Assembly: GCA_902779445.1 (NCBI GenBank)
Contig: CACZBM010000004.1
Coordinates: 1 to 64,000 of the forward strand
Length of the DNA: 64,000 nucleotides
Direction: 5' to 3'
DNA from: an uncultured Lachnospiraceae bacterium
Lineage (GTDB): Bacteria > Bacillota > Clostridia > Lachnospirales > Lachnospiraceae
Shown: piece by piece, positions 1-64,000 of the stretch
Position numbering within the stretch: position 1 is the stretch's first letter
Layout: each line of letters begins with the position of its first letter
Notes under the pieces: model-generated
Database searches by the model: none
Told to the model about the DNA's origin: nothing
What the model saw: the letters and a program-made list of their open reading frames with translations, nothing else
Program-made: the position numbers and the translations under genes

Positions 1-34
1 TTCCGACTTCCTTTGTTTTCCCAGAACGTTTCAT
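1..34 (-). CDS. Start of an unknown gene running off the left edge
   Basis: An ATG at 34 (minus strand) opens a frame reading MKRSGKTKEVG up to the window edge. A strong AAAGGAGG Shine-Dalgarno sits about 8 nt upstream. It follows the stop of the 15-codon mini-ORF at 52-99 by 17 nt, so the two are probably co-transcribed and perhaps translationally coupled. Too little is present to name a product. The basic N-terminus and the position after leader-peptide-like ORFs would fit another small exported peptide, but this is inference. Confidence 0.45.
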   Translation of the reverse strand, partial: MKRSGKTKEVG

Positions 35-51
35 GGTAGTTCCTCCTTTCG

Positions 52-99
52 CTAATCAGTCTTCTCAACCTTATCTTTCAGGTCCCCTACCAGTTTCAT
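52..99 (-). CDS. 15-residue truncated copy of the leader peptide at 323-499
   Basis: The frame reads MKLVGDLKDKVEKTD and then TAG. Its first 14 codons closely match the start of the 58-residue peptide at 323-499 (MKLVGELKEKVEKTE). It has its own GGAGGAGG ribosome-binding site and a promoter at 146-174. After the stop comes the Shine-Dalgarno of the next gene. It is either a decayed paralogue cut short by a stop, or a leader ORF that couples translation to the gene at 1-34. It lacks the double-glycine site and the core, so it cannot be a precursor by itself. Confidence 0.5.
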   Translation of the reverse strand: MKLVGDLKDKVEKTD

Positions 100-145
100 G
101 TGCTTTCCTCCTCCAAAATGGTGATGAATTTCTGCTTTCACTTAT

Positions 146-174
146 ATTATACGCGGATCCAGCCGAAATGTGAC
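146..174 (-). promoter_or_regulatory. Putative sigma-A promoter for the mini-ORF at 52-99
   Basis: The minus strand reads GTCACA (169-174), a 17-nt spacer, then a perfect TATAAT (146-151). The -35 box matches consensus at 4 of 6 positions. The predicted start near 138 leaves a leader of about 40 nt before the ATG at 99. Confidence 0.55.
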
Positions 175-211
175 AGGAAATGTATTGAATGTATTGATTT
201 CTCCATATTAT

Positions 212-235
212 TTCGCAAAAGACGCATTTTGCGAA
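212..235. repeat. Perfect 9-bp inverted repeat, TTCGCAAAA / TTTTGCGAA
   Basis: The arms at 212-220 and 227-235 flank a 6-nt loop. The hairpin lies downstream of the stop of the peptide gene at 323-499 in its direction of transcription. It is followed only by a weak AT-rich tract, so it could be a modest terminator or a protein site. Confidence 0.4.
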
Positions 236-322
236 GAAGTAGCATAGGCGGTGGCAGGTGAAGACTCTTGATGATATCTCTGTCTGTGCGGTGTTTCTAC
301 GCTCTTCAAGATTTCGGACTTA

Positions 323-499
323 TCAGACGAAATGCCAGTTACCGATCTCACCCCTGAGTTCGCCATACGCCCCACCACCGGCAACCTGATCCATCTCTTC
401 ATCGGTCAGTTCCATCCCGGCTTCTTCGATGATCTTCTTTGCTTCTTCCTGATTTTCAGTCTTCTCAACCTTTTCTTTTAATTCGCCTACAAGTTTCAT
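323..499 (-). CDS. Double-glycine leader peptide with a 16-17 residue core (possible secreted signal or bacteriocin precursor)
   Basis: This is a 58-residue peptide. The first 40 or so residues form an acidic, helical leader ending in LTDEEMDQVAGGG, the classic double-glycine site cleaved by C39-peptidase ABC exporters. The remainder (AYGELRGEIGNWHFV) has no Cys, Ser or Thr, so a lanthipeptide is unlikely; an unmodified signalling peptide or bacteriocin fits better. The start at 499 is chosen because AAGGAGGAAG lies 5-8 nt upstream; a longer frame to 544 has no such site. No exporter or modifying enzyme is in the window, so the rest of the locus probably lies beyond the left edge. Confidence 0.7.
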   Translation of the reverse strand: MKLVGELKEKVEKTENQEEAKKIIEEAGMELTDEEMDQVAGGGAYGELRGEIGNWHFV

Positions 500-552
500 A
501 GTATCTTCCTCCTTCTTTGTTTTTCTATACAAAACGGCATCCACCGCTAAAC

Positions 553-582
553 ATTAAAACTATCGTGAAAATAGTTTATCAC
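553..582 (-). promoter_or_regulatory. Putative promoter of the leader peptide gene with an operator-like palindrome in its spacer
   Basis: The minus strand has a GTGATA-like -35 (577-582), an 18-nt spacer and TTTAAT as -10 (553-558). A perfect inverted repeat, AAACTAT (557-563) and ATAGTTT (571-577) with a 7-nt centre, occupies the spacer and touches both boxes. This is the usual place for a repressor site or a spacer-distorting activator. Confidence 0.45.
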
Positions 583-686
583 AGAAGCCGTGTTTTGGCT
601 CTCTATATATTTATACGCAAGGAATCAAAAAAATGGCAACGCAAAACTAAAATATATAAATTGCTGAGAATCAGTATAAAAAAAAT

Positions 687-744
687 GTCATCCTGAGCGT
701 TAGCGAAGGATCTTTTATAGATTCTTCGCTTTGCTCAGAATGAC
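687..744. repeat. Repeat family A, copy 1 (GTCATTCTGAGCG hairpin)
   Basis: Near-perfect hairpin whose ends read GTCATCCTGAGCG and GCTCAGAATGAC. It belongs to a family with seven copies in this window. It lies in the 545-866 gap between the leader peptide gene and htpG; that gap otherwise holds only the promoter at 553-582 and the tandem array at 741-830. Confidence 0.85.
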
Positions 745-830
745 ACCAGGTAACTCTGAATGACACCAGGTAACTCAGAATGACACCAGGTAACTCTGAA
801 TGACACCAGGTAACTCTGAATAACACCATC
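741..830. repeat. 20-bp tandem array attached to family A copy 1
   Basis: About 4.5 units of TGACACCAGGTAACTCTGAA with one or two differences between units. Every unit carries the terminal CTGAATGAC motif of the adjoining hairpin, so the array seems to have grown from the element's end. There are no spacers, so it is not a CRISPR. Confidence 0.85.
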
Positions 831-866
831 AAACTTGAAATAGCAGTCTGAGAGTTGTCAGATAAT

Positions 867-2921
867 TCAGATCTTCAGCATTATCTCATTGCTGCGTTCA
901 ATGAATTTCTTCATCTCGTCAGGGGGCAGCTGCTTATTTGCGAGTACCGCAAGGTCGTAAAGCTGCTCGGATATTAGCTTACTCTTGTCGCTTTCGGGAT
1001 CATCCATAACAGTTTTTACAAGGGGATGTCCTGCGTTCAGGATGAGGGTCTGTCCGTCATCATCCTTAAATAGATCCATATCTCCGGCGCCGCCCATGGA
1101 GTACATCTTCATCATATCCTGCATCCTTCTGGATTCCTCGGATACTGTGATAACAGATGCCACCTTCTTATCTTTAAGTTTCTGAACCTTTACTTCCAGC
1201 TTCTCTTTCTTGAAGGCTTTTCTCAAGAGCTTCTGGACTTTCTCAGCTATTGATGAGAATTCCTCAGTCTCTTTCTTTGACTCCTTACTGGTCATAGCCT
1301 CCGTAACATTGGCGTCTATTCTCATGAATTTAACGCCTTCATTCTTGGATTCCAGAGACTGCATGAAAGGAGTATCGATATTGTGAGTTAAGATCACCGC
1401 ATCCATCTTTGCCTTCTTGAACATATCGATATAGCGGCTCTGCTGGGTCACATCGGTTACATAGTAAACGATGGTCTCTTTCTTCTCTTCGGTTTTCTCT
1501 TCAGACTTTTCTTCTGTCTTCTCCGCGTCTTCCGACTTTTCTTCAGTCTTTGCGTCTCCGGCCGCCTCATTCTCCGCAGCCTCTTTCTCCGCTTCCTTCT
1601 CTTCTGCTTCTTCCGCAGTTGCAGGAAGTTCAAGAGCTTCGGGAAGAGTCAGGAATTTATCATTGATATCCTTAAAGAGGATGAAATCATTGATCTTCTC
1701 TGCGAACTTCTCATTTCTCAGGTAGCCATACTTAACGAAGGGTGAGATATCCTCCCAGTACTTCTCATAGTTTTCCTTATCTGTCTTGCAGAGTCCCGAA
1801 AGCTTTTCAGCAACCTTCTTTGTGATATATTCGGAGATCTTATTTACAAATCCGTCATTTTGGAGCGCACTCCTCGATACATTAAGGGGCAGATCGGGAC
1901 AGTCAATGACACCCTTTAAGAGCATCAGGAATTCCGGAATGACCTCTTTAATATTATCGGCTATGAATACCTGATTATTGTAAAGCTTTATAACTCCCTC
2001 GATAGATTCATATTCGATATTGATCTTGGGGAAGTAAAGGATACCCTTGAGATTGAAAGGATAATCCATATTAAGGTGTATCCAGAAAAGAGGTTCTCTG
2101 TAATCCCTGAAGACCTTTCTGTAAAACTCCTTATACTCTTCATCCGTGCAGTCCTTGGGAGCCTTTGCCCAGAGGGGATTGGTATCATTTACGCTCTTAG
2201 GCGGCTCGGGCACTATCTCCTTACCGTCCTTATCCTTTTCAACCTTGGGAGGCTCTGCATTCACATCCGTTAAATAGATCTCAGTAGGCATGAAAGAGCA
2301 GTACTTTTCCAGTACTTCCCTTACACCGTACTCATTACAGTACTTTAAGCATTCCTCATTAAGGTAAAGAGTGATCTCGGTACCTACCCTGGTCCTGTCA
2401 CCCTCAGTCATATCAAATTCGGTTCCGGCACCCTCGCACTCCCAGTGAACAGGAGCTGCTCCCTCAGCATATGAAAGGGAATCGATAGTCACCTTGTCCG
2501 CAACCATGAATGCGGAGTAGAAACCGAGACCGAAGTGTCCGATGATCTGGTCTCCATCTGACTTATCCTTATACTTCTCGATAAACTCTGTGGCACCCGA
2601 AAATGCGATCTGGTTAATGTATTTATCAACCTCATCAGCACTCATTCCGATACCGTTATCAATGAATGTAAGGGTCTTCTTTTTATTATCCACCTTTACA
2701 TCTATACGGCCCTTTAATCCCGCGCCTTCTGACCCGTCAGTCTCTGAAGCGGGAGCCTGGTACTCACCCATCATCTCCAGCTTTTTAAGCTTTGTGATAG
2801 CATCGCATCCGTTACTTACAAGCTCTCTGATAAAAATATCCTGATCCGAATACATCCATTTCTTAATGATAGGAAAGATGTTTTCGCTGCTTATTGAAAG
2901 ATTTCCGTGTCTTTTTTCCAT
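867..2921 (-). CDS. htpG: Molecular chaperone HtpG (Hsp90 family) with an inserted charged linker
   Basis: 684 residues, an ATP-dependent cytosolic chaperone. The GHKL ATPase domain (about 1-220) shows RELVSNGCDA, the FIDNGIGMS ATP loop and GHFGLGFYSAF. The middle domain (about 250-560) contains NVSRSALQND. The C-terminal dimerisation domain runs to 684. Residues about 433-483 are an almost pure Glu/Lys/Ala tract placed just before the IVYYVTD strand of the middle domain. That differs from the N-terminal/middle charged linker of eukaryotic Hsp90. A TTGACT-N17-TAAAAT promoter and a CIRCE operator lie upstream, so HrcA-controlled heat-shock induction is likely. The gene stands alone. Confidence 0.97.
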   Translation of the reverse strand: MEKRHGNLSISSENIFPIIKKWMYSDQDIFIRELVSNGCDAITKLKKLEMMGEYQAPASETDGSEGAGLKGRIDVKVDNKKKTLTFIDNGIGMSADEVDKYINQIAFSGATEFIEKYKDKSDGDQIIGHFGLGFYSAFMVADKVTIDSLSYAEGAAPVHWECEGAGTEFDMTEGDRTRVGTEITLYLNEECLKYCNEYGVREVLEKYCSFMPTEIYLTDVNAEPPKVEKDKDGKEIVPEPPKSVNDTNPLWAKAPKDCTDEEYKEFYRKVFRDYREPLFWIHLNMDYPFNLKGILYFPKINIEYESIEGVIKLYNNQVFIADNIKEVIPEFLMLLKGVIDCPDLPLNVSRSALQNDGFVNKISEYITKKVAEKLSGLCKTDKENYEKYWEDISPFVKYGYLRNEKFAEKINDFILFKDINDKFLTLPEALELPATAEEAEEKEAEKEAAENEAAGDAKTEEKSEDAEKTEEKSEEKTEEKKETIVYYVTDVTQQSRYIDMFKKAKMDAVILTHNIDTPFMQSLESKNEGVKFMRIDANVTEAMTSKESKKETEEFSSIAEKVQKLLRKAFKKEKLEVKVQKLKDKKVASVITVSEESRRMQDMMKMYSMGGAGDMDLFKDDDGQTLILNAGHPLVKTVMDDPESDKSKLISEQLYDLAVLANKQLPPDEMKKFIERSNEIMLKI

Positions 2922-2975
2922 TGTGGCATTACTTCCTTTCCTGTTGTTTACGATTGAGCTAATAACAACAGTATG

Positions 2976-3004
2976 ATTTTAATTCTGTGATGTTTAAAAG
3001 TCAA
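2976..3004 (-). promoter_or_regulatory. htpG promoter
   Basis: The minus strand reads TTGACT (2999-3004), exactly 17 nt, then TAAAAT (2976-2981). Transcription should start near 2969, leaving a leader of about 48 nt. Confidence 0.75.
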
Positions 3005-3011
3005 TGAAAAT

Positions 3012-3038
3012 TTAGCACTCATTTAAATAAAGTGCTAA
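3012..3038. promoter_or_regulatory. CIRCE operator (HrcA binding site) upstream of htpG
   Basis: TTAGCACTC, 9 nt, then AAGTGCTAA. This matches the CIRCE consensus TTAGCACTC-N9-GAGTGCTAA with a single mismatch. It sits 7 bp upstream of the htpG -35 box. Confidence 0.9.
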
Positions 3039-3052
3039 CAAGGTGACGTATT

Positions 3053-3108
3053 GTCATTCTGAACGAAGTGAAGAATCTGTATGAAAGAGATCCTTCGCTT
3101 CGCTCAGG
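3053..3108. repeat. Repeat family A, copy 2, with truncated right end
   Basis: The left arm is GTCATTCTGAACGAAG and the right arm ends in CGCTCAGG. The usual final ATGAC is missing where the S-component coding sequence begins. The stop codon of the gene at 3104-3634 is the TGA inside the repeat's CCTGAGCG. Confidence 0.8.
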
Positions 3109-3634
3109 AAATCGTTTTCTTAAAGATTTTTACAAGACCTGCCTTAAAGCAGAGGATGAGTGCTCCCACCGCACCCAGAAGAGCCTGGGCTATCTCATAG
3201 GGAAGCTTTAACATGGCATATTCGAAAGTACTGTAAACGAAGATCTTTCCAAGGGTATATCCCGTCACCATTATCACGGAACCCGCAAGTACCGCTATCA
3301 GTGAATACACAAAGTGGCTGCCTCCCCTTTTCTCATGGGAATGGGAAATAAGTGATATCACCACCGCCTGAAGTCCGTGGGTTACAAGGGATACGAACAT
3401 AGGCAGAGGATAGAATATCATATCTCCTATAAAAGATCCGACTCCGCCTACCAGAAATGCCCCAAAGGGATCTAAAAGGATGGACGCCGTACATATTATC
3501 ACGTCACACAGATACAGATGTCCTCCGGGAACCGGTATCCCGAAACTGGAAAGCGCTATATTCATAGCCATTAATAATGCAGTTACAGTGACCCATTTTA
3601 CCCGGTCAGTTGATCGAAGATCATTTTCCATCAT
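3104..3634 (-). CDS. ECF transporter S component (vitamin-type substrate-binding membrane subunit)
   Basis: 176 residues with about six hydrophobic segments. The layout is that of ECF S components: a short cytosolic N-terminus, then a GIPVPGGHLYLCDVI segment and a GGVGSFIGDM turn. Such proteins capture a vitamin or precursor and dock onto a shared EcfA/A'/T module, which is not in this window. The substrate is unknown. It overlaps the upstream PrsA-like gene by 4 nt (ATGA), so the two are translationally coupled. The last residues and the stop run into repeat A copy 2. Confidence 0.8.
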   Translation of the reverse strand: MMENDLRSTDRVKWVTVTALLMAMNIALSSFGIPVPGGHLYLCDVIICTASILLDPFGAFLVGGVGSFIGDMIFYPLPMFVSLVTHGLQAVVISLISHSHEKRGGSHFVYSLIAVLAGSVIMVTGYTLGKIFVYSTFEYAMLKLPYEIAQALLGAVGALILCFKAGLVKIFKKTIS

Positions 3635-4707
3635 GACTCAAATACCTCATCAAATACTTCAAAGAAGCTCTTTCCAGTACTACTTATTGTTGAAGGATCA
3701 TAGTCAAAGCTCTTCCACAGTTCCTCATTCAGATTGGAATGGAGCTTCGGCACAAATTCATCATAGACCCTGTTAAATGCTTCCTTTTTCCTCTCGGTGA
3801 CTATACGCTCTTTATTTGCGTCTGTCTCCTCCTGATCAAAGGAGCTGATACATTTTATGATGTGATAACCGTACCCGGTCTCCACTATATTACTGATCTC
3901 GTCTGTATCCAGATTGAAAGCTGCCTTTTCAAATTCCTCGGGCATTACACCTTTTCCGAAGGTATAGGTGTTCTGGTCATCCTCATTATATTTTTCCGTT
4001 AGTGAATCGAAATCCGCACCGTTTCTGGCCTGTTCCAGGCAGTCCGAAGCCCTTTTATAGGCGTCTTTCTTATCGTGCTCACTGTACTCCTTGCGGTTTC
4101 CTTTCTCATCCAGAGAAGAAGTCTTGAAAAGTATCTGCTTCACTGTTATGGACCTTGCTTCGTCGTCACTGATCTCCGGCTTTACATTCCTCGTAACTTC
4201 CTTATAGATCTTATCCGCAAGGGCATATTCCGCATACATTTTCTGCAGAAGCTCTTCCGTGACACCCATATACCTCTTCTCTTCATCACTCATAAGGTCA
4301 TAGTAAACAGAAGCTGCTTCCCTTGTCTTTTCTATCTCTTCATCGCTTAATGAGATATCCCATTCATCTGCCAGGATATCCATGCTCTTTATCTGGGCGA
4401 GTCTCGCCAGAGTAGTATCTTTTAGCTCATTCTCCAGAGTCTTTCCGTTAAAGTTCTGCTTCCAGATCTCTTCACCGAATACATCCTGATATCTGGAACC
4501 TGCAGACCTCATGTAAACGCCCGCTTCCTCCATGAAACAGTTCTTGTCGTCTATTCTGAAGAGTTCATTATCTTCGAAAGCTGTGGTGAGCACCACATCT
4601 GTCTTTTCCTCTTTTTTCCCGCACCCGGAAATAATGGAAGCTGACAGGCAGATAGTCAGGATAGCTGTTATAAAGTATTTATTTTTCCTGTTCAATTCAC
4701 TGTTCAT
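3631..4707 (-). CDS. PrsA/SurA-like peptidyl-prolyl isomerase lipoprotein
   Basis: 358 residues. An N-terminal signal peptide ends in a lipobox (ASIISGC, Cys29), so the protein is probably anchored to the outer face of the membrane. A helical SurA_N-like segment spans about 60-180. A parvulin-type domain spans about 185-295, recognisable by SITVKQILFKT, the acidic A-x-FDSLTEKYNED stretch and the closing GYGYHIIKCI. It should fold exported proteins. It is first in a two-gene unit with the ECF S component. The functional link between the two is not obvious. Confidence 0.85.
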   Translation of the reverse strand: MNSELNRKNKYFITAILTICLSASIISGCGKKEEKTDVVLTTAFEDNELFRIDDKNCFMEEAGVYMRSAGSRYQDVFGEEIWKQNFNGKTLENELKDTTLARLAQIKSMDILADEWDISLSDEEIEKTREAASVYYDLMSDEEKRYMGVTEELLQKMYAEYALADKIYKEVTRNVKPEISDDEARSITVKQILFKTSSLDEKGNRKEYSEHDKKDAYKRASDCLEQARNGADFDSLTEKYNEDDQNTYTFGKGVMPEEFEKAAFNLDTDEISNIVETGYGYHIIKCISSFDQEETDANKERIVTERKKEAFNRVYDEFVPKLHSNLNEELWKSFDYDPSTISSTGKSFFEVFDEVFES

Positions 4708-4718
4708 ATACGGTCCGC

Positions 4719-4747
4719 TTTACTAAAACGCAATAATACACTATAAT
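4719..4747 (+). promoter_or_regulatory. Promoter of the small membrane-anchored protein at 4791
   Basis: TTTACT (4719-4724), 17 nt, then perfect TATAAT (4742-4747), about 37 nt of leader before the ATG. It lies in the divergent gap with the PrsA-like gene. Confidence 0.65.
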
Positions 4748-4790
4748 CGAACAAAATACTACTTAAGATCAACCATCGGGGGTGATGATA

Positions 4791-5144
4791 ATGGCAGGTA
4801 AATTTGGAAAATTCTTATTATTCTCAGCAATTGCAGGTGTCGCAGCTGCCGGAGCTTATTACTATTTAAAGGACAGAAATGACGAAGACTTTTTCGAAGA
4901 TTCCGATCCGGATGTAAATGACAATCTGGAGGAATTTTTAAGAAACGAGTCCGCCAAAGGTCCTGATACTTCTTCCGGAAAGCGCGAATACGTGCCCTTA
5001 AACTTCTCTAAAGAAGCTGTAGAGGATGTATCTGAAGAAAACATAATCGGCAAGCCCCTCGAGGAAGCGAAACCCTCCATCGAAAAGGCTGCCGATGCTG
5101 ATAATGACAAGGTATCAACCTTCAGCTTTTCATCTTTTGAGTGA
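4791..5144 (+). CDS. Small membrane-anchored acidic protein, function unknown
   Basis: 117 residues from ATG 4791, chosen because GGGGGTGAT just upstream matches the anti-Shine-Dalgarno; an in-frame GTG at 4782 lies inside that site. Residues about 5-25 form one membrane segment rich in Ala/Gly, followed by a highly acidic, probably disordered tail. No family is recognised. It is one of few plus-strand genes here, and its 3' end overlaps the 3' end of the convergent DUF2225 gene by 23 nt. Confidence 0.6.
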   Translation: MAGKFGKFLLFSAIAGVAAAGAYYYLKDRNDEDFFEDSDPDVNDNLEEFLRNESAKGPDTSSGKREYVPLNFSKEAVEDVSEENIIGKPLEEAKPSIEKAADADNDKVSTFSFSSFE

Positions 5145-5964
5145 TCTGTTCCTTTAACTCCCTGGCCCTGTCCTTGATCCTCGGATTTGTGGTCATGGAG
5201 GACATAAGGCTCGCAATAAGCTTTGATGCAACGTCCAGCTTCCCGAATCTTGCGCTTAGAACAGCTATCAGATAATCGAGAGTGGACTGATCCATTCCTG
5301 CATACGGGCCCTGTTCCTTTGAGCGGGCTGCAACAAAACCGTCCATGGCGAGTTTCAGGGCTTCGTTTTCATCTTTCTTGCACTCTTCCACGGTCTCTTT
5401 ATACTTGGGATCGTTCTTGTCAAGAGTCTCCATTTTTCCGCGGATACACCATGCCATCTTGAGACAGAGATACGCTTTTTCTGAATCTATCTGTTTTGTG
5501 ACCATGGCATTCGCAAATGCTATCTGGTATCTTTCTATGGCATCATCATAGCTGTATACTCCTGCGGGTTCTTCATAGTGGAATCCCTGGGATATATTGG
5601 CAATGATAGCCTTTTTCTGTGAATCATATACATTCTTGAATGTTCTTCCGAGAGCTGCATAACCACAGCGGGGGCAGACAACCACATCATACTTGATGCA
5701 GTCCAGCTGCTGATACTTGGGACGGAGATCCATGTCAGATCCTATGAGACGGACACTCCGGCTCTTAACAGTCCTCGACTTAAATTCCTGCCCGCATACC
5801 GGACACTCGTATGTCCTGTCGATCAGGAAATCCAGCTCTTCAGCTTCCTTTTTCTTTACTTCCTCGGCCTTATCATCAGCCTTTTTCTGTTCCTGATCAA
5901 CGAATATCTCGTCTTCCTTGATATCCTTGAGCCCGAATTTGTCCATTCCGGAAAATAATGCCAT
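5122..5964 (-). CDS. DUF2225 family protein with paired CxxC motifs
   Basis: 280 residues. A Lys/Glu-rich N-terminus is followed by a zinc-ribbon-like module: CPVCGQEF (about 54-61) and CPRCGYA (about 97-103), typical of DUF2225. The C-terminal half is helical and TPR-like, with SYDDAIERYQIAFANAM and later helices. The biochemical role of the family is not established. It starts 12 nt after the glnS stop, so the two probably form an operon. Confidence 0.85.
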   Translation of the reverse strand: MALFSGMDKFGLKDIKEDEIFVDQEQKKADDKAEEVKKKEAEELDFLIDRTYECPVCGQEFKSRTVKSRSVRLIGSDMDLRPKYQQLDCIKYDVVVCPRCGYAALGRTFKNVYDSQKKAIIANISQGFHYEEPAGVYSYDDAIERYQIAFANAMVTKQIDSEKAYLCLKMAWCIRGKMETLDKNDPKYKETVEECKKDENEALKLAMDGFVAARSKEQGPYAGMDQSTLDYLIAVLSARFGKLDVASKLIASLMSSMTTNPRIKDRARELKEQITQKMKS

Positions 5965-5976
5965 TGAATCTACCTC

Positions 5977-7638
5977 CTACAATTTAAATGAACTCTTAAG
6001 TGATACTATCCTGTTAAATACAGGCTCTCCCGGCTTTGAATCCTTGTAATCCGTGCAGAAGAAACCGTTCCTCACGAACTGAAAGCTGTCGAACGCCTTC
6101 GCTTCCTTAAGTTCCTTTTCCACATAGGAATCACATTCCGTAAGAGAGGCAGGATTTAAGTTCACATTTCCCTCTTCGTCATATACTCCCTTTTCTTCAT
6201 CCACTATGTTCTCATAGAGTCTTACCCTGACCTTTGCCGCGTCCTGAGCGTTTACCCAGTGGATGGTACCCTTCACCTTCCTGTCTGACTTGAAGTCCGG
6301 TCCCTGTTTGGTGAGGGGATCGTATGTACAGTGGACTGCGGTAATCTTTCCGCTATCATCCTTATCAAAGCCCACGCACTTTACAAAGTATGCGTTCATG
6401 AGACGGACTTCATTTCCCGGGAACAGTCTGAAATACTTTTTCGGCGGTTCCTCCATGAAGTCTTCCTCTTCGATCCAGAGTTCTCTGCTGAAAGTGACTT
6501 TTCTGCTTCCCAGCTCTTCGTTCTCCGGATTATTGACTGCATCCAGTTCTTCCGTCTGTCCTTCAGGATAATTATCTATGATAAGCTTTAAGGGATGTAT
6601 CACCGCCATCAGCCTTTTGACCTTCGGTTTCAGGTCTTCCCTTATGCAATACTCCAGCATATCCATTTCTGCCGTGGACTGTGATTTACTGACGCCGCAG
6701 AGTTCCACAAATCTTCTGATGGACTCTGGTGTATATCCTCTTCTTCTGAGTCCTGCAATGGAAACGAGTCTCGGATCATCCCATCCGTCAACAGTTCCGT
6801 CTTCCACCAGTTTCTTAATGTATCTCTTACCGGTAACCACGTTATTAAGGTAAAGCTTTGCGAACTCGATCTGTCTCGGAGGCATCTCTATCTCGCATTC
6901 TTTCACCACCCAGTCATATAAGGGTCTGTGATCCTCAAATTCAAGGGTGCAGATAGAATGTGTTATTCCTTCTATAGCATCTTCAAGAGGATGGGCGAAG
7001 TCATACATGGGATAGATGCACCACTTGTCCCCGGTGTTCTGGTGGGTAAGGTGGGCGATCCTGTATATTATTGGATCCCTCATATTGATGTTGGAGCTCT
7101 TCATGTCTATCTTTGCACGAAGAACATGGCTTCCGTCTTCGTATTTACCCTCTTTCATATCGATAAACATCCGGAGATTTTCTTCCATGCTCCTCTCACG
7201 GAAAGGATCATCCTTTCCGGGCTCCGTAAGGGTACCCCTGTATTCTCTTATCTCATCTGCAGACAGATCCGATACATATGCCTTGCCCTTTTTAATAAGG
7301 AAAACGGCATAGTCATACATTTTGTCAAAGTAATCGGATGCGAAGAAGAGCCTGTCCTCCCACTCGGCGCCGAGCCATGCCACGTCTTCCTTAATGGATT
7401 CCACAAATTCCGACTTTTCCTTTGTTGGATTGGTGTCATCAAAACGGAGATTGAATTTCCCTCCGTATTCTTTGGCAAGCCCGGAATTAAGGATAATGGA
7501 CTTCGCATGTCCTATATGCAGATATCCGTTAGGTTCGGGAGGGAATCTCGTATGTACTGTTTCGTAGACCCCTTCCTTCAGATCTTTGTCGATCTCTCTT
7601 TCAATAAAATTCTTCGATACTGTTTCGTTATTTTCCAT
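5977..7638 (-). CDS. glnS: Glutaminyl-tRNA synthetase
   Basis: 553 residues. It charges tRNA-Gln with glutamine in the cytosol. The class I HIGH signature is in [13 protein letters not shown] near residue 40. The GlnRS-type [19 protein letters not shown] block and the beta-barrel anticodon-binding region follow. At the KMSKS position (VMSKR in E. coli GlnRS) it reads VVTGKR, which may be a lineage variant. Many Clostridia make Gln-tRNA only through GatCAB, so a GlnRS is notable but not rare. The upstream gap (7639-7996) holds a tandem array, repeat A copy 3, a 20-bp palindrome and repeat B copy 1. Confidence 0.95.
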
Positions 7639-7653
7639 GTATTCCTCTAAACC

Positions 7654-7733
7654 GATGTCATTCCGAGTTTCCTGATGTCATTCTGAGTTTCCTGATGTCA
7701 TTCCGAGTTTCCCGATGTCATTCCGAGTTTCCT
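7654..7733. repeat. 20-bp tandem array attached to family A copy 3
   Basis: Four units of GATGTCATTCCGAGTTTCCT with point differences. Each unit repeats the GTCATTC(C/T)GAG end of the neighbouring hairpin. It parallels the array at 741-830 but on the other side of the element and with different filler sequence. Confidence 0.85.
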
Positions 7734-7736
7734 GAT

Positions 7737-7792
7737 GTCATTCTGAGCGAAGCGAAGAATCTCTGAGATCCTTCGCTAACGCTCAGGATGAC
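7737..7792. repeat. Repeat family A, copy 3
   Basis: Full hairpin from GTCATTCTGAGCGAAGC to GCTCAGGATGAC, with the characteristic central AATCTCTGAGATCC. It lies upstream of glnS. Confidence 0.9.
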
Positions 7793-7810
7793 AAAATACT
7801 TGCTTCGTAC

Positions 7811-7830
7811 ATACAGACTATAGTCTGTAT
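7811..7830. promoter_or_regulatory. Perfect 20-bp palindrome, candidate operator
   Basis: The sequence ATACAGACTATAGTCTGTAT equals its own reverse complement. It contains TATAGT, which could serve as a -10 on either strand. The nearest downstream start is glnS, 173 nt away on the minus strand. The form suggests a dimeric repressor site (TetR, MarR or BlaI type), but the regulator is unknown. Confidence 0.5.
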
Positions 7831-7884
7831 AACCATTTCATTCTACACTAACTGTGCGCAAAAATCAAAAGGAGCCGGCTTTAA

Positions 7885-7998
7885 AGCCTTCCCCCCCTCT
7901 GGGGCAAAACGTGCCAGTGGCACGTTTTGAATGGCGTATAGCCGTGCTATGCACGGCTGCCATCGGTAAGGTGTCAGCGAAGCTGACGGATGAGGGCT
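7885..7998. repeat. Repeat family B, copy 1 (long form)
   Basis: Composite element with four parts in order: a CCTTCCCCC/GGGG stretch, an AACGTGCC-AGT-GGCACGTT hairpin, an AGCCGTGC-TAT-GCACGGCT hairpin and a GTCAGC-GAA-GCTGAC hairpin ending in GGATGAGGGCT. It abuts the stop of the gene at 7997. Confidence 0.85.
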
Positions 7999-8374
7999 AT
8001 TTCATCCCTTCTTCAGCCCACCAGGTATCCGGGGCTTTTTCCGGAGCCGCATGGGCAGGAGCATTCTTACCGAACACCATGTCTATTATGGTGCGGTCCC
8101 TAAGCTCTATCTCCTGAATTATGAGGTCATGGAGTCCCGCTGCAGGAGATTCCCCTGTGAGGTTGGCTTTCATCATCGCAGTACGTACCCTGTCTGCAAG
8201 ATATTCAGAAATATATCCTATCTCCATTGCTTTCATAAGAGTGAACTTTACGAATTCGGTCTTGTGCGTGATGGGATTCTCCACCGGTTCCTCGATCACA
8301 TTCTCTGTGAGATTCGGCTTATAATCCGCAATGTAAAACTCTTTCCACTGGTCAAAAGATTCCTTGTACCCCAT
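7997..8374 (-). CDS. Hypothetical protein of 125 residues
   Basis: No family is recognised. It is mostly helical by composition, with no signal peptide or membrane segment, and has an Ala/Pro-rich tail (APAHAAPEKAPDTWW). It lies 17 nt downstream of mtnA and is probably the last gene of the ohrR-EamA-mtnA unit. The TAG stop touches repeat B copy 1. It could be a lineage-specific cytosolic protein; a link to methionine salvage is only positional. Confidence 0.6.
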   Translation of the reverse strand: MGYKESFDQWKEFYIADYKPNLTENVIEEPVENPITHKTEFVKFTLMKAMEIGYISEYLADRVRTAMMKANLTGESPAAGLHDLIIQEIELRDRTIIDMVFGKNAPAHAAPEKAPDTWWAEEGMK

Positions 8375-8391
8375 AATACCTCCTGTTTTTA

Positions 8392-9492
8392 TCAGCTGAA
8401 CAGTTTCTTAAAACCTTCCTTATAGGAAGGACTTACAAGCCCTTTTTCCGTAATGATCCCTGTAATCAGCTCATGATCCGTCACATCAAAAGCGGGATTG
8501 AAAACATCTGCCCCGGGTGCACCCAAAGGTTTCTCATACCACATCTCGGTGACTTCCGATCCCTCTCTCATTTCGATGGGTATCCCCTCTCCGGTCTCTG
8601 TCTTCATATCTATTGTGGAGCTTGGAGCACATACGTAAAACGGAATATTGTAGTGCTTTGCAAGTATTGCTACCCCGCTTGTTCCTATCTTATTGGCGCT
8701 GTCTCCGTTTGCCGCCACTCTGTCACAGCCTACGAACACAATGTCTATCTTTCCTGACTTCATAAGGAGTGATGCCATATTGTCACACTGGATCGTGGTA
8801 TCTATCCCCGCTTCACTCAGTTCAAATGCCGTAAGCCTTCCTCCCTGAAGAAGAGGCCTTGTCTCATCACAGTATACATGCAGGTCATTCCCTTTCCACC
8901 CATGCTCCAGAGCAATATACATAGGAGCTGTTGCCGTACCGTATTTTGCGGTAGCAAGGGTTCCTGCATTACAGTGTGTAAGTATCCCCGGCGCTCTGCC
9001 TGTTTTTTCCCTGATATCTTCAAGGAGCCTGAATCCGGTCTCTCCGATATTCCTGCTAATATTTACGTCTTCTTCCCGGATATCTTCCGCTTCCCTGTAC
9101 AGGATCTCCTTTATTTCGGAAACAGCCTTATCTTTATTGGAAACGAGGCATCTCTCCATCCTGTCTAAAGCCCAGAAAAGATTTACGGCTGTGGGCCTGG
9201 ATGACGCGAGATAATCCTTTATCTCCATGAATTCCTTATAAAAAGGATCATAGTCTTCCTTTCCGATCCCGGCTGAAAGAACAGCCATGCCGTAGGCCGC
9301 TGTAACTCCGATAGCCGGTGCACCGCGCACCTTAAGTTTCTTTATGGCATCCCAGATCTCCTCCTTTGTATGAAGATCTATCCTTCTTATCTCCGAAGGA
9401 AGACAGGTCTGGTCTATTATATTTACTGCCTTTTTATCTGGTGAAAGCTTTACGGTTATTATCTTTTCAAAGAATTCTTCAGTTTTGTTCAA
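8392..9492 (-). CDS. mtnA: S-methyl-5-thioribose-1-phosphate isomerase
   Basis: About 366 residues. It converts methylthioribose-1-phosphate to methylthioribulose-1-phosphate in methionine salvage, or in related nucleoside disposal routes. Family marks are KVRGAPAIGV, the THCNAGTLAT motif with the catalytic Cys, and VGCDRVAANGDSANKIGT with the catalytic Asp. The TTG at 9492 is preferred because AGGAGG lies 6 nt upstream; a GTG at 9507 lies inside that site. The gene overlaps the end of the EamA gene by 14 nt. No other salvage gene is nearby, so the enzyme may act in a partial shunt. Confidence 0.93.
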   Translation of the reverse strand: MNKTEEFFEKIITVKLSPDKKAVNIIDQTCLPSEIRRIDLHTKEEIWDAIKKLKVRGAPAIGVTAAYGMAVLSAGIGKEDYDPFYKEFMEIKDYLASSRPTAVNLFWALDRMERCLVSNKDKAVSEIKEILYREAEDIREEDVNISRNIGETGFRLLEDIREKTGRAPGILTHCNAGTLATAKYGTATAPMYIALEHGWKGNDLHVYCDETRPLLQGGRLTAFELSEAGIDTTIQCDNMASLLMKSGKIDIVFVGCDRVAANGDSANKIGTSGVAILAKHYNIPFYVCAPSSTIDMKTETGEGIPIEMREGSEVTEMWYEKPLGAPGADVFNPAFDVTDHELITGIITEKGLVSPSYKEGFKKLFS

Positions 9493-10372
9493 TACTTTCC
9501 TCCTCACGGGCTTTTTTCATGGTATATCTCCATTTGAATACCGCAGTCCCGATAATGATGACATATCCCAGTAATGACCATAAGTCCGGTAGCTCTGCGA
9601 AAAGCAGCATTCCCCACAGGGAAGCAAAGAGAACCTGCGAATAGTCAAATACCGATATCTCTCTTGCAGGAGCGACCTGATATGCTTTCGTCACGGTAAA
9701 CTGCCCTCCTGCCGCTGCAAGCCCTGCTCCTACGAGGCAGGCTAACTGCGTCGGAGTCATGGGCACGAAGCTTTTTATCATTGGCGGGATCAGAGCCACT
9801 GTCATGAATACCGAGAAAAAGCAGACGATGACACCGCTTCTCTCCCCTTGTTTTCCAAGCTTCCGCACAAAGGTGTAGGCGGTTCCTGCGCAGAATCCGC
9901 CAAGAAGCCCTATAAGTGCCGGGAAGCTGCTGAGTCCCTCTGTTGGTTTTACCACAAAGGCAGCTCCTATAAATGCTATGAGAACTGCCAGCCATTCCAT
10001 CTTATCCGGTATCTCCGACAGTATGAATACTGACATGATTATCGCGAAAAACGGAGACATTTTATTCAGAATATTGGCATCGGCTATCCTCAGGTGGTCA
10101 ATAGCCCAGAAATTCGTGATGATCCCTGCTCCTCCGAATATGGCCCGCATTAAGAGTCCAGGAAGACTCCCCTTTTTGATCCTGAATTTCTCTTCGGATC
10201 TCATAAGGGCAATGACAGCTATCACCGCCGCAAACGCATTCCTGAAGAAGGCCTTTTCAACTGTTGGGAGATCCCCCGACAGTCTCACAAAGAGAGTCAT
10301 CAATGAAAAGAAAAAGGAATCTGTTATTATTAATAATGCACCCAGCACATGGGGATTGATCTTCTTATTCAT
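9479..10372 (-). CDS. EamA/DMT family permease
   Basis: 297 residues with about ten hydrophobic helices in two EamA repeats (5+5). Typical features are KAFFRNAFAAVIA in the first repeat and the helix after the loop APAREISVFDYSQVLFASLWG in the second. The family exports or imports small metabolites across the cytoplasmic membrane; the substrate cannot be read from sequence. It follows the OhrR-like regulator through a repeat B element and overlaps mtnA, so it may be regulated with them. Confidence 0.88.
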   Translation of the reverse strand: MNKKINPHVLGALLIITDSFFFSLMTLFVRLSGDLPTVEKAFFRNAFAAVIAVIALMRSEEKFRIKKGSLPGLLMRAIFGGAGIITNFWAIDHLRIADANILNKMSPFFAIIMSVFILSEIPDKMEWLAVLIAFIGAAFVVKPTEGLSSFPALIGLLGGFCAGTAYTFVRKLGKQGERSGVIVCFFSVFMTVALIPPMIKSFVPMTPTQLACLVGAGLAAAGGQFTVTKAYQVAPAREISVFDYSQVLFASLWGMLLFAELPDLWSLLGYVIIIGTAVFKWRYTMKKAREEESIEQN

Positions 10373-10380
10373 ATTTATTT

Positions 10381-10491
10381 AGCCTTCTCCCTCTGGGCAA
10401 AACGTGCCAGTGGCACGTTTTGAATGGCGTTTAGCCGTGCTAAGCACGGCTGCCATCGATTAGGTGTCAGCGGAGCTGACGGATGAGGGTT
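10381..10491. repeat. Repeat family B, copy 2 (long form), overlapping the end of the OhrR-like gene
   Basis: Same architecture as copy 1. Its terminal segment encodes the last nine residues (PSSVSSADT) and the stop of the gene at 10460-10930. Confidence 0.85.
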
Positions 10492-10930
10492 CCTCCACCA
10501 GATTGCCAAGGACTTTATATAGCAGATCATAAAGCGCAGCTGCATCTTTTTCGGGCAGGCAGACACACTTTCCCATTTCCTGTGGTACCTTAAGCGCTTT
10601 ATCCCTTAGAGCCTGTCCCTCGGGAGTTATCTTTATAGCCAGATTCCTCTCGTCGGTTTCCGATCTCTTTCTCTTAATATAACCCTTGGATTCCAGCTTT
10701 TTTAAGAGCGGAGTAAGAGTCCCGGAATCAAGATAGAGCTTTTTACCGAGATCTTTAAGATTAGTCTCTTTAGATTCCCAGAGTATCATCATCGTGATGT
10801 ACTGGGTATACGTCAGATCCAGCTCATCCAGAAAAGGCTTATACCTTCTCACTATTTCCTTTGCACAGGCGTACAGCGGAAAGCAGAGCTGGTTTTCGAT
10901 CCTTAAACAGTCATATTTTTTTTCAGACAT
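10460..10930 (-). CDS. OhrR-like MarR family redox-sensing repressor
   Basis: 156 residues with a winged-helix MarR fold. The N-terminal LRIENQLCFPLYACAKE contains the Cys aligned with the peroxide-sensing Cys of OhrR. The LYLDSGTLTPLLKKLESKGYI recognition helix and the KRKRSETDERNL wing are characteristic of OhrR. It should repress its target until an organic hydroperoxide oxidises the Cys. The ATG at 10930 is chosen because GGGAGGGG lies 5 nt upstream. No ohr peroxidase is adjacent; the following genes are EamA, mtnA and a hypothetical. The C-terminal tail is encoded by repeat B. Confidence 0.85.
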   Translation of the reverse strand: MSEKKYDCLRIENQLCFPLYACAKEIVRRYKPFLDELDLTYTQYITMMILWESKETNLKDLGKKLYLDSGTLTPLLKKLESKGYIKRKRSETDERNLAIKITPEGQALRDKALKVPQEMGKCVCLPEKDAAALYDLLYKVLGNLVEEPSSVSSADT

Positions 10931-10972
10931 TTTATCCCCTCCCATAAACGGATATATCTTTGCAGGCCGTAT

Positions 10973-10988
10973 AAGTTGCTCGCAATTT
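10973..10988. promoter_or_regulatory. Imperfect palindrome upstream of the OhrR-like gene, candidate operator
   Basis: AAGTTGC-TC-GCAATTT, with one arm mismatch, lies 43-58 nt upstream of the start at 10930. The position suits autoregulation by a MarR dimer. Confidence 0.35.
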
Positions 10989-11004
10989 AATTATATACCC
11001 GTTG

Positions 11005-11775
11005 TCAAGAAGTCCCTTTTTGCTTCACGAATACTTCACACCAGGAAGGAATAAAGCCGGCTCTTATTCCGGTGGAAAGCGAGTTTGAATGACTCTCACT
11101 GGTGCCATAGAAGGGAATGTGGCCAAGCGATATCACCTTCCGCTTCATCATATCCGTAAGGTAGGTGGCGAGGCCGTGACCTTCATACCCCGGAAGCACA
11201 TCTATCCCTATCTGCCATAGATCCCTGCAGTCTTCGGAAACACCCGACATGGCCACTATCTCGTCTCCTTTAGTGAGAAGAAGCCCTATCCTGTCAGGCT
11301 GGTTCTCTGAACCCGCCAGGGCATGGGGACAGGGATTATCCTCTTTTCCGTATTTCTTAAACCACTCGTCTATCTCTTTGTCATACAACCAGGTCTCCGT
11401 AAATGGAAGGTCTCCTTCGTATTCGCAATCCTCAGCCTTGCTGTCCGGAAGCATATAGACATGGGTATCACTTATCTCATAACCGTATTCGCAGAGCTTT
11501 TGATCCAGCTCCCGGAGATTATGGTATTTGCAGAACCACTCCGGTTTATAGTGGGAATACTTATCCTTCGCCCATTCGACAATGGAACTGTCCGCCATTA
11601 TATAAGAGTCTCCCCTGTATATTATGGCACGGAAAAATGAGGATATTCCATCTATCACCCTTGCACCCTTTATGTCTCGTCTCTCATTTATCATTATCCT
11701 GTATTCTTTTTCCATCTCCAGAGAACAGTTTGTATCAAGCCTGAACTGAGCGCGGACTGTTTCATCAATGTTCAT
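11005..11775 (-). CDS. GNAT family N-acetyltransferase
   Basis: 256 residues. The C-terminal half carries the GNAT core, with the acetyl-CoA loop in QIGIDVLPGYEGHGLATYLTD followed by the substrate-side strand IPFYGTSESHSNSLSTGIRAGF. The N-terminal half is family-specific and its target is unknown. It overlaps the 3' end of cbiJ by 11 nt and is the last gene of the signalling-cobalamin array. It could act in the same pathway or be a passenger. Confidence 0.85.
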   Translation of the reverse strand: MNIDETVRAQFRLDTNCSLEMEKEYRIMINERRDIKGARVIDGISSFFRAIIYRGDSYIMADSSIVEWAKDKYSHYKPEWFCKYHNLRELDQKLCEYGYEISDTHVYMLPDSKAEDCEYEGDLPFTETWLYDKEIDEWFKKYGKEDNPCPHALAGSENQPDRIGLLLTKGDEIVAMSGVSEDCRDLWQIGIDVLPGYEGHGLATYLTDMMKRKVISLGHIPFYGTSESHSNSLSTGIRAGFIPSWCEVFVKQKGTS

Positions 11776-12535
11776 TTATGATTTCAAGGATCTCTTCCTT
11801 TACTTCCTCCATATTGTATGTTTTATCAACGTTTATCTCATCCGGTCTTCTGATAACTATAAGCCGTACCCCAAGTGCTTCTGCCGCATCTGCCTTTTCC
11901 TTAAATCCTCCAGCATTACCGCTGTTCTTGGTAACGAGGTAACCTGCACCACTGTTTTTCAGATCTCTGATATTATCATCATACGAAAAAGGCCCCTTCT
12001 TAAAAATGCAGTTACGTATTCCCAGATCCCTTAATTTTCTCTCTGATTCTTTTACAGGTAGTACCCTTACCGTGAGTCTGTCCCTGTAACCCGGAATGAT
12101 ACTGTATTCACTTAGTTCCTTACTTCCTGTGGAAACAAAGATGTTTCCGTCGCAGGTCTTTAAGAATTCTGCTGCCTCCCTGATACTGTCGAATACTCTG
12201 TAATACTTTTCTTCATCCGTGGAAGTATCCTCCCTCATGAGCCTTATGTACCTGACTCCTGTTGAAGCAGCTGCACTTCTTATGTTCTCCGTTACATTTA
12301 CAGCGTAAGGGTGGGTCGCATCCACGCAGAGATCATAGTCCCGTATAAGGTTTTCCATTTCTTTTTCTTCGAGTCTTCCGGTCCTCACGGTGACATGTGG
12401 CATTTCATCCATCACTTCTTTACCGTAGTCTGTGGCAACAGACACCAGGGTCTCTATTTTCATTTCTGACAGAAACTCCGAAAGTTCCCGCCCTTCGCTG
12501 GTACCGGAGAAAACACAGATCTTTATAAGAGGCAT
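11765..12535 (-). CDS. cbiJ: Precorrin-6A/cobalt-precorrin-6A reductase
   Basis: 256 residues. It reduces the macrocycle of cobalt-precorrin-6A with a nicotinamide cofactor, a step of anaerobic cobalamin synthesis. It shows the N-terminal SGTSEGREL motif, VDATHPYAVNVT and a C-terminal TKNSGNAGGFKEKADAAEALG block typical of CbiJ/CobK. It overlaps cbiA upstream by 13 nt and the GNAT gene downstream by 11 nt. Confidence 0.93.
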   Translation of the reverse strand: MPLIKICVFSGTSEGRELSEFLSEMKIETLVSVATDYGKEVMDEMPHVTVRTGRLEEKEMENLIRDYDLCVDATHPYAVNVTENIRSAAASTGVRYIRLMREDTSTDEEKYYRVFDSIREAAEFLKTCDGNIFVSTGSKELSEYSIIPGYRDRLTVRVLPVKESERKLRDLGIRNCIFKKGPFSYDDNIRDLKNSGAGYLVTKNSGNAGGFKEKADAAEALGVRLIVIRRPDEINVDKTYNMEEVKEEILEIINEH

Positions 12536-13905
12536 GCAAACCTCCTTATAAATTCCGGATTTGAATAATAATAAATATGAGGGAATCCGCAGAGAGTATT
12601 TTTTATGAGATGTATCCCGCTAAAACTTTTTTCTCCGGTTTTATCCGAAGGTTTTGTTTCCCTCATTACATTTCCGTTATCACTGCTCTTCCAGTAATGG
12701 AATTCATGGGCTTTCAGTATCTCACCCTTTGAAAGATATGGATTATTTTCTTCCGGAGAAAGTGTCACATATCCGAAATGCTGGAGTTTATCCGTTTTAT
12801 AACATTTCATCCCCCTTAAGAACCCGGCCATATCATATTCTATGCCGTTCTCATCCTCCATTTTTTCATGAAGATACATGAACCCCCCGCATTCAGCGAG
12901 GCAGGGAAGCCCGTTACTCAAAGCCTTTCTTATGCTTTCACGCATTCCGGTGTTTTCGCTTAATTCCTTCGCATAATGCTCGGGATAGCCTCCACCCAAA
13001 ATGAGTCCCTTTGTATTCTCCGGCAGTGAGAGATCACTTATCGGACTAAAGTACTCTATATCGCAGCCAAGTTCCCTTAAAAGCCGTATATTATCTTCAT
13101 AATAAAATGAAAAAGCCCTGTCCCTTGCGACGGCCACCTTCTTATGTTCTTTTCCGCTGAAAACAGGGGTGATACCCTCAAGATCATCAGATGCTGTTTC
13201 GCTTATTTCCCCGGCATCACCGGCGATCTTTATTATCCTGTCCATATCGAGACACTTTTCTGCTGTGTCTCCAAGCTTTTCGATCTTATCATTCAGATCA
13301 TCAAGTTCATCCGGTGTCAGAAGGCCAAGATGGCGGCTCACGATCCCAAGGTCTTTATCATAGGGAAAGTAGCCGAGAGGAGTGATCCCGGTTTCCCGCT
13401 TTATAACAGGCGCAAGCCTTTCATACGTCTCTTTCCTTACGTTATTTAAGATCACGCCCTTGATATTGCTGTCGCTCCGTAAATCCAGCATTCCTTTTAA
13501 AACACCGTTAATAGTGTATGCCATTCCCTTTGCATTTATGCATAGTATCACAGGACATCCGAGTATCTTTGCAGTCTCGTATGTGCTCCCGTCTGTTCCT
13601 TCAAAGGAGCTTCCGTCATAGTAACCCATGACTCCTTCTATGACCGTGATATCCGGATCCTTACAGTTCCTTTTTAACAAAGCCCTCATAAGGTCATCAT
13701 TCTGGAAAAACCCGTCATAATTCCAGGACGGAGTATCAAGTACCTCCCTGTGAAACATGGGATCTATATAGTCTGGGCCGCATTTCCCCGCACCTGTTAA
13801 AAGGCCCCTGTTCTTAAGGGCCTTTAGGATAGCGCAGGTGATCGTGGTTTTTCCGCTGCCGCTCTGCGGGGCACTTATGAGTATGCGGCTTCCTTTATTC
13901 GTCAA
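12523..13905 (-). CDS. cbiA: Cobyrinate a,c-diamide synthase
   Basis: 460 residues. It amidates the a and c carboxylates of cobyrinate using ATP and glutamine. The N-terminal P-loop APQSGSGKTTITCAIL and the KCGPDYIDPMFH block belong to the synthetase domain. The C-terminal triad-type glutamine amidotransferase shows ILGGGYPE and the nucleophile Cys in LAECGGFMYLHE. It overlaps cbiET by 11 nt and cbiJ by 13 nt. Confidence 0.96.
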   Translation of the reverse strand: MTNKGSRILISAPQSGSGKTTITCAILKALKNRGLLTGAGKCGPDYIDPMFHREVLDTPSWNYDGFFQNDDLMRALLKRNCKDPDITVIEGVMGYYDGSSFEGTDGSTYETAKILGCPVILCINAKGMAYTINGVLKGMLDLRSDSNIKGVILNNVRKETYERLAPVIKRETGITPLGYFPYDKDLGIVSRHLGLLTPDELDDLNDKIEKLGDTAEKCLDMDRIIKIAGDAGEISETASDDLEGITPVFSGKEHKKVAVARDRAFSFYYEDNIRLLRELGCDIEYFSPISDLSLPENTKGLILGGGYPEHYAKELSENTGMRESIRKALSNGLPCLAECGGFMYLHEKMEDENGIEYDMAGFLRGMKCYKTDKLQHFGYVTLSPEENNPYLSKGEILKAHEFHYWKSSDNGNVMRETKPSDKTGEKSFSGIHLIKNTLCGFPHIYYYSNPEFIRRFACLL

Positions 13906-15130
13906 TTTCTTTTCTGTCCTCCGGCCCGATCGCTATCACATAGACCGGGTTATTGGCAGCCATCAGCTTATTTCCGGATACTTCCCGGAGTTTTGAAATA
14001 TTTATAAGACTGATATCGCTTCTCCAGTTCCTCTCATTCATGAGGCTTAAGAGTTCTGAAAGACTGTCCAGGGAAATAAGGTTTATCACTATCCTTACAT
14101 CCGGGTTCTTTTCAATGCTCTTGTCGATTATCTCTTTCATATTCCCGCTGCTCCCGCCTATAAATACGTGGGTGGGAGAAGGCAGCTTTTCAAGGCCTCT
14201 GGGAGCGGTGTCATTTATTATCCTTATATTGTCGGCTGCGAACTTCCGCTTGTTTTTCTGGATAAGGTCTACGGCATCACTCTTTTTTTCTACAGCGTAT
14301 ACTTCACCATCCAGTAATTTGAGTGAAGCTTCTATAGATATACTTCCGGTTCCCGCGCCGATATCATAAAGTACAGAATCCGTAGAAAGCTTTAACTTGG
14401 AAATACTTATGGTCCTGACTTCCCCCTTCGTCATGGGGACTTCACCTCTTATAAGATCCGCATCATTAAGGGAATGAAGGGACTCATCTTCAGCATCCTC
14501 ATTAAGGAATAACGCAACCGAAAGCTTGTCTACTTCCCTCTCTTCCGTTATGAGTTTTACCGGATCCGTAAGGAGGATACTTTCATCGGGATAAGAGAGC
14601 TTTTCTCCTATTATTATCTTCACATTATCCATGTTGTAGTAGTGAAGCCTCTCAGCGATCTCTTTTATCTCGCTGCCATTCCCTGTGAGGGCAAATACCT
14701 TTGGGTACCTTTTTACATAGCCTATTATATTCGCCTGTCTTCCGTGAAGACTCACAAACTTTGTGTTTTCCCAGGACATATGCAGGTTTTCCAGGAAATA
14801 CTGCATGGAAGAGATCCCGGGTATCACATCGATATCTGCGCCCTTAAAGGCTTCGTCGCTGTCAAGGAGTTTAAAAAGCTTTTTCGCGCTGCTGAAAAAA
14901 CCGGGGTCCCCGGATAACATCACCGCTACAGAACTGCCTATTCCCGTGTCCTTAAGCTTTGACACGATCTCCTCTGCTTTATAAAGGGTATATACCTTCT
15001 TCCCCTCTCCCCAGAGCGCAGTCATTCTCTCAGCACCTATAAGTACATCTGCCTTTTTTATTATGTTTTCAGCTTCTGTTGTGAGAAGGTTACGGTTTCC
15101 GGGGCCCGTTCCTATAAGAGTGATCTTCAT
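13895..15130 (-). CDS. cbiET: CbiE-CbiT fusion, precorrin-6Y/-7 C5,C15-methyltransferase (decarboxylating)
   Basis: 411 residues. The N-terminal half (about 1-205) is a tetrapyrrole methylase with LIGTGPGNRNLLTTEA and MLSGDPGFFSSA. The C-terminal half (about 215-411) is a Rossmann SAM methyltransferase with YDIGAGTGSISIEAS, HVFIGGSSGN and MTKGEVRTISISKL. The fusion corresponds to CobL of the aerobic pathway. Next to cbiD and cbiG it belongs to the anaerobic route. It is 1 nt from the cbiD stop. Confidence 0.95.
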   Translation of the reverse strand: MKITLIGTGPGNRNLLTTEAENIIKKADVLIGAERMTALWGEGKKVYTLYKAEEIVSKLKDTGIGSSVAVMLSGDPGFFSSAKKLFKLLDSDEAFKGADIDVIPGISSMQYFLENLHMSWENTKFVSLHGRQANIIGYVKRYPKVFALTGNGSEIKEIAERLHYYNMDNVKIIIGEKLSYPDESILLTDPVKLITEEREVDKLSVALFLNEDAEDESLHSLNDADLIRGEVPMTKGEVRTISISKLKLSTDSVLYDIGAGTGSISIEASLKLLDGEVYAVEKKSDAVDLIQKNKRKFAADNIRIINDTAPRGLEKLPSPTHVFIGGSSGNMKEIIDKSIEKNPDVRIVINLISLDSLSELLSLMNERNWRSDISLINISKLREVSGNKLMAANNPVYVIAIGPEDRKEIDE

Positions 15131-15131
15131 A

Positions 15132-16190
15132 TTAATCTCCTAATTCATCCGAGAAAATAAGTATTTCTGTCTTCAGGTCTTCCGGATCGTAGAGTCTCTT
15201 ATTCACATAGAACAGAGCTTTTTCTTTGATCCTTTTCATCACACCCTCAAGTATCCCCTTATCTTTAAGTATCCTTACAGCTTCATCCACATTGATGCAT
15301 TTCAGGATATCCCTTACCGCACTTATGTCGTCTGTTTCCTCTGCCGCATTGGATGCCAATATCTCCATCCTGCAGTCCGCATTATGGCTGTGGGTATTCA
15401 TTATCCCACCGGCGAGCTTCACAAATTTACCAAGATGTCCTATAAGGATAATATGCTTAAAGCCCGATTCATAGGCGTAGTCCAGAGCCTCACCCACATA
15501 GTTCGAGCAGAGGACCGCTTCCGCCGGGTCGGCATCATAATTCTTTTTTATATAATCGAGACCGTAATTCCCGGGGGTTAGAATGAGTTTTTCTTGACTT
15601 GCGGCCTTCCGTACATCTATTTCCAGCTTTATCGTATCTATGATGGCTTTCTCACTCATGGGCTTCACTATCCCGCTGCTTCCGAGGATAGATATTCCTC
15701 CCTCTATCCCGAGCCTCGGGTTAAAGGTCTTTTTAGCGATCTCTGCTCCTCCGGGAGCGCTGATAATTATCTTTATACCGCCTTCATAGTCATAGATATC
15801 CTTAACATATTCAGCTTCACTCCTTATCATCTGAAGGGGCACTTTATTGATAGCCGCCTCTCCCACTTTCTGATAGAGTCCGGGCTTAGTGACACGGCCT
15901 ATTCCTTCGCCGCCGTCTATTACTATTTCCGGCTCATCTGTAAGAGTAACGCTTGAAAAGATAAGTATTCCATTAGTCACATCGGGATCGTCACCCGAAT
16001 CCTTTTTTACTGCGCAGGATGCCTCTCTTTCAGAAAAAAAAGCTTCAAAGATCTCCGTTTCCACCTTTTCTCCTGAAGGTGTGACAACGCTCTCTTTACA
16101 GACTGCCTCTCCGTTAAAGAGCATTCTTAATGCGGCCTTGGTGGCAATGGCAGCGCATGTTCCTGTTGTAAAGCCGTTTCTAAGCTTCAT
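15132..16190 (-). CDS. cbiD: Cobalt-precorrin-5B C1-methyltransferase
   Basis: 352 residues. It adds the C1 methyl group in the anaerobic pathway and is diagnostic for it. The N-terminus KLRNGFTTGTCAAIATKAA is the CbiD signature. SAPGGAEIAKKTFNPRLGIEGGISILG and the late HIILIGHLGKFVKLAGGIMNTHS (quoted in part) are also typical. The start overlaps the cbiC stop by 4 nt. Confidence 0.96.
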   Translation of the reverse strand: MKLRNGFTTGTCAAIATKAALRMLFNGEAVCKESVVTPSGEKVETEIFEAFFSEREASCAVKKDSGDDPDVTNGILIFSSVTLTDEPEIVIDGGEGIGRVTKPGLYQKVGEAAINKVPLQMIRSEAEYVKDIYDYEGGIKIIISAPGGAEIAKKTFNPRLGIEGGISILGSSGIVKPMSEKAIIDTIKLEIDVRKAASQEKLILTPGNYGLDYIKKNYDADPAEAVLCSNYVGEALDYAYESGFKHIILIGHLGKFVKLAGGIMNTHSHNADCRMEILASNAAEETDDISAVRDILKCINVDEAVRILKDKGILEGVMKRIKEKALFYVNKRLYDPEDLKTEILIFSDELGD

Positions 16191-16816
16191 TCCCTTCTGT
16201 ACCTTCTGTATAATAAAGCATTGCTGATAGCAGCGGCGATATTGCTCCCGCCTTTATTCCCCCTGGCTACTATACAGGGTATGCCGCTTTCAATGATGAT
16301 CTCTTTAGCTTCAACTACGTTTACGAATCCCACCGGCACGCCTATTATAAGCGCAGGTGAAAGCCTGCCTTCTTTATAAAGCTCATTGATATTGAGAAGA
16401 GCTGTGGGGGCATTGCCTATTGCAAATATTACCCTGCCCTTTATCTCACAGGCTCTTTCCATGCTGACCATGGCTCTTGTGATGCCCCGTTTCTTTGCTT
16501 CCTCTGCCACATCAGGGTCGGACATGAAGCATACCGCCTTACAGTTTAAGGCTTTTAAGGCCGGCTTACTGATCCCTGAAAGAGCCATAGCTGTATCGGT
16601 AATGATGGTCGCGTTGTTATCCAGAGCTTCCAGTCCTTTTTCCACTGCCCCTTCGGAGAAATAGAGATTATCGGCATAATCAAAATCCGCCGAAGTGTGT
16701 ATAGCCCTCTTTATGATATCTTCCTTATCTTTATCAAGAGTCTTTTCATTAAGGCGTTCTGTGATGATCTCAAAACTCTTTTTTTCTATTTCCATAGGAT
16801 TTAATATAAGTTCCAT
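16187..16816 (-). CDS. cbiC: Cobalt-precorrin-8 methylmutase
   Basis: 209 residues. It moves the C11 methyl group to C12 to give cobyrinate. The catalytic His lies in RAIHTSADFDYADNL; IITDTAMALSGISKPAL and GVPVGFVNVVEAKE are conserved. It is coupled to cbiD (ATGA overlap) and lies 14 nt after cbiG. Confidence 0.95.
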   Translation of the reverse strand: MELILNPMEIEKKSFEIITERLNEKTLDKDKEDIIKRAIHTSADFDYADNLYFSEGAVEKGLEALDNNATIITDTAMALSGISKPALKALNCKAVCFMSDPDVAEEAKKRGITRAMVSMERACEIKGRVIFAIGNAPTALLNINELYKEGRLSPALIIGVPVGFVNVVEAKEIIIESGIPCIVARGNKGGSNIAAAISNALLYRRYRRE

Positions 16817-16830
16817 TTTATTCTCTTTCC

Positions 16831-17874
16831 TTATAGATATAGTGAGAGAGCCATAGTAATCCCTTCACCCTTGGTCTTTTTTACAAGGATCTTAACACTG
16901 CCTCCGGGCATTATTTCAAGCGCTCTTTTTACAGCACTGCGTTCACATACGTTATCACATCCCGTATGCTCATATGCAAAATCCGATCTTTCAAATGCGT
17001 ATTCTTCCGGCAGTGCCATTAATTCTCCCGCACTGTAAAACGAAAGAGGAAGATCGTTTTCAAGAGCAAAACGCTCTATTGCATCCTCCCCCCTCTTTAT
17101 ATCTATTGTGGCTATATCGGATACTGCCGAAAAAGAGATATTGTTATCCCTGAAGAACTCCTCTGCAAACTCTTTTAATACAGCAGGATCTGTATTCTTC
17201 CTGCAGCCTATCCCGAGACACAGGCACTTGGGAATAAGATTCAACGTGACCGGATACTCTTCCCTTATAAATGGTGATAAAAGGATACCCTTATCTAAAG
17301 TGCGGTCACCCGGAACCACGTTTTCCGGAATATCACCCGAAAAGGCTTCTTCACTGCTCCTGTGAATGTCAGAGATAAAACCTATTCTTTCACCCCTTAA
17401 GAGAGCAGAAGAGATCAGCTTTATCTTCCCGGTATCAGCCACCCTATACCCCTTTTCAACTGCCCAGGTATCAGCAGCAAAGACACCGTTAATGTCCGTA
17501 GCTGTGGTAATGACTGCCTCGCCTCCGATAATATCTGCGATCTCACGGGCATATTTGTTACCTCCTCCAATATGACCCGAAAGAACAGGGATCACAAATT
17601 TTCCCAGCTCGTCTATCACGATGACAGCAGGGTCCTTGTCCTTTGCAGCTACGCAAGGTGCAACGGCTCTCACTGCTATCCCCGCTGCACCGATAAAGAC
17701 AATAAGCTCGCTTTGAAAAGCTTTCCTCGTCCAGTCGGAAAGGGCTGTCTCTTTATCAAAGCTGAAGCGATTCCTGACGGTATAACCCCAGCCGTCAGTA
17801 CCGGCAATATGCGAGATCGTTGTATTCAGCTTGTCTCCCCTTTCGGTAAAGGAGATTATATTCACTGTTCCCAT
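16831..17874 (-). CDS. cbiG: Cobalt-precorrin-5A hydrolase
   Basis: About 347 residues. It opens the lactone ring and releases acetaldehyde in the anaerobic pathway. The central domain has IVFIGAAGIAVRAVAP and ELGKFVIPVLSGHIGGGN. The C-terminal domain has LCLGIGCRKNTD and a YEHTGCDNVCERSA-type motif. The start is uncertain: family proteins begin near IISFTERGDKL, so ATG 17874 or GTG 17865 are likelier than ATG 17952, which would overlap the upstream HD-GYP gene. With ATG 17874 the gap to that gene is 25 nt. Confidence 0.92.
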   Translation of the reverse strand: MGTVNIISFTERGDKLNTTISHIAGTDGWGYTVRNRFSFDKETALSDWTRKAFQSELIVFIGAAGIAVRAVAPCVAAKDKDPAVIVIDELGKFVIPVLSGHIGGGNKYAREIADIIGGEAVITTATDINGVFAADTWAVEKGYRVADTGKIKLISSALLRGERIGFISDIHRSSEEAFSGDIPENVVPGDRTLDKGILLSPFIREEYPVTLNLIPKCLCLGIGCRKNTDPAVLKEFAEEFFRDNNISFSAVSDIATIDIKRGEDAIERFALENDLPLSFYSAGELMALPEEYAFERSDFAYEHTGCDNVCERSAVKRALEIMPGGSVKILVKKTKGEGITMALSLYL

Positions 17875-17899
17875 GTGCTCCAAATCCGGCATCTTTGTA

Positions 17900-20248
17900 T
17901 CATGAGATCCTGATATCCGTAAGCGCCACCTGATCTCCTGAAAGTGCCACATATACCTTATCCGGCATATCCTCTGTAACAGTCAGGATATTTTCAATAC
18001 TTATACCCAGGTTCTCTGATCTGACCGTAACGGTATTGCCCTTTCTTTCAGCTTCCACTACGCATTCAAGACCCTGTTTATTCTTTTCCTTCCAGTTCTC
18101 CCAGCCCGGGAATCTTGCACTTTTCTTCATTGCAAACTTATTTTTATAGGGTCTCTCGTCGGTATCATCTTCCCCGTTTATCTTTAACATCTGATACTCT
18201 TCGTAGTTCTCTCCGTTCACCCGGCCGTCACTTGAATTATATAAAATGATATAAGGACAGTGCCAGATGAGATTTGCTCCGGGGTAGCTCATGGTATGGA
18301 AAGCTATCCTCACCCTGCCTTTTATCTCTATTCCATCCGTATATCTTGCCCTCGGCCTGTCTATCTGTATATTGGGAAGATCCGCTTCCAGATGATCTGT
18401 ATAATTTATACGTTCCACGATCCTCGGTATATCTCCGAGAGCCACCGTATCTCCCGTAGGTACTACCGAAATATTATGGATGTGGCAATTCTCTCCCGTA
18501 AGCCCTATATAGGTTGCATTTGAAACGCTGTGGATAGCAATGGTAACCTCTTTTTTACAGCCTTTTCCTTTCATAATGAGTTTCAGATGGTCTTCATAAC
18601 GCCCGGCGATTATCTCATAGCCGGAACCGGCAGCAGCATCTCCCGTGTCCTCTTCCAGCATGTGATCCTCCATCTTTCTCGCTGCCGTGCATATGCTGTT
18701 CTTATCAAACCATATCTCCCCGTATTCCAGATAGTTATAGCTTCCTATTGATTTCTCATCATCATGGATCATCTGGTCATAGGAATCAAAAAGGACGATA
18801 GAGGGCGCACTGAAACCCTCTCCGTTTTCCGATATATCTTCACATTCAAAACTTATCCTCTTAATGACGCTTTCCACCGAAATACCGGTAGATACCTGTT
18901 CCCTGTACTTTCTGCTGGTGATCTCTTTTTCAAGTATCCTAACATAATCCGCGGGATGATCTTTACTCTCATTATCAATGATCTTCACCATCATATCGGC
19001 GAATTCAGGGTCAAATTCATATCCCCCGCCCTTTATGAAAGTCTCCCTCGCCACAAACCTGGGTCTGGCATCCCTGTATCTTTTCTTTGTGGTCATGGTA
19101 ACAAAGGCATCTGCCACCGCGATGATCCTCGCGATCTCAGGTATCTCTTCCCCCTTGAGTCCCTCAGGATATCCTGTACCGTTGTATCTTTCGTGACTGT
19201 AACGCGCACCCTCTCTTAAGTATGGGTATTCCGTGATACTGGACAGTATCTCATCACCTATAATAGGCTTCTGACGCATTACATCATAATCCCACTTTTT
19301 CGGATCCTTTTCGTTTTTTATGACCTTATCCGGAATGCCTATCATTCCTACATCATGGAGCAGGGCAGCATAGTACACCTTTTCAGCATAATCCTTATCC
19401 CTTCCCGCCATCTCTGCTATCTTTTTCGCATATTCCGCTATCCTTATGGAATTTCCCTTTGTGAAATCATCCTTTTTCTCAACCGCAGACACAAAGGCTC
19501 TGGCCGTCTGGTCAAAAAGCCTGTGCATTTTCTCCATTTCCATATCATGAGACCGCACCACCTCTTCATCCAGATCCAGATACATGAATATATACAGAAA
19601 TATGGATACCATGACCATAGCCATATTTACGATGGAGATCCCGTATGTGAATATCTGAATGATGCCACAGATAATGGGTACGAAGATATAAAGGACAAGT
19701 GAGATATATATAAGCCTGCTGAAAGACTTCTTGTAATTTCTGATAACGGTATACTGTAGGATGGGACAAAGGACCGGGATGATATATGCAATAAGGAATC
19801 CGGTTCCCCTGTGATACCTGTTGGCATTATCAAAGTAATAATACAGTCCCGTAAAAGCTGATACTATGGCCATGATCATCCCTGCAAACCCAGCCCTGCC
19901 GGAAAACACAAGCCTGGCCGGAGTAGTTTCAAGACCCCCCTCATTTAACAGCATATCTTCAAGATACAGATTGAAGCCGTAAACGATCCCGCTGGTCAGG
20001 AAGAACACAAAAAAATTGCTCACTCTGACCATCAGATATCCTGTAGGGCCGGGCATTCCGGCATAAACATAGGCCAGCCTGTCAAACCACAGCAGGAAAC
20101 AAGCCGCTGCTTCCATGAAGATGAGCACTCTCTTCCTTTTTACCGAAAGGAATCTTGTATTTATCAACAGGAAAACCAGAATTGCGCATGCTCCGCATAA
20201 AAAGAGCATGATATCCAGCTGGTTTGTCCTAATAAGCTCAAACATCAA
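17900..20248 (-). CDS. Membrane protein with degenerate HD-GYP domain and C-terminal beta modules
   Basis: 782 residues. About seven membrane helices occupy 10-225, then an HD-GYP domain (about 230-410), then 370 residues of beta-rich sequence. The tail appears to contain two related modules, each closing with YIGLTGENCHIHNISVV or YVALSGDQVALTDIRI, which look like concanavalin-type folds. The HD pair is kept (ALLHDVGMIGIPD), but the HDxGK Lys is Met. The downstream ligand His is absent (MRQKPIIGDEIL), HHE is SHE, and DGTGYP is NGTGYP. Loss of c-di-GMP phosphodiesterase activity is likely, so it may sense or bind instead. It is 18 nt from the receiver-protein gene and just upstream of cbiG. 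Confidence 0.85.
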   Translation of the reverse strand: MMFELIRTNQLDIMLFLCGACAILVFLLINTRFLSVKRKRVLIFMEAAACFLLWFDRLAYVYAGMPGPTGYLMVRVSNFFVFFLTSGIVYGFNLYLEDMLLNEGGLETTPARLVFSGRAGFAGMIMAIVSAFTGLYYYFDNANRYHRGTGFLIAYIIPVLCPILQYTVIRNYKKSFSRLIYISLVLYIFVPIICGIIQIFTYGISIVNMAMVMVSIFLYIFMYLDLDEEVVRSHDMEMEKMHRLFDQTARAFVSAVEKKDDFTKGNSIRIAEYAKKIAEMAGRDKDYAEKVYYAALLHDVGMIGIPDKVIKNEKDPKKWDYDVMRQKPIIGDEILSSITEYPYLREGARYSHERYNGTGYPEGLKGEEIPEIARIIAVADAFVTMTTKKRYRDARPRFVARETFIKGGGYEFDPEFADMMVKIIDNESKDHPADYVRILEKEITSRKYREQVSTGISVESVIKRISFECEDISENGEGFSAPSIVLFDSYDQMIHDDEKSIGSYNYLEYGEIWFDKNSICTAARKMEDHMLEEDTGDAAAGSGYEIIAGRYEDHLKLIMKGKGCKKEVTIAIHSVSNATYIGLTGENCHIHNISVVPTGDTVALGDIPRIVERINYTDHLEADLPNIQIDRPRARYTDGIEIKGRVRIAFHTMSYPGANLIWHCPYIILYNSSDGRVNGENYEEYQMLKINGEDDTDERPYKNKFAMKKSARFPGWENWKEKNKQGLECVVEAERKGNTVTVRSENLGISIENILTVTEDMPDKVYVALSGDQVALTDIRIS

Positions 20249-20266
20249 TCCGTCTCCTTGAAATAT

Positions 20267-21025
20267 CTATTTATGCAGAATAAAGTATTCCTGGAGATTT
20301 TTCAGAAGTTCCTCCTTCTGTATCCCCTTTAAGAAGTACCCTTCAGGCTTTAATGCCACTACAGCCATAACACTCTGCTTATCACCCTTTCCCGTAAGAA
20401 ACATTACAGGAATATTACAGGTGTCCGGATCGCTCCGGAGCATTTCCAGAACCTGGGGACCGCTCGTCACCGGCATTTCGTGATCCAGGAGTATGAGATC
20501 CACCTTATTTTTCCCAAGCCACTTAATGGCCTGAAGCCCTGAATTCGCCATGGCAACCTTGTATGTTCCCTTGAGCCATTCCCTTACCATGGTGAGATAC
20601 TGTGCATCATCATCCACCACCAGTATGCTTTTCTTAAATTCTCCTGCAGCCGCTTTCTCCAGGTATTCCGTTGCAGTCTGTGCAAACTCTGCGTTATCAA
20701 CGGGCCTGTAAAAAGTCTTATAGATCAGGGATCCGGGAATGTAGTCCAGAACATCTTTCAGATCCCGCTGCTCTCCCACCAGGATCATTTCCAGTTCCCT
20801 TTCCTTCATCGCATCAGTAAGGAAATGAAGTACACTCTCATCCGGCTGTCCGCCTTCCTCGAGATACAGTGTCACTAAAGAAGCGTTATCGATATTCTTA
20901 TTGATCCCGTTAACTGTCCATGGTACAAAATCACAGTTAACACCTGCGTCCTTTACCTTCTTCACAAGAACACGTATGATAAATGACTCTTTCTCTCCTA
21001 TAAAGATCATCCTGTTCTCAGACAT
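20267..21025 (-). CDS. Response regulator with pseudo-receiver and receiver domains
   Basis: 252 residues. The C-terminal half (about 130-252) is a receiver with SILVVDDDAQYL, phospho-acceptor Asp in DLILLDHEMPV, MFLTGKGD and the conserved Lys in YFLKG. The N-terminal half resembles a receiver without the acidic pocket. There is no DNA-binding output, so it probably works by protein contact with the kinase upstream (16 nt away) or the HD-GYP protein downstream (18 nt). Confidence 0.85.
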   Translation of the reverse strand: MSENRMIFIGEKESFIIRVLVKKVKDAGVNCDFVPWTVNGINKNIDNASLVTLYLEEGGQPDESVLHFLTDAMKERELEMILVGEQRDLKDVLDYIPGSLIYKTFYRPVDNAEFAQTATEYLEKAAAGEFKKSILVVDDDAQYLTMVREWLKGTYKVAMANSGLQAIKWLGKNKVDLILLDHEMPVTSGPQVLEMLRSDPDTCNIPVMFLTGKGDKQSVMAVVALKPEGYFLKGIQKEELLKNLQEYFILHK

Positions 21026-21041
21026 TTTTCCTCCACACGGG

Positions 21042-24000
21042 CTACTCTCTTATGAGTGCTTCCATTCCATCCCAGTCAAACAGTCTCAGCATCTTTTCCA
21101 GTTCTTTCATCTTTTTATCATCTTCCGGAGGCATACGGTACTGCTTAAGGTCATTTAAGATCATTTCCACAGAATCATAATCCATCTGTGGTATCACATC
21201 TTTAAGGGCTTCATATGCTTCTTTCAGATCACCCTCCGGTATCATTTCCTTATTGTTATCTTCCGCATTCTCACGGAGTCTTGACAGCTTTTCCCTATAG
21301 TCTTCATAGTCCGCAAGAAGAAGCCCTGTATTCTCATTTATAAATTTCATATCCTCTTTATTGCCGGCATCTTCCAGTTCTTCAGCAAGCTTTGAAAGCT
21401 CCGATGCGCCGATTATCCTTGCGGAACTCTTCAAAGAGTGGACCTTAATAGTATAAAGCCTTACATTACCGCTGTCATATGCATTTTTAATGACTCTGGT
21501 ATTTTCATCAATAGTGTCAAGGAACAGATTGAGTGCAAAGATAAAGTTTGTAATACCTCCGGAATTCCTGATACCCTCGGACACGTCAATACCTGCTGTC
21601 TTATATATCCACATCATTTCTTCAGGCATCTCCGTAAGCTCTTCCACCGCTTCGACTTCTGATGGCTTTTCCATCATCTCCTCAGGCAGATGCTTCATAA
21701 TGGTACTTTCCAGGGTCTCGGTATCTATGGGTTTTGAAAGATATCCGTTAAATCCTCTGGAGGTATAGAACTCTTCACCGGCCGAGGAATTGGCTGTAAG
21801 GGCATAGACCGGCAGATCCGGATAATTCTTTCTGATCTCCGCCACTGTCTCTACCCCGTCCATTCCCGGCATCATATGGTCAAGAAGTACAATGTTAAAG
21901 TTTGTATCCTTTATCTTTTCCAGACATTCTTCACCGCTTGAAGCCGTGGACACAAATACCTTTGTGCCCTTCAGGAGTCCCTTGATGACATTTAAGTTCA
22001 TAGCATTATCATCAACCACCAGTACATCCGCATCAGGAGCTATGAACTTTGGAACATAAGGTCCTCCGGAGCCTGATTCATCATGCTCCATGAATATGCC
22101 TATAGGTGTCTTGTCTATGATCTTCTGATCAAGTATAAGGATGAATTCCGACCCCTTGCCGTACTCACTCTCACAGGTAAGGCTTCCTCCCATAAGCTCC
22201 GCAAATTTCCTGGATATATCAAGTCCCAGTCCTGTTCCCTGTATTCCGCTGTTCTTCTGTTCATCCAGTCGTTCATAGGCGGTAAAGAGTTTTTCCCTGT
22301 CCTCATCCTTAACGCCCATTCCGGTATCTTTTACGGAAAATCTGATCTTACAATCCTTATCTACCCTTTCCTCCATGGAAACGTAAAGCGCAAATCCGCC
22401 TGTTTCAGTGTATTTAACAGCATTGGTCAAAAGATTGAGAACTATCTGCTTGATCTTTCCCATATCCCCGTACAGTTTTTTCGGCAGCAGTTCATCGATC
22501 ACCACCTCAAAGATCAGTTCTTTTTCTGTACCCTTCACTCTTATCATGGAAACGATAGATCTCAACATATCCTGGGTATCGTATTCCTGTTCCACGAGAT
22601 GCATCTTTCCCGATTCGATCTTTGACATATCAAGGAGATCATTTATAAGGGAAAGAAGGGACTCGGATGCATTTCTGATATCCATTGCATAATTCATCAT
22701 GGATACGAAATAGGGCTTGGGAACTCCTGTGGCATCCTCTCTCATGACCATTTCATTCATTCCCATGATGGTATTTATGGGGGTCCTGATCTCATGGGAC
22801 ATATTGGCGAGGAATCTGGATTTTGCGGTATTTGCTCTTTCAGCCTCTTCCTTTGCCCTCATTATTTCATAATACTGACTCTGGATAACGGTCTTCTTTA
22901 AGACTCTCCATACTATAAATCCCGAAGCCAGCGCCACCAGCAGTATGAGGATGAGACGGATAACAGACATCTCGAGAAGCTGTGGCATCTTATTTATCTG
23001 ATACTCTTCATGGAGAAACTCATATCCACCGTGTCCGTTGCTCACCCTTATATGGAGGACATAGTCTCCGGTGGGAAGATTAGTGTACTCCAGAGGCTGC
23101 AGCTCGCTTCTCCTGACGGTCAGTCCCTCGCTTCCCTTTCCTTCAATATATACCTGGACCTCAGGGTTCAGAAGGGAATAATCCATAACCGCCGCGTTTA
23201 TCCTGATCCTTCCTTTTGAGGCGGGAATGGAATATACACCGTTGCTATCGGGAAGTATCTCCTTATTATCACAGTATACAGAGCTCAGGGCTGCTTTTAC
23301 CGGCACAGACATATCGGTAAACATGTTCATATTTACCTTGCAGATACCACTTCTTCCGGGGATATAGAGATATCCCGACTCATCTGCATCCATATAGCCC
23401 TGGGCAGTGGGAGTACTGGTAAGCCCGTTATCCATGTTATAGAGTCTGTAGTCATCCACACGGTCATTCAACATATCTTCGATACTCTCGATGTAAATAC
23501 CGTATGAGGAAGTGATCCACATATTACCGCTTTTATCGGTATAAAGATCATAATTATTGTTATAAGGGAAAGTGGCTACATGGGTGATAATGCCGTCCTT
23601 CATATACTCTATGGAGTTCGATGTGACGATCCAGAAAACTCCCCTCTTCTCATCCCTTTTGATCCTTAAGACAATGTCACTCGTAAGACCGTCATCTCTG
23701 CCGATATTAATGATCCCTTCATCCTCTATCACATATATGCCGTCTCCGTCAGAACAAGCAAAAATAGCTCCTCTGTTCGCTTCTTCCACGGAAAGAATGG
23801 TGGCGTTTTTGATGCCTTCCTTTACTCCGTATGTTTTAACGACCTTTCCGTCTTTGATAACGGTAACACCGGCATTTGAACCGGTACATACCCTGCCGTC
23901 GTTTAAGACGCTCACACATCTTATCTCATTATCAGGCATTCCGTTTTTAGTGGAATAACCGGTGATCTTCCCGTCTTCTGAAATGTTTAAAAGCCCCAGA

Positions 24001-25271
24001 TCCCCTGTGTACGTCCCGATCCAGAGGTCATTTTTGTTGCCTCTCTTAATACAGCGGATACGCGCATCTCCTAAGTATTCCGTGAGTTCATTCGTTACCG
24101 GGAGATCATTCTTATCAATGATCCGCAGTCCGTTATCCGTACCCACATAGAGCTCATCCTTATACATACAGGTAGCATTGACCACTTCCTCCGGCAGTCC
24201 CGCTTTATGGGAAAGGTTAATGAAATTATCTGCAACGATCTTCATGATCCCCTGAGTTGAGGACGCAAACCACATATTTCCCTGATAATCAGATGTCATC
24301 ATTTCTATCCCGCTGTTAAAGGGGATGTCATCAAGGACTTTTATCTTTCTTTCCCTGTCCAGATACCCTGCCTCACTGATGGAAGAGATCCAGATCTTTC
24401 CGCAGTCATAACTGATCCAGTGTACATTAGTGATAGGTGCGGTGGAGATCTTCTCAAGCTTGTCTTTTCCGTCTCCGAACCGACCGTAGTACATCACATC
24501 ACCTGCAGTACCGAGATAGATGAACCCCGGATTATTCGGATCAACTTTGATAGCTGTTATCTTTTCGATACCCAGATCCTCGGAAGTATAAAACTCTTTA
24601 ACGGCCCTGTTTTCGATCATAAAGATCTTTCCGCTATTTGTCTGTCCGTATATTCTGCCGTTGGAGTCCGAATCCATCCTTAAGATCCGCTCTCCATTGA
24701 CCCTTTTATCGTTGATCGGATTTAACTTCATATCCTGATCTATATAACATGCTCCGGTGGCCGTACCCACATAGATGTTTTCATCCCTGTCCTCCGCAAA
24801 AGTCCTGATGGATGAAGACGGAAGCCCCTCTTTATATGTGATATGGATCTTTTCATTCCCGTCTATGACAACCACACCGTTATCATTTGTTCCGACCCAT
24901 ATCCTTCCCTTACTGTCCTCGAAAAGCCCACGGCCGTTGGTCATCCCGCTGTTCGTGTCCAGTCTCGTAAAGTTATTTCCGTCATACCGGATGATGCCAC
25001 TATAGCATCCGAGCCATACATATCCGTCCGAAGAGCACAGTATGTAATTGGCATCCGAAGTGGGAAGTCCGTTACCGGCATCATAGATCTTTGACGAATA
25101 CCCGACGTTATTTATCTGATCCGTAACCGCATATCCGCCCCCAAAGGGAAGCTCATTTCCATAGGTACTCGAATAAGCGGCAAAGACCGGAACAGTCAAA
25201 ATGCCGGAAAGTATCAGGATAACAAAGAAACTTGCTGCCTTATATATGGTTTTTCCGATCTTCAGCTGCAT
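21042..25271 (-). CDS. Hybrid sensor kinase: beta-propeller, Y_Y_Y, HisKA, HATPase, receiver, Hpt
   Basis: 1409 residues. A signal/membrane segment (about 12-32) precedes two-component-regulator propeller repeats over about 40-660, with many W-(I/V)-G-T/S and DGxVWxG strands. A Y_Y_Y-like domain and a membrane helix (about 770-790) follow. The phospho-acceptor is His826 in [13 protein letters not shown]. The ATPase has [13 protein letters not shown] and [12 protein letters not shown]. The receiver has Asp1131 in [13 protein letters not shown]. The Hpt domain has His1278 in [13 protein letters not shown]. The propeller, predicted to be extracellular, resembles polysaccharide-sensing hybrid kinases, but the ligand is unknown. 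It is 9 nt from the HD-GYP gene. Confidence 0.93.
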
Positions 25272-25280
25272 ACTGTCCTC

Positions 25281-27404
25281 TCACATCGGCCTGTTGTACT
25301 TCCTCAGGATCACCTTGACTTCAGAAAGGGCCTCCATAAATACTTCCACGCATTTGGGATCAAACTGGGTTCCCTTTCCTTCTTCCAGAATAGCTAATGA
25401 CTTTTCAAGAGAAAAAGCCGGCTTATATACCCTGGGGGAAGTCAGGGCATCAAATACATCCGCGACTGCCATTATTCTGGCGGAAAGAGGGATCACTTCA
25501 CCGTGTATCCCTTCAGGATAGCCCTTACCATCCCATCTCTCATGATGGTATCCCGCCATATTTCTGGCTTCCTTCAGATAGTTATCGCCTTCAACGGTAC
25601 TGATGGCGTTTTCCATTATCCTCTTTCCCGCTGCCGCATGGGTCTTCATGATCTCATATTCCTCATCCGTAAGCTTGCCGGGCTTATTCAACACCTCATC
25701 CGGAATATGGATCTTCCCTATGTCATGAAGAGGAGCTGAACGCACAACGTCCGAGATGAACTTCGGTGTGATCTTCCCGGCATAATAGCCCTTTGCTTTT
25801 AACCCCTCCACTATGATCTTTACATAGGCCGCGGTCTTCTGTACATGGGCTCCCGTATCTGAATCCCTGCTTTCAACCAGATCCGCCATTGTAACTATAA
25901 GACCGTCCTGCATCTTGAATGTGGATTCAGAAAGCTTTCTGATACTGCGCATCTGCTCAGCCTGATTCTTTGTCAGTCTTTCAGCAGACAGATACAGGTT
26001 CTCGATCTCGTCTCCGGTCTGTATACCCAGTTTCCTGAAGGTTTTGACATCTTCATCCATAGCTTCCTGTGTATCTCTGCTGTCAGCTAGCTTCTCCATT
26101 GATCTCGCAATGGAATTGATGGGAAAGATAAGCTGGTAATCTGTGAGCCAGATGATAAATACACATAACAGGATGAAGAATCCCAGGAAAATAGTGGACA
26201 TTTCCGCAAAAAAGCTTATAGTACTCATGTGGAGTTTCTCCATATTCACATCCGCAAAAACATAGCAGACGCACCTGTAATTTGAATCATATACAGGCAC
26301 AGCCGCAGTAATGAGGTATCCGTATCTGTCATTGGAGACTATGGGATCGATCTTCTTTCCCTCCAGAAGATCCAGAAGATATGGCTCAAATCCGCGTTCT
26401 ATCGGGACAATGGTACCTATCTCCTCCGCAGGTACGTCTTCGGTATCAAAGTCAAAGACCACCCGGTTTCCCTCTGCCTCTACCCTGTATACGTAGAGAA
26501 AGGCAATCTCTTCGGAACTCCTGAATATCTTTTCAAGGAGATCCCTGGTATCCCTGTAATCATCCAGGTTCCCCCTAGTCTCCAGATATTCATCCACCCG
26601 GTCTCCGTCAATAACTTCCGCAGCCAGATTTGCTATTCCCGTAGCAAGCTCGGCTTCTTCATTTGTCACGGTCTTTCTATGGATATTTACGCCTATAACG
26701 GAATATAAAAGAGCGATCACCGTCATAGAGAACATAAATATAAAAAGGACTTTTGTTCTTAAAGATATGACTCTGGTCCTTGACCTCGATTTCTCTTTCT
26801 CGGAATCCTCAGCTTCCTCGGTGGGATTCTGAAGCCACATTTTGAATTTCAGTAATTCTTTATATCTGTCAGGAATAAAATGAACAATAAGAAGCGCCAG
26901 AATACATGACACAAGCTTATCCGGAAAATCCGTGATAAGTGCTGAAAAAACGTGTGACAGGAAATAACTTACCTTGCCGGTCCCGAAGATCATTCCGGTG
27001 AAATATTCCGTATCGGGAGCCAGTCCTTCAACAAACCACGGGATAACAGAACCGACCCCTCCTCCTAAGAGAGTGAATGTTCCCACCATTGCTGCCACTC
27101 CGGGTATCTTTTTATGTATTTTCCGCTCAGCAAAAAAAGCTGCGGAAAAACCGATCATCACATTGATAACCCTGTAATAAACAGCTGTAGGATCCGTAAT
27201 ACTCTTAATAGTATTGGTGGCAAATCCCACGATGACTCCGGGAAGATAACCTCCCAGCATGGCTACCGACACCGTTCCTACAGTGTCAAGGTAAAGAGGG
27301 AGTTTAAAAAAAGACACGATTGAGCTCAGGAGTATATTTAGGGCAACGCCCAGACAGCATATGAAAATAGCGGATATATTTGATCTCTTCTTAAACAGGT
27401 TCAT
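25281..27404 (-). CDS. HD-GYP c-di-GMP phosphodiesterase with an ECF-S-like membrane domain
   Basis: 707 residues. Residues about 1-195 form five or six helices resembling an ECF transporter S component (LDTVGTVSVAMLGGYLPGVIVG). A further pair of helices (about 215-235 and 400-425) encloses a 160-residue extracytoplasmic sensor domain. A HAMP-like linker follows. The HD-GYP domain (about 515-700) has all marks intact: APLHDIGKIHIPD, MKTHAAAGKRIM, GYHHERWDGKGYPEG. It should degrade c-di-GMP in response to an external or membrane signal. It is the first gene of the 11-gene minus-strand array. Confidence 0.9.
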   Translation of the reverse strand: MNLFKKRSNISAIFICCLGVALNILLSSIVSFFKLPLYLDTVGTVSVAMLGGYLPGVIVGFATNTIKSITDPTAVYYRVINVMIGFSAAFFAERKIHKKIPGVAAMVGTFTLLGGGVGSVIPWFVEGLAPDTEYFTGMIFGTGKVSYFLSHVFSALITDFPDKLVSCILALLIVHFIPDRYKELLKFKMWLQNPTEEAEDSEKEKSRSRTRVISLRTKVLFIFMFSMTVIALLYSVIGVNIHRKTVTNEEAELATGIANLAAEVIDGDRVDEYLETRGNLDDYRDTRDLLEKIFRSSEEIAFLYVYRVEAEGNRVVFDFDTEDVPAEEIGTIVPIERGFEPYLLDLLEGKKIDPIVSNDRYGYLITAAVPVYDSNYRCVCYVFADVNMEKLHMSTISFFAEMSTIFLGFFILLCVFIIWLTDYQLIFPINSIARSMEKLADSRDTQEAMDEDVKTFRKLGIQTGDEIENLYLSAERLTKNQAEQMRSIRKLSESTFKMQDGLIVTMADLVESRDSDTGAHVQKTAAYVKIIVEGLKAKGYYAGKITPKFISDVVRSAPLHDIGKIHIPDEVLNKPGKLTDEEYEIMKTHAAAGKRIMENAISTVEGDNYLKEARNMAGYHHERWDGKGYPEGIHGEVIPLSARIMAVADVFDALTSPRVYKPAFSLEKSLAILEEGKGTQFDPKCVEVFMEALSEVKVILRKYNRPM

Positions 27405-27438
27405 AAGTATACTCTCCTCCGCATTTTCGGAAAGCTCT

Positions 27439-27462
27439 CAGGTATTTTACCATATTTACCTG
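27439..27462. promoter_or_regulatory. Interrupted palindrome upstream of the HD-GYP gene
   Basis: CAGGTA and TACCTG are separated by 12 nt that contain another TACC and a TAAAAT -10-like box on the minus strand. It lies 35-58 nt upstream of the start at 27404. It is a candidate operator overlapping a weak promoter. Confidence 0.35.
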
Positions 27463-27483
27463 CTGTTTACTATAAAAATAAGG

Positions 27484-27510
27484 AAAGAGGCCGCATGTCG
27501 CAGCCTCTTT
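27484..27510 (-). terminator. Intrinsic terminator of the microcompartment operon
   Basis: An 11-bp stem (AAAGAGGCTGC / GCGGCCTCTTT on the minus strand, one G-U) with a 5-nt loop is followed by TTTCCTTATTTTTA. It lies 18 nt beyond the stop of the mutarotase gene. Confidence 0.85.
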
Positions 27511-27527
27511 AGTCTGTTTCATATTCT

Positions 27528-28166
27528 TCAGATGGAAAATACCTTTAATACGTGACTATGATGCATATCTGTTATCCAGTCCACATCATCGGTTATCCAC
27601 TCCATGATCTCCAACATCTTTGTCTCCCAGGCTATGGTGTCTCTCTTTTCTTCACCTGTCATCTCATGCTCCATGGAGGTGTCTATCTCGTCATAACCGA
27701 ATATATAGTCTCCGTAATTCCAGATAGTGAAGTTACTGTCAGGTCCCGGATCCACCTCGGTACGTGCCTCCACCAGAGCATCATGGCGGCGTTTGTATTC
27801 CTCGGTCTCGGAATTAATGAGATGGGTCATAAACACCCTGTGGCGTATCATGGATTTATCACTTCTCACGATCCCGTAATCCTGATACATCTCCCTCATG
27901 TCTTTTGAAAAATCCGATGTCCACTCAGCTTCCTCATCAATGGTCTGCTGAACAGGTTTCATGAGTTCTGTTGTTACCGGATCCTTTTTATCATCATTGG
28001 TCTCATAGTAACCAAAGAAGAAAGTGTCGCATCTCCAGAGACTGAAGTTGTCTGCTTCGTTCTTTATGGCAGCCTTCTTGATCCCCTGAAAAGCCCTTCC
28101 GATCTCTGTGAGGACCGTTCCCACTCTGCCCTCTTCTATCTTGAATGCAAAGCTGTGTCTGATCAT
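27528..28166 (-). CDS. rhaM: Tandem-domain L-rhamnose mutarotase, second domain catalytic
   Basis: 212 residues, twice the usual length of about 104. Both halves begin with MIRH and share a N-F-(S/T)-(L/I)-W...FFGY/IFGY core, so they are a duplication. The second half (from Met106) has EYKRRH, which places Tyr124 and His128 at the catalytic Tyr/His of E. coli RhaM. The first half lacks this pair and is probably structural. The enzyme interconverts L-rhamnose anomers ahead of isomerisation. Single domains normally dimerise, so the fusion may be a covalent pseudo-dimer. It follows rhaB by 1 nt and is last in the operon. Confidence 0.85.
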   Translation of the reverse strand: MIRHSFAFKIEEGRVGTVLTEIGRAFQGIKKAAIKNEADNFSLWRCDTFFFGYYETNDDKKDPVTTELMKPVQQTIDEEAEWTSDFSKDMREMYQDYGIVRSDKSMIRHRVFMTHLINSETEEYKRRHDALVEARTEVDPGPDSNFTIWNYGDYIFGYDEIDTSMEHEMTGEEKRDTIAWETKMLEIMEWITDDVDWITDMHHSHVLKVFSI

Positions 28167-28167
28167 A

Positions 28168-29601
28168 TCAAAGTTTACCTCTTGCGATTATATCACCTTC
28201 GGGATCGTACTCCTGTACTCCGAAACTTTCATAGATACATTTCCTGGCTTCCATAAGATCATTGAAATCACCGGCTAAGATCATCTGAGCCACGATGTTT
28301 CCGATACCTGTAGCCTCTCCGGGGCCTGCCACAACAGTACGGTGGGTCCTTCTGGCTGTGAGGCTGTTAATGAAAGGATTCATGGATCCGCCGCCGACGA
28401 TATGTATGCTCTTAAAGTTCCTGCCTACGATATCTTCGATCTCTACTATGGTTCTTTCATATGCATCTACCAGACTCTGGTAAACGACTGATGCCACTTC
28501 ATCCAGGCCTGTGGGAACCTTCTGCCCGGTCCTCTCGCAATATGCCTTTATCTCTTCTGTCATATTCTCGGGAGCAAGGAAGCAGTTGTCATCCACATTT
28601 ACCCTTGAAGGGAAGTCCAGCTTGGAATAAGCCATCTTACTAAGTTCATCCCAGCTGTACGCATCTCCGGTCTCATGGCGGACCTGCTGGATCATCCAGA
28701 GTCCCATGATGTTCTTTAAGTATCTGTAACGGTGGTCATATCCGCCCTCGTTTGTGAGGTTTGCCTGCTGACTCTCGGGAGTACAGATGGCGTCCTTATT
28801 CTCTACACCCATAAGTGACCATGTACCGGAACTGATATAGAGATTGTCCTTTTCATCAGTGGTGGGCACGCTCATTACTGCTGAAGCTGTGTCGTGGCTG
28901 GCTGCCTTTATTACTGTACAGTCAAATCCCACTTCTTCCTGTATCTCTTTCTTTAATGAACCCACAACCGTTCCCGGCATCTTGAGTTCCTTAAAGATGG
29001 ATTTCTTGAATCCGAGTCTCTCTATAAGCTCGTAATCCCACTGGAAAGTCTTGGGATCCACGAGGTTACTGGTGGTGGCTTCGGTATATTCGCTCATTGC
29101 CACTCCGGTTAAGAGATACTGGAAATAGTCAGGGAGCATGAGAAGAGTCTCTGCTTTTTCCATGATCTCAGGATTATTCTTCTTAATAGCCATCAGCTGA
29201 TAGATGGTATTAAAGATAGCTTTCTGAATTCCTGTTCTGGCATAAAGCTCTTTTTCGGGAATGATCTTGAATACTTCTTCATCCATTCCCTGGGTCCTCG
29301 CGTCACGGTAGCTCACAGTATCACCAAGGAGATTTCCGTCCTTATCGAGGAGCACAAAGTCAACTCCCCAGGTGTCTATTCCCAGGTAATCCGGCACATC
29401 TCCCGCTTCTTTACATTTCTTTAGTCCTGTCTTGATCTCTCCGAACAGATAGTCAAGATCCCAGCAAAGATGTCCGTTCCTTTTCTTTGGTCCGTTGTCA
29501 AAACGGTGCTCTTCCTTAAGAGTGATCTTACCGTTTTCAAGTGTTCCGATGATGTGACGTCCGCTGGACGCTCCAAAATCGATCGCAAGGTATTTGTTCA
29601 T
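28168..29601 (-). CDS. rhaB: L-rhamnulokinase
   Basis: 477 residues, a FGGY-family sugar kinase making L-rhamnulose-1-phosphate. The N-terminal LAIDFGASSGRHIIG phosphate loop, GIDTWGVDFVLLD, the catalytic-base region ASHDTASAV and the C-terminal SIHIVGGGSMNPFIN are RhaB-like. ATG 29601 is preferred because AGGAGG lies 5 nt upstream; a longer frame to 29640 would begin inside repeat A. With the aldolase at 37597 it would give DHAP and L-lactaldehyde. No rhamnose isomerase is in the window. Confidence 0.93.
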   Translation of the reverse strand: MNKYLAIDFGASSGRHIIGTLENGKITLKEEHRFDNGPKKRNGHLCWDLDYLFGEIKTGLKKCKEAGDVPDYLGIDTWGVDFVLLDKDGNLLGDTVSYRDARTQGMDEEVFKIIPEKELYARTGIQKAIFNTIYQLMAIKKNNPEIMEKAETLLMLPDYFQYLLTGVAMSEYTEATTSNLVDPKTFQWDYELIERLGFKKSIFKELKMPGTVVGSLKKEIQEEVGFDCTVIKAASHDTASAVMSVPTTDEKDNLYISSGTWSLMGVENKDAICTPESQQANLTNEGGYDHRYRYLKNIMGLWMIQQVRHETGDAYSWDELSKMAYSKLDFPSRVNVDDNCFLAPENMTEEIKAYCERTGQKVPTGLDEVASVVYQSLVDAYERTIVEIEDIVGRNFKSIHIVGGGSMNPFINSLTARRTHRTVVAGPGEATGIGNIVAQMILAGDFNDLMEARKCIYESFGVQEYDPEGDIIARGKL

Positions 29602-29635
29602 TGTTTCCTCCTGTATTGTTTTTTGTAGTATCATT

Positions 29636-29695
29636 GTCATTCTGAGGGCGTAGCCCGAAGAATCTCTTTAGATCCTTCGCTTCGCTCAGGATGAC
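29636..29695. repeat. Repeat family A, copy 4
   Basis: Full hairpin between the regulator gene and rhaB, with a GGGCGTAGCCC variant in its left arm. Confidence 0.85.
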
Positions 29696-29697
29696 AT

Positions 29698-29778
29698 CTC
29701 TGCGGGCTTTAGCCCGAAGAATCTCTTCAGATCCTTCGCTTCGCTCAGGATGACATTGTTATCAGGATGACATTGTTA
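29698..29778. repeat. Repeat family A, copy 5 (lacking left end) plus 17-bp direct repeat
   Basis: A second hairpin follows copy 4 directly. Its right end CAGGATGACATTGTTAT is repeated twice in tandem (about 29746-29779). The last codons and stop of the DeoR gene lie in the second unit, next to a CCCGAAGAAT motif shared with the repeat. Confidence 0.75.
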
Positions 29779-30543
29779 TTCTTCGGGATACATACAACGT
29801 ATTCCCATTCTTTCTAGCATGTCCAGCCAGTTGTCATCAGGCTTCTCATCCGTCACTATGATATTCACCATGTCCATATCACAGATCTTTGAAAATGCGA
29901 CGGTCTCAAACTTTGTGTGGTCCACTGCTATTATATGCTCTTTTGAATTATCAAGCATAGCTCTTTTGGCTTCACAGAAAAGCTCATTTCCGTCGGTCAC
30001 GCCCTTTACCCTGTCAAAGCCTTTGCAGCTCATGATGGCTTTATCCGCATTAAAAGCGCTGATCCCTTCAACAGCCCTGGGACCTGTAAGAGCGAGATAC
30101 CCTTCTTTCATTGTACCTCCTGAACAGATCACATTCCAGCCGTCCACGTCCGACAGTTCTATCATAACTTCAATGGAATTCGTAATGACTGTGAGCCTCT
30201 GTTTTCCCTTTAGTGCCTTGGCAATATATACGGCAGTAGTAGAGGGATCAAGGGTTATATGATCACCGTCTTCGATAAGAGATGCGATAAGCTCGGCTAT
30301 CTTCTTTTTCCCCTCGATATTCCTGTGTTTTCTCACATTAAAAGGAAGATCTATGGAGGAGTTATCATTGATAACTGCCCCGCCGTAACTCTTTATGGCG
30401 AGCCCCTCTTTATCGAGTCTGTCCAGATCTCTCCTTATAGTCTCTTCAGAAACCTGAAATAAACGTGCCAGATCTCCGACCACCACTTTTTTATTTAATT
30501 GCAGTTCTTCAAGGATCCTGTTGCGTCTTTCAAGTGCAAGCAT
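29776..30543 (-). CDS. DeoR family transcriptional regulator of the rhamnose microcompartment operon
   Basis: 255 residues. The N-terminal DeoR helix-turn-helix has VVVGDLARLFQVSEETIRRDLDRLDKEG. The C-terminal DeoR sensor domain has ITLDPSTTAVYIAKAL, LTVITNSIEVM and the CKGFD segment, and should bind a phosphorylated sugar or intermediate. DeoR-type RhaR regulators of rhamnose genes are known in Clostridia, so that role is likely but not shown. ATG 30543 is chosen because GAGGG lies 8 nt upstream. That Shine-Dalgarno belongs to repeat B copy 3. It is co-transcribed with shell genes upstream and rhaB downstream, allowing autoregulation. Confidence 0.9.
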   Translation of the reverse strand: MLALERRNRILEELQLNKKVVVGDLARLFQVSEETIRRDLDRLDKEGLAIKSYGGAVINDNSSIDLPFNVRKHRNIEGKKKIAELIASLIEDGDHITLDPSTTAVYIAKALKGKQRLTVITNSIEVMIELSDVDGWNVICSGGTMKEGYLALTGPRAVEGISAFNADKAIMSCKGFDRVKGVTDGNELFCEAKRAMLDNSKEHIIAVDHTKFETVAFSKICDMDMVNIIVTDEKPDDNWLDMLERMGIRCMYPEE

Positions 30544-30551
30544 GTTTATAT

Positions 30552-30603
30552 CCCTCATCCGTCACGGCTTCGCCGTGCCACCTTCTTCCAAAGGGAGAAG
30601 GCT
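30552..30603. repeat. Repeat family B, copy 3 (short, inverted)
   Basis: CCCTCATCCGTCACGGC-TTC-GCCGTG followed by a CTTC.../GAAG arm. Its terminal GATGAGGG acts as the Shine-Dalgarno of the DeoR gene. The pduT stop lies 4 nt away. Confidence 0.75.
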
Positions 30604-30606
30604 ATT

Positions 30607-31155
30607 TTACAATACTGTCTTACAGATCTGTTCGTCAGGATGCGCTATCACTGAGGAATCAAGGAACATTCCCTTGTCTGCGATGGATTCCTTTGCAGTC
30701 TCAATAGCAGCGGAAACTGCGGCAACTTCACCTGTCAGGAACATATATGACTTTCCGCACATTCCCTTTGCGATCCGGAGTTCTATAAGATCTACTATAG
30801 CAGTCTTCGCTGCGATATCAGCGGCAACGATCATAGATGCCACATCATAGGTTTCGAGGATCCCCAGTGCACTGATATCATGTACATCTGTGGTTCCGTA
30901 AATAGCCGGGAATATACTCTCGTGAGGGTTACCGAGAACCATACTGTCGATAAGCTCATCCGGGTATTTGGCAGTAGCGGAGTCAACAGCCGCACGCACT
31001 GCACTCAATTCCCCTGCTATGAGGGCGATATATTTTCCGGGACATACTGTTTCTGCTTCCAGTAATTCCACTTTGGAGGTCTTTACCATTTCGTCTGCGG
31101 CAGTAACACCCTTACTCACAGTACTGAATTCTATCATTCCTATGGCTCTGCTCAT
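30607..31155 (-). CDS. pduT: PduT-like BMC-T shell protein with Fe-S ligand Cys38
   Basis: 182 residues with two BMC domains (1-90 and 93-182). Trimers form pseudohexamers in the shell. The segment ETVCPGKYIAL places Cys38 exactly at the [4Fe-4S] ligand of Salmonella PduT, so each trimer should hold one cluster at its pore. It overlaps pduS by one base (TAATG). The pair probably carries electrons across the shell. Confidence 0.93.
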   Translation of the reverse strand: MSRAIGMIEFSTVSKGVTAADEMVKTSKVELLEAETVCPGKYIALIAGELSAVRAAVDSATAKYPDELIDSMVLGNPHESIFPAIYGTTDVHDISALGILETYDVASMIVAADIAAKTAIVDLIELRIAKGMCGKSYMFLTGEVAAVSAAIETAKESIADKGMFLDSSVIAHPDEQICKTVL

Positions 31156-32495
31156 TATTTAAGACCTCCGCTGATGATAACGTATTTATCCGTAACTTCC
31201 ATAACCTTACCGTCTATCGAAGCATGTATGGATACACTCAATGCATTTTCTGCCGCTTCCGCCACGACACTTCCTGCCTTTACCATATCCCCTGCCTTTA
31301 CCACCGCTTTTGCAGGTGCTCCGATATGCTGTGATAACAATATCTTTACCTTTTTTACACTTCTTAAGCTGTCATCAAGGGGCGCATCCTTTTCATACTT
31401 TGATACACCAAGCCTTGCAGCGAGTCTCTTTTCCGGAGCCTTCCTTAAGTCTCTGCCGGAAGATACCTTCGTGATGACAGGATCCTTGGGAGGCTTTACC
31501 CCGTGCTGCCTCAAGCCGTTCTTATATTCCGTGATAAGGGTTCTTGGCTGAAGTCCCTGAGGGCAGGAATATAATTCACAGAGTCCGCAGGATGAACAGA
31601 AAAATGTATCCAGGAAAGGATTAAGATCTGTAAAATCCCTGTTGGATGCTGCTCTCATAAAGAGATGTGGTTTTATCGGATGTCCAAGGGCATGCCTTGG
31701 GCAGAGATCAGTGCACATATGGCACTGGCAGCATATAGAAGCTGCCCTTTTAAGACCTATTGAAGGATCTGTTCTTTTCTTTAATACAAGCTTATGATCT
31801 TCAGGAAGTACAATGATGGCATTTGTGGTTTTTGTGACCGGTGAATCCCCGGACATTTCGCGTCCCATCATAGGTCCGCCCACAAAATAAACCGGATCTT
31901 TTACGGTAAAGCTTCCTGCCATCCGCGCTGTTTCCTCTATGGAAGTACCTATGGGAACCCTTACGGTAACAGGATCCGATACTTCTCCAACAACTGTCAC
32001 CAGCTTCTCTGTGACAGGCCGTCCTGTCTTTATGGCACGGCTCACATTGAACATGGTCTCAACATTGAATACGGCTACACCCTGCTCAATGGGAAGTCCT
32101 CCGGGACGTACCACCTTGCCAGTAGCCTCGTAGATAAGCACCACTTCATCTCCCATGGGATAGGTGGATGAAAGGAGCTTAAGATCTATGGCGGGATATT
32201 CATCAAGATGGGCATTCAGTGCATCAACCGTGCTCTTGTACTCTTCCTTGATACCTATCACTGCGTTAACCGCACCAACGGTTTCCCTAACCATCTCAAA
32301 GGCTTCCAGTATCTCCTCTGCATGAAGGGCGAGGCACTGTCTGTGGAGCATGAGGAGAGGCTCACACTCTGCACAGTTAAGTATTACGGTCTCAGCTCTT
32401 TCATCCAGTTTCCCGTATGTAGGAAAACCGGCACCGCCTGCACCCACTACACCCGCATTACGGAGTATGGTTTTTAACTCGTCGATAGTCATCAT
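31155..32495 (-). CDS. pduS: PduS-like RnfC-domain Fe-S/flavin oxidoreductase
   Basis: 446 residues. The N-terminal RnfC-like NADH/FMN domain has GVVGAGGAGFPTYGKL and NCAECEPLL. Two ferredoxin-type clusters follow: CCQCHMCTDLCP and CSSCGLCELYSCP. A C-terminal lipoyl-like SLBB/barrel domain closes the protein. In B12-dependent Pdu compartments PduS is a cobalamin reductase. Here the dehydratase is a glycyl-radical enzyme, so another redox task such as NAD recycling through PduT is likelier. It overlaps pduN by 4 nt and pduT by 1 nt. Confidence 0.92.
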   Translation of the reverse strand: MMTIDELKTILRNAGVVGAGGAGFPTYGKLDERAETVILNCAECEPLLMLHRQCLALHAEEILEAFEMVRETVGAVNAVIGIKEEYKSTVDALNAHLDEYPAIDLKLLSSTYPMGDEVVLIYEATGKVVRPGGLPIEQGVAVFNVETMFNVSRAIKTGRPVTEKLVTVVGEVSDPVTVRVPIGTSIEETARMAGSFTVKDPVYFVGGPMMGREMSGDSPVTKTTNAIIVLPEDHKLVLKKRTDPSIGLKRAASICCQCHMCTDLCPRHALGHPIKPHLFMRAASNRDFTDLNPFLDTFFCSSCGLCELYSCPQGLQPRTLITEYKNGLRQHGVKPPKDPVITKVSSGRDLRKAPEKRLAARLGVSKYEKDAPLDDSLRSVKKVKILLSQHIGAPAKAVVKAGDMVKAGSVVAEAAENALSVSIHASIDGKVMEVTDKYVIISGGLK

Positions 32496-32758
32496 TCCCT
32501 GCCGGTCCCTTCGTCTATGATACCTACTATAGCGGCATCTACAGGAGCATCATTATTATCGGTACCTATTCTCGCTGCGGAACCTACGGCAACCAGAACA
32601 TATTCGCCAACTCCGGCGCCGATATTGTCTATAGCCACAAGATGGGAAAGACCGTTTCTCATGCTTTCGACAGGCTCAACGATCATGAATTTATTACCTA
32701 TGAGCTTTTCACTTTTTCTGGTGGAAACCACATTTCCCAGTACTTTTCCAACTATCAT
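32492..32758 (-). CDS. pduN: EutN/CcmL-family pentameric shell vertex protein
   Basis: 88 residues. It caps the shell's vertices as a pentamer. The start MIVGKVLGNVVSTRKSEKL and the GAGVGEYVLVAVGSAAR motif are diagnostic. Its end overlaps pduS (ATGA). Confidence 0.95.
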   Translation of the reverse strand: MIVGKVLGNVVSTRKSEKLIGNKFMIVEPVESMRNGLSHLVAIDNIGAGVGEYVLVAVGSAARIGTDNNDAPVDAAIVGIIDEGTGRE

Positions 32759-32778
32759 GTTCCTCTACCTTTCTTTAA

Positions 32779-32880
32779 AGCCTTCCCCCTCTGGGGTCGC
32801 TGCTTGCCAGTGGCAAGCGTTCAGCGACGACCGAGTCGGGAGACGAGACCGGTGTCACCGAAGGTGACGGATGAGGGCTT
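32779..32880. repeat. Repeat family B, copy 4 (variant hairpins)
   Basis: CCTTCCCCCTCTGGGG, then CTTGCC-AGT-GGCAAG, CGAC/GTCG arms and GTCACC-GAA-GGTGAC ending in GGATGAGGGCTT. The hairpin arms differ from copies 1 and 2 but co-vary. The pduL stop lies at its end. Confidence 0.8.
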
Positions 32881-33529
32881 ATCTTATGATCCTTACAACA
32901 TCATCCTGCTTGATCCCTGAAGCATTTGCTTCATCAGTATCTATGTGCATCTCCAGTGTAAAGCTGGGATCGACTCTTATAAGCACATTGTCAAATCTCG
33001 TACCTCTGTCGTTATCAGCGACAACCGATACCGTGTCCTTATCCTTAAGTCCTGCCGCATTGGCATCCGCAGGGGACATATGAATGTGCCTTGCAGCTAC
33101 AATACAGCCTTCCTTCAGGTAAAGAGCTCCTTTAGGTCCCACAAGGGCAATGGGAGCACTTCCCTTTACATCCCCGGAATTTCTTAAGGGTGCATTTACA
33201 CCAAGCTTCATTGCATCTGTAGCTGATATCTCCACCTGGTTAAAATTCCTGCAGGGTCCGAGGATCCTGACATTCTCTATTGCTCTTAATTTCAATCCCA
33301 CGATGGTCAGGCGTTCATTTGAAGCGAACTGGCCTCCCATCAGATCTTTCTTTTTAGTAAGGTGATACCCTTCTCCGAAGAGTATCTCCACAGCTTCCTG
33401 TGTTAAATGTATATGTCTTGCCGAAACACCGACAGGTACCATGAAGCCCTGTCCTGATCCCGACGTTTCTTTCTCATTAATGGTATTCAGTATTAATCTG
33501 GTAATTGCTTCGATCTCGGTAGTGTTCAT
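32879..33529 (-). CDS. pduL: PduL phosphate propanoyltransferase with N-terminal encapsulation peptide
   Basis: 216 residues. It converts propionyl-CoA and phosphate to propionyl-phosphate and CoA inside the shell, allowing ATP formation and CoA recycling. Residues 3-20 (TEIEAITRLILNTINE) form the amphipathic targeting helix, linked by a Gly/Ser stretch. The two zinc-binding HIH motifs are SARHIHL and AARHIHM. GGQFASNERLTIVG and GPCRNFNQVEIS are PduL marks. Confidence 0.95.
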   Translation of the reverse strand: MNTTEIEAITRLILNTINEKETSGSGQGFMVPVGVSARHIHLTQEAVEILFGEGYHLTKKKDLMGGQFASNERLTIVGLKLRAIENVRILGPCRNFNQVEISATDAMKLGVNAPLRNSGDVKGSAPIALVGPKGALYLKEGCIVAARHIHMSPADANAAGLKDKDTVSVVADNDRGTRFDNVLIRVDPSFTLEMHIDTDEANASGIKQDDVVRIIR

Positions 33530-33556
33530 AGTATGTTTACCCCTTCCCCCGTCCGG

Positions 33557-33610
33557 CCTTCCCCCTTTTTAAGGGGGAAGGTGTCAGCGTAAGCTGACGG
33601 ATGAGGGTTA
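33557..33610. repeat. Repeat family B, copy 5
   Basis: CCTTCCCCCTT/AAGGGGGAAGG hairpin followed by GTCAGCGTAAGCTGAC and GGATGAGGG. It lies between pduL and the BMC-H gene. Confidence 0.8.
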
Positions 33611-33621
33611 TAATTCCCTTT

Positions 33622-33900
33622 TTATTTTACCTTCGGAAGGATAAGCTCAACGTCGTTGTGAGGACGAGGAATTACGTGCTGTGCAACGAGCTCTCCAAGT
33701 CTGGATGCGTTGTTTGCTCCAGCCTCAACAGAAGACTTAACAGCTCCTACGTCTCCTCTGACCATAACAGTTACGAGTCCGGAACCGATCTTCTCTGTTC
33801 CTACAAGTGTTACGTTTGCAGCCTTGCACATTGCGTCTGCTGCCTCGATAGCTGCTACAAGACCTCTGGTCTCAACCATTCCTAATGCTTCCTGTGCCAT
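33622..33900 (-). CDS. BMC-H hexameric shell protein (PduA/PduJ type)
   Basis: 92 residues, one BMC domain. [34 protein letters not shown] and [12 protein letters not shown] are canonical. The KIGSG segment lines the central pore, suiting passage of small polar metabolites. It is about 91% identical to the shell protein at 34297-34572, so it is a recent duplicate. Confidence 0.95.
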
Positions 33901-33952
33901 AGTTTTTTCTCCTTTTCTTTAGATGATTGGATATTAAATAGTTACTATTTGG

Positions 33953-34282
33953 TTACACTTCCTGTAAATACTTATCACTTGTATCTTTACCGCCCTTTTC
34001 TTTCCATCTTGAGGCGCTTAAAGTTACCAACTTCACGATCTCCTCATGGGGATTCGCAATTACTCCATGGGAAGCCACATTTCTTATGGGATCTTCCATG
34101 GCGGCCTTTACTGCTGCTTCGCAGTCGGAGACATCTCCCTCAACTATAAGGGTGACCAGTCTTCCTCCGAGCTTTCTTTCCCAGCTCGCGAGCTCCACGC
34201 TTGATGCCTTGCACATCTTATCCAGAGCATCCATGGCAGCCACGACTCCCGTTATTTCAATTAATCCGTATGCCTTTCCCAT
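33953..34282 (-). CDS. Divergent BMC-H shell protein with C-terminal extension
   Basis: 109 residues. The BMC core is clear (GKAYGLIEITGVVAAMDALDKM, VTLIVEGDVSDCEAAV, HGVIANPHEEIV). The pore segment is ERKLGGRL instead of TEKIGSGL, giving extra charge near the pore. A basic tail of about 20 residues (SRWKEKGGKDTSDKY) could bind cargo or be disordered. It lies between the two near-identical BMC-H genes. Confidence 0.9.
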   Translation of the reverse strand: MGKAYGLIEITGVVAAMDALDKMCKASSVELASWERKLGGRLVTLIVEGDVSDCEAAVKAAMEDPIRNVASHGVIANPHEEIVKLVTLSASRWKEKGGKDTSDKYLQEV

Positions 34283-34296
34283 TGATCAAACCTCTC

Positions 34297-34572
34297 TCAA
34301 ACCTTCGGCAGGATCTTCTCAACATCATTGTGAGGACGGGGAATAACGTGCTGTGCAACAAGCTCACCGAGTCTTGATGCGTTGGCAGCTCCTGCCTCAA
34401 CAGAAGCCTTAACAGCTCCTACATCTCCTCTTACCATAACTGTTACGAGTCCGGAACCGATCTTCTCTGTTCCTACAAGCTTTACCTCTGCAGCCTTTGT
34501 CATAGCATCTGCTGCTTCTATGGCTGCTGTGAGTCCTCTGGTTTCAACCATTCCTAATGCTTCCTGTGACAT
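34297..34572 (-). CDS. BMC-H hexameric shell protein, near-duplicate
   Basis: 91 residues, differing from the protein at 33622-33900 at about eight positions, mainly on the outer helix. All pore and edge motifs are the same ([20 protein letters not shown]). Probably one of the main facet proteins. Confidence 0.95.
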
Positions 34573-34605
34573 TTTTTCCTCTTTCCGAAGCCTTCCGCTT
34601 CTTTT

Positions 34606-34923
34606 TTAATTTGTATCAAAACAATTTATCTTTAACATTTTTTCCGTGTCTTCTGTGGGTCTGGGTATTATGTGCTTCTGCACTACGCCTGTCAGTGACT
34701 CGGCCATCTCAACCCCGGCTTCCATTGCCGCATTCACATCTGACACCGATCCCCGGAACTTAACCGTCACCAGGAGTGGTACCGGAAGTTCGTCCGCATT
34801 TGCGGGTTTATTTTTATCGAAGGGTTCCAGCCAGACATTTCCGGCCTTACATCCGGCATCTGCTGCCATAAAGGCCGTTACCAGCCCGAACACTTCCAGG
34901 ATCCCTACTGCCTCTTCCTGCAT
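34606..34923 (-). CDS. BMC-H shell protein with an inserted loop
   Basis: 105 residues. The BMC core is recognised from EAVGILEVFGLVTAFMAADAGCKAGNV, KFRGSVSDVNAAMEAGV and KHIIPRPTEDTEKML. A 15-residue insertion (FDKNKPANADELPVP) replaces the pore-lining turn, so this hexamer should have a different, perhaps occluded or gated, pore. First of four BMC-H genes after the alcohol dehydrogenase. Confidence 0.9.
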   Translation of the reverse strand: MQEEAVGILEVFGLVTAFMAADAGCKAGNVWLEPFDKNKPANADELPVPLLVTVKFRGSVSDVNAAMEAGVEMAESLTGVVQKHIIPRPTEDTEKMLKINCFDTN

Positions 34924-34947
34924 AACTTAAAAGTCCCTTTCTTTAGA

Positions 34948-36180
34948 TCATTCTGACATTACCGCTATCTTTAAGCCCTTCTGAGCAATATTCGTTTCAA
35001 AGGCTTCATTGATATCCTTAAGCGCAAACTTGTGTGTGATGAGCTTGCTCATGGGGATCCCGTCCCTCTTTGCCGCTTTAAGGAATTCAAATGTTGTAGC
35101 GTAATCTCTTAAAGTGTATACCCAGGAGCCTACCGTTGTGATCTCCTTTGAGCAGATGTCAAAGTGAGGATTTATGGTAGCGTCTCCGCCGTTAATAAAG
35201 AATCCGAGTTCGCAAAGGCCTCCGCCGTTCCTTATGAACTTATACACATTGCTGTGTCCTGCAGGTGAGCCTGTGCACTGGAATGCGAAGTCGGCCAGTT
35301 CTCCACCGAGAGCGTCCTTAACTGCTGCTGCCAGATTCTCAACTCCCTTGTAGTTCATGAAGTTTACGTGGCCTGTAGCTCCCATCTCGTGTGAGAACTC
35401 AAGTCTCTGGTCATTTCCGTCCACGGTCACGATATTGATGATACCCATGGTGCGTAAGATCGCTACGCAGATAAGACCGATAGGTCCGCATCCCTGAACC
35501 ACAACCTTGGAATTGAATTTAAGGATTCCTGTGCTCTTTGCTCTTTCAACCGCATGGATGAGAACTGCGCAGGGCTCGATCAGGATCCTGGAATCCAGAT
35601 CCATATCCGATACGTTGAATATGGTGGATCCGCCCCTTATAAGGATGTAGTCTGAAAACCATCCTGTAAGGTGTCTGTCATCATCAGGGATAAGTCCGTA
35701 TACATCAGCTTCTCCGATGTTCTGCTTATTTAAGTCGAACATTGTGATGGAAGGATCTTCATGGAAGATCATACAGGTCACAACCTTATCTCCAACTCCC
35801 AGAGGCTTTCCTGCCGAATCCTTCTTTACATTTTTTCCGACCTTTACAACCGTACCTGTTCCTTCATGTCCCAGATTGATGGGAATGTACTTGAAGGGAT
35901 CAAACTTGTACTCAGCTGCATCTGTTCCGCATACTCCGGTGCCTTCCACCTTCACGAGGATATCGTCATCTCCGACTTCGGGCATAGGGAATTCCTTTAT
36001 CTCGAAGTGCTTGATATCCGTAAGGAAAGCACAGTGGGCAGTAGCGGGTATATCATACTGTGTGCGGCCTGCTGCGCCGAATCCTGATGCAGAAGGAGTA
36101 GCGGAAGAAACTCCCTTTCCGTCCATGCTGCTAAGCACCTGGCGCACTATCGCCTCAATATCATTTGAATTTACTGCCAT
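34948..36180 (-). CDS. Zinc-dependent alcohol dehydrogenase with N-terminal encapsulation peptide
   Basis: 410 residues, medium-chain dehydrogenase fold. Residues about 4-22 (NSNDIEAIVRQVLSSMDGK) are a targeting helix, followed by a Ser/Ala/Gly linker. The catalytic zinc region is GTGVCGTDAAEYK with GHEGTGTVVKVG. The Rossmann motif is VVQGCGPIGLICVA. It probably reduces propionaldehyde to 1-propanol, regenerating NAD inside the shell. It might also take part in lactaldehyde reduction to 1,2-propanediol, which has no other candidate here. Confidence 0.88.
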   Translation of the reverse strand: MAVNSNDIEAIVRQVLSSMDGKGVSSATPSASGFGAAGRTQYDIPATAHCAFLTDIKHFEIKEFPMPEVGDDDILVKVEGTGVCGTDAAEYKFDPFKYIPINLGHEGTGTVVKVGKNVKKDSAGKPLGVGDKVVTCMIFHEDPSITMFDLNKQNIGEADVYGLIPDDDRHLTGWFSDYILIRGGSTIFNVSDMDLDSRILIEPCAVLIHAVERAKSTGILKFNSKVVVQGCGPIGLICVAILRTMGIINIVTVDGNDQRLEFSHEMGATGHVNFMNYKGVENLAAAVKDALGGELADFAFQCTGSPAGHSNVYKFIRNGGGLCELGFFINGGDATINPHFDICSKEITTVGSWVYTLRDYATTFEFLKAAKRDGIPMSKLITHKFALKDINEAFETNIAQKGLKIAVMSE

Positions 36181-36188
36181 TTTATCTC

Positions 36189-37583
36189 CTATCTGATGCA
36201 GAGGCTGTCAACCATTACGCATCTTCTTCTCTTTGTAAAGCTCGAAGCACTTGTAAGTCCTTCTCCTGTACGGCTCGCTATGGTGAATGTGCAATAGCCT
36301 TCTCCTCCGAAGCCGAGAGCCGAATAACTGGGCCCGTTCTTTACAAGTATCGCGGTATCTATCGCACGTGCATACTTTGTGATATGATCCACATTCTTAC
36401 TGTGGATATGGGCTGAATGCCTGTTGCCGTGTTCAAGCCATACTGCCTTTTCTACTGCATCATCGAAGTCCTTTGCCTTTACGATACCAAGGATCGGCAT
36501 CATGAGCTCCGTACTGATAAGAGGATTCTCTTTCTCTCCGAAGAAAGTGATGCAGCGGATATTGTCCGGTACATCTACGCCTATGTACTTTAAGAGTACC
36601 TTGGCGCTTCTGCCCACACAGTCTCTCATGGGCGAACCCTTTTTATCTATCACTCTTTCGATGAGTGCTTTCTGCTCTTCTTCACTGGCAAGATAGCAGC
36701 CCTGCTCATTTAACATGTAATGCATGAGTTCTTCAGCGACTGACTCCACACATACGATCTCTTTTTCTGCGATGCAGGGAAGATTGTTATCAAATGTGCA
36801 TCCGTTTACTATTGCCTCTGCCGCATGTCTCACATCTGCTGTCTCATCCACAAGAGCGGGAGGATTTCCGGCTCCGGCTCCGATCCCTCTCTTTCCTGAA
36901 GAAAGAACTGCCGTTACCACTCCGGGACCTCCTGTCGCTGCAATGAGTGAGATATCAGGATGCTTCATCATCACATTGCTGGTATCCATTGTGGGTTTCT
37001 CACATGAGCAGGCTATATTGTCAGGTCCTCCTCCTTCAAGTGATGCCTCATTGCAGAGGTTGATCGCAAATATGGAGGTCTTGATAGCCTTGGGATGGGG
37101 GTTAAATACCACCGTATTTCCCGCTGCCAGCATGCCTATTACATTACAAAGTACTGTTTCCGAAGGATTGGTACAAGGAGTTATGGCTCCTATCACGCCG
37201 AAGGGACCCATTTCCGTAAGGGTGAGGCCTCTGTCTCCGCTCCAAGCTTCGGTTCTTATATCTTCTGTTCCGGGACACTTATCCGCTACCAGATGGTGTT
37301 TAAGGATCTTGTCACCCACATTTCCCATTCCGGTCTCGCTTACTCCCATTCTGGCAAGTGTCTCGGCATTTTCTTTAATCTTTCTCCTTATAATGGAGAT
37401 GATCTTTTCTCTCTGGTCAAGGGACATTACGCGGACTGTCTTCTGCGCTTCCTTTGCTGCGGCGATACAGGAATTCATATCCTGGAATACTCCGTGCATC
37501 TTTCCGGTCTCGCCGGATATCTGCATCTTTGCTACAACTTCCTGCACGATGTCCCGAACCATGGTCTCATCAAATGCCATCAT
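36189..37583 (-). CDS. pduP: CoA-acylating propionaldehyde dehydrogenase (PduP-like)
   Basis: 464 residues. It oxidises propionaldehyde with NAD and CoA to propionyl-CoA. An N-terminal encapsulation helix (DETMVRDIVQEVVAKMQ) precedes a short linker. The catalytic Cys lies in TFDNNLPCIAEKE. GPFGVIGAITPCTNPSETV and AGAGNPPALVDETADV are PduP/EutE family marks. It follows the aldolase by 13 nt. Confidence 0.95.
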   Translation of the reverse strand: MMAFDETMVRDIVQEVVAKMQISGETGKMHGVFQDMNSCIAAAKEAQKTVRVMSLDQREKIISIIRRKIKENAETLARMGVSETGMGNVGDKILKHHLVADKCPGTEDIRTEAWSGDRGLTLTEMGPFGVIGAITPCTNPSETVLCNVIGMLAAGNTVVFNPHPKAIKTSIFAINLCNEASLEGGGPDNIACSCEKPTMDTSNVMMKHPDISLIAATGGPGVVTAVLSSGKRGIGAGAGNPPALVDETADVRHAAEAIVNGCTFDNNLPCIAEKEIVCVESVAEELMHYMLNEQGCYLASEEEQKALIERVIDKKGSPMRDCVGRSAKVLLKYIGVDVPDNIRCITFFGEKENPLISTELMMPILGIVKAKDFDDAVEKAVWLEHGNRHSAHIHSKNVDHITKYARAIDTAILVKNGPSYSALGFGGEGYCTFTIASRTGEGLTSASSFTKRRRCVMVDSLCIR

Positions 37584-37596
37584 GCTTCCTTTCCGC

Positions 37597-38409
37597 TTAC
37601 TTACCGAGCTGTTCCATAACCTTTCTGGTGATCTCTGCTACAAGTGCAGGATCTGTGTTAGCTTCGCTTGATCCGGTCTGTGAAACCGATCCGCATCCGT
37701 TTCCGCAGTTGTGGCAGTTCGTGCCGCCCTTATTCTGGCAGAGGTTTGCGGGATGCTTTCCGGGAAGTCCCATCTTTCTTCTGATCTCATAGAGCTTCTC
37801 AACTGTATTCTGATCGAATTCCTTAGGACCGCCGAGCATCCTTGACTTGTAAAGAAGCTCTGCATAGAACTCAAGAGACTCCATCTTGTAGTATGCCTGT
37901 GTCAGGTCTACGCTGTATGAAAGTGCTCCGTGGCTCTCCAAAAGTACTGCGTCAAAGTAAGGAAGATACTCTTCTACAGCATCGGGGATCTCATTTGTGG
38001 AAGGTGTGCCGTATTTTGCTATAGGCACGCATCCAAGAGAGATAACTGCCTCAGGCATTATGGGCTGTGTAAGAGGGATACCTGCAATCGCAAATGATGT
38101 TGCAAATGTGGGATGTGCATGTACAACTGCTCCCACATCAGGTCTCTTCTCATAAACCCTCATGTGCATCTTGATCTCAGATGAAGGACGGTAAGGAGCT
38201 GTAGCCTGGATAACTTCACCCTTTTCATTTACCTTACAGATCATCTCGGGAGTCATAAATCCCTTTGATACACCTGTAGGAGTGCATAAGAACTCATGGT
38301 CATTGAGCTTAACGGAGATATTTCCGTCATTTGCCGCTACCATGTTGCGGTTATAGATTCTCTTTCCGATATCTATTATCTGTTTTTTGATCTCAAACTC
38401 ATTCTGCAT
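37597..38409 (-). CDS. Class II sugar-phosphate aldolase with Cys-rich linker and C-terminal encapsulation peptide
   Basis: 270 residues. The FucA/RhaD-type zinc aldolase core (1-215) has the acidic catalytic residue in PSSEIKMH (Glu78) and zinc ligands His97, His99 (VVHAHP) and His160 (ESHGAL). It should split L-rhamnulose- or L-fuculose-1-phosphate into DHAP and L-lactaldehyde. Residues 222-240 form a linker with four Cys (224, 232, 235, 239). The last 18 residues (DPALVAEITRKVMEQLGK) are an encapsulation helix. A C-terminal targeting helix on the aldolase is a mark of the fucose/rhamnose glycyl-radical compartments (GRM5 type). First gene after the 38513-38541 promoter. Confidence 0.93.
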   Translation of the reverse strand: MQNEFEIKKQIIDIGKRIYNRNMVAANDGNISVKLNDHEFLCTPTGVSKGFMTPEMICKVNEKGEVIQATAPYRPSSEIKMHMRVYEKRPDVGAVVHAHPTFATSFAIAGIPLTQPIMPEAVISLGCVPIAKYGTPSTNEIPDAVEEYLPYFDAVLLESHGALSYSVDLTQAYYKMESLEFYAELLYKSRMLGGPKEFDQNTVEKLYEIRRKMGLPGKHPANLCQNKGGTNCHNCGNGCGSVSQTGSSEANTDPALVAEITRKVMEQLGK

Positions 38410-38451
38410 AACCTGTTTACCTCCTTACGTATGCATGAAATTGTGGTATTT

Positions 38452-38459
38452 AACGCGTT
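38452..38459. promoter_or_regulatory. AACGCGTT palindrome in the aldolase leader
   Basis: An 8-bp perfect palindrome lies about 50 nt downstream of the predicted transcription start. It could be part of an operator; the evidence is only its symmetry and position. Confidence 0.2.
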
Positions 38460-38512
38460 GCTTTGTGAATTTATTTGGACTTTTACCTGAATTATTTGTT
38501 GCTTTATGACCG

Positions 38513-38541
38513 ATTATATAATTAAAAACCACATCTGTCAA
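38513..38541 (-). promoter_or_regulatory. Consensus promoter of the aldolase-shell operon
   Basis: The minus strand has a perfect TTGACA (38536-38541), 17 nt and a perfect TATAAT (38513-38518). The start should be near 38506, giving a leader of about 97 nt. Such a strong promoter should need tight repression; the palindrome at 38524-38561 overlaps it. Confidence 0.9.
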
Positions 38542-38561
38542 CATTGAAAGATGTGGTTTTT
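38524..38561. promoter_or_regulatory. 13-bp perfect inverted repeat overlapping the aldolase promoter (operator and/or terminator)
   Basis: AAAAACCACATCT (38524-38536) pairs perfectly with AGATGTGGTTTTT (38549-38561) around a 12-nt loop. As DNA it covers the -35 box and most of the spacer. As RNA from the upstream GRE-activase unit it forms a strong hairpin ending in U5. Its AACCACAT half also occurs in the GRE promoter spacer. Confidence 0.7.
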
Positions 38562-38601
38562 TGTTTTTTATGTATTTAATTGTGTACAGATTCTGTGGTT
38601 C

Positions 38602-38633
38602 TGTCATCCTGAGGGCTTTGCCCGAAGGATCTC
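38602..38633. repeat. Repeat family A, copy 6 (left half only)
   Basis: GTCATCCTGAGGGC-TTT-GCCCGAAGGATCTCA, half of the hairpin. The activase stop codon TGA is the first part of the repeat's TGAGATCC. Confidence 0.75.
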
Positions 38634-39423
38634 ACCCTCCGATAACGCACTCGATCCCACAGGATTCCACAACCCTTTTCAGCGCAGCCATCTTCTCTGC
38701 CTCAGGCGGTGCCACATTCCCCATAGGATAATCTCTTCCGAGACCCACATATTTATCGTATCCCAGTCTGTGATAGGGGAGGATATGCATTACCTTTACT
38801 CCCGGGAGCTTGGATGCAAACTCTGCTATTCCGCGGATCTCCTCAGGCGTATCATTGAACCCGGGGATCACCGGTGTCCTTATTATCAGTTCAGTCTTTC
38901 CGGATTCAGCCACTTTTCTCGCATTTTCCAGCATAAGTGTATTTTCTTTTCCGGTAAATTCCTTGTGCTTATTGGGATTTGTATGCTTTATATCCATTAA
39001 ATACTGATCGAGATAAGGCAGAACCATTTCTATTTTGTCATAGGAAACTCCTGCCATGCTCTCAAGCGCTGTGGAATATCCCCTGTCCTTCGCAGCTCTG
39101 AACAGATCCCGCGCAAATTCCGGTTGAAGAAGGCTCTCCCCTCCCGAAAGAGTGAGTCCGCCTCCGCTTCTGAAATAATATCTCGAATCCTTGTCCACAG
39201 TCTTCATGACTTCACGGACTGTAATGTCTTCTCCCATTACACGGATCTTTCCGTTAGGCTCTTTCATCTCCTGGATATCGTAAACCTGGGATTCGGGATT
39301 GCAGCACCATCTGCAGCGAAGGATACAGCCTTTCAAAAAGACGATGGTCCGGATGCCCTTTCCGTCATGGACCGAATATCTCTGTATGTCAAAGATCCTT
39401 CCTTTAGTATCTAGATAATCCAT
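38632..39423 (-). CDS. Glycyl-radical enzyme activating protein (radical SAM)
   Basis: 263 residues. It generates the glycyl radical on the dehydratase using SAM and a [4Fe-4S] cluster held by CILRCRWC near residue 33. GGGLTLSGGESLLQPEFARDL and a YLMDIKHTNPNKHKEFTG-type segment follow. The extra eight-cysteine ferredoxin insert found in several activases, such as CutD, is absent, as in pyruvate formate-lyase activase. ATG 39423 is preferred (CTGGAG 5 nt upstream) over GTG 39429. It starts 2 nt after the dehydratase stop. Confidence 0.93.
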   Translation of the reverse strand: MDYLDTKGRIFDIQRYSVHDGKGIRTIVFLKGCILRCRWCCNPESQVYDIQEMKEPNGKIRVMGEDITVREVMKTVDKDSRYYFRSGGGLTLSGGESLLQPEFARDLFRAAKDRGYSTALESMAGVSYDKIEMVLPYLDQYLMDIKHTNPNKHKEFTGKENTLMLENARKVAESGKTELIIRTPVIPGFNDTPEEIRGIAEFASKLPGVKVMHILPYHRLGYDKYVGLGRDYPMGNVAPPEAEKMAALKRVVESCGIECVIGG

Positions 39424-39425
39424 AA

Positions 39426-41957
39426 TCACTCCAGTATCGCAGTCTGTTCTGTACGTCTGATGATATCGTCCTGTAAACTCTTCGAAAGAGTCGTGAACAG
39501 AGCCGAATATCCTGCCACACGGACTACAAGAGCCCTGTACTTATCAGGATTCTTCTGTGCATCTATCAGGGTCTCCCTGTCAATAACGTTAAACTGCATG
39601 TGCATTCCCTTGTTATCAAAGTATGTGCGGATGAGATTTCCGAAATCCGCAAGGCCCTTTTCACCCTGAAGTGCCGAAGGATGGAACTTCTGATTGAGAA
39701 GGGTTCCGTTGGAAGCGATCCCATGGTCTATCCTTGCAACTGAATTTGCTGTAGCAGTAGGTCCGTTCACATCACGTCCTGCCATGGGGCCTATGCCGTC
39801 AGCTACAGGCATATGGGCAAGGCGCCCGTCTGGAGTAGCTCCTGTCTGAGCTCCAAGCGGCACATTGGCGGAAACAGGGTATATCCCTGCCTGGTAAACA
39901 CCGCCCCTCGGATTTTTATACTGACCCAGGGGTTTTGTATACAGATAAGCCGTATCTCTCGCAAAATAGTCAACTTCTTCTATGTCATTGCCATATTTCG
40001 GCAAAGCGTCAATCTCGTCCAATAGTGTTTGAAAACGTTTTCTATCGTCATCAGTCACAGAATTTTGAACATTCTTTACTATTACTGTTATCTCCTGTTC
40101 AGTGAGCTTCTGTCCATTTCTCTCCATCTCTCTTGCAACAGCTGAAGCGATCTTTGAAACGCTCACCTCGTCAAGCCCCTTACCGAAATTCAGGGTCATA
40201 GCTCTTCTGTATTCCTGCAGGGTGATGTAATGCCGGTTATAAACAAGCTCTCTTATGGCATAGAGGGAATCCGCCGCATTGGCGATACCGAAGCACTGCG
40301 GACCGGTAAAGTTGTATATCGCTCCGCCCTGCTCAGTTGTGAGTCCTCTCTTTATACAATCATCTATCATGCATGAAAGCCAGGGAAGAGGCACTCTTTC
40401 CGCATGGGCCTGATCAATGGCGTTGTCGGAATTAACGAGAAGCTCTATCTGGTAATCCATCTGCTTCTTATATGCATCCCAGAAGTCCTCAAAAGTAGTG
40501 AGGCTTTCCAGTTCCCCTGTCTGTATGCTGACTTTTTCTCCGTCTTCATATCCGTTACTGAAAACGAATTCCAGCGGTCTGCACATATTGAAGAATGCAG
40601 CATCATGCCAGCCCATGGTCTTTCCGCCCTTCTGGGGCTCCACGCAGCCGATGATGTCGTAGTCTCTCGCATCTTCTTCACTTATTCCCCTGGACATCAT
40701 TGAAGGGATGATAACTTCATCATTATAGTAAGCAGGCATTCCCATTCCCGTACGGGTCAGGGCTGCAGCCTCTCTCATCACTTCATTCGGTGTCAGATTC
40801 CATACTCTTAAGGAAAGGGATGGAGCAGGAAGATGCACATTATCCTCTGCCCATATACACATAAGAGTGAGGTCATTTGTGGAATCCTTGCCGTCAACTG
40901 TCATTCCGCCTACAGTCAGATTCTGGAAAAGGGAATATCCGGCAAATCCTTTGGCAGATGCTTCATCACGGCATTTATTCAGGTCATTGAACTTAACCCA
41001 TACACAGTCCAGGTATTCCTGTGCCTGGTCACGGGTAATGACTCCGCTTTCTATATCCTTCTTATAATACGGATACATGTACTGGTCGAAACGTCCCGGT
41101 GAAATGGAATGCCCGCTGGACTCCAGCTGCAATAACTGCTGGATGAACCAGAAAGTCTGGCAGGCTTCATAAAAGCTCTTTGCTCCTTTTCTCGGTACAT
41201 TTCTGCAATTCTTTGCTATGTTCTTTAATTCCTCACGCCTCTTCATGTCGGGCTCTTTTGCAGCCATTTCATCTGCGAGAGCAGCATATCTCTCGGCATA
41301 GCGGATAACAGCCTTACAGCTTATTATCATGGCTTCAAGGAGAAAATGCTTCCTCTCATAATCCCCGTCAGTGATCTTACAGGTCTTGAGTTCGTCCTCT
41401 ATCTCTCTTATTTTGCCTTCGAAACCGTTTTCTATAATCTCCCAGTACTTGACTGTGATATGTCCCACTCCGTTATAGAAATAATTACCCGTTGTGAAGA
41501 CATTATGCTTTATAGCCATACGGGTTTCAGGAGTCATGTAATAATCAGCGAGCTCACTCGAAGTCTTACCCTTCCAATAAGGATGCACTTCTCTTAACTT
41601 CTGCTTTGTCTCATTGGAAATATAGAAAGGATCCGCCTCTCTTTTATCTACAGTCTCAAATTCCGGCTCCAGCCAGGAATATGAGAATTCAGGGTATGTC
41701 TGGCATCCCCTGGGCGCAATGGTGGTAGAGCCCACGATCAATTCATTTTTTCTGATTATTATGGGAATATTGTCAAGAATATGCTCGAAAGCATGAGCCC
41801 TTCTCATTACCATAGGCTCATTCTCGGTTTCTTTATAGCTTTCCGTGATAAGGATAGCTCTGGATGCTTCGATCTCCGGCATCTTTTCATACAGATCATG
41901 TATGAGACCGTCGATCCTTGGAGATTTAGCGGTACGTGTTGTATTAAATGAACTCAT
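39426..41957 (-). CDS. Glycyl-radical (S)-1,2-propanediol dehydratase
   Basis: 843 residues, PFL-like fold. It dehydrates 1,2-propanediol to propionaldehyde without B12. Cys438 and Glu440 (IIGCVEP), His166 (GVGHITV), His283 (SSGHSIS) and Asp452 match the catalytic set of B12-independent glycerol dehydratase. The radical Gly816 lies in RVAGYSA. It is about 55 residues longer than the C. butyricum glycerol dehydratase. Much of the extra length is a helical insert near 598-636 that resembles encapsulation peptides. ATG 41957 is chosen for GAGAGGA 5-8 nt upstream; the frame stays open to 42050. Confidence 0.95.
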   Translation of the reverse strand: MSSFNTTRTAKSPRIDGLIHDLYEKMPEIEASRAILITESYKETENEPMVMRRAHAFEHILDNIPIIIRKNELIVGSTTIAPRGCQTYPEFSYSWLEPEFETVDKREADPFYISNETKQKLREVHPYWKGKTSSELADYYMTPETRMAIKHNVFTTGNYFYNGVGHITVKYWEIIENGFEGKIREIEDELKTCKITDGDYERKHFLLEAMIISCKAVIRYAERYAALADEMAAKEPDMKRREELKNIAKNCRNVPRKGAKSFYEACQTFWFIQQLLQLESSGHSISPGRFDQYMYPYYKKDIESGVITRDQAQEYLDCVWVKFNDLNKCRDEASAKGFAGYSLFQNLTVGGMTVDGKDSTNDLTLMCIWAEDNVHLPAPSLSLRVWNLTPNEVMREAAALTRTGMGMPAYYNDEVIIPSMMSRGISEEDARDYDIIGCVEPQKGGKTMGWHDAAFFNMCRPLEFVFSNGYEDGEKVSIQTGELESLTTFEDFWDAYKKQMDYQIELLVNSDNAIDQAHAERVPLPWLSCMIDDCIKRGLTTEQGGAIYNFTGPQCFGIANAADSLYAIRELVYNRHYITLQEYRRAMTLNFGKGLDEVSVSKIASAVAREMERNGQKLTEQEITVIVKNVQNSVTDDDRKRFQTLLDEIDALPKYGNDIEEVDYFARDTAYLYTKPLGQYKNPRGGVYQAGIYPVSANVPLGAQTGATPDGRLAHMPVADGIGPMAGRDVNGPTATANSVARIDHGIASNGTLLNQKFHPSALQGEKGLADFGNLIRTYFDNKGMHMQFNVIDRETLIDAQKNPDKYRALVVRVAGYSALFTTLSKSLQDDIIRRTEQTAILE
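40050..40166 (-). other. Encapsulation-peptide-like helices inside the dehydratase (residues about 598-636)
   Basis: Residues 598-612 (VSVSKIASAVAREM) and 619-634 (EQEITVIVKNVQNSV) are amphipathic. ITVIVKNVQNSV aligns with IEAIVRQVLSSM, the N-terminal targeting helix of the alcohol dehydrogenase in the same operon. This may be an internal shell-targeting signal. Confidence 0.45.
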
Positions 41958-42006
41958 ATCTGTCCTCTCGCCTTTAAGGCCATAAATAGGATACGTTAAA
42001 CGCAAA

Positions 42007-42068
42007 GAAAAAAACACCGCAACAACTCCCCGGGGTATCTCATTGATCACTGCATCAGGGTTGTCCGG
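42007..42068 (-). promoter_or_regulatory. Possible attenuator in the dehydratase leader
   Basis: On the minus strand, CCGGACAACCC (about 42058-42068) can pair with GGGGAGTTGTTGCGG, followed by GTGTTTTTTTC. The stem has bulges. Just upstream lie three near-repeats of ACCTGAAGAA (about 42085-42116). The leader is about 177 nt long. Confidence 0.3.
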
Positions 42069-42140
42069 ACCCGTCTGCTTCCCTCAGGTTCATTCTTCAG
42101 GTATTTCTTCAGGTATAAGTCCATGTGAAATTGTAGTCAG

Positions 42141-42169
42141 ATTATAAGTGGTTTTATGTGGTTTGTCAA
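42141..42169 (-). promoter_or_regulatory. Consensus promoter of the dehydratase-activase unit
   Basis: The minus strand has a perfect TTGACA (42164-42169), 17 nt and a perfect TATAAT (42141-42146). The spacer carries two direct copies of AAACCACWT ten bases apart, sharing AACCACAT with the aldolase promoter palindrome. The start is near 42134. Confidence 0.9.
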
Positions 42170-42196
42170 TAGTTTTTGTGTTGTTTTTTGAAGGAG

Positions 42197-42979
42197 TCAT
42201 CCAAGCGCCACATCCAGTGCCATCATCAGGGTAAATCCCAATGAGAACATAAGGACTCCCACATTTGAATGCTCTCCCTCTGCCATTTCCGGGATCAGCT
42301 CTTCCACCACCACATATATCATTGCTCCGGCAGCGAAACACAGTAAATACGGCATGACAGGTGTCACAAAGCCCGCAGCAAAGATCGTTAAAAGGGCACC
42401 CAAAGGCTCCACAGCCCCTGAAAGGGTTCCATAGAGGAACGATCTGCCTTTTCCAAGACCTTCACTGTGAAGGGGCATGGAGATTATAGCTCCTTCGGGA
42501 AAATTCTGGATCGCTATCCCGACTGCCAGCGCAAGCGCTCCTCCCGCCGTGATATTCGCACTTCCTGTGATAAATCCGGCGTATACCACTCCTACAGCCA
42601 TGCCCTCAGGGATATTATGCAGGGCAACAGCCAGAACCATCATCGTGGTCCTCTGCAGCTCGCTCTTCGGACCTTCGGCTTTCTCTGCATTCTGATGAAG
42701 ATGGGGAATGATATTATCTAACAGTAAAAGGAATAGGATACCCAGCCAGAAACCTGTAACAGCAGGCGCAAACGAAAACTTCCCCATATGTTCCGACTGT
42801 TCCATAGCCGGGATTATGAGACTCCATACGGAAGCTGCCACCATCACTCCCGCAGCAAATCCGGTGAGTGCCCTCTGAACAGAAGGTCGTATCTCCCTCT
42901 TCATTAGAAATACACAGGCTGACCCCGCCGTAGTGCCTATAAAAGGTATTAATAAACCTGCTATAATGCTGTTATCCAT
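42197..42979 (-). CDS. ZIP family divalent metal transporter
   Basis: 260 residues with eight predicted membrane helices. Metal-site motifs are HNIPEGMAVG in helix 4 and NFPEGAIIS in helix 5; a His/acid-rich loop (PHLHQNAEKAEG) lies between helices 3 and 4. It probably imports Zn, Mn or Fe into the cytosol. It is divergent from a DtxR-type regulator at 43108, a common arrangement for metal-controlled uptake. Confidence 0.93.
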   Translation of the reverse strand: MDNSIIAGLLIPFIGTTAGSACVFLMKREIRPSVQRALTGFAAGVMVAASVWSLIIPAMEQSEHMGKFSFAPAVTGFWLGILFLLLLDNIIPHLHQNAEKAEGPKSELQRTTMMVLAVALHNIPEGMAVGVVYAGFITGSANITAGGALALAVGIAIQNFPEGAIISMPLHSEGLGKGRSFLYGTLSGAVEPLGALLTIFAAGFVTPVMPYLLCFAAGAMIYVVVEELIPEMAEGEHSNVGVLMFSLGFTLMMALDVALG

Positions 42980-43016
42980 AAATTATCACCTTATTAAGAG
43001 CGTTGATTTGTAATCA

Positions 43017-43040
43017 TTATAACACTATAACACTTATAGA
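43017..43040. promoter_or_regulatory. Tandem TATAACAC repeats between the ZIP and DtxR-type genes
   Basis: TATAACACTATAACACTTATA contains two direct 8-bp units and a TATAAT -10-like box on the minus strand, 38-61 nt upstream of the ZIP start. It is a candidate binding site for the adjacent regulator. Confidence 0.4.
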
Positions 43041-43107
43041 TACTTTCCTGCTTTTTATGATAGAATAATTACGTTAAAAAAGCTTTACGATCTGAGAGGA
43101 AATGTAT

Positions 43108-43479
43108 ATGGCATTACAGGAATCCGGAGAAATGTACCTCGAGACAATATATGTTCTGTCGCTTAAATCAAGTGCTGTCCGCGGCATAGACATAGGCGAA
43201 TATATGGGATACTCCAAGCCTTCAGTGAGTCGTGCCCTTGGAGTATTAAAAGACGAAGGTCTGGTAAAAAAAGACAGTGACGGCTATATAAAGCTCACAG
43301 AAGCCGGCAAGATACTGGCGAAGCGGATCTACGAGCGCCATACCGTCCTTACCCGGGCACTCATAAGCCTGGGAGTAGACGAAAAGACCGCTGCCGAGGA
43401 TGCCTGCCGTATAGAACATTACATAAGCGATACCACCTTCGATGCTGTAAAGAAACATGTGGAAGAACATACGCTGTAA
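43108..43479 (+). CDS. DtxR/MntR-family metal-dependent regulator
   Basis: 123 residues. The winged helix-turn-helix (ESGEMYLETIYVLSL, DIGEYMGYSKPSVSRALGVLKDEGLV) and the metal-binding helices (ERHTVLTRAL, AEDACRIEHYISD) match MntR/IdeR. There is no SH3-like third domain, as in MntR. ATG 43108 has AGAGG 8 nt upstream and is preferred to 43102. It probably represses the divergent ZIP gene when metal is bound. Confidence 0.92.
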   Translation: MALQESGEMYLETIYVLSLKSSAVRGIDIGEYMGYSKPSVSRALGVLKDEGLVKKDSDGYIKLTEAGKILAKRIYERHTVLTRALISLGVDEKTAAEDACRIEHYISDTTFDAVKKHVEEHTL

Positions 43480-43553
43480 ATCTCATTCTATATCAGCGTA
43501 TGGTTCTCCCATGAGAATATGATCAACCGGTAACCCATACCAAATCTCTATGC

Positions 43554-43898
43554 TCAGAAATTATTCCCGTTCCATCCCCAGTCCTCTGATCCAAAGTACC
43601 TGATGTACATTCTGTCCGGAGATACTCCAAGAATATCACCATAAATACCTGTCAGTTCTTTTGTCATTTTACTGTATGTATCCCTGGAAGCATCTCCGAA
43701 TATCTTTACCTCGATAAATGCCGTAGGCTGAGAATCATCCCCTTTGAAGTACATGGGAACATCCCCTTCGATCGCGAGCATGAGCCAGCTTTCGCTCTTT
43801 CCGGGAATAATGGATATAGCTTTCCCCAGGCGCTCCTTAAGCTCCTTTTCCTTTTCTTTTGACACGGTTACATTTGTCTTTGTTTCAATAAATGGCAT
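43554..43898 (-). CDS. MIF/tautomerase superfamily protein
   Basis: 114 residues. Pro2, exposed after Met removal, is the catalytic base. SWLMLAIEGDVPMYFKG and the C-terminal GVSPDRMYIRYFGSEDWGWNG match macrophage migration inhibitory factor-like proteins. These trimers have phenylpyruvate tautomerase activity in vitro; the bacterial role is unclear. It appears to be a single gene. Confidence 0.9.
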   Translation of the reverse strand: MPFIETKTNVTVSKEKEKELKERLGKAISIIPGKSESWLMLAIEGDVPMYFKGDDSQPTAFIEVKIFGDASRDTYSKMTKELTGIYGDILGVSPDRMYIRYFGSEDWGWNGNNF

Positions 43899-43990
43899 GG
43901 TCTGTCCTCCCGCTTTTTCGTTGTGTTTACGATCCTATCTTTCATGGTTCGTAATTAATATTATAACTGTCAATCTGACATTCTGCCAGC

Positions 43991-44029
43991 CCGAGAACCG
44001 TCCCCACTGACTCCCCCCATTGACTCCCA
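43991..44029. repeat. Repeat family C, copy 1
   Basis: CCGAGAACCGTCCCCACTGACTCCCCCCATTGACTCCC. It shares GAACCGTCCCC and TGACTCC with copies at 45740, 50333 and 55162. Confidence 0.7.
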
Positions 44030-44050
44030 AACATATGGTATAATATCTAC

Positions 44051-44860
44051 ATGTTTGGGAAAGGACATATAGTATTTATCATTATCAGCATTATATTGAT
44101 CCTGCTCGGTACGGTGGCATGCTTTGCGAAAAAGCCGCCGGTTGAGAAGGTATTGAAGACCGGCTTTTGTCTGGCGTCGGCAATGGAAGCAGTAAAAATG
44201 CTGCTGTCGCTCCAGATCGTTCCTGTTGTGGAGCCGGTTATAAAAGGCGGTGAATTCATGTACAGGGAGACCGGGAAGTATTCGCCCTATATCATGGCTG
44301 AGCATCTGCCATTTGAGCTATGTTCTTTACAGATACTATTCATGTTCCTTGCTTTGGTGATAAAGAATGAGACCTGGAAGAAGCGTTGTCTTTCTGTGAT
44401 CTATGGGACAGCTCTTATCGGAGGGACGGTGGCTATCCTGCTGTCATCGATAGCGCCGGAGTACGATTCTGCGACGGATTTTCTGTTGTCACCCCGTGCC
44501 TGGGAATTTTTCATCTATCACTCTATGATCATTGTGATCGCTATTTATATCGGGTTCGGCAGGGAATGTGATATTCATTTCGCGGACTGTAAGTGGATGA
44601 TCGCTGCAGTGGCGCTCCTTGACTATGCATCGCTTTATCTGAATTCGATGCTAAGCGTTCCGGCATATCTTAATGACCGCCTTATCGGCCTTGAATATGC
44701 GGTCAATTTTTTCTCATCTTATAATAATCCATTTGGTATAGTTGTAAGAGAAAAATGGCAGTATCTGATCTATCTAGCGATCAGGATCTCTATAGCTGTC
44801 ACAGTGATACTGCTTGTATATCTGCCGTTATATTTAAGGGACAGGAGAAGGAGCAAATGA
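44051..44860 (+). CDS. YwaF/TMEM164-like integral membrane protein
   Basis: 269 residues with seven or eight membrane helices. The HLPFELCSLQILFMFL helix near residue 84 and the IAIYIGFGRE region match the YwaF family, whose function is unsettled. The stop overlaps the start of the next membrane gene (ATGA), so the two are coupled. Confidence 0.75.
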   Translation: MFGKGHIVFIIISIILILLGTVACFAKKPPVEKVLKTGFCLASAMEAVKMLLSLQIVPVVEPVIKGGEFMYRETGKYSPYIMAEHLPFELCSLQILFMFLALVIKNETWKKRCLSVIYGTALIGGTVAILLSSIAPEYDSATDFLLSPRAWEFFIYHSMIIVIAIYIGFGRECDIHFADCKWMIAAVALLDYASLYLNSMLSVPAYLNDRLIGLEYAVNFFSSYNNPFGIVVREKWQYLIYLAIRISIAVTVILLVYLPLYLRDRRRSK

Positions 44861-45756
44861 GGAAGCACTATATCATAGGACTTTATAAAAGAAGGAGTGT
44901 CATTGCTCTTATAGCATGTCTTTTGGCGCTCTTCTTTTCGATGTACGGAATAGTCTTCGGATTGATACGCTATACCAGAAACGGGGTGGCACCCGCAGAG
45001 CTTTTCAGATATTTTACCGTGGATATCAATTTTATTACCGCCATTGGTGCAGGGATGCTCGCGCCCTTTGCCGTTGAAGGGATACGTAAAAAGAAGTTCT
45101 CATGTCCGGAATGGGCTGCCAGACTGCATTATATCGGGACGTCGTGTATATCCCTTATCATGTTCTTCGCAATATTCGTGATCAGCTGGACTGATCCTGT
45201 TATGGCATTCGGAGAGGCTAATTTCTACCTGCATGTTGTCTGCCCGGTGATGGTCGTTCTCTCTTTTTTCTTTATTGAATCAGATTACCGTTATACGGTA
45301 AGTGATGCACTGAAATGCATGATACCTGTACTGATATATGGGACCATATATTTTATCGAGGTGGTTGCCTTGGGTGAGGAAAACGGCGGATGGCCCGACT
45401 ACTACTGCTTCACGACAAATGCTCCGGTTGCCGTCTCGGCTGCAGCCATGCTTGCGATCACCTTCGGTGTAGCGCTCCTTATAGGCCGGATATCCAACAG
45501 GCTTTCGCAGTACAGACGTGACAGGCTGGAAGAGGGACTGTGGGACAGCGAAGTGAATCCGGTGGAAATAAAGATAGAGCTATTCGGACTTGGCAGATAT
45601 ATGGGCAGGCAAGAGGAGCCCGGCAGTGCGACGATACCTCTTGACATCATCGGGCTTATAGCGGATAAGTACGGCATTGACAGAGAAGAACTGATAAAGC
45701 CTTATATCAAGGGGCTTATGGACGGGATCGAAGTCAAAGAGAACCGTCCCCGTTAA
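44857..45756 (+). CDS. Membrane protein, possibly Pr6Pr family
   Basis: 299 residues from ATG 44857 (AGAAGGAG 3-6 nt upstream). About six helices occupy 1-215, with RYFTVDINFITAIGAGM and FYLHVVCPVMVVLSFFFIES resembling Pr6Pr proteins. The last 85 residues are cytosolic, of unknown fold. The final residues (ENRPR) and stop are encoded by repeat C copy 2, so the natural C-terminus may once have been different. Confidence 0.6.
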   Translation: MRKHYIIGLYKRRSVIALIACLLALFFSMYGIVFGLIRYTRNGVAPAELFRYFTVDINFITAIGAGMLAPFAVEGIRKKKFSCPEWAARLHYIGTSCISLIMFFAIFVISWTDPVMAFGEANFYLHVVCPVMVVLSFFFIESDYRYTVSDALKCMIPVLIYGTIYFIEVVALGEENGGWPDYYCFTTNAPVAVSAAAMLAITFGVALLIGRISNRLSQYRRDRLEEGLWDSEVNPVEIKIELFGLGRYMGRQEEPGSATIPLDIIGLIADKYGIDREELIKPYIKGLMDGIEVKENRPR

Positions 45757-45762
45757 CTCCCT
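45740..45762. repeat. Repeat family C, copy 2, encoding the end of the upstream ORF
   Basis: GAGAACCGTCCCCGTTAACTCC. The TAA in GTTAAC is the stop of the gene at 44857-45756. Confidence 0.7.
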
Positions 45763-45765
45763 GTC

Positions 45766-46506
45766 TCACCAATTTATCTCCATGGCATCTTTAGGATTTT
45801 CTATTCTCTCATCGGACTTGATCCTGGCGTTTTTCACCTTTATCACTCTGTCCGCGATCTCGGCGCAGAAGCTGTTGTGGGTAACCATTACCACGGTCCT
45901 GCCCTCTTTATGACTGATATCCTGCAGAAGCTTCAATATCTCCCTGCCGGTATTGGTGTCCAGGGCCCCTGTCGGTTCATCGCAGAGTAAGAGCCTCGGG
46001 TTCTTCGCTATGGCTCTGGCGATGGAGATCCTCTGCTGTTCTCCGCCCGAGAGCTGTGAAGGAAAATGATGCATCCGGTCCTCAAGCCCCACCTTTTTTA
46101 TAGCATCTTCAGGGCGCATTACCTCGATATCTCCCTTATTCCAGACAGATCTTTTCCCGGAATTTGCCCGGACATCTCTCATCAGAGCCACGTTCTCATA
46201 GGCGGTGAGTGTGGGGATAAGGTTATAGAACTGAAAGACCACTCCCACATTCCATGCTCTGTAGTCGGTGAGCTCGTTGTCGTTATAATCCGCGATATTT
46301 TCACCGTCAAAAATAAGTTCCCCTTCCGTAGGCGAATCCATTCCCCCGAGGATATTTAAGAGTGTGCTCTTTCCCGCACCGGAAGGTCCGAGGATAACGG
46401 CAAACTCGCCTTCATTAAGATTCAGGCTAATATCTTCCACTGCATAAAAACTACGCTCCCCCATAGTATATGAACGGCTTATGTGTTTTAACTCAATTAA
46501 GGACAT
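45766..46506 (-). CDS. MacB/LolD-type ABC transporter ATPase
   Basis: 246 residues from ATG 46506, which sits inside the end of the upstream adaptor gene (14-nt overlap). It has Walker [30 protein letters not shown], signature [14 protein letters not shown] and Walker [13 protein letters not shown]. It powers the FtsX-type permease at 47974. Such three-part systems in Firmicutes export peptides or toxic compounds; the substrate is unknown. Confidence 0.93.
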
Positions 46507-47977
46507 ATCTCGCTCTTTCTCCCACTGAATCATCTGTAACGGCATCGGTAATAACGATGTCACCTTTTGCAATGCCTGTTTTTATCTCCACTTCATCTTT
46601 TGTTTTAATACCAGTAGTCACATACTTTTTAACCACCTTACCGTTTTCAATGATGTAACAGTAATCACCAGCCTCATCGCTGTAAAAAGCTTCTACAGGG
46701 ATCACCAATGTGTCTTCCGATGTTTCCGTGTATATGGTCACATCTGCTTCCATCCCTATAATGGCTGCCGCTTTAATATCCGGGACCGAAACCTCAACCT
46801 CTATCCTGCTCTTATCCGAAGAATCTTCAGTTGCCAGGGAATTGATCTTTGTCACATCTCCCTCATACATCTGACCGCCTATCTCCGTCATCGCTTTCTG
46901 CCCTAAACGCACATCCGCGATATCGTACCTGCTGATATCTACTCTGCATACGAGGTTTTCAGTTGTTTCAACTGTGAAAAGAGGCATCCCCTCTGTTGCA
47001 AAGGCCCCGTCATGTACATCAAGCTCCGTCACTATCCCCGAGAAATCAGCTTTGACTCCTCTTTCTGCCTTTGATAGATCTTCCGATATCTCCTTTTCCT
47101 CTTCTTTGCTAAGCTCCGTATTTTTCTTTAAGGCTTCCTTTTCGTCATCATTCATTATCATGTTTTCATAGGTTGCCTTTCTTTCCTTAGCCTCAGTCCA
47201 ATTCCTGGTGATATCCTCCATTACGTTGTTGACATCGTTCAGCTCAGCGTTTTCTTCGGGTGTGGCCGCCCCTGAACTTGTGATATATAATCCTTTCTTC
47301 AGTTCAGACAGTTCTTCATTAAGCCTGTCTACTTCTTTTTGGGCATCCTTTATGTCCTTTACATTCTTTTCGCTGTAATCGTCCTGCTCCTTCGTTCCGT
47401 ATCCGGACGCCTTATTTTTCTTGTGCTGGCTTTCCGCGATCTCCCTCTCTTTTTCTGCTATATCTTTATTTACCGAATCGATCTGACACTGCAGTGCATA
47501 GCTCCGGGCAAATTCCTCTTCGGTGATCTCATTTCCCTTTTCCCTGTACATCCAGTACAGTGCTGCGTATGCCTCATCGTTATTCTTTGCACTCCTGTAT
47601 TTGGAAGCATTGCTGTCACTTTCCTTGATCTTTCCGCTATAGTCAAGCTCAGTCTGCGCAGTTTTTATCTCCGCTTCCGTAAGCATCCTTTTCAGATCAC
47701 TTCCGTCATACTTTATAACAGTATCTCCACGTTCAACCCTGTCTCCACTTTTTACGGATACAGATTCGATGGGCGCCGTAACCGATGCATAATAGACTTT
47801 ATCCTCTGCACCGTGTATCTTCCCGGTCTCCTTTATTTTCCCTGATATTTCCGAAATACCGGCTTCAACAGCCATATAACTTTTCCCAAGATTCATTGCA
47901 TACACGGCTGTTCCCATTATCAGTGCTGCCACAGCACATATAGCGATAATTCTTATTACTTTGTTGTTTTTCATCAC
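46493..47977 (-). CDS. HlyD/MacA-like membrane-fusion adaptor
   Basis: 494 residues. One N-terminal membrane helix (8-28) anchors it. A biotinyl-lipoyl half-motif (APIESVSVKSGDRVERGDTVIKYDG in part) and a long alpha-hairpin coiled coil (about 90-290) come next. The second lipoyl half (GIVTELDVHDGAFATEG) and beta-barrel follow. It bridges the permease and the cell wall side. Coupled to the permease by ATGA. Confidence 0.9.
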   Translation of the reverse strand: MMKNNKVIRIIAICAVAALIMGTAVYAMNLGKSYMAVEAGISEISGKIKETGKIHGAEDKVYYASVTAPIESVSVKSGDRVERGDTVIKYDGSDLKRMLTEAEIKTAQTELDYSGKIKESDSNASKYRSAKNNDEAYAALYWMYREKGNEITEEEFARSYALQCQIDSVNKDIAEKEREIAESQHKKNKASGYGTKEQDDYSEKNVKDIKDAQKEVDRLNEELSELKKGLYITSSGAATPEENAELNDVNNVMEDITRNWTEAKERKATYENMIMNDDEKEALKKNTELSKEEEKEISEDLSKAERGVKADFSGIVTELDVHDGAFATEGMPLFTVETTENLVCRVDISRYDIADVRLGQKAMTEIGGQMYEGDVTKINSLATEDSSDKSRIEVEVSVPDIKAAAIIGMEADVTIYTETSEDTLVIPVEAFYSDEAGDYCYIIENGKVVKKYVTTGIKTKDEVEIKTGIAKGDIVITDAVTDDSVGERARYVLN

Positions 47978-50295
47978 TCTATCCCCTTTAATGCTTCAAC
48001 CATATCTATATCTTTAACTCTAGCAGACAGGAAAAAGCTCACTGCTGCAGAGAGTATTACCGTACCGAGTATTGAATAAAAATATGAAGGCATAAATATA
48101 ACTGCCCTGTAGTCCATAGCTTCCGGCATATCCGCCATGATCTCATGTAAGAGTAGCCTTCCAAACGGGATCCCGAGTATCACTCCCACTATTGTTATCC
48201 AGAGGTTCTGGAGCTGCAGTATCCCCCTTATCTTTCCGGTGCTGAAACCAAGCACCTTCAAAGTAGCCATCTCCCTTGACTTTTCCACGAAAGACAGAAC
48301 GCCCTGATTATATAAGACCACCACTCCGAGAATGACTGCAGCGCTTATGAATATCCCCATCATCATGTACATCATTTCCTTCATCTGGTCCATGGATCTC
48401 ATCATTTCCTTTGTATCCTGTACTCCGGTTACCAGATCGTCATCCTTAAGATCACTCACTGCATCCATATTTGTTAAGATCATTAACGGCTTAAAATCAT
48501 ACTCATGCTCTTCGTATACATCCCTGAACATTGTGATCCCCTGGGTTGCCGGATTCGCGTATATCTGCATTACCCTGTCCTTCTGCCATTTATCGTCTCC
48601 CGTAAGATGCCACCTCACGAAATCACCTTTCTCTATTCCAAGAGACCCCGCCATTTTCGCTGACATTGCTATTCCATTTTCAGTGAGGAACTGATGTTCA
48701 AAAGAATCCCCCTGGAAATTCATGAGGCCGCCCTTTTCGATCACTGTTGCATTACCGCTTTTCCTGATACCCCCTGCCTCAAAATCAGCACCTGTAACCT
48801 CCATCATCTGGCCCTTATATTTGCAGGCGTATTCATATGTATCATCATAGGTAGCATCCTCTTTCATGATTATCTGATACCCTGCGGTATTCAGTTCGCC
48901 GTACATCCAGTCGGTAATAAACTCTATGGAGTCAAGACATCCGAATGCTGTTATCATCAGCATGGTACAGCCTGCCACCCCAACTATTCCCATACCGGTA
49001 CGCACCTTATTTCTTCTCACATCTCTGAAATTCCACTGGGTTGCAAACTTAAGAGAAAGCCACAGCCTGCTCCTTTCAAACAGAGAAGGTTTCATGAGCT
49101 TTGGCGCTTCCGGTTTCAGGGTCTCTGCCGGAGGAGGAGCCAGTTCTTTTCTGCAGGATAAAAAGCTTACAAAGGATGCGACAGCAACAGATGCCGCAAT
49201 AACAAATACGCCTGAAAACGTGAGTTTCCCTTTTCCCCCGGGCAGAAGATATGTGCTCTTCATCATATTGAGGACAAGATCCACAATGTACCTGTATCCC
49301 GCGACTGCTCCCAGAACACTTCCTAAAAGGCTTAAGAAAAATCCGTATGAAATGTAGTGAAGGGTAATGACTCTCTTCGAAAATCCGAGAGCTTTAAGCG
49401 TCCCTATCTCTGTCCTCTGCCTTTTAGTCAGTCTGGTCATGGTTGTGATGATCCCAAGGACCGAAATTATCATAAATACAACCGGGAACATAAGGGACAT
49501 GCCTTTATGCTGGTCCATTTCCGCCCTGAAAGTCTGATAGCTTAAGTTGTCATCCTTATCCATAACGGCCAGGTTATCGTTATCAAGCGTATCTTTTATC
49601 TTTGGATCGAGATCGTTCCTTAGATCTTTCTCGCTCGGGCTTAACGCTTTTTCGTTATCTATACCGTCCACATCAAGGACCAGTTCGTTGTAATAAGCGT
49701 CCTCTTCCGGGTACTCAGATACATCCATCCCCGCTGCCCCGTAAAATCCGTAGTCCGGCATCATTGATGCGGTGTCTCTGAGGAAGTAAACGTATTCGGG
49801 ATGCCTGACCTTTCCCCTGAGTATGGCATCGAATTCTTTTCCTTCGTACTTGAACTTAACCGTATCTCCTATGTTGATGCCGTTTCTATCCGCGAAATTA
49901 TAGTCGAGCCAGACACCCTTCTCGCCCGGAATAAATGTTTCGCCACTTACAAGTGAAAGACGTGAAATCTCATTACTTTCCATAAAGTTGAGATACATAT
50001 CAGCCTCCCTGTCAGGAAGCAGAGCCTTTCCCTTGACGGATATCCTTCTCTCTGCCTTATTGACTCCGTCTATGTCGAGGACTTTCCTCACATCATCAGG
50101 CGAGAAGTTTTTACCCTGAACCCATATATCCGCAAGTCCGCATTCGGTATAGAACGCATCCTCAGCAGCCGTGAATCCCGCCACCTCGGAATCCATTCCC
50201 ACGAACACAAAGAGCCCGAGAAATGACATTATGAAGATTGAGAAAAACTGAACCTTATTCTTTAGAAGGTTCCTCAGCATATTTCTGAACAGCAA
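47974..50295 (-). CDS. FtsX-like ABC exporter permease
   Basis: 773 residues with two FtsX cores (about 265-400 and 640-770), each with three helices, and a large extracytoplasmic domain after the first helix. The start is TTG 50295, because AAAGGAG lies 5 nt upstream and no ATG is so placed until codon 6. A GTTAGC-TTTC-GCTAAC palindrome lies 16-33 nt upstream. Leads the permease-adaptor-ATPase unit. Confidence 0.9.
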   Translation of the reverse strand: MLFRNMLRNLLKNKVQFFSIFIMSFLGLFVFVGMDSEVAGFTAAEDAFYTECGLADIWVQGKNFSPDDVRKVLDIDGVNKAERRISVKGKALLPDREADMYLNFMESNEISRLSLVSGETFIPGEKGVWLDYNFADRNGINIGDTVKFKYEGKEFDAILRGKVRHPEYVYFLRDTASMMPDYGFYGAAGMDVSEYPEEDAYYNELVLDVDGIDNEKALSPSEKDLRNDLDPKIKDTLDNDNLAVMDKDDNLSYQTFRAEMDQHKGMSLMFPVVFMIISVLGIITTMTRLTKRQRTEIGTLKALGFSKRVITLHYISYGFFLSLLGSVLGAVAGYRYIVDLVLNMMKSTYLLPGGKGKLTFSGVFVIAASVAVASFVSFLSCRKELAPPPAETLKPEAPKLMKPSLFERSRLWLSLKFATQWNFRDVRRNKVRTGMGIVGVAGCTMLMITAFGCLDSIEFITDWMYGELNTAGYQIIMKEDATYDDTYEYACKYKGQMMEVTGADFEAGGIRKSGNATVIEKGGLMNFQGDSFEHQFLTENGIAMSAKMAGSLGIEKGDFVRWHLTGDDKWQKDRVMQIYANPATQGITMFRDVYEEHEYDFKPLMILTNMDAVSDLKDDDLVTGVQDTKEMMRSMDQMKEMMYMMMGIFISAAVILGVVVLYNQGVLSFVEKSREMATLKVLGFSTGKIRGILQLQNLWITIVGVILGIPFGRLLLHEIMADMPEAMDYRAVIFMPSYFYSILGTVILSAAVSFFLSARVKDIDMVEALKGIE

Positions 50296-50310
50296 GGTTT
50301 CTCCTTTGTG

Positions 50311-50328
50311 TGTTAGCTTTCGCTAACC
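50311..50328. promoter_or_regulatory. 7-4-7 palindrome, copy 1 (before the FtsX-type exporter unit)
   Basis: TGTTAGC-TTTC-GCTAACC: six perfect pairs, outermost pair mismatched. It lies 16 nt upstream of the start codon, just before the Shine-Dalgarno. Confidence 0.7.
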
Positions 50329-50332
50329 TTTG

Positions 50333-50365
50333 GAGTCAAGGGGGACAGTTCCAATGCCGTTGACT
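50333..50365. repeat. Repeat family C, copy 3 (diverged)
   Basis: GAGTCAAGGGGGACAGTTCCAATGCCGTTGACT, the inverse orientation of the C motif with GGGACAGTTCC in place of GGGACGGTTCTC. Confidence 0.5.
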
Positions 50366-50916
50366 TATATTTTTACCGTGAGCTGTTCCAGGGTTCGGCC
50401 GTTCTTAAACAGTTTCCTGTAGGTATCGGTGCATTTCTCATACTTCTTAAATGTTCTCTCCGCCCCTTCCTTATCGGAATATACTTTCCAGCACCCGCAG
50501 CATTTCACTCCGGCATTGGGATCTTTGATAAAACCAGACACATCCGAAGGCGGATATCCAAGGAAGAGCCCTATCTCATGAGGAAAGGTCCCGTCATCCG
50601 TGAGATGCTTTATCAGCTGCACTACGCAAATTTCCGGATCCTCGCAGTTATATCCTTTACCCGAAAGGATCTTTTTAGCTTTAGGATCCCTTAAGTCTCT
50701 TTTTAAAAAATCAGGACGGTAAACATATATAAGCGCATATCTTCCGCATTTCCTGCACAGTAACGCCCTCAGGCCCTTTTTACGAAGGAGATGGTTTAAC
50801 CTCCGCACCTCCTCATAGACATTATCTCCGGGAGAAGGATATATCGTAAATAGACTCCCAGTTTTTAATCCCGCAAGCGTTGGAGCGCAGTAATTTATAA
50901 GATATTCGTCTGCCAT
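50365..50916 (-). CDS. DUF3793 family protein
   Basis: 183 residues, cytosolic. It has the DUF3793 pattern: an N-terminal CAPTLAGLKTGSLF, a central LLCRKCGRYALIYVYR, EIGLFLGYPPSDVSGFI and the CCGCWKVYSD motif. Function unknown. The gene follows a flavodoxin by 25 nt; this pairing recurs in Firmicutes, often near iron-related genes, which hints at a role in metal or redox homeostasis (inference). Confidence 0.85.
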   Translation of the reverse strand: MADEYLINYCAPTLAGLKTGSLFTIYPSPGDNVYEEVRRLNHLLRKKGLRALLCRKCGRYALIYVYRPDFLKRDLRDPKAKKILSGKGYNCEDPEICVVQLIKHLTDDGTFPHEIGLFLGYPPSDVSGFIKDPNAGVKCCGCWKVYSDKEGAERTFKKYEKCTDTYRKLFKNGRTLEQLTVKI

Positions 50917-50941
50917 ATTTACCGTCCTGTAATCTGTCGTA

Positions 50942-51361
50942 TTATAGAGCTATACCAAGCCCCTTACATTCTTCTATAACATCATCATCCGGCGCATTGT
51001 TTGCCATTACGCTGTCAGAAACGAGAACTGCACCGTCAGATCTGCAGCGATCCTCCCAGTCTCTCATCCATTGTCCGTCCCCCCATCCATAAGAGCCAAA
51101 TAATGCAATCCTTTTTCCTGAAAGTGATCCTTCTACAGATGAAAACATAGGTTCAAATTCAGACTCTTCCAGTACCTCAGCTCCCATAGCGGGACATCCG
51201 AATGCTATGCCGTCAAATTCTGCGACCTTGTCTGCCGAAAAATCCGACGGTGAAAATACCGAAACCTCTGATCCCTTTCCGCTGGCTCCGTCCTTTACGG
51301 CCTCTGCCATGGTCTGGGTATTGCCGGTTCCGCTCCAGTACACTACTGCTATTTTACTCAT
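50942..51361 (-). CDS. Flavodoxin
   Basis: 139 residues. The FMN phosphate-binding loop WSGTGNTQTMAEAV is intact; aromatic FMN-flanking segments are FGCPAMGAEVLEESEF and GSYGWGDGQWM. It carries electrons and commonly replaces ferredoxin under iron limitation. It has its own TTGACA-N17-TATAGT promoter, and a leader with two hairpins, one of which is the 7-4-7 palindrome. Confidence 0.95.
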   Translation of the reverse strand: MSKIAVVYWSGTGNTQTMAEAVKDGASGKGSEVSVFSPSDFSADKVAEFDGIAFGCPAMGAEVLEESEFEPMFSSVEGSLSGKRIALFGSYGWGDGQWMRDWEDRCRSDGAVLVSDSVMANNAPDDDVIEECKGLGIAL

Positions 51362-51378
51362 TATGTATTCCTTTCTTA

Positions 51379-51396
51379 GGTTAGCATCCGCTAACC
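51379..51396. promoter_or_regulatory. 7-4-7 palindrome, copy 2 (before flavodoxin)
   Basis: GGTTAGC-ATCC-GCTAACC, perfect arms, 18-35 nt upstream of the flavodoxin start and just before its Shine-Dalgarno. Confidence 0.8.
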
Positions 51397-51449
51397 CTTA
51401 ATCTTTGTTAAGGCGATGCCATATAAGCACCGCCGGTTATATATGTCTA

Positions 51450-51478
51450 ACTATATATCAGAACCCCCAAAATGTCAA
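51450..51478 (-). promoter_or_regulatory. Flavodoxin promoter
   Basis: The minus strand reads TTGACA (51473-51478), 17 nt, TATAGT (51450-51455). The leader of about 80 nt first folds a GGCGGUGC/GCAUCGCC hairpin, then the 7-4-7 palindrome. Confidence 0.8.
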
Positions 51479-51493
51479 TGTTATGATCTACAG

Positions 51494-53251
51494 TCAGAAC
51501 TCGACCCCTATACTCCACGCTGCACTGGCATTCTGAAGCATGGCCATCCTGTGGAATATTCCGTTCTCGTTTTTGAAGAGGTCTCCCGGCTTTCCTTCCT
51601 CTGCCACATGACCGTCTGCGAGGACCACGATCTTGTCTGCCGCTTCTACAGTACGCATGCGATGTGCGATAACGAGTACGGTTTTTCCGACCAGCAGGCG
51701 CGAAAGCGCTTCCTGAACCTTTGTCTCATTTTCAACATCAAGAGAAGCGGTAGCTTCATCGAGAAGAACGATCGGCGCATTTTTAAGCAACGCTCTCGCA
51801 ATGGAAATACGCTGTCTCTCGCCTCCGGAAAGCTTTGCTCCGTTTTCGCCGATGGGTGTATCGTATCCCTGGGGCAGCTTATGTACGAATTCTTCACAAT
51901 TGGCTGCTCTTGCTGCTTTCATCACTTCTTCATCGGTAGCATCACGCTTTCCTAAACGGATATTCTCCATGACGGTATCGTCAAAAAGCACCACATCCTG
52001 GAATACCATGGAATAATCTTTTAAGAGCACTTCCGGATCCACGGAATCTATATCTACTCCTCCGACCTTTATACTGCCCTTCTGAATGTCCCATAGCCTT
52101 GCACAGAGCCGCGCGCAGGTACTCTTTCCTGATCCGGAAGGTCCCACAAGTGCCGTAACTTCTCCTTCCTTCGCGGTAAAGCTGACTCCCTGCAGAACTT
52201 CTTCATTGTCATAGGCAAATCCCACATTTTCAAATTCAATGGTATGCCCCTCCGGTCTGAAGGTTTCAGTACCCTCTGCGGTCTCAGCATCTTTAATCTC
52301 CATAAGACGGTTTGCCGATACCTGTGACATGAACATCTCCGCTATCAGCGCAAGTGCCTGGTCAAAGGGTGCATATATCCTGGTTATCACTAAAAGGAAC
52401 ATGAATAAAATCATGAAATCGATCTGTCCCGAAAGGATCAGGGATGTTCCCGTAAGAATGGTCGTAGCTACGCCAAGGCGCATGATAACGCTGGCTGCGT
52501 TCACAAATATACCGCAGGATAATTCTCCGGCAAGCATGGTCTTTTCGTGGTAGTCGATCTTTTTATTAAGTTCGTCAAGGAAGTTCTCTTCCTGATTCGT
52601 GGCTCTGATCTCCCTGATATTATCAATGGTCTCCTGGATCCCGTCAGCCACCCGGATCCCTGCTTCCTTGGTGATCTCTGACTTACGTTTGGATAGCTTT
52701 CTGCTGCCAAAAAGCAGAATGAATGCTACCGGCACTCCCCACAGGCATGCGATGGCCATCCTCCAGTCCATGATCAATAGGCTGACAGCGATGATTGCTG
52801 TTGAAATATAAGAACCATAAAGATATCCGAGGCAGTGGGACCACACATGCTCCAACCGGTTCACATCTCCCATTATGGTTTCCGTCAGATCAGCAAGATC
52901 CCGTTTCCCGAAGTATCCGAGAGGCAGTTTCCTCATACGCTCAGCAAGGCTGATCCGCACATCTTTTACCTCTCCGTATACCAGACCGTATGTTGCCCTG
53001 TACTGCTGGATGTGTGTCAGAAGTGACAGTATCACAAATACTACCGTCATCAAAAGGAATAACGGAATCCTGGGGAGTACCGCCCCACCTGTCAGGGTTT
53101 TCATAAATTCTCCCATCATGATGTAGAGGATCCCCATTCCTCCCATCACCACAAGATTTACTATCACAGTCCAGATCGTAGCCTGTTTGGTATTCCTGAT
53201 ACCCTGATCTGTAAGGGCATATTTTCTTTTAAAATCTTCACCGAACATCAT
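51494..53251 (-). CDS. ABC exporter half-transporter (second subunit of a heterodimer)
   Basis: 585 residues from ATG 53251. Six membrane helices (about 10-310) are followed by a nucleotide-binding domain: Walker A GPSGSGKST, signature [15 protein letters not shown], Walker B IVLLDEATASLD, H-loop VLVIAHRMRT. It overlaps the first half-transporter by 4 nt. The partner has a diverged D-loop, so one ATP site may be degenerate. Pairs of this kind include siderophore transporters (IrtAB, YbtPQ) and drug exporters; the substrate cannot be decided. Confidence 0.9.
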   Translation of the reverse strand: MMFGEDFKRKYALTDQGIRNTKQATIWTVIVNLVVMGGMGILYIMMGEFMKTLTGGAVLPRIPLFLLMTVVFVILSLLTHIQQYRATYGLVYGEVKDVRISLAERMRKLPLGYFGKRDLADLTETIMGDVNRLEHVWSHCLGYLYGSYISTAIIAVSLLIMDWRMAIACLWGVPVAFILLFGSRKLSKRKSEITKEAGIRVADGIQETIDNIREIRATNQEENFLDELNKKIDYHEKTMLAGELSCGIFVNAASVIMRLGVATTILTGTSLILSGQIDFMILFMFLLVITRIYAPFDQALALIAEMFMSQVSANRLMEIKDAETAEGTETFRPEGHTIEFENVGFAYDNEEVLQGVSFTAKEGEVTALVGPSGSGKSTCARLCARLWDIQKGSIKVGGVDIDSVDPEVLLKDYSMVFQDVVLFDDTVMENIRLGKRDATDEEVMKAARAANCEEFVHKLPQGYDTPIGENGAKLSGGERQRISIARALLKNAPIVLLDEATASLDVENETKVQEALSRLLVGKTVLVIAHRMRTVEAADKIVVLADGHVAEEGKPGDLFKNENGIFHRMAMLQNASAAWSIGVEF

Positions 53252-55047
53252 GCCACCTCCCCTGCGGAAATACGCCATTTAACAGCTTTGTTATAATCAT
53301 CCCACATGCGGGAATACATTCCTTTAGCTTTTATGAGTTCATCATGGGTGCCCTCTTCGACAGCGTGGCCGTTTTCCAGCACTATTATCTTGTCCGCGCC
53401 AACCACTGTAGACAGACGGTGGGCTATCATTATGACTGTGCGCCCTTTTGTAAGCTCTGCAAATGCTTTCTGTATCAGTGCTTCGTTTTCCGGATCCGCA
53501 AAAGCTGTTGCTTCATCAAGCACTACTATAGGCGCGTCTTTTAAGATCGCTCTTGCCAGAGCTATTCTCTGCTGTTCGCCTCCCGAGAGATATGTTCCTT
53601 CGGTTCCGATAACCGTATCCACTCCCTTCGGAAGCTTCCTTATGATATCGTCACATTGTGCTGCACTAAGTGCCTTCAACACCTCTCTCCTGGTGGCCTC
53701 CGGCCTTGCGGAACGGACATTTTCGAGGATACTTGCCTTAAAGAGCCTGTTATTCTGGAACACAAACGCTATCCTGTCCATAAGGTCGTGGGGGTCCGTA
53801 AAGCGCACATCCACACCACCAACCTTAACTGTTCCGCTGCTCACATCCCAGAATCTCGGGATCAGGCTGGCTGCGGTCGTTTTACCTCCTCCGGAAGGCC
53901 CTACAAGAGCCACTGTCTGGCCGGGTTCCACCATGAAGGATACATGGTCGATAGCCGGAAGATCAGCTCCGTCATATGTAAAGCTCACATCTTCAAACTC
54001 CACGCTGTTATCCCGGGGGAGAATGGGATGATCGGTAATATCCAGCACCGGCGCATCCATCACCTGGGATATTCTCTTAAGCGCAGTACTTGCCAGCATC
54101 ATGCCGCTTGCGGCAAACATTATCCGTGCAAGAGCCGTGGAAATAATGGCTGAGAATACCGCATAGAATGCAAAGTTTGTTACGAATCCTGCAAAATTAC
54201 CGGCAGCCAAAGATCCGGGCGCAAGAAACAGCGTCGCAGGAATAAGGAATATAAAGGCTCCCTCGGTAAAGGTAAGGTTAACGGACTGCGGAACCCTGCA
54301 CACACCGTCAGTATAGCTTTCCGCTTTCTCGCTGTAGTCTTCGATAGCTTCCTTAAATGCCTTAAACGAATACACCGTCTGCTGGAAAACTTTAACTACG
54401 GGAATACCCCGGACATACTCGGTTCCGGCTTTGCTTATCCCGTCCTGTGCTGCCTGATATTCCTGCATGATCTTTGCGTTTTTTCCGCCCATCATCGTAA
54501 ACATGGCAATAATAGAGATGACCGCAGCCATTAGGCAGGCAGCTCCCATCCTCCAGTCAAAGGCAAACATTATTATTATCATGGAGACAAACATTGTGAT
54601 GCTTCCGACTATATCTGCGAGATTATGTGCAAGAAGTGTTTCTGTTTCGGAAGCAGCTCCGTCGAGACGGTTTCTGAGTAAACCCGAAGCATTGGAATCA
54701 AAGAATCCGAGAGGTGTTTTCATGAGATGTGCCATACCCTTTTTACGGATATTAGATGCAGTCCTGAAGGCTGCTAGATGTGTGCACATCAATGCTGCAA
54801 AGTAAACGATGATCCCTGCAACAGAGAATCCAAATGCCATCCATCCGTATCTCCCGATGTCTGCAGCTTCTGTCCAGTTCGGGGCTACGTTTATAAGATC
54901 TCTCGCCACGAGCCAGATACAGATATATGGCCCCATTCCGAGGATCATGGCTATTCCCGAAAGAACAAGTCCCAGAAAAGTCAGACCTTTGTAACTGCCT
55001 GCGTAATCCAGAAGCACAGCCAGATCACTTTTCTTTTTTTCTTTCAT
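53248..55047 (-). CDS. ABC exporter half-transporter (first subunit)
   Basis: 599 residues. Six-helix membrane domain (about 20-320), Walker A GPSGGGKTT, signature [17 protein letters not shown], Walker B IVVLDEATAFADPENE, H-loop VIMIAHRLST. The ATAFADPENE D-loop differs from the usual ATSALD and recurs in YbtP/IrtA-like subunits. The promoter holds one palindrome in its spacer and another just before the Shine-Dalgarno, so tight repression is likely. Confidence 0.9.
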   Translation of the reverse strand: MKEKKKSDLAVLLDYAGSYKGLTFLGLVLSGIAMILGMGPYICIWLVARDLINVAPNWTEAADIGRYGWMAFGFSVAGIIVYFAALMCTHLAAFRTASNIRKKGMAHLMKTPLGFFDSNASGLLRNRLDGAASETETLLAHNLADIVGSITMFVSMIIIMFAFDWRMGAACLMAAVISIIAMFTMMGGKNAKIMQEYQAAQDGISKAGTEYVRGIPVVKVFQQTVYSFKAFKEAIEDYSEKAESYTDGVCRVPQSVNLTFTEGAFIFLIPATLFLAPGSLAAGNFAGFVTNFAFYAVFSAIISTALARIMFAASGMMLASTALKRISQVMDAPVLDITDHPILPRDNSVEFEDVSFTYDGADLPAIDHVSFMVEPGQTVALVGPSGGGKTTAASLIPRFWDVSSGTVKVGGVDVRFTDPHDLMDRIAFVFQNNRLFKASILENVRSARPEATRREVLKALSAAQCDDIIRKLPKGVDTVIGTEGTYLSGGEQQRIALARAILKDAPIVVLDEATAFADPENEALIQKAFAELTKGRTVIMIAHRLSTVVGADKIIVLENGHAVEEGTHDELIKAKGMYSRMWDDYNKAVKWRISAGEVA

Positions 55048-55065
55048 AAGTACTCCTCCTTCTGT

Positions 55066-55083
55066 GGTTAGCTTTTGCTAACC
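55066..55083. promoter_or_regulatory. 7-4-7 palindrome, copy 3 (leader of the ABC exporter pair)
   Basis: GGTTAGC-TTTT-GCTAACC, perfect arms, 19-36 nt upstream of the ATG at 55047. Confidence 0.8.
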
Positions 55084-55136
55084 TTATAACAAAAAAACCA
55101 GCGCTTTTCCACGCGCATAATAGTCCTACGAGAAGG

Positions 55137-55165
55137 AGTATAATTAGCCTGCGCTAATTTGTCAA
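55137..55165 (-). promoter_or_regulatory. Promoter of the ABC exporter pair with a palindrome filling its spacer
   Basis: The minus strand reads TTGACA (55160-55165), 17 nt, TATACT (55137-55142). The larC stop codon lies within the -35 hexamer. Confidence 0.85.
55142..55159. promoter_or_regulatory. 7-4-7 palindrome, copy 4 (operator in the ABC exporter promoter)
   Basis: AATTAGC-CTGC-GCTAATT, perfect arms, exactly between the -35 and -10 boxes. It shares the core TTAGC-N4-GCTAA with copies 1-3. Confidence 0.8.
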
Positions 55166-55373
55166 GAGTCAAGGGGAGTCATTGGGACGGTTCTCAGTGA
55201 CTTCCCCTGCTCTTTTGCAATCCTTGATATATCTTCATACTCATATTTTTCCCGGGTGATGCCGTAGCCTGATGATTTTTTCACCCTGACATCCCCGTAG
55301 GGAGTCGTTACGGTCTCTGTTTCTCTTTTCAGCACATACCTGTCATGCACTGTCTTTCTTATTCCAATGGTGG
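55162..55373. other. 3' end of larC read through repeat family C, copy 4 (repeat itself about 55162-55203)
   Basis: The repeat (GTCAAGAGTCAAGGGGAGTCATTGGGACGGTTCTCAGTGACT in two halves) encodes the last residues of larC, RTVPMTPLDS, and its stop. The rest of the interval is ordinary larC coding sequence, given for context. Confidence 0.55.
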
Positions 55374-56373
55374 TAGTAAGCTTAAAAATAAGGGCAGCAA
55401 ATCTCTCTCCGTCTTCTTCTCTGCATAAAACACTAAAGAGGGTGCCGGGGCGTCCTTTCTTCATCACTATGGAAGATGTGTAAACATCAAGGGCTCCTTC
55501 TGTCATCAGTCCTTCCATGGCAAAGGCGATATCCTCTGCCGTCATATCATCTATATTGCATGAAAGCTCCAAAATTCTGTCTTTCAGATCTCCGGAAGAT
55601 CCTTCTTCATTCCCTGTTTCTCCTGTAAAAATCCTGACACAGTTAGCCCTTTCAAAGTCCTTATTTCCCATACCGTATCCGATAGCTTTGGTTTTCATAA
55701 CAGGCATATTCCCAAATGACTTAACGTAGTATTTTAGAAGAGCGGCTCCCGTGGGAGTCGTCAGTTCACCCTGTATTCCGTCATTATATGAAGGTATCTC
55801 TTTTAATAATTCCGCCGTAGCCGGAGCAGGTACAGGGAGAACCCCGTGAGCACAGTGCACTGTTCCGCTTCCTGTATTTACCGGACTTGCAGATATTCTG
55901 CCGGGAGACAGTCTGTCCATCAGATAGCAGACCGCTGTAATATCCGCTACAGCGTCCATGTTTCCCACTTCATGGAAATGTATTTCCTGAACCGGCACAC
56001 CATGAACTTTTGATTCCGCCTCAGCTAGAAGACTATATACAGATAGTACATCTTTCTTTACTTTTTCGGAAATATCAAGGATACTCACGATATCTTCTAT
56101 GCGGTGCATGCTGTTATGTCCGTGAGATCCGTGTTTCTCATCATCATGGTCATGAAACTCATGACCTTCTCTTTCCCCATTGATAAAGACATCCATCTTT
56201 GCTCCGGAAATACCGCATTTTGAAACCCCGGTAAGCCTGTATTCAACACCGGGTATCTTCAGCATATTCAGTTCCTTAACGATCTCTTCTTTCTCCGGGA
56301 AAAGATCCAGAAGTGCGGCAGTCAGCATATCCCCTGCTGCGCCCATTGAGCAGTCTATAAAAATAGTCTTCAT
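55162..56373 (-). CDS. larC: LarC, nickel-pincer cofactor biosynthesis protein
   Basis: 403 residues as one uninterrupted frame. LarC inserts nickel into the pyridinium bis-thiocarboxylate nucleotide, using CTP, to form the cofactor of lactate racemase and related racemases/epimerases. Marks: FIDCSMGAAGDMLTAAL at the start, a His/Asp-rich segment (HEFHDHDDEKHGSHGHN), EIHFHEVGNMDAVADI, GELTTPTGAALL and ELSCNIDDMTAEDIA. In Lactiplantibacillus the gene is split by programmed frameshifting; here it is not. larA, larB and larE are absent from the window. Overlaps the S-component gene by 4 nt. The C-terminal end comes from repeat C. Confidence 0.93.
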   Translation of the reverse strand: MKTIFIDCSMGAAGDMLTAALLDLFPEKEEIVKELNMLKIPGVEYRLTGVSKCGISGAKMDVFINGEREGHEFHDHDDEKHGSHGHNSMHRIEDIVSILDISEKVKKDVLSVYSLLAEAESKVHGVPVQEIHFHEVGNMDAVADITAVCYLMDRLSPGRISASPVNTGSGTVHCAHGVLPVPAPATAELLKEIPSYNDGIQGELTTPTGAALLKYYVKSFGNMPVMKTKAIGYGMGNKDFERANCVRIFTGETGNEEGSSGDLKDRILELSCNIDDMTAEDIAFAMEGLMTEGALDVYTSSIVMKKGRPGTLFSVLCREEDGERFAALIFKLTTTIGIRKTVHDRYVLKRETETVTTPYGDVRVKKSSGYGITREKYEYEDISRIAKEQGKSLRTVPMTPLDS

Positions 56374-56900
56374 ATGAGTTTAGCCCTTTCAAGCGCCATC
56401 ACAATAACCGGAATTATAATAAGCTGAAGTATGATACCGGGAACAGCATTGGTGATACCTCCTGCAATAAACATCGCAAAAGTAAAATCATTCTGTGTGA
56501 CTCCGGAGATCAGGAATCTCACAATACCCCACACTATACGCCCGCAAATCATACAGATGATCAGGTTTACATAAATATATAATAACTTCTTTGGAAATAT
56601 CCTGTAGAGAATACCTGAAAGAACTCCATAGGTCGCAAGTTCAAAAGCCATGGATATACCTCCGGGAACGAGAACCGGCATTCCGAATACGGCTCCCCGT
56701 ATAAGAGGTGCAATAAATCCAACAATAAATCCCCAGAAACCGCCGCACATAAATCCGCATAGATATACCGGGATATGCATAGGTGACAGCATCTTCCCGA
56801 TCTCCGGGATATTACCGATAAGAAGCGGAAGCACCATGCAGAGTGCAAGACACACAGCTGCATAGACAATCTTGCGCACGTTATTTGTTTTATTCTCCAT
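56370..56900 (-). CDS. ECF transporter S component next to larC
   Basis: 176 residues, six helices. KMLSPMHIPVYLCGFMCGGFWG and MAFELATYGVLSGILYRIFP are typical of a large S-component family (COG4684-like) that includes pantothenate-type members. Translational coupling to larC suggests a substrate related to the nickel-pincer cofactor, for example a nicotinate-type precursor; this is inference. Preceded by a terminator-like hairpin at 56925-56954. Confidence 0.82.
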   Translation of the reverse strand: MENKTNNVRKIVYAAVCLALCMVLPLLIGNIPEIGKMLSPMHIPVYLCGFMCGGFWGFIVGFIAPLIRGAVFGMPVLVPGGISMAFELATYGVLSGILYRIFPKKLLYIYVNLIICMICGRIVWGIVRFLISGVTQNDFTFAMFIAGGITNAVPGIILQLIIIPVIVMALERAKLI

Positions 56901-56924
56901 TAAATATTCTCTCCTTAATAAAAC

Positions 56925-56954
56925 GCCTGCAGATCCTATAAAGAACCTACAGGC
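56925..56954 (-). terminator. Terminator or attenuator before the S-component/larC unit
   Basis: An 8-bp stem GCCTGTAG / CTGCAGGC with a 14-nt loop, followed by GTTTTATT on the minus strand. It lies 25 nt after the stop at 56979 and 25 nt before the start at 56900. Confidence 0.6.
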
Positions 56955-56978
56955 ATATCATCACCATATAAACGCTTT

Positions 56979-57281
56979 TTATCTAAGCGCTCTGCGAACC
57001 GAACCCTTGGGATCTGTTATGAGAAGTCTTACGATCCAGATAACAAGTCCTAGTGCCACAACCGAAAGCCCGAGAAAAGCATCGTTGATCATATCTTCAA
57101 GAGCAGGTGTGAAGTAAGCATCCTTAAGCTCAGCATACTCAAAGAGTGCATCCACAAGCCACATTATCGAAGCTCCCCAGTAAAGGAAGCAGAGGATCCC
57201 AAGTCTCATGCTGTCATCTTTTCTGGTATACCATTTCATTGTTACAAAAACCGCAGCAAATACTGTAATAAGTAATGTCAT
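56979..57281 (-). CDS. Small membrane protein, function unknown
   Basis: 100 residues with three hydrophobic segments (about 2-16, 27-45, 67-88) and a basic C-terminus (DPKGSVRRALR). No family is recognised. It starts 15 nt after the stop of the membrane protein upstream, so the two probably work together. Confidence 0.6.
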   Translation of the reverse strand: MTLLITVFAAVFVTMKWYTRKDDSMRLGILCFLYWGASIMWLVDALFEYAELKDAYFTPALEDMINDAFLGLSVVALGLVIWIVRLLITDPKGSVRRALR

Positions 57282-57296
57282 TATTCTCTCTCCCTA

Positions 57297-57695
57297 TTAT
57301 CCTATTGTGTCATCTGCCGTTCTGTCACTGCGCTTTACAAGTGCATCTGCAGCTACACACATAACAACCCATACGAATGTGATAAGTACTGCCATACCGA
57401 CTCCGACAGTTGCCATCTCCTGAAGCATCTCCGCCGTATCGGAAGGATCATACATCGCTGTAAGAAACGGGAAATAAGGAACTACCTCGCCATGCCAGAT
57501 ATGCTCAAATGCAAGAAGGACCACTCCTCCCCAGAGCATATTGGAAAGCCACGTAAGCTTTCTGCTTAAAGGGATCCTTTTCACCGCGGTATTATCACTG
57601 TTCTCCTGTGCAGTCAAGATCTCCTTTTTCTCTTCTGCTTTTTTAACTGCTGTTACTACAACAGCTTCAGCTGCTGATACTATAAAACAAGCCAT
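57297..57695 (-). CDS. Membrane protein with N-terminal MACFIV motif, function unknown
   Basis: 132 residues from ATG 57695 (GGAGG 7 nt upstream). An N-terminal hydrophobic stretch MACFIVSAAEAVVVTAV precedes a charged segment. Two more helices follow (about 52-68 and 95-118). It pairs with the gene at 56979. Possibly a small two-subunit membrane complex; no function can be given. Confidence 0.6.
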   Translation of the reverse strand: MACFIVSAAEAVVVTAVKKAEEKKEILTAQENSDNTAVKRIPLSRKLTWLSNMLWGGVVLLAFEHIWHGEVVPYFPFLTAMYDPSDTAEMLQEMATVGVGMAVLITFVWVVMCVAADALVKRSDRTADDTIG

Positions 57696-57714
57696 AATAT
57701 TTCCTCCGTGTCCT

Positions 57715-57774
57715 GTCATTCTGAGGGCTTTAGCCCGAAGAATCTCTGAGATCCTTCGCTCTGCTCAGGATGAC
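57715..57774. repeat. Repeat family A, copy 7
   Basis: Full hairpin GTCATTCTGAGGGC...GCTCAGGATGAC, just upstream of the gene at 57297-57695. Confidence 0.85.
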
Positions 57775-57820
57775 ACACTGTATTTACTTCTTCGCTATTC
57801 TAACATAAGCTATGCGCGAT

Positions 57821-58141
57821 TTAAAGAAGGAAAGTAGGGAGAGGGGTATTCAGTCCGAAGTGATCATTAAGTCCCTCCCGTTTTGAAATAGCAGAAAGTA
57901 CCTGCTCATTTGTTCCGGCGATGACGCTCTTAGCAGCTACTGCCGGCTTTTTTGCAGCAGTCTTCTTAACTGCGCTCTTGGTTTTTACGGCCGTTTTCTT
58001 AACGGTCTTACTCTTAGCTTCAGTCACCTTCTTTACCTCCGTTTTCTTTTCTGCAGCCTTTTCAGCTTCCTTAACCTTTGCAGAAGCCTCATTTCCGCTG
58101 CTTGCGATAGCTCTTTTGATGCTGCTCTTTCCTATAGACAT
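57821..58141 (-). CDS. Lys/Ala-rich histone H1-like basic protein
   Basis: 106 residues. The N-terminus SIGKSSIKRAI is followed by a long AK-repeat tract (about 20-75, with KKTAVKTKSAVKKTAAKKP) like bacterial H1/Hc1 proteins. A distinct C-terminal segment (NEQVLSAISKREGLNDHFGLN) follows. It should bind DNA or another polyanion. It lies downstream of a ParA ATPase on the same strand, so it could be its partner or DNA-binding adaptor. Confidence 0.65.
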   Translation of the reverse strand: MSIGKSSIKRAIASSGNEASAKVKEAEKAAEKKTEVKKVTEAKSKTVKKTAVKTKSAVKKTAAKKPAVAAKSVIAGTNEQVLSAISKREGLNDHFGLNTPLPTFLL

Positions 58142-58159
58142 ATTTCCTCCTTATTATTT

Positions 58160-58218
58160 GCCTTCCCCCTCCGGGGGAAGGGGGACTATGCCGCTTGTCG
58201 GCATGGTGGATGAGGGCC
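58160..58218. repeat. Repeat family B, copy 6
   Basis: CCTTCCCCC/GGGGGAAGG hairpin, then ATGCCGC-TTGT-CGGCAT and GGATGAGGGC. Between parA and the H1-like gene. Confidence 0.8.
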
Positions 58219-58226
58219 TTCCCTTA

Positions 58227-59009
58227 TCACATGCTTTCAATTATTTCATCCGTCAGTGCCTCGTATTCTCCGGCACTTCTGGCGCTTTTCCTGTATGCCG
58301 TAACGGGTCTCGAATTATCCTGAGCCCATTCAATTGTGCTGTCTGTCCTTATGATACTTTCGAAAACCCGGATCTCATCAATACTGTTTAAGTAGTCCTT
58401 GGTATCCTTATAATAGTTCTTTCTGGTATTAACCTTTGTAAGGACTATTCCAAGGATATCAAGTCCCTTATTGGACTTTTTCTCCTGATTTATATAAGAG
58501 ACCATGTTCGCAAGCCCGAATAACCCCCAGGGAGATGCTTCCACCGGGATAATGACATGATCTGTAATATGCAGAATATTTTTCACCCAGAGTCCGAGAG
58601 TCGGTGGTACGTCTATAAGAATATAGTCATATTCGCCACGCTTAATAAGACTCTTAATACATCCGGATAAGATGTCTTTCTTTCCGTCCTTACCATACAG
58701 AAGTTCCTCAACCTCACTTAATCTTACGGATGACGGGATCACATCCAGTCCCTCTGCGAATGAGGGAACTATGATATCGGATATTTTTCTGTCTCCCGAC
58801 AACATGTGATAGATATTATCTTTGCTGCTGTCATGCTCCATGACAGATTCTTCGCTTAAAAACGACAGCGACAGATTCATCTGCATGTCACCGTCTATCA
58901 CGAGAACCTTACTGCCCCTCTCCATGAGACAGTAAGCTACATTTGAACAGGTAGTGGTCTTTCCGGATCCACCCTTATTATTTGTAAAGCTAATTACTTT
59001 TGTATTCAT
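58227..59009 (-). CDS. ParA/Soj-family ATPase
   Basis: 260 residues. Deviant Walker A NNKGGSGKTTTCSN with the signature Lys, Walker A' DGDMQMNLS and ILIDVPPTLG mark a ParA/MinD-type ATPase that positions DNA or large complexes by nucleoid gradients. No ParB or parS is seen next to it; the downstream gene is an H1-like basic protein. The promoter lies so close that the mRNA should be nearly leaderless, and no Shine-Dalgarno is visible. Confidence 0.9.
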   Translation of the reverse strand: MNTKVISFTNNKGGSGKTTTCSNVAYCLMERGSKVLVIDGDMQMNLSLSFLSEESVMEHDSSKDNIYHMLSGDRKISDIIVPSFAEGLDVIPSSVRLSEVEELLYGKDGKKDILSGCIKSLIKRGEYDYILIDVPPTLGLWVKNILHITDHVIIPVEASPWGLFGLANMVSYINQEKKSNKGLDILGIVLTKVNTRKNYYKDTKDYLNSIDEIRVFESIIRTDSTIEWAQDNSRPVTAYRKSARSAGEYEALTDEIIESM

Positions 59010-59017
59010 TGAGATTT

Positions 59018-59045
59018 AGTATAGCATTTAGTTTGTTTTAGTAAA
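59018..59045 (-). promoter_or_regulatory. Promoter of the ParA gene giving a near-leaderless mRNA
   Basis: The minus strand reads TTTACT (59040-59045), 16 nt, TATACT (59018-59023). Only 8 nt separate the -10 box from the ATG at 59009. Confidence 0.65.
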
Positions 59046-59078
59046 AGAGGGAACCGAAAGTACGGTCCCCTCTTTAGT
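59044..59078 (-). terminator. Terminator of the rhamnose ABC transporter operon
   Basis: AAAGAGGGGACCG / CGGTTCCCTCTTTT hairpin (one mismatch) read on the minus strand, ending in a T-run. It lies between the binding-protein gene and the ParA promoter and overlaps the latter's -35 box by 2 nt. Confidence 0.75.
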
Positions 59079-59087
59079 GTGGTTATT

Positions 59088-59191
59088 CCCTCATCAGTCA
59101 CCTTACGGTGACAGCTTCCCCCAGAGGGGGAAGCCTTCACAAGCCCTCTCCCTTTGGGAGAGGGTGTCGGCGTTAGCCGACGGGTGAGGGC
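59088..59191. repeat. Repeat family B, copy 7 (two elements head to head)
   Basis: One unit (CCCTCATCAGTCACC...GGGGGAAGCC) is followed at once by an oppositely oriented unit (GCCCTCTCCC...GGGTGAGGGC). It fills most of the gap downstream of the binding-protein gene. Confidence 0.8.
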
Positions 59192-59204
59192 TCACCTATA
59201 ATTT

Positions 59205-60389
59205 TTAGTAAACATCCTTCCAATCAGCGATGTTATCAGGATTGAACTGGAAAGGAGGTCCAAGGATGATCTCAGATCCGCCGTCTCCGCCGTCTGTAAG
59301 TGTGTACTCACCCATATCTCCAGCTGTGAACTTGTCGCCAACTGCTCCGGTGATCTCACCGTTTACAAGTGCGATTGAAGAGTAAGCTGCAAGCTTAGCA
59401 AGGTCGCTGGGATTCCAAAGGAACATGTAAGGGCATGAGTGTGCATCATCAGCACCGATGTACTCAGCCATCTCTGAAGGAAGTCCAAGTCCTGTAAGCT
59501 TTACAGAAGACTTCTGGTCCTGAAGAACCTTAGCTGCTGCTGCGATACCTACAGTTGTAGGAGCGCAGATAACCTTGAGGTCAGGATACTTTGAAAGAAG
59601 AGCCTGAGCCTGGTCAGTTGACTTCTGAGGCTCGTCATCACCATAAGCAACTTCTACGAGCTCAAGTCCAGCATACTTGCTGTCGCTTTCCTGAATAGAC
59701 TTCATAGCCTCGATCCAGGAGTTCTGGTTTGTAGCCTGTGATGTAGCAGAAAGGATAGCGTACTGTCCCTCACCGCCTGAAAGATCAAGAACTGCATCGA
59801 TAAGAGCCTGTCCAACTTCGGTGATACCTGCCTGGTTGCAGAAAGTCATACGGCTGTCTGCGTTAACTTTTGAGTCAAAGCAGTTAACCTTGATGCCTGC
59901 GTCCATAGCTTCCTGAAGGGTAGCCTGAAGAGCGTTCTCATCGTTAGCTGCAACTGAGATAGAATCAACACCCTGTGAAATGAGTGACTGGATCTCTGTG
60001 ATCTGAGCGTCAACTGTAGCTGCTGAAGGCTCCTTAACTACAACTGTTCCGCCATTTCCCTCTATAACTTCTGTGAAGCCTTCGATAGCCTTCTTGAAGT
60101 AAGGGTTACCTGCGCTCTTAACAACGATAGCGAAGGTCTTTCCGGATACATCAGATCCGCCTGTTGCTGCCTCTGCTGCCTCTGCGCCTGCCTCTTCAGC
60201 GGGTGCTGCTTCCTCTGCGGGAGCTTCCTCAGCCTTAGGTGCTTCCTCTGCTGCGGGTGCTGCTTCTTCTGCTGCAGGTGCTGCTGCGGGTGCTGCTTCT
60301 TCAGTAGCTGCCCCTGAGCCGCCGCATCCAGCGAGAAGTGTAGCTGCCATTGCTGCTGTGAGCAAGATGCTTACTACTTTTCTTTTCAT
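59205..60389 (-). CDS. rhaS: Sugar ABC transporter binding lipoprotein, probably rhamnose (RhaS-like)
   Basis: 394 residues. Signal peptide with lipobox LLAGC, then a 60-residue Ala/Pro/Glu-rich tether, then a type I periplasmic-binding fold (FAIVVKSAGNPYFKKAIEGF, EIQSLISQGVDSISVAAND, CAPTTVGIAAAAKVL). It captures a sugar outside the cell. The overall likeness is to RhaS of rhamnose transporters, which suits the microcompartment genes, but a related sugar is possible. ATG 60389 has AGGAGG 10 nt upstream. It is the last of four genes, after the ATPase and two permeases. Confidence 0.82.
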   Translation of the reverse strand: MKRKVVSILLTAAMAATLLAGCGGSGAATEEAAPAAAPAAEEAAPAAEEAPKAEEAPAEEAAPAEEAGAEAAEAATGGSDVSGKTFAIVVKSAGNPYFKKAIEGFTEVIEGNGGTVVVKEPSAATVDAQITEIQSLISQGVDSISVAANDENALQATLQEAMDAGIKVNCFDSKVNADSRMTFCNQAGITEVGQALIDAVLDLSGGEGQYAILSATSQATNQNSWIEAMKSIQESDSKYAGLELVEVAYGDDEPQKSTDQAQALLSKYPDLKVICAPTTVGIAAAAKVLQDQKSSVKLTGLGLPSEMAEYIGADDAHSCPYMFLWNPSDLAKLAAYSSIALVNGEITGAVGDKFTAGDMGEYTLTDGGDGGSEIILGPPFQFNPDNIADWKDVY

Positions 60390-60434
60390 AAAAATTTTTC
60401 CTCCTTTACCCATATGGGTTTAGTGTATATATCC

Positions 60435-60449
60435 ACATCACTATGATGT
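60435..60449. repeat. Inverted repeat upstream of the binding-protein gene
   Basis: ACATCA-CTA-TGATGT, 46-60 nt before the start. It carries CCACATC, as in the aldolase promoter palindrome. It may be a regulator half-site or an mRNA-stabilising hairpin. Confidence 0.35.
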
Positions 60450-60463
60450 AAATATTAGATTCG

Positions 60464-60574
60464 GCTTCTCCCTCTGGGCAAAACGTGCCAGTGGCACGTT
60501 TTGAATGGCGTTTAGCTGCGCTATGCGCAGCTGCCATCGGTGAAGCTGTCGGCGAAGCCGACTGATGAGGGCTT
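60464..60574. repeat. Repeat family B, copy 8 (long form)
   Basis: Same long architecture as copies 1 and 2, with AGCTGCGC-TAT-GCGCAGCT as a co-varying hairpin. The stop TAA of the permease at 60573 is formed at its end. Confidence 0.85.
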
Positions 60575-61586
60575 ACGCTGCTGCCCTGAGCTTCTTCATC
60601 TCATCGATCTTACCCTTGATACCCGGGATAAGAACCGCGATTATAAGTAGTGCTCCGACGATGACAAGTATCATCTGTGAGTTTACGTTTGCCTGTCCAA
60701 GAGCTATACGGAGAAGGGTGATGATAAGTCCTGCGATGATACCTCCGATAAGGGTTCCCTTACCACCGGTAGATGCTATACCACCGAATACGCACATTGC
60801 GATGACTTCCATCTCGAATCCCTGTCCTGTAGTGGTGTTTGCTCCGTATGTATATGCGGTAAGGAAAAGTCCGCACATCGAAGCCATAAGACCCATGAGA
60901 ACATAGGCTATAAACCTGCACTTCTGTACATCAACTCCTGCATAGAAAGCCGATGTCTTATTGGAACCTATTGCGTAAAGCGAACGGCCGAAGGTTGTAA
61001 GCTGCAGTACTACTGTGAATATAATAGCGATCACAAGAACCACCAGGATGATCACCGGTACTGTCTTTCCAAGCTTTGTGGAAAGAGGCATGATCTGCTT
61101 TGTATTGTTATAAGCAACCGATCCGCCGCCGCCAAGTGAGATCTCCGCAATACCGCGGAAGATTATCTGGGTTCCAAGGGTTGTTATCATACTGGGGAGC
61201 TCAGGGAAGCTGGTCGCGATGCTTCCGTTTATCACTCCGCAGATAAGGCCTGCTGCAAGGCATCCCAGGATAACAATCGGGAAAGGTGCTCCTGCATTAC
61301 TTATGTAACATGTCAGTGTTCCGGTAAGGCACACGATAGAGCCTACTGAAATATCAATGTCTCCAAGTACCAGGATGTAAGCCATGGGTAATACCATGAA
61401 CATCTCCGCGAGGTACTTTGGCATCTCTCTTAAAACATTGGCAAAGGTATAGCTCTGAGAGATATTCATATTGAAGATATTTACGAGGATAAAGAGGACT
61501 ATCAGTGCTCCCTCCCAGGTAAATAACAATTTCTTCGCGGTTATCTTCTGTTCCGCATTGATGGAACGTCCGGATTTTCCAGCCAT
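60573..61586 (-). CDS. Sugar ABC transporter permease (RhaQ/RbsC type)
   Basis: 337 residues, about ten helices, BPD_transp_2 family. LVLGDIDISVGSIVCLTG and VFGGIASTGGKGTLIGGI are the coupling-type motifs. It starts on the last base of the first permease gene. Probably the second rhamnose permease subunit. Confidence 0.9.
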   Translation of the reverse strand: MAGKSGRSINAEQKITAKKLLFTWEGALIVLFILVNIFNMNISQSYTFANVLREMPKYLAEMFMVLPMAYILVLGDIDISVGSIVCLTGTLTCYISNAGAPFPIVILGCLAAGLICGVINGSIATSFPELPSMITTLGTQIIFRGIAEISLGGGGSVAYNNTKQIMPLSTKLGKTVPVIILVVLVIAIIFTVVLQLTTFGRSLYAIGSNKTSAFYAGVDVQKCRFIAYVLMGLMASMCGLFLTAYTYGANTTTGQGFEMEVIAMCVFGGIASTGGKGTLIGGIIAGLIITLLRIALGQANVNSQMILVIVGALLIIAVLIPGIKGKIDEMKKLRAAA

Positions 61587-62566
61587 TACATTTCCCTCCT
61601 CTCAAGGTTCTGTCTGTCAACCATTCTCTGTGTTATCACATTGAAGATAACAACCACGAGGATGATAACACCCTTAACGGTATTCTGTGCGATAGAAGGC
61701 ACATTAACCAGAGGAAGGGCCTTTGCTATTATTGAGATAATGAGTGCTCCGAGGAAAGTTCCCGCAACACTTCCGCGTCCGCCGCTCATGGACACACCAC
61801 CGATAACACAGGCTGCGATAACGTCCATTTCTCTGCCGTACTGCATGTTGGGCTGGGCTGAAGCGTAGATCGATACTGAAAGCGCTCCTGCCAGACCTGC
61901 AAGGGTTCCCATGATGGTGTAAACCGAGATCAGGGTATTATCAACATTGATACCGGAGATCCTTGCTGCTTCCGCATTTGATCCTACTGCGTAGATCTTA
62001 CGTCCGAACTTTGTCCACTTAAGCATCCAGAAGAAGAGTGCATAACATACTATCAGGATAATGTAAGGTCCTATTGTTCCGTCCTTACCGAACTCAGCGA
62101 ACTCACGGACATCTTCACCGCTGGCGAACTGGCTGTTACCTACTACATAGGCCATACCTCTCCAGATATACATGAAGCCCATGGTACAGATGATAGGTGC
62201 AACCTTACCCTTTGCGATAATGAGACCGTTCATTGCTCCGCAGAAGCATCCCATTACCATGGCTATAAGGAAAAGCGCCAGTGTGCTATTTACTATGTTG
62301 TATTTGGTAAGCATACCTATGGTCATTCCGGCAAAGGCAAGAGTCGATGTGATGGAGATATCGATTCCCGCTGTCAGCATTACGCAGAGCATGCCGAGGG
62401 CCATTATCATGGTAAGCGCGTTATTTCTGAATATCTGTCCTATATTTACAGGAGAGAAGAATGTGGGATTGAGTATCGTGATAAAGATACCCATCACTAC
62501 AAGGATTGCAAGAAGCAGGGCTTCTCTGGATCCTGTGATCTTTTTCCAGAGTGATTTGTTTTCCAT
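61586..62566 (-). CDS. Sugar ABC transporter permease (RhaP/RbsC type)
   Basis: 326 residues, about ten helices. LCVMLTAGIDISITSTLAFAGM and CVIGGVSMSGGRGSVAGTFLG match its sister and the family. It abuts the ATPase gene without a gap. Two different permeases with one ATPase is the RhaSTPQ layout. Confidence 0.9.
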   Translation of the reverse strand: MENKSLWKKITGSREALLLAILVVMGIFITILNPTFFSPVNIGQIFRNNALTMIMALGMLCVMLTAGIDISITSTLAFAGMTIGMLTKYNIVNSTLALFLIAMVMGCFCGAMNGLIIAKGKVAPIICTMGFMYIWRGMAYVVGNSQFASGEDVREFAEFGKDGTIGPYIILIVCYALFFWMLKWTKFGRKIYAVGSNAEAARISGINVDNTLISVYTIMGTLAGLAGALSVSIYASAQPNMQYGREMDVIAACVIGGVSMSGGRGSVAGTFLGALIISIIAKALPLVNVPSIAQNTVKGVIILVVVIFNVITQRMVDRQNLERREM

Positions 62567-64000
62567 TTATACTGCCTCCTCCTGTCTTTCATTGCTGCTG
62601 TGCTCCATGGAAAGATTGAGGATGCGCTCCTGTGAAGCTTCTTCCCTGTTTAAGCATCCGGTCACACGGCCGTTGCACATTACGTATACTCTGTCGCACA
62701 TTCCGAGGATCTCCGGCATTTCTGAGGATATCATGATGATCCCGTATCCCTTCTTTGCCAGTTCTCCCATGATGGCGTATATCTCAGCCTTGGCTCCGAC
62801 GTCAACACCCTTTGTGGGCTCATCCATGATAACGAGCTTCATATTATCCTGGGCAAGTGCCTTGGCAACCACAACCTTCTGCTGGTTACCTCCGGATAAT
62901 GAGCTTGCAGGATCAAAGATCGTAACAGCCTTTGTATCTACTTCCTCAAGGAATTTCTTTGAGAGTTCGTTTTCTTTCTTTGAATCATTGAAGATGCCGC
63001 CCTTTGCAAGCTTCTTCTGAATGGGAAGGGTGACATTCCTTCCGAGTCCCCATGAGAGGATGAGACCCTGGGTGGATCTGTTCTCGGGAAGAAGGATGAT
63101 ACCCTCTTTCATTGCGTCTTCGGGCTTCTTCACCTTCAGCTGTTTGCCTCCGAGGAATACCTTGCCGCTGTCGGGCTTTGTGATACCGCATACAGACTCC
63201 ATAACCTCTGTACGTCCGGCTCCAACAAGTCCTGTCATACCCACTATCTCACCGGCATGGACATTTAAGGACACGTCCTTAAAGAAGCCTGTGCGGCTCA
63301 TTCCCTCTATCTTAAATATCTCGTCACCGATCTTTACTTCAGGCTTCGGATACATGTCGGAGATCTCACGGCCTACCATTGCCTTTACAAGATCGGCATT
63401 TGTGATCTTGTCTACATCATATGTGCCGATATACTGGGAATCACGGAATACCGTAACTCTTGTAGCCAGACGGTACATATCCTCGAATCTGTGGGAAATA
63501 AATATAATGGAAACTCCCTCGTCTCGGAGCTGATCAACGATCCTGTAAAGTTCTTCAGATTCATTTGCTGTAAGTGAAGCTGTGGGCTCGTCAAGGATTA
63601 TTATCTTTGCATTTGTGGAAAGGGCTTTTGCGATCTCCGTCATCTGCTGCTGTGCTACGGAGAGAGCTCCTATCTCATCAGAAGGCTTGAAATTCGCGTG
63701 GAGCCTGTCAAGAAGCTCCTGAGCCTTTGCATTCATCTCGTTCCACTGGATCATTCCGCCCTTGATGATCTCATGACCCATAAATATATTTTCCGTAACG
63801 GAAAGGGTCGGATATGTGGTAGGGTGCTGGTAAACTGCTGCGATACCTGCGTCAAGTGCGTCCTTGGGTCCACGGAAATGAACTTCCTTTCCCTCAAGAT
63901 ACATATGACCTTCTTCCGCTGCATGCACACCGGTGATTACTTTGATAAACGTAGATTTTCCGGCCCCGTTCTCGCCCATAAGAGCATGTACTTCTCCCCT
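62567..64000 (-). CDS. Sugar ABC transporter ATPase (RhaT/RbsA type), 5' end beyond the window
   Basis: At least 470 residues with two fused nucleotide-binding domains. The first Walker A (GENGAGKST) lies at the window edge, so some 30-40 N-terminal residues are missing. Signature motifs are LSVAQQQMTEIAKAL and LSGGNQQKVVVAKAL; Walker B motifs are IIILDEPTASL and LVIMDEPTKGVD. It energises the two permeases that follow. Confidence 0.93.
   Translation of the reverse strand, partial: RGEVHALMGENGAGKSTFIKVITGVHAAEEGHMYLEGKEVHFRGPKDALDAGIAAVYQHPTTYPTLSVTENIFMGHEIIKGGMIQWNEMNAKAQELLDRLHANFKPSDEIGALSVAQQQMTEIAKALSTNAKIIILDEPTASLTANESEELYRIVDQLRDEGVSIIFISHRFEDMYRLATRVTVFRDSQYIGTYDVDKITNADLVKAMVGREISDMYPKPEVKIGDEIFKIEGMSRTGFFKDVSLNVHAGEIVGMTGLVGAGRTEVMESVCGITKPDSGKVFLGGKQLKVKKPEDAMKEGIILLPENRSTQGLILSWGLGRNVTLPIQKKLAKGGIFNDSKKENELSKKFLEEVDTKAVTIFDPASSLSGGNQQKVVVAKALAQDNMKLVIMDEPTKGVDVGAKAEIYAIMGELAKKGYGIIMISSEMPEILGMCDRVYVMCNGRVTGCLNREEASQERILNLSMEHSSNERQEEAV

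Follow-up and report, generated by a model that had tools for sequence, protein, structure and literature searches.

This locus raises the question of how a dehydratase with no typical targeting peptide at either end of its chain could be recruited into a bacterial microcompartment. The window, i.e., the whole stretch of 64,000 nucleotides analyzed here, encodes a glycyl-radical 1,2-propanediol dehydratase (GRE) together with shell proteins and other enzymes (Table 1), and the first-pass annotation had proposed that this dehydratase carries internal helices resembling encapsulation peptides (EPs). The locus is a GRM5-type (fucose/rhamnose) microcompartment in the scheme of PMC6325248. The corresponding gene set was indeed found, comprising the GRE, its activating enzyme (activase), a class II aldolase, an alcohol dehydrogenase (ADH), PduP, PduL, shell proteins of the BMC-H, BMC-T and BMC-P types, and PduS, and a rhamnulokinase adjoins the operon. 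GRM5 activases were described as lacking a ferredoxin-like insertion (PMC6325248), and that of the window agrees: in a comparison by eye, its 265 residues showed no ferredoxin-like cysteine insertion, unlike the activases of two other loci, L083 and L095 (305 and 332 aa, respectively).

Table 1. Features of the microcompartment operon and of the dehydratase insert (positions in the window), with the targeting helix of locus L095 (positions in that locus).
Feature	Positions	Strand	Details
Glycyl-radical 1,2-propanediol dehydratase (GRE), PFL-like and Gly_radical domains	39426..41957	-	843 aa; Pfam PF02901 1.2e-238, PF01228 5.5e-36
Whole insert, relative to insert-less glycerol dehydratase	40023..40184	-	about residues 592-645; alignments with 1r8w and homologues
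Insert helix 1	40119..40169	-	residues 597-613, strongly amphipathic; AlphaFold2 H597-613, again in isolated peptide
Insert helix 2, EP-like, EITVIVKNVQNSV	40056..40094	-	residues 622-634; AlphaFold2 H620-631; top EP-like segment
Radical-SAM activating enzyme	38632..39429	-	265 aa; NCBIfam TIGR02494 above cut-off
Class II aldolase (fuculose/rhamnulose-phosphate type), C-terminal targeting helix LVAEITRKVMEQLGK	37597..38409	-	PF00596 4.6e-47
CoA-acylating aldehyde dehydrogenase (PduP-like), N-terminal helix DETMVRDIVQEVVAKM	36189..37583	-	NCBIfam NF011927 7.4e-191; EP segment ranks 2nd
Zinc alcohol dehydrogenase, N-terminal targeting helix DIEAIVRQVLSSM (the one quoted in the first-pass annotation)	34948..36180	-	PF00107/PF08240
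Four BMC-H shell protein genes	33622..34923	-	PF00936 in 34606-34923, 34297-34572, 33953-34282, 33622-33900
PduL-type phosphotransacylase, N-terminal targeting helix EIEAITRLILNTI	32879..33529	-	PF06130 1.5e-74
EutN/CcmL-type pentamer shell protein	32492..32758	-	PF03319 1.4e-28
PduS/RnfC-like flavoprotein	31155..32495	-	NCBIfam TIGR01945 2.1e-71, just below cut-off
Tandem-domain BMC-T (PduT-like) shell protein	30607..31155	-	PF00936, two stretches
L095 classical N-terminal targeting helix MAIDERLIEDTIKEVLRKIQ	L095:6836-6912		genome G640, contig C108

The best PDB match of the dehydratase was the Roseburia inulinivorans diol dehydratase (RiDD, entries 5i2a and 5i2g), over the full length and including the insert stretch. 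Residues were numbered from MSSFNT, a start supported because the 5i2a alignment begins at residue 1 of that frame; an upstream GTG start at position 42050, adding 31 residues, was ruled out on the same ground. In this numbering, positions 40050-40166 (minus strand) translate into VSVSKIASAVAREMERNGQKLTEQEITVIVKNVQNSVTD, i.e., residues 598-636, which had been described as an insert missing from the soluble glycerol dehydratase. The insert is indeed present in 5i2a and absent from 1r8w (glycerol dehydratase of Clostridium butyricum, 787 aa). Its length is about 45-50 residues (roughly 592-644), slightly more than had been claimed, since the query goes from residue 597 to residue 643 with no advance in the 1r8w chain. 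When the window enzyme was aligned with relatives 41-90% identical to it, the distance between fixed anchors was 76 aa in the window enzyme and 68-103 aa in the 89 insert-bearing sequences, which include the window's own, versus 28-39 aa in ten insert-less sequences. The insert is internal (residues 592-645 of 843), and not at the N- or C-terminus as in a classical encapsulation peptide. GC content across it (0.37-0.46) does not depart from the values seen elsewhere in the dehydratase gene, and base composition revealed no signature of foreign DNA in the insert.

Resemblance to targeting peptides was evaluated by comparing all 831 segments of 13 residues in the dehydratase with the targeting helices at the chain ends of four other proteins from this operon (N-terminal in PduL, PduP and ADH, C-terminal in the aldolase). 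The first-pass annotation had likened an internal helix to those of ADH, PduL and PduP, and the ADH helix that it quoted, IEAIVRQVLSSM, is indeed the N-terminus of the ADH encoded in this operon. Residues 622-634 of the dehydratase (EITVIVKNVQNSV) ranked first among the 831 segments, with a score of 66, and the top EP-like segments all lay inside the insert, so that neither end of the chain carries a better targeting candidate, as had been suspected. In the aldolase, the C-terminal helix LVAEITRKVMEQLGK (positions 37600-37653) was the top EP-like segment of that protein. For one protein, however, such a resemblance is suggestive only and was not used as proof, because 6.4% of shuffled dehydratases held an equally good segment and the likeness of a single segment is thus not significant; a core segment of the activating enzyme scored 64, versus 66 for dehydratase residues 622-634. 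By contrast, the test at the family level was strong: the best EP-like segment fell inside the insert in 81 of the 89 insert-bearing sequences, where 7.6% would be expected by length, although these sequences are related and the 81 are not independent cases, which makes this strong but not 81-fold evidence.

Mean identity to the window's sequence was 21% in the insert, versus 63% for residues 12-590 and 75% for residues 652-838. Such a low identity, together with a variable length, is what a functionless lineage-specific loop would display. That the insert is a loop of this kind is hardly credible, as nine positions (603, 607, 608, 611, 618, 623, 626, 627, and 630) were hydrophobic in 90-100% of 84-89 sequences, spaced as one face per helix, and as, with a single exception, the genomes that retain the insert also have shell genes. 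The hydrophobic spacing of helix 2 was conserved at 95-100%, and the turn glycine G615 was retained in 78 of the 89 insert-bearing sequences. Within helix 1, the segment starting at residue 599 ranked 7th of 829 by hydrophobic moment. The segment scan, conservation and hydrophobic moment indicated that at least one helix has the kind of amphipathicity seen in terminal targeting peptides.

Structure prediction, which had been proposed as a check, pointed to a separate helical hairpin. AlphaFold2, supplied with a 24-sequence alignment, predicted helices at residues 597-613, 620-631, and 636-651, with a block-mean pLDDT of 75-84 over residues 601-650, and identical helices were predicted for the isolated 57-residue insert peptide with no alignment (block-mean pLDDT of 86-91 over the region of the two main helices). 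The predicted H597-613 and H620-631 match the architecture of an intramolecular encapsulation peptide, in which a short loop connects two helices about 15 residues long. A buried insert, which would have spoken against the first-pass annotation, is not what the results indicate: the predicted helices, the tolerance of deletion and the residues missing from solved chains suggest that the insert is exposed rather than part of the core. Deletion of the insert from the Rhodopseudomonas palustris GRM3 dehydratase indeed gave a more soluble, active enzyme which kept activase binding (PMC5311937). PDB entries 9rco, 9rcp, 9rcq, and 9rcr (2025) hold a GRM3-type 1,2-propanediol dehydratase, closely resembling the Rahnella enzyme, without its residues 592-646, probably through an engineered deletion. 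As these structures were solved without the whole insert, the dehydratase fold does not need it. In RiDD, chain 5i2g_B resolves 796 residues versus 836 in 5i2a_A. In sequence, the insert comes after the barrel and ahead of the glycyl-radical domain, and it might regulate or recruit the activating enzyme there, e.g., by controlling how that domain is reached. We regard such a role as very improbable, given that the truncated GRM3 enzyme was still active and bound to its activating enzyme, that insert-less relatives such as L095 keep an adjoining activase, and that insert length (68-103 aa between anchors) and sequence vary freely.

The presence of the insert was associated with that of shell genes when compartment-linked and free relatives were aligned, as the first-pass annotation had advised. 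After exclusion of loci with flanks too short to judge, shell genes were found in 54 of the 58 loci with the insert (54/4), versus 1 of the 10 loci without it (1/9; Fisher p = 1.4e-7). The insert thus occurs in microcompartment-linked enzymes, with few independent contrasts: a tree inferred with the insert columns removed required three changes of the insert and provided only 2-4 such contrasts, too few for the association to be significant in a phylogenetic sign test, which takes common descent into account. In those contrasts where shell linkage differs, the direction is always as expected. Insert-bearing homologues devoid of any microcompartment, which had been named as possible counter-evidence, amounted to one exception (genome G116), as three further loci have shells elsewhere in their genomes. 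In these split loci (L046, from Anaerobium acetethylicum NZ_FMKA01000008, L018, and L045), the dehydratase stands apart from the shell genes, and in L046 so does the activase. In the exception (L083, G116:C9:1-7783), the insert-bearing dehydratase and its activase lie beside a regulator pair and an IS3-like transposase, and a search of G116, scored 100% complete, gave no BMC-domain protein (no PF00936 match). Compartment loss and a misbinned contig are both possible in this genome, because the dehydratase is on a 7.8-kb contig beside that transposase. Among the 50 genomes checked, five had no PF00936 match, namely G116 and four insert-less genomes.

Only one of the ten insert-less loci, L095 (genome G640, contig C108), has its dehydratase in a shell operon, where the neighbors are BMC-H, PduB-like, activase and aldehyde dehydrogenase genes. 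The L095 chain starts with MAIDERLIEDTIKEVLRKIQKNSSSIG, an amphipathic helix plus a linker, and its N-terminus, MAIDERLIEDTIKEVLRKIQKNSS, holds its top EP-like segment, with a score of 82 versus 66 for the window enzyme. On the simplest reading of this sequence, which is one case from a draft genome, a terminal targeting peptide would replace the internal one in L095. A search for further enzymes of this type in the class of G640 gave L095 itself and more distant GREs only, and such an apparent internal-to-terminal relocation is the only part of the present case that we did not find in the literature. The PduB-like shell protein of L095 (L095:5664-5726) starts with MQEELLQKVVEEVKKRMNSGG, a helix resembling the N-terminal helix of the dehydratase from the same operon. 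We lean slightly toward the view that the packaging signal of the propanediol/glycerol dehydratase family is a movable module, present as an internal hairpin in most shell-linked enzymes and as a classical N-terminal helix in at least one, L095, with neither in shell-free relatives. If so, the position of the signal would be interchangeable, and the hairpin would be a true targeting device and not merely an oligomerization loop.

From a mechanistic point of view, the insert is probably an intramolecular encapsulation peptide which gathers the dehydratase into the microcompartment through putative binding partners. The internal EP-like helices claimed from the sequence are upheld by the predicted hairpin, the location of the best EP-like segment and the linkage to shell genes. 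Two amphipathic helices (597-613 and 620-633), with the glycine turn G615 and variable linkers, would project from the dehydratase after the PFL-like barrel and ahead of the glycyl-radical domain. The hydrophobic faces of this hairpin would bind amphipathic helices of adjacent dehydratases, of further cargo proteins or of the inner shell surface, and this binding would draw the dehydratase into the microcompartment as it forms, the activating enzyme following with it. Docking may thus involve the shell, other cargo or the hairpin itself. We found no targeting experiment on a GRM5 insert in the literature. According to PMC5311937, the insert of the RiDD crystal lies in an oligomerization interface unseen in other GRE structures, so that a GRM5 insert may mainly join dehydratase dimers into higher assemblies, with no direct shell-targeting role. 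Conserved hydrophobic helix faces are expected of a self-association module, and RiDD did not precipitate, unlike the GRM3 enzyme (PMC5311937). This explanation nevertheless seems rather unlikely to us, as insert and shell genes tend to occur in the same loci, L095 has a typical terminal targeting helix in place of the insert, and free insert-less relatives manage without it. It overlaps with that of an intramolecular encapsulation peptide, because targeting peptides also drive cargo coalescence.

The internal packaging tag is real but already known. Its prediction for this enzyme family dates from 2015, and a partial test followed in 2017. Zarzycki et al. (2017; PMC5311937) described in the GRM3 dehydratase of R. 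palustris BisB18 a new "intramolecular encapsulation peptide" made of two helices and absent from the C. butyricum glycerol dehydratase. A counterpart in the R. inulinivorans GRM5 enzyme was predicted in a 2015 bioinformatics paper (PMC4644659, as cited through PMC5311937 and PMC6325248), and Ferlez et al. (2019; PMC6325248) reported that all GRM3, GRM4, and GRM5 dehydratases carry an insertion of about 60 residues, a predicted encapsulation peptide. Internal packaging tags would allow enzymes to be loaded into protein organelles with both chain ends untouched, a general claim which is thus published; the present case adds a larger comparative test and one apparent natural replacement of an internal tag by a terminal one.

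Compared with known systems, the window enzyme shares with the R. palustris BisB18 dehydratase its family, an insert built from a short loop and two helices, each about 15 residues long, and the lack of a terminal targeting peptide. The R. palustris enzyme is of the GRM3 type, however, and differs from RiDD in solubility behavior, and GRM3 and GRM5 inserts are not strongly conserved in sequence (PMC5311937). The B12-independent glycerol dehydratase of C. butyricum (1r8w) shares the catalytic fold (VIA-align Z 44.0, rmsd 2.4, 760 residues), but has no insert and, according to PMC5311937, no microcompartment association. The N-terminal EPs of the GRM1 choline TMA-lyase, PduL, PduP, and ADH are amphipathic helices of 13-18 residues with a similar hydrophobic spacing (compared for the PduL, PduP, and ADH of this operon); they stand at a chain end with one linker, whereas the window insert is a predicted hairpin of two helices that is attached to the enzyme on either side. 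RiDD (GRM5) is the direct counterpart, with an equal length, an equal insert position and 58-59% identity over the structural alignment, while its insert sequence, TTAGDIAMQVAKGLKDAGQEVGPDVIANTIRQVL, has diverged from that of the window.
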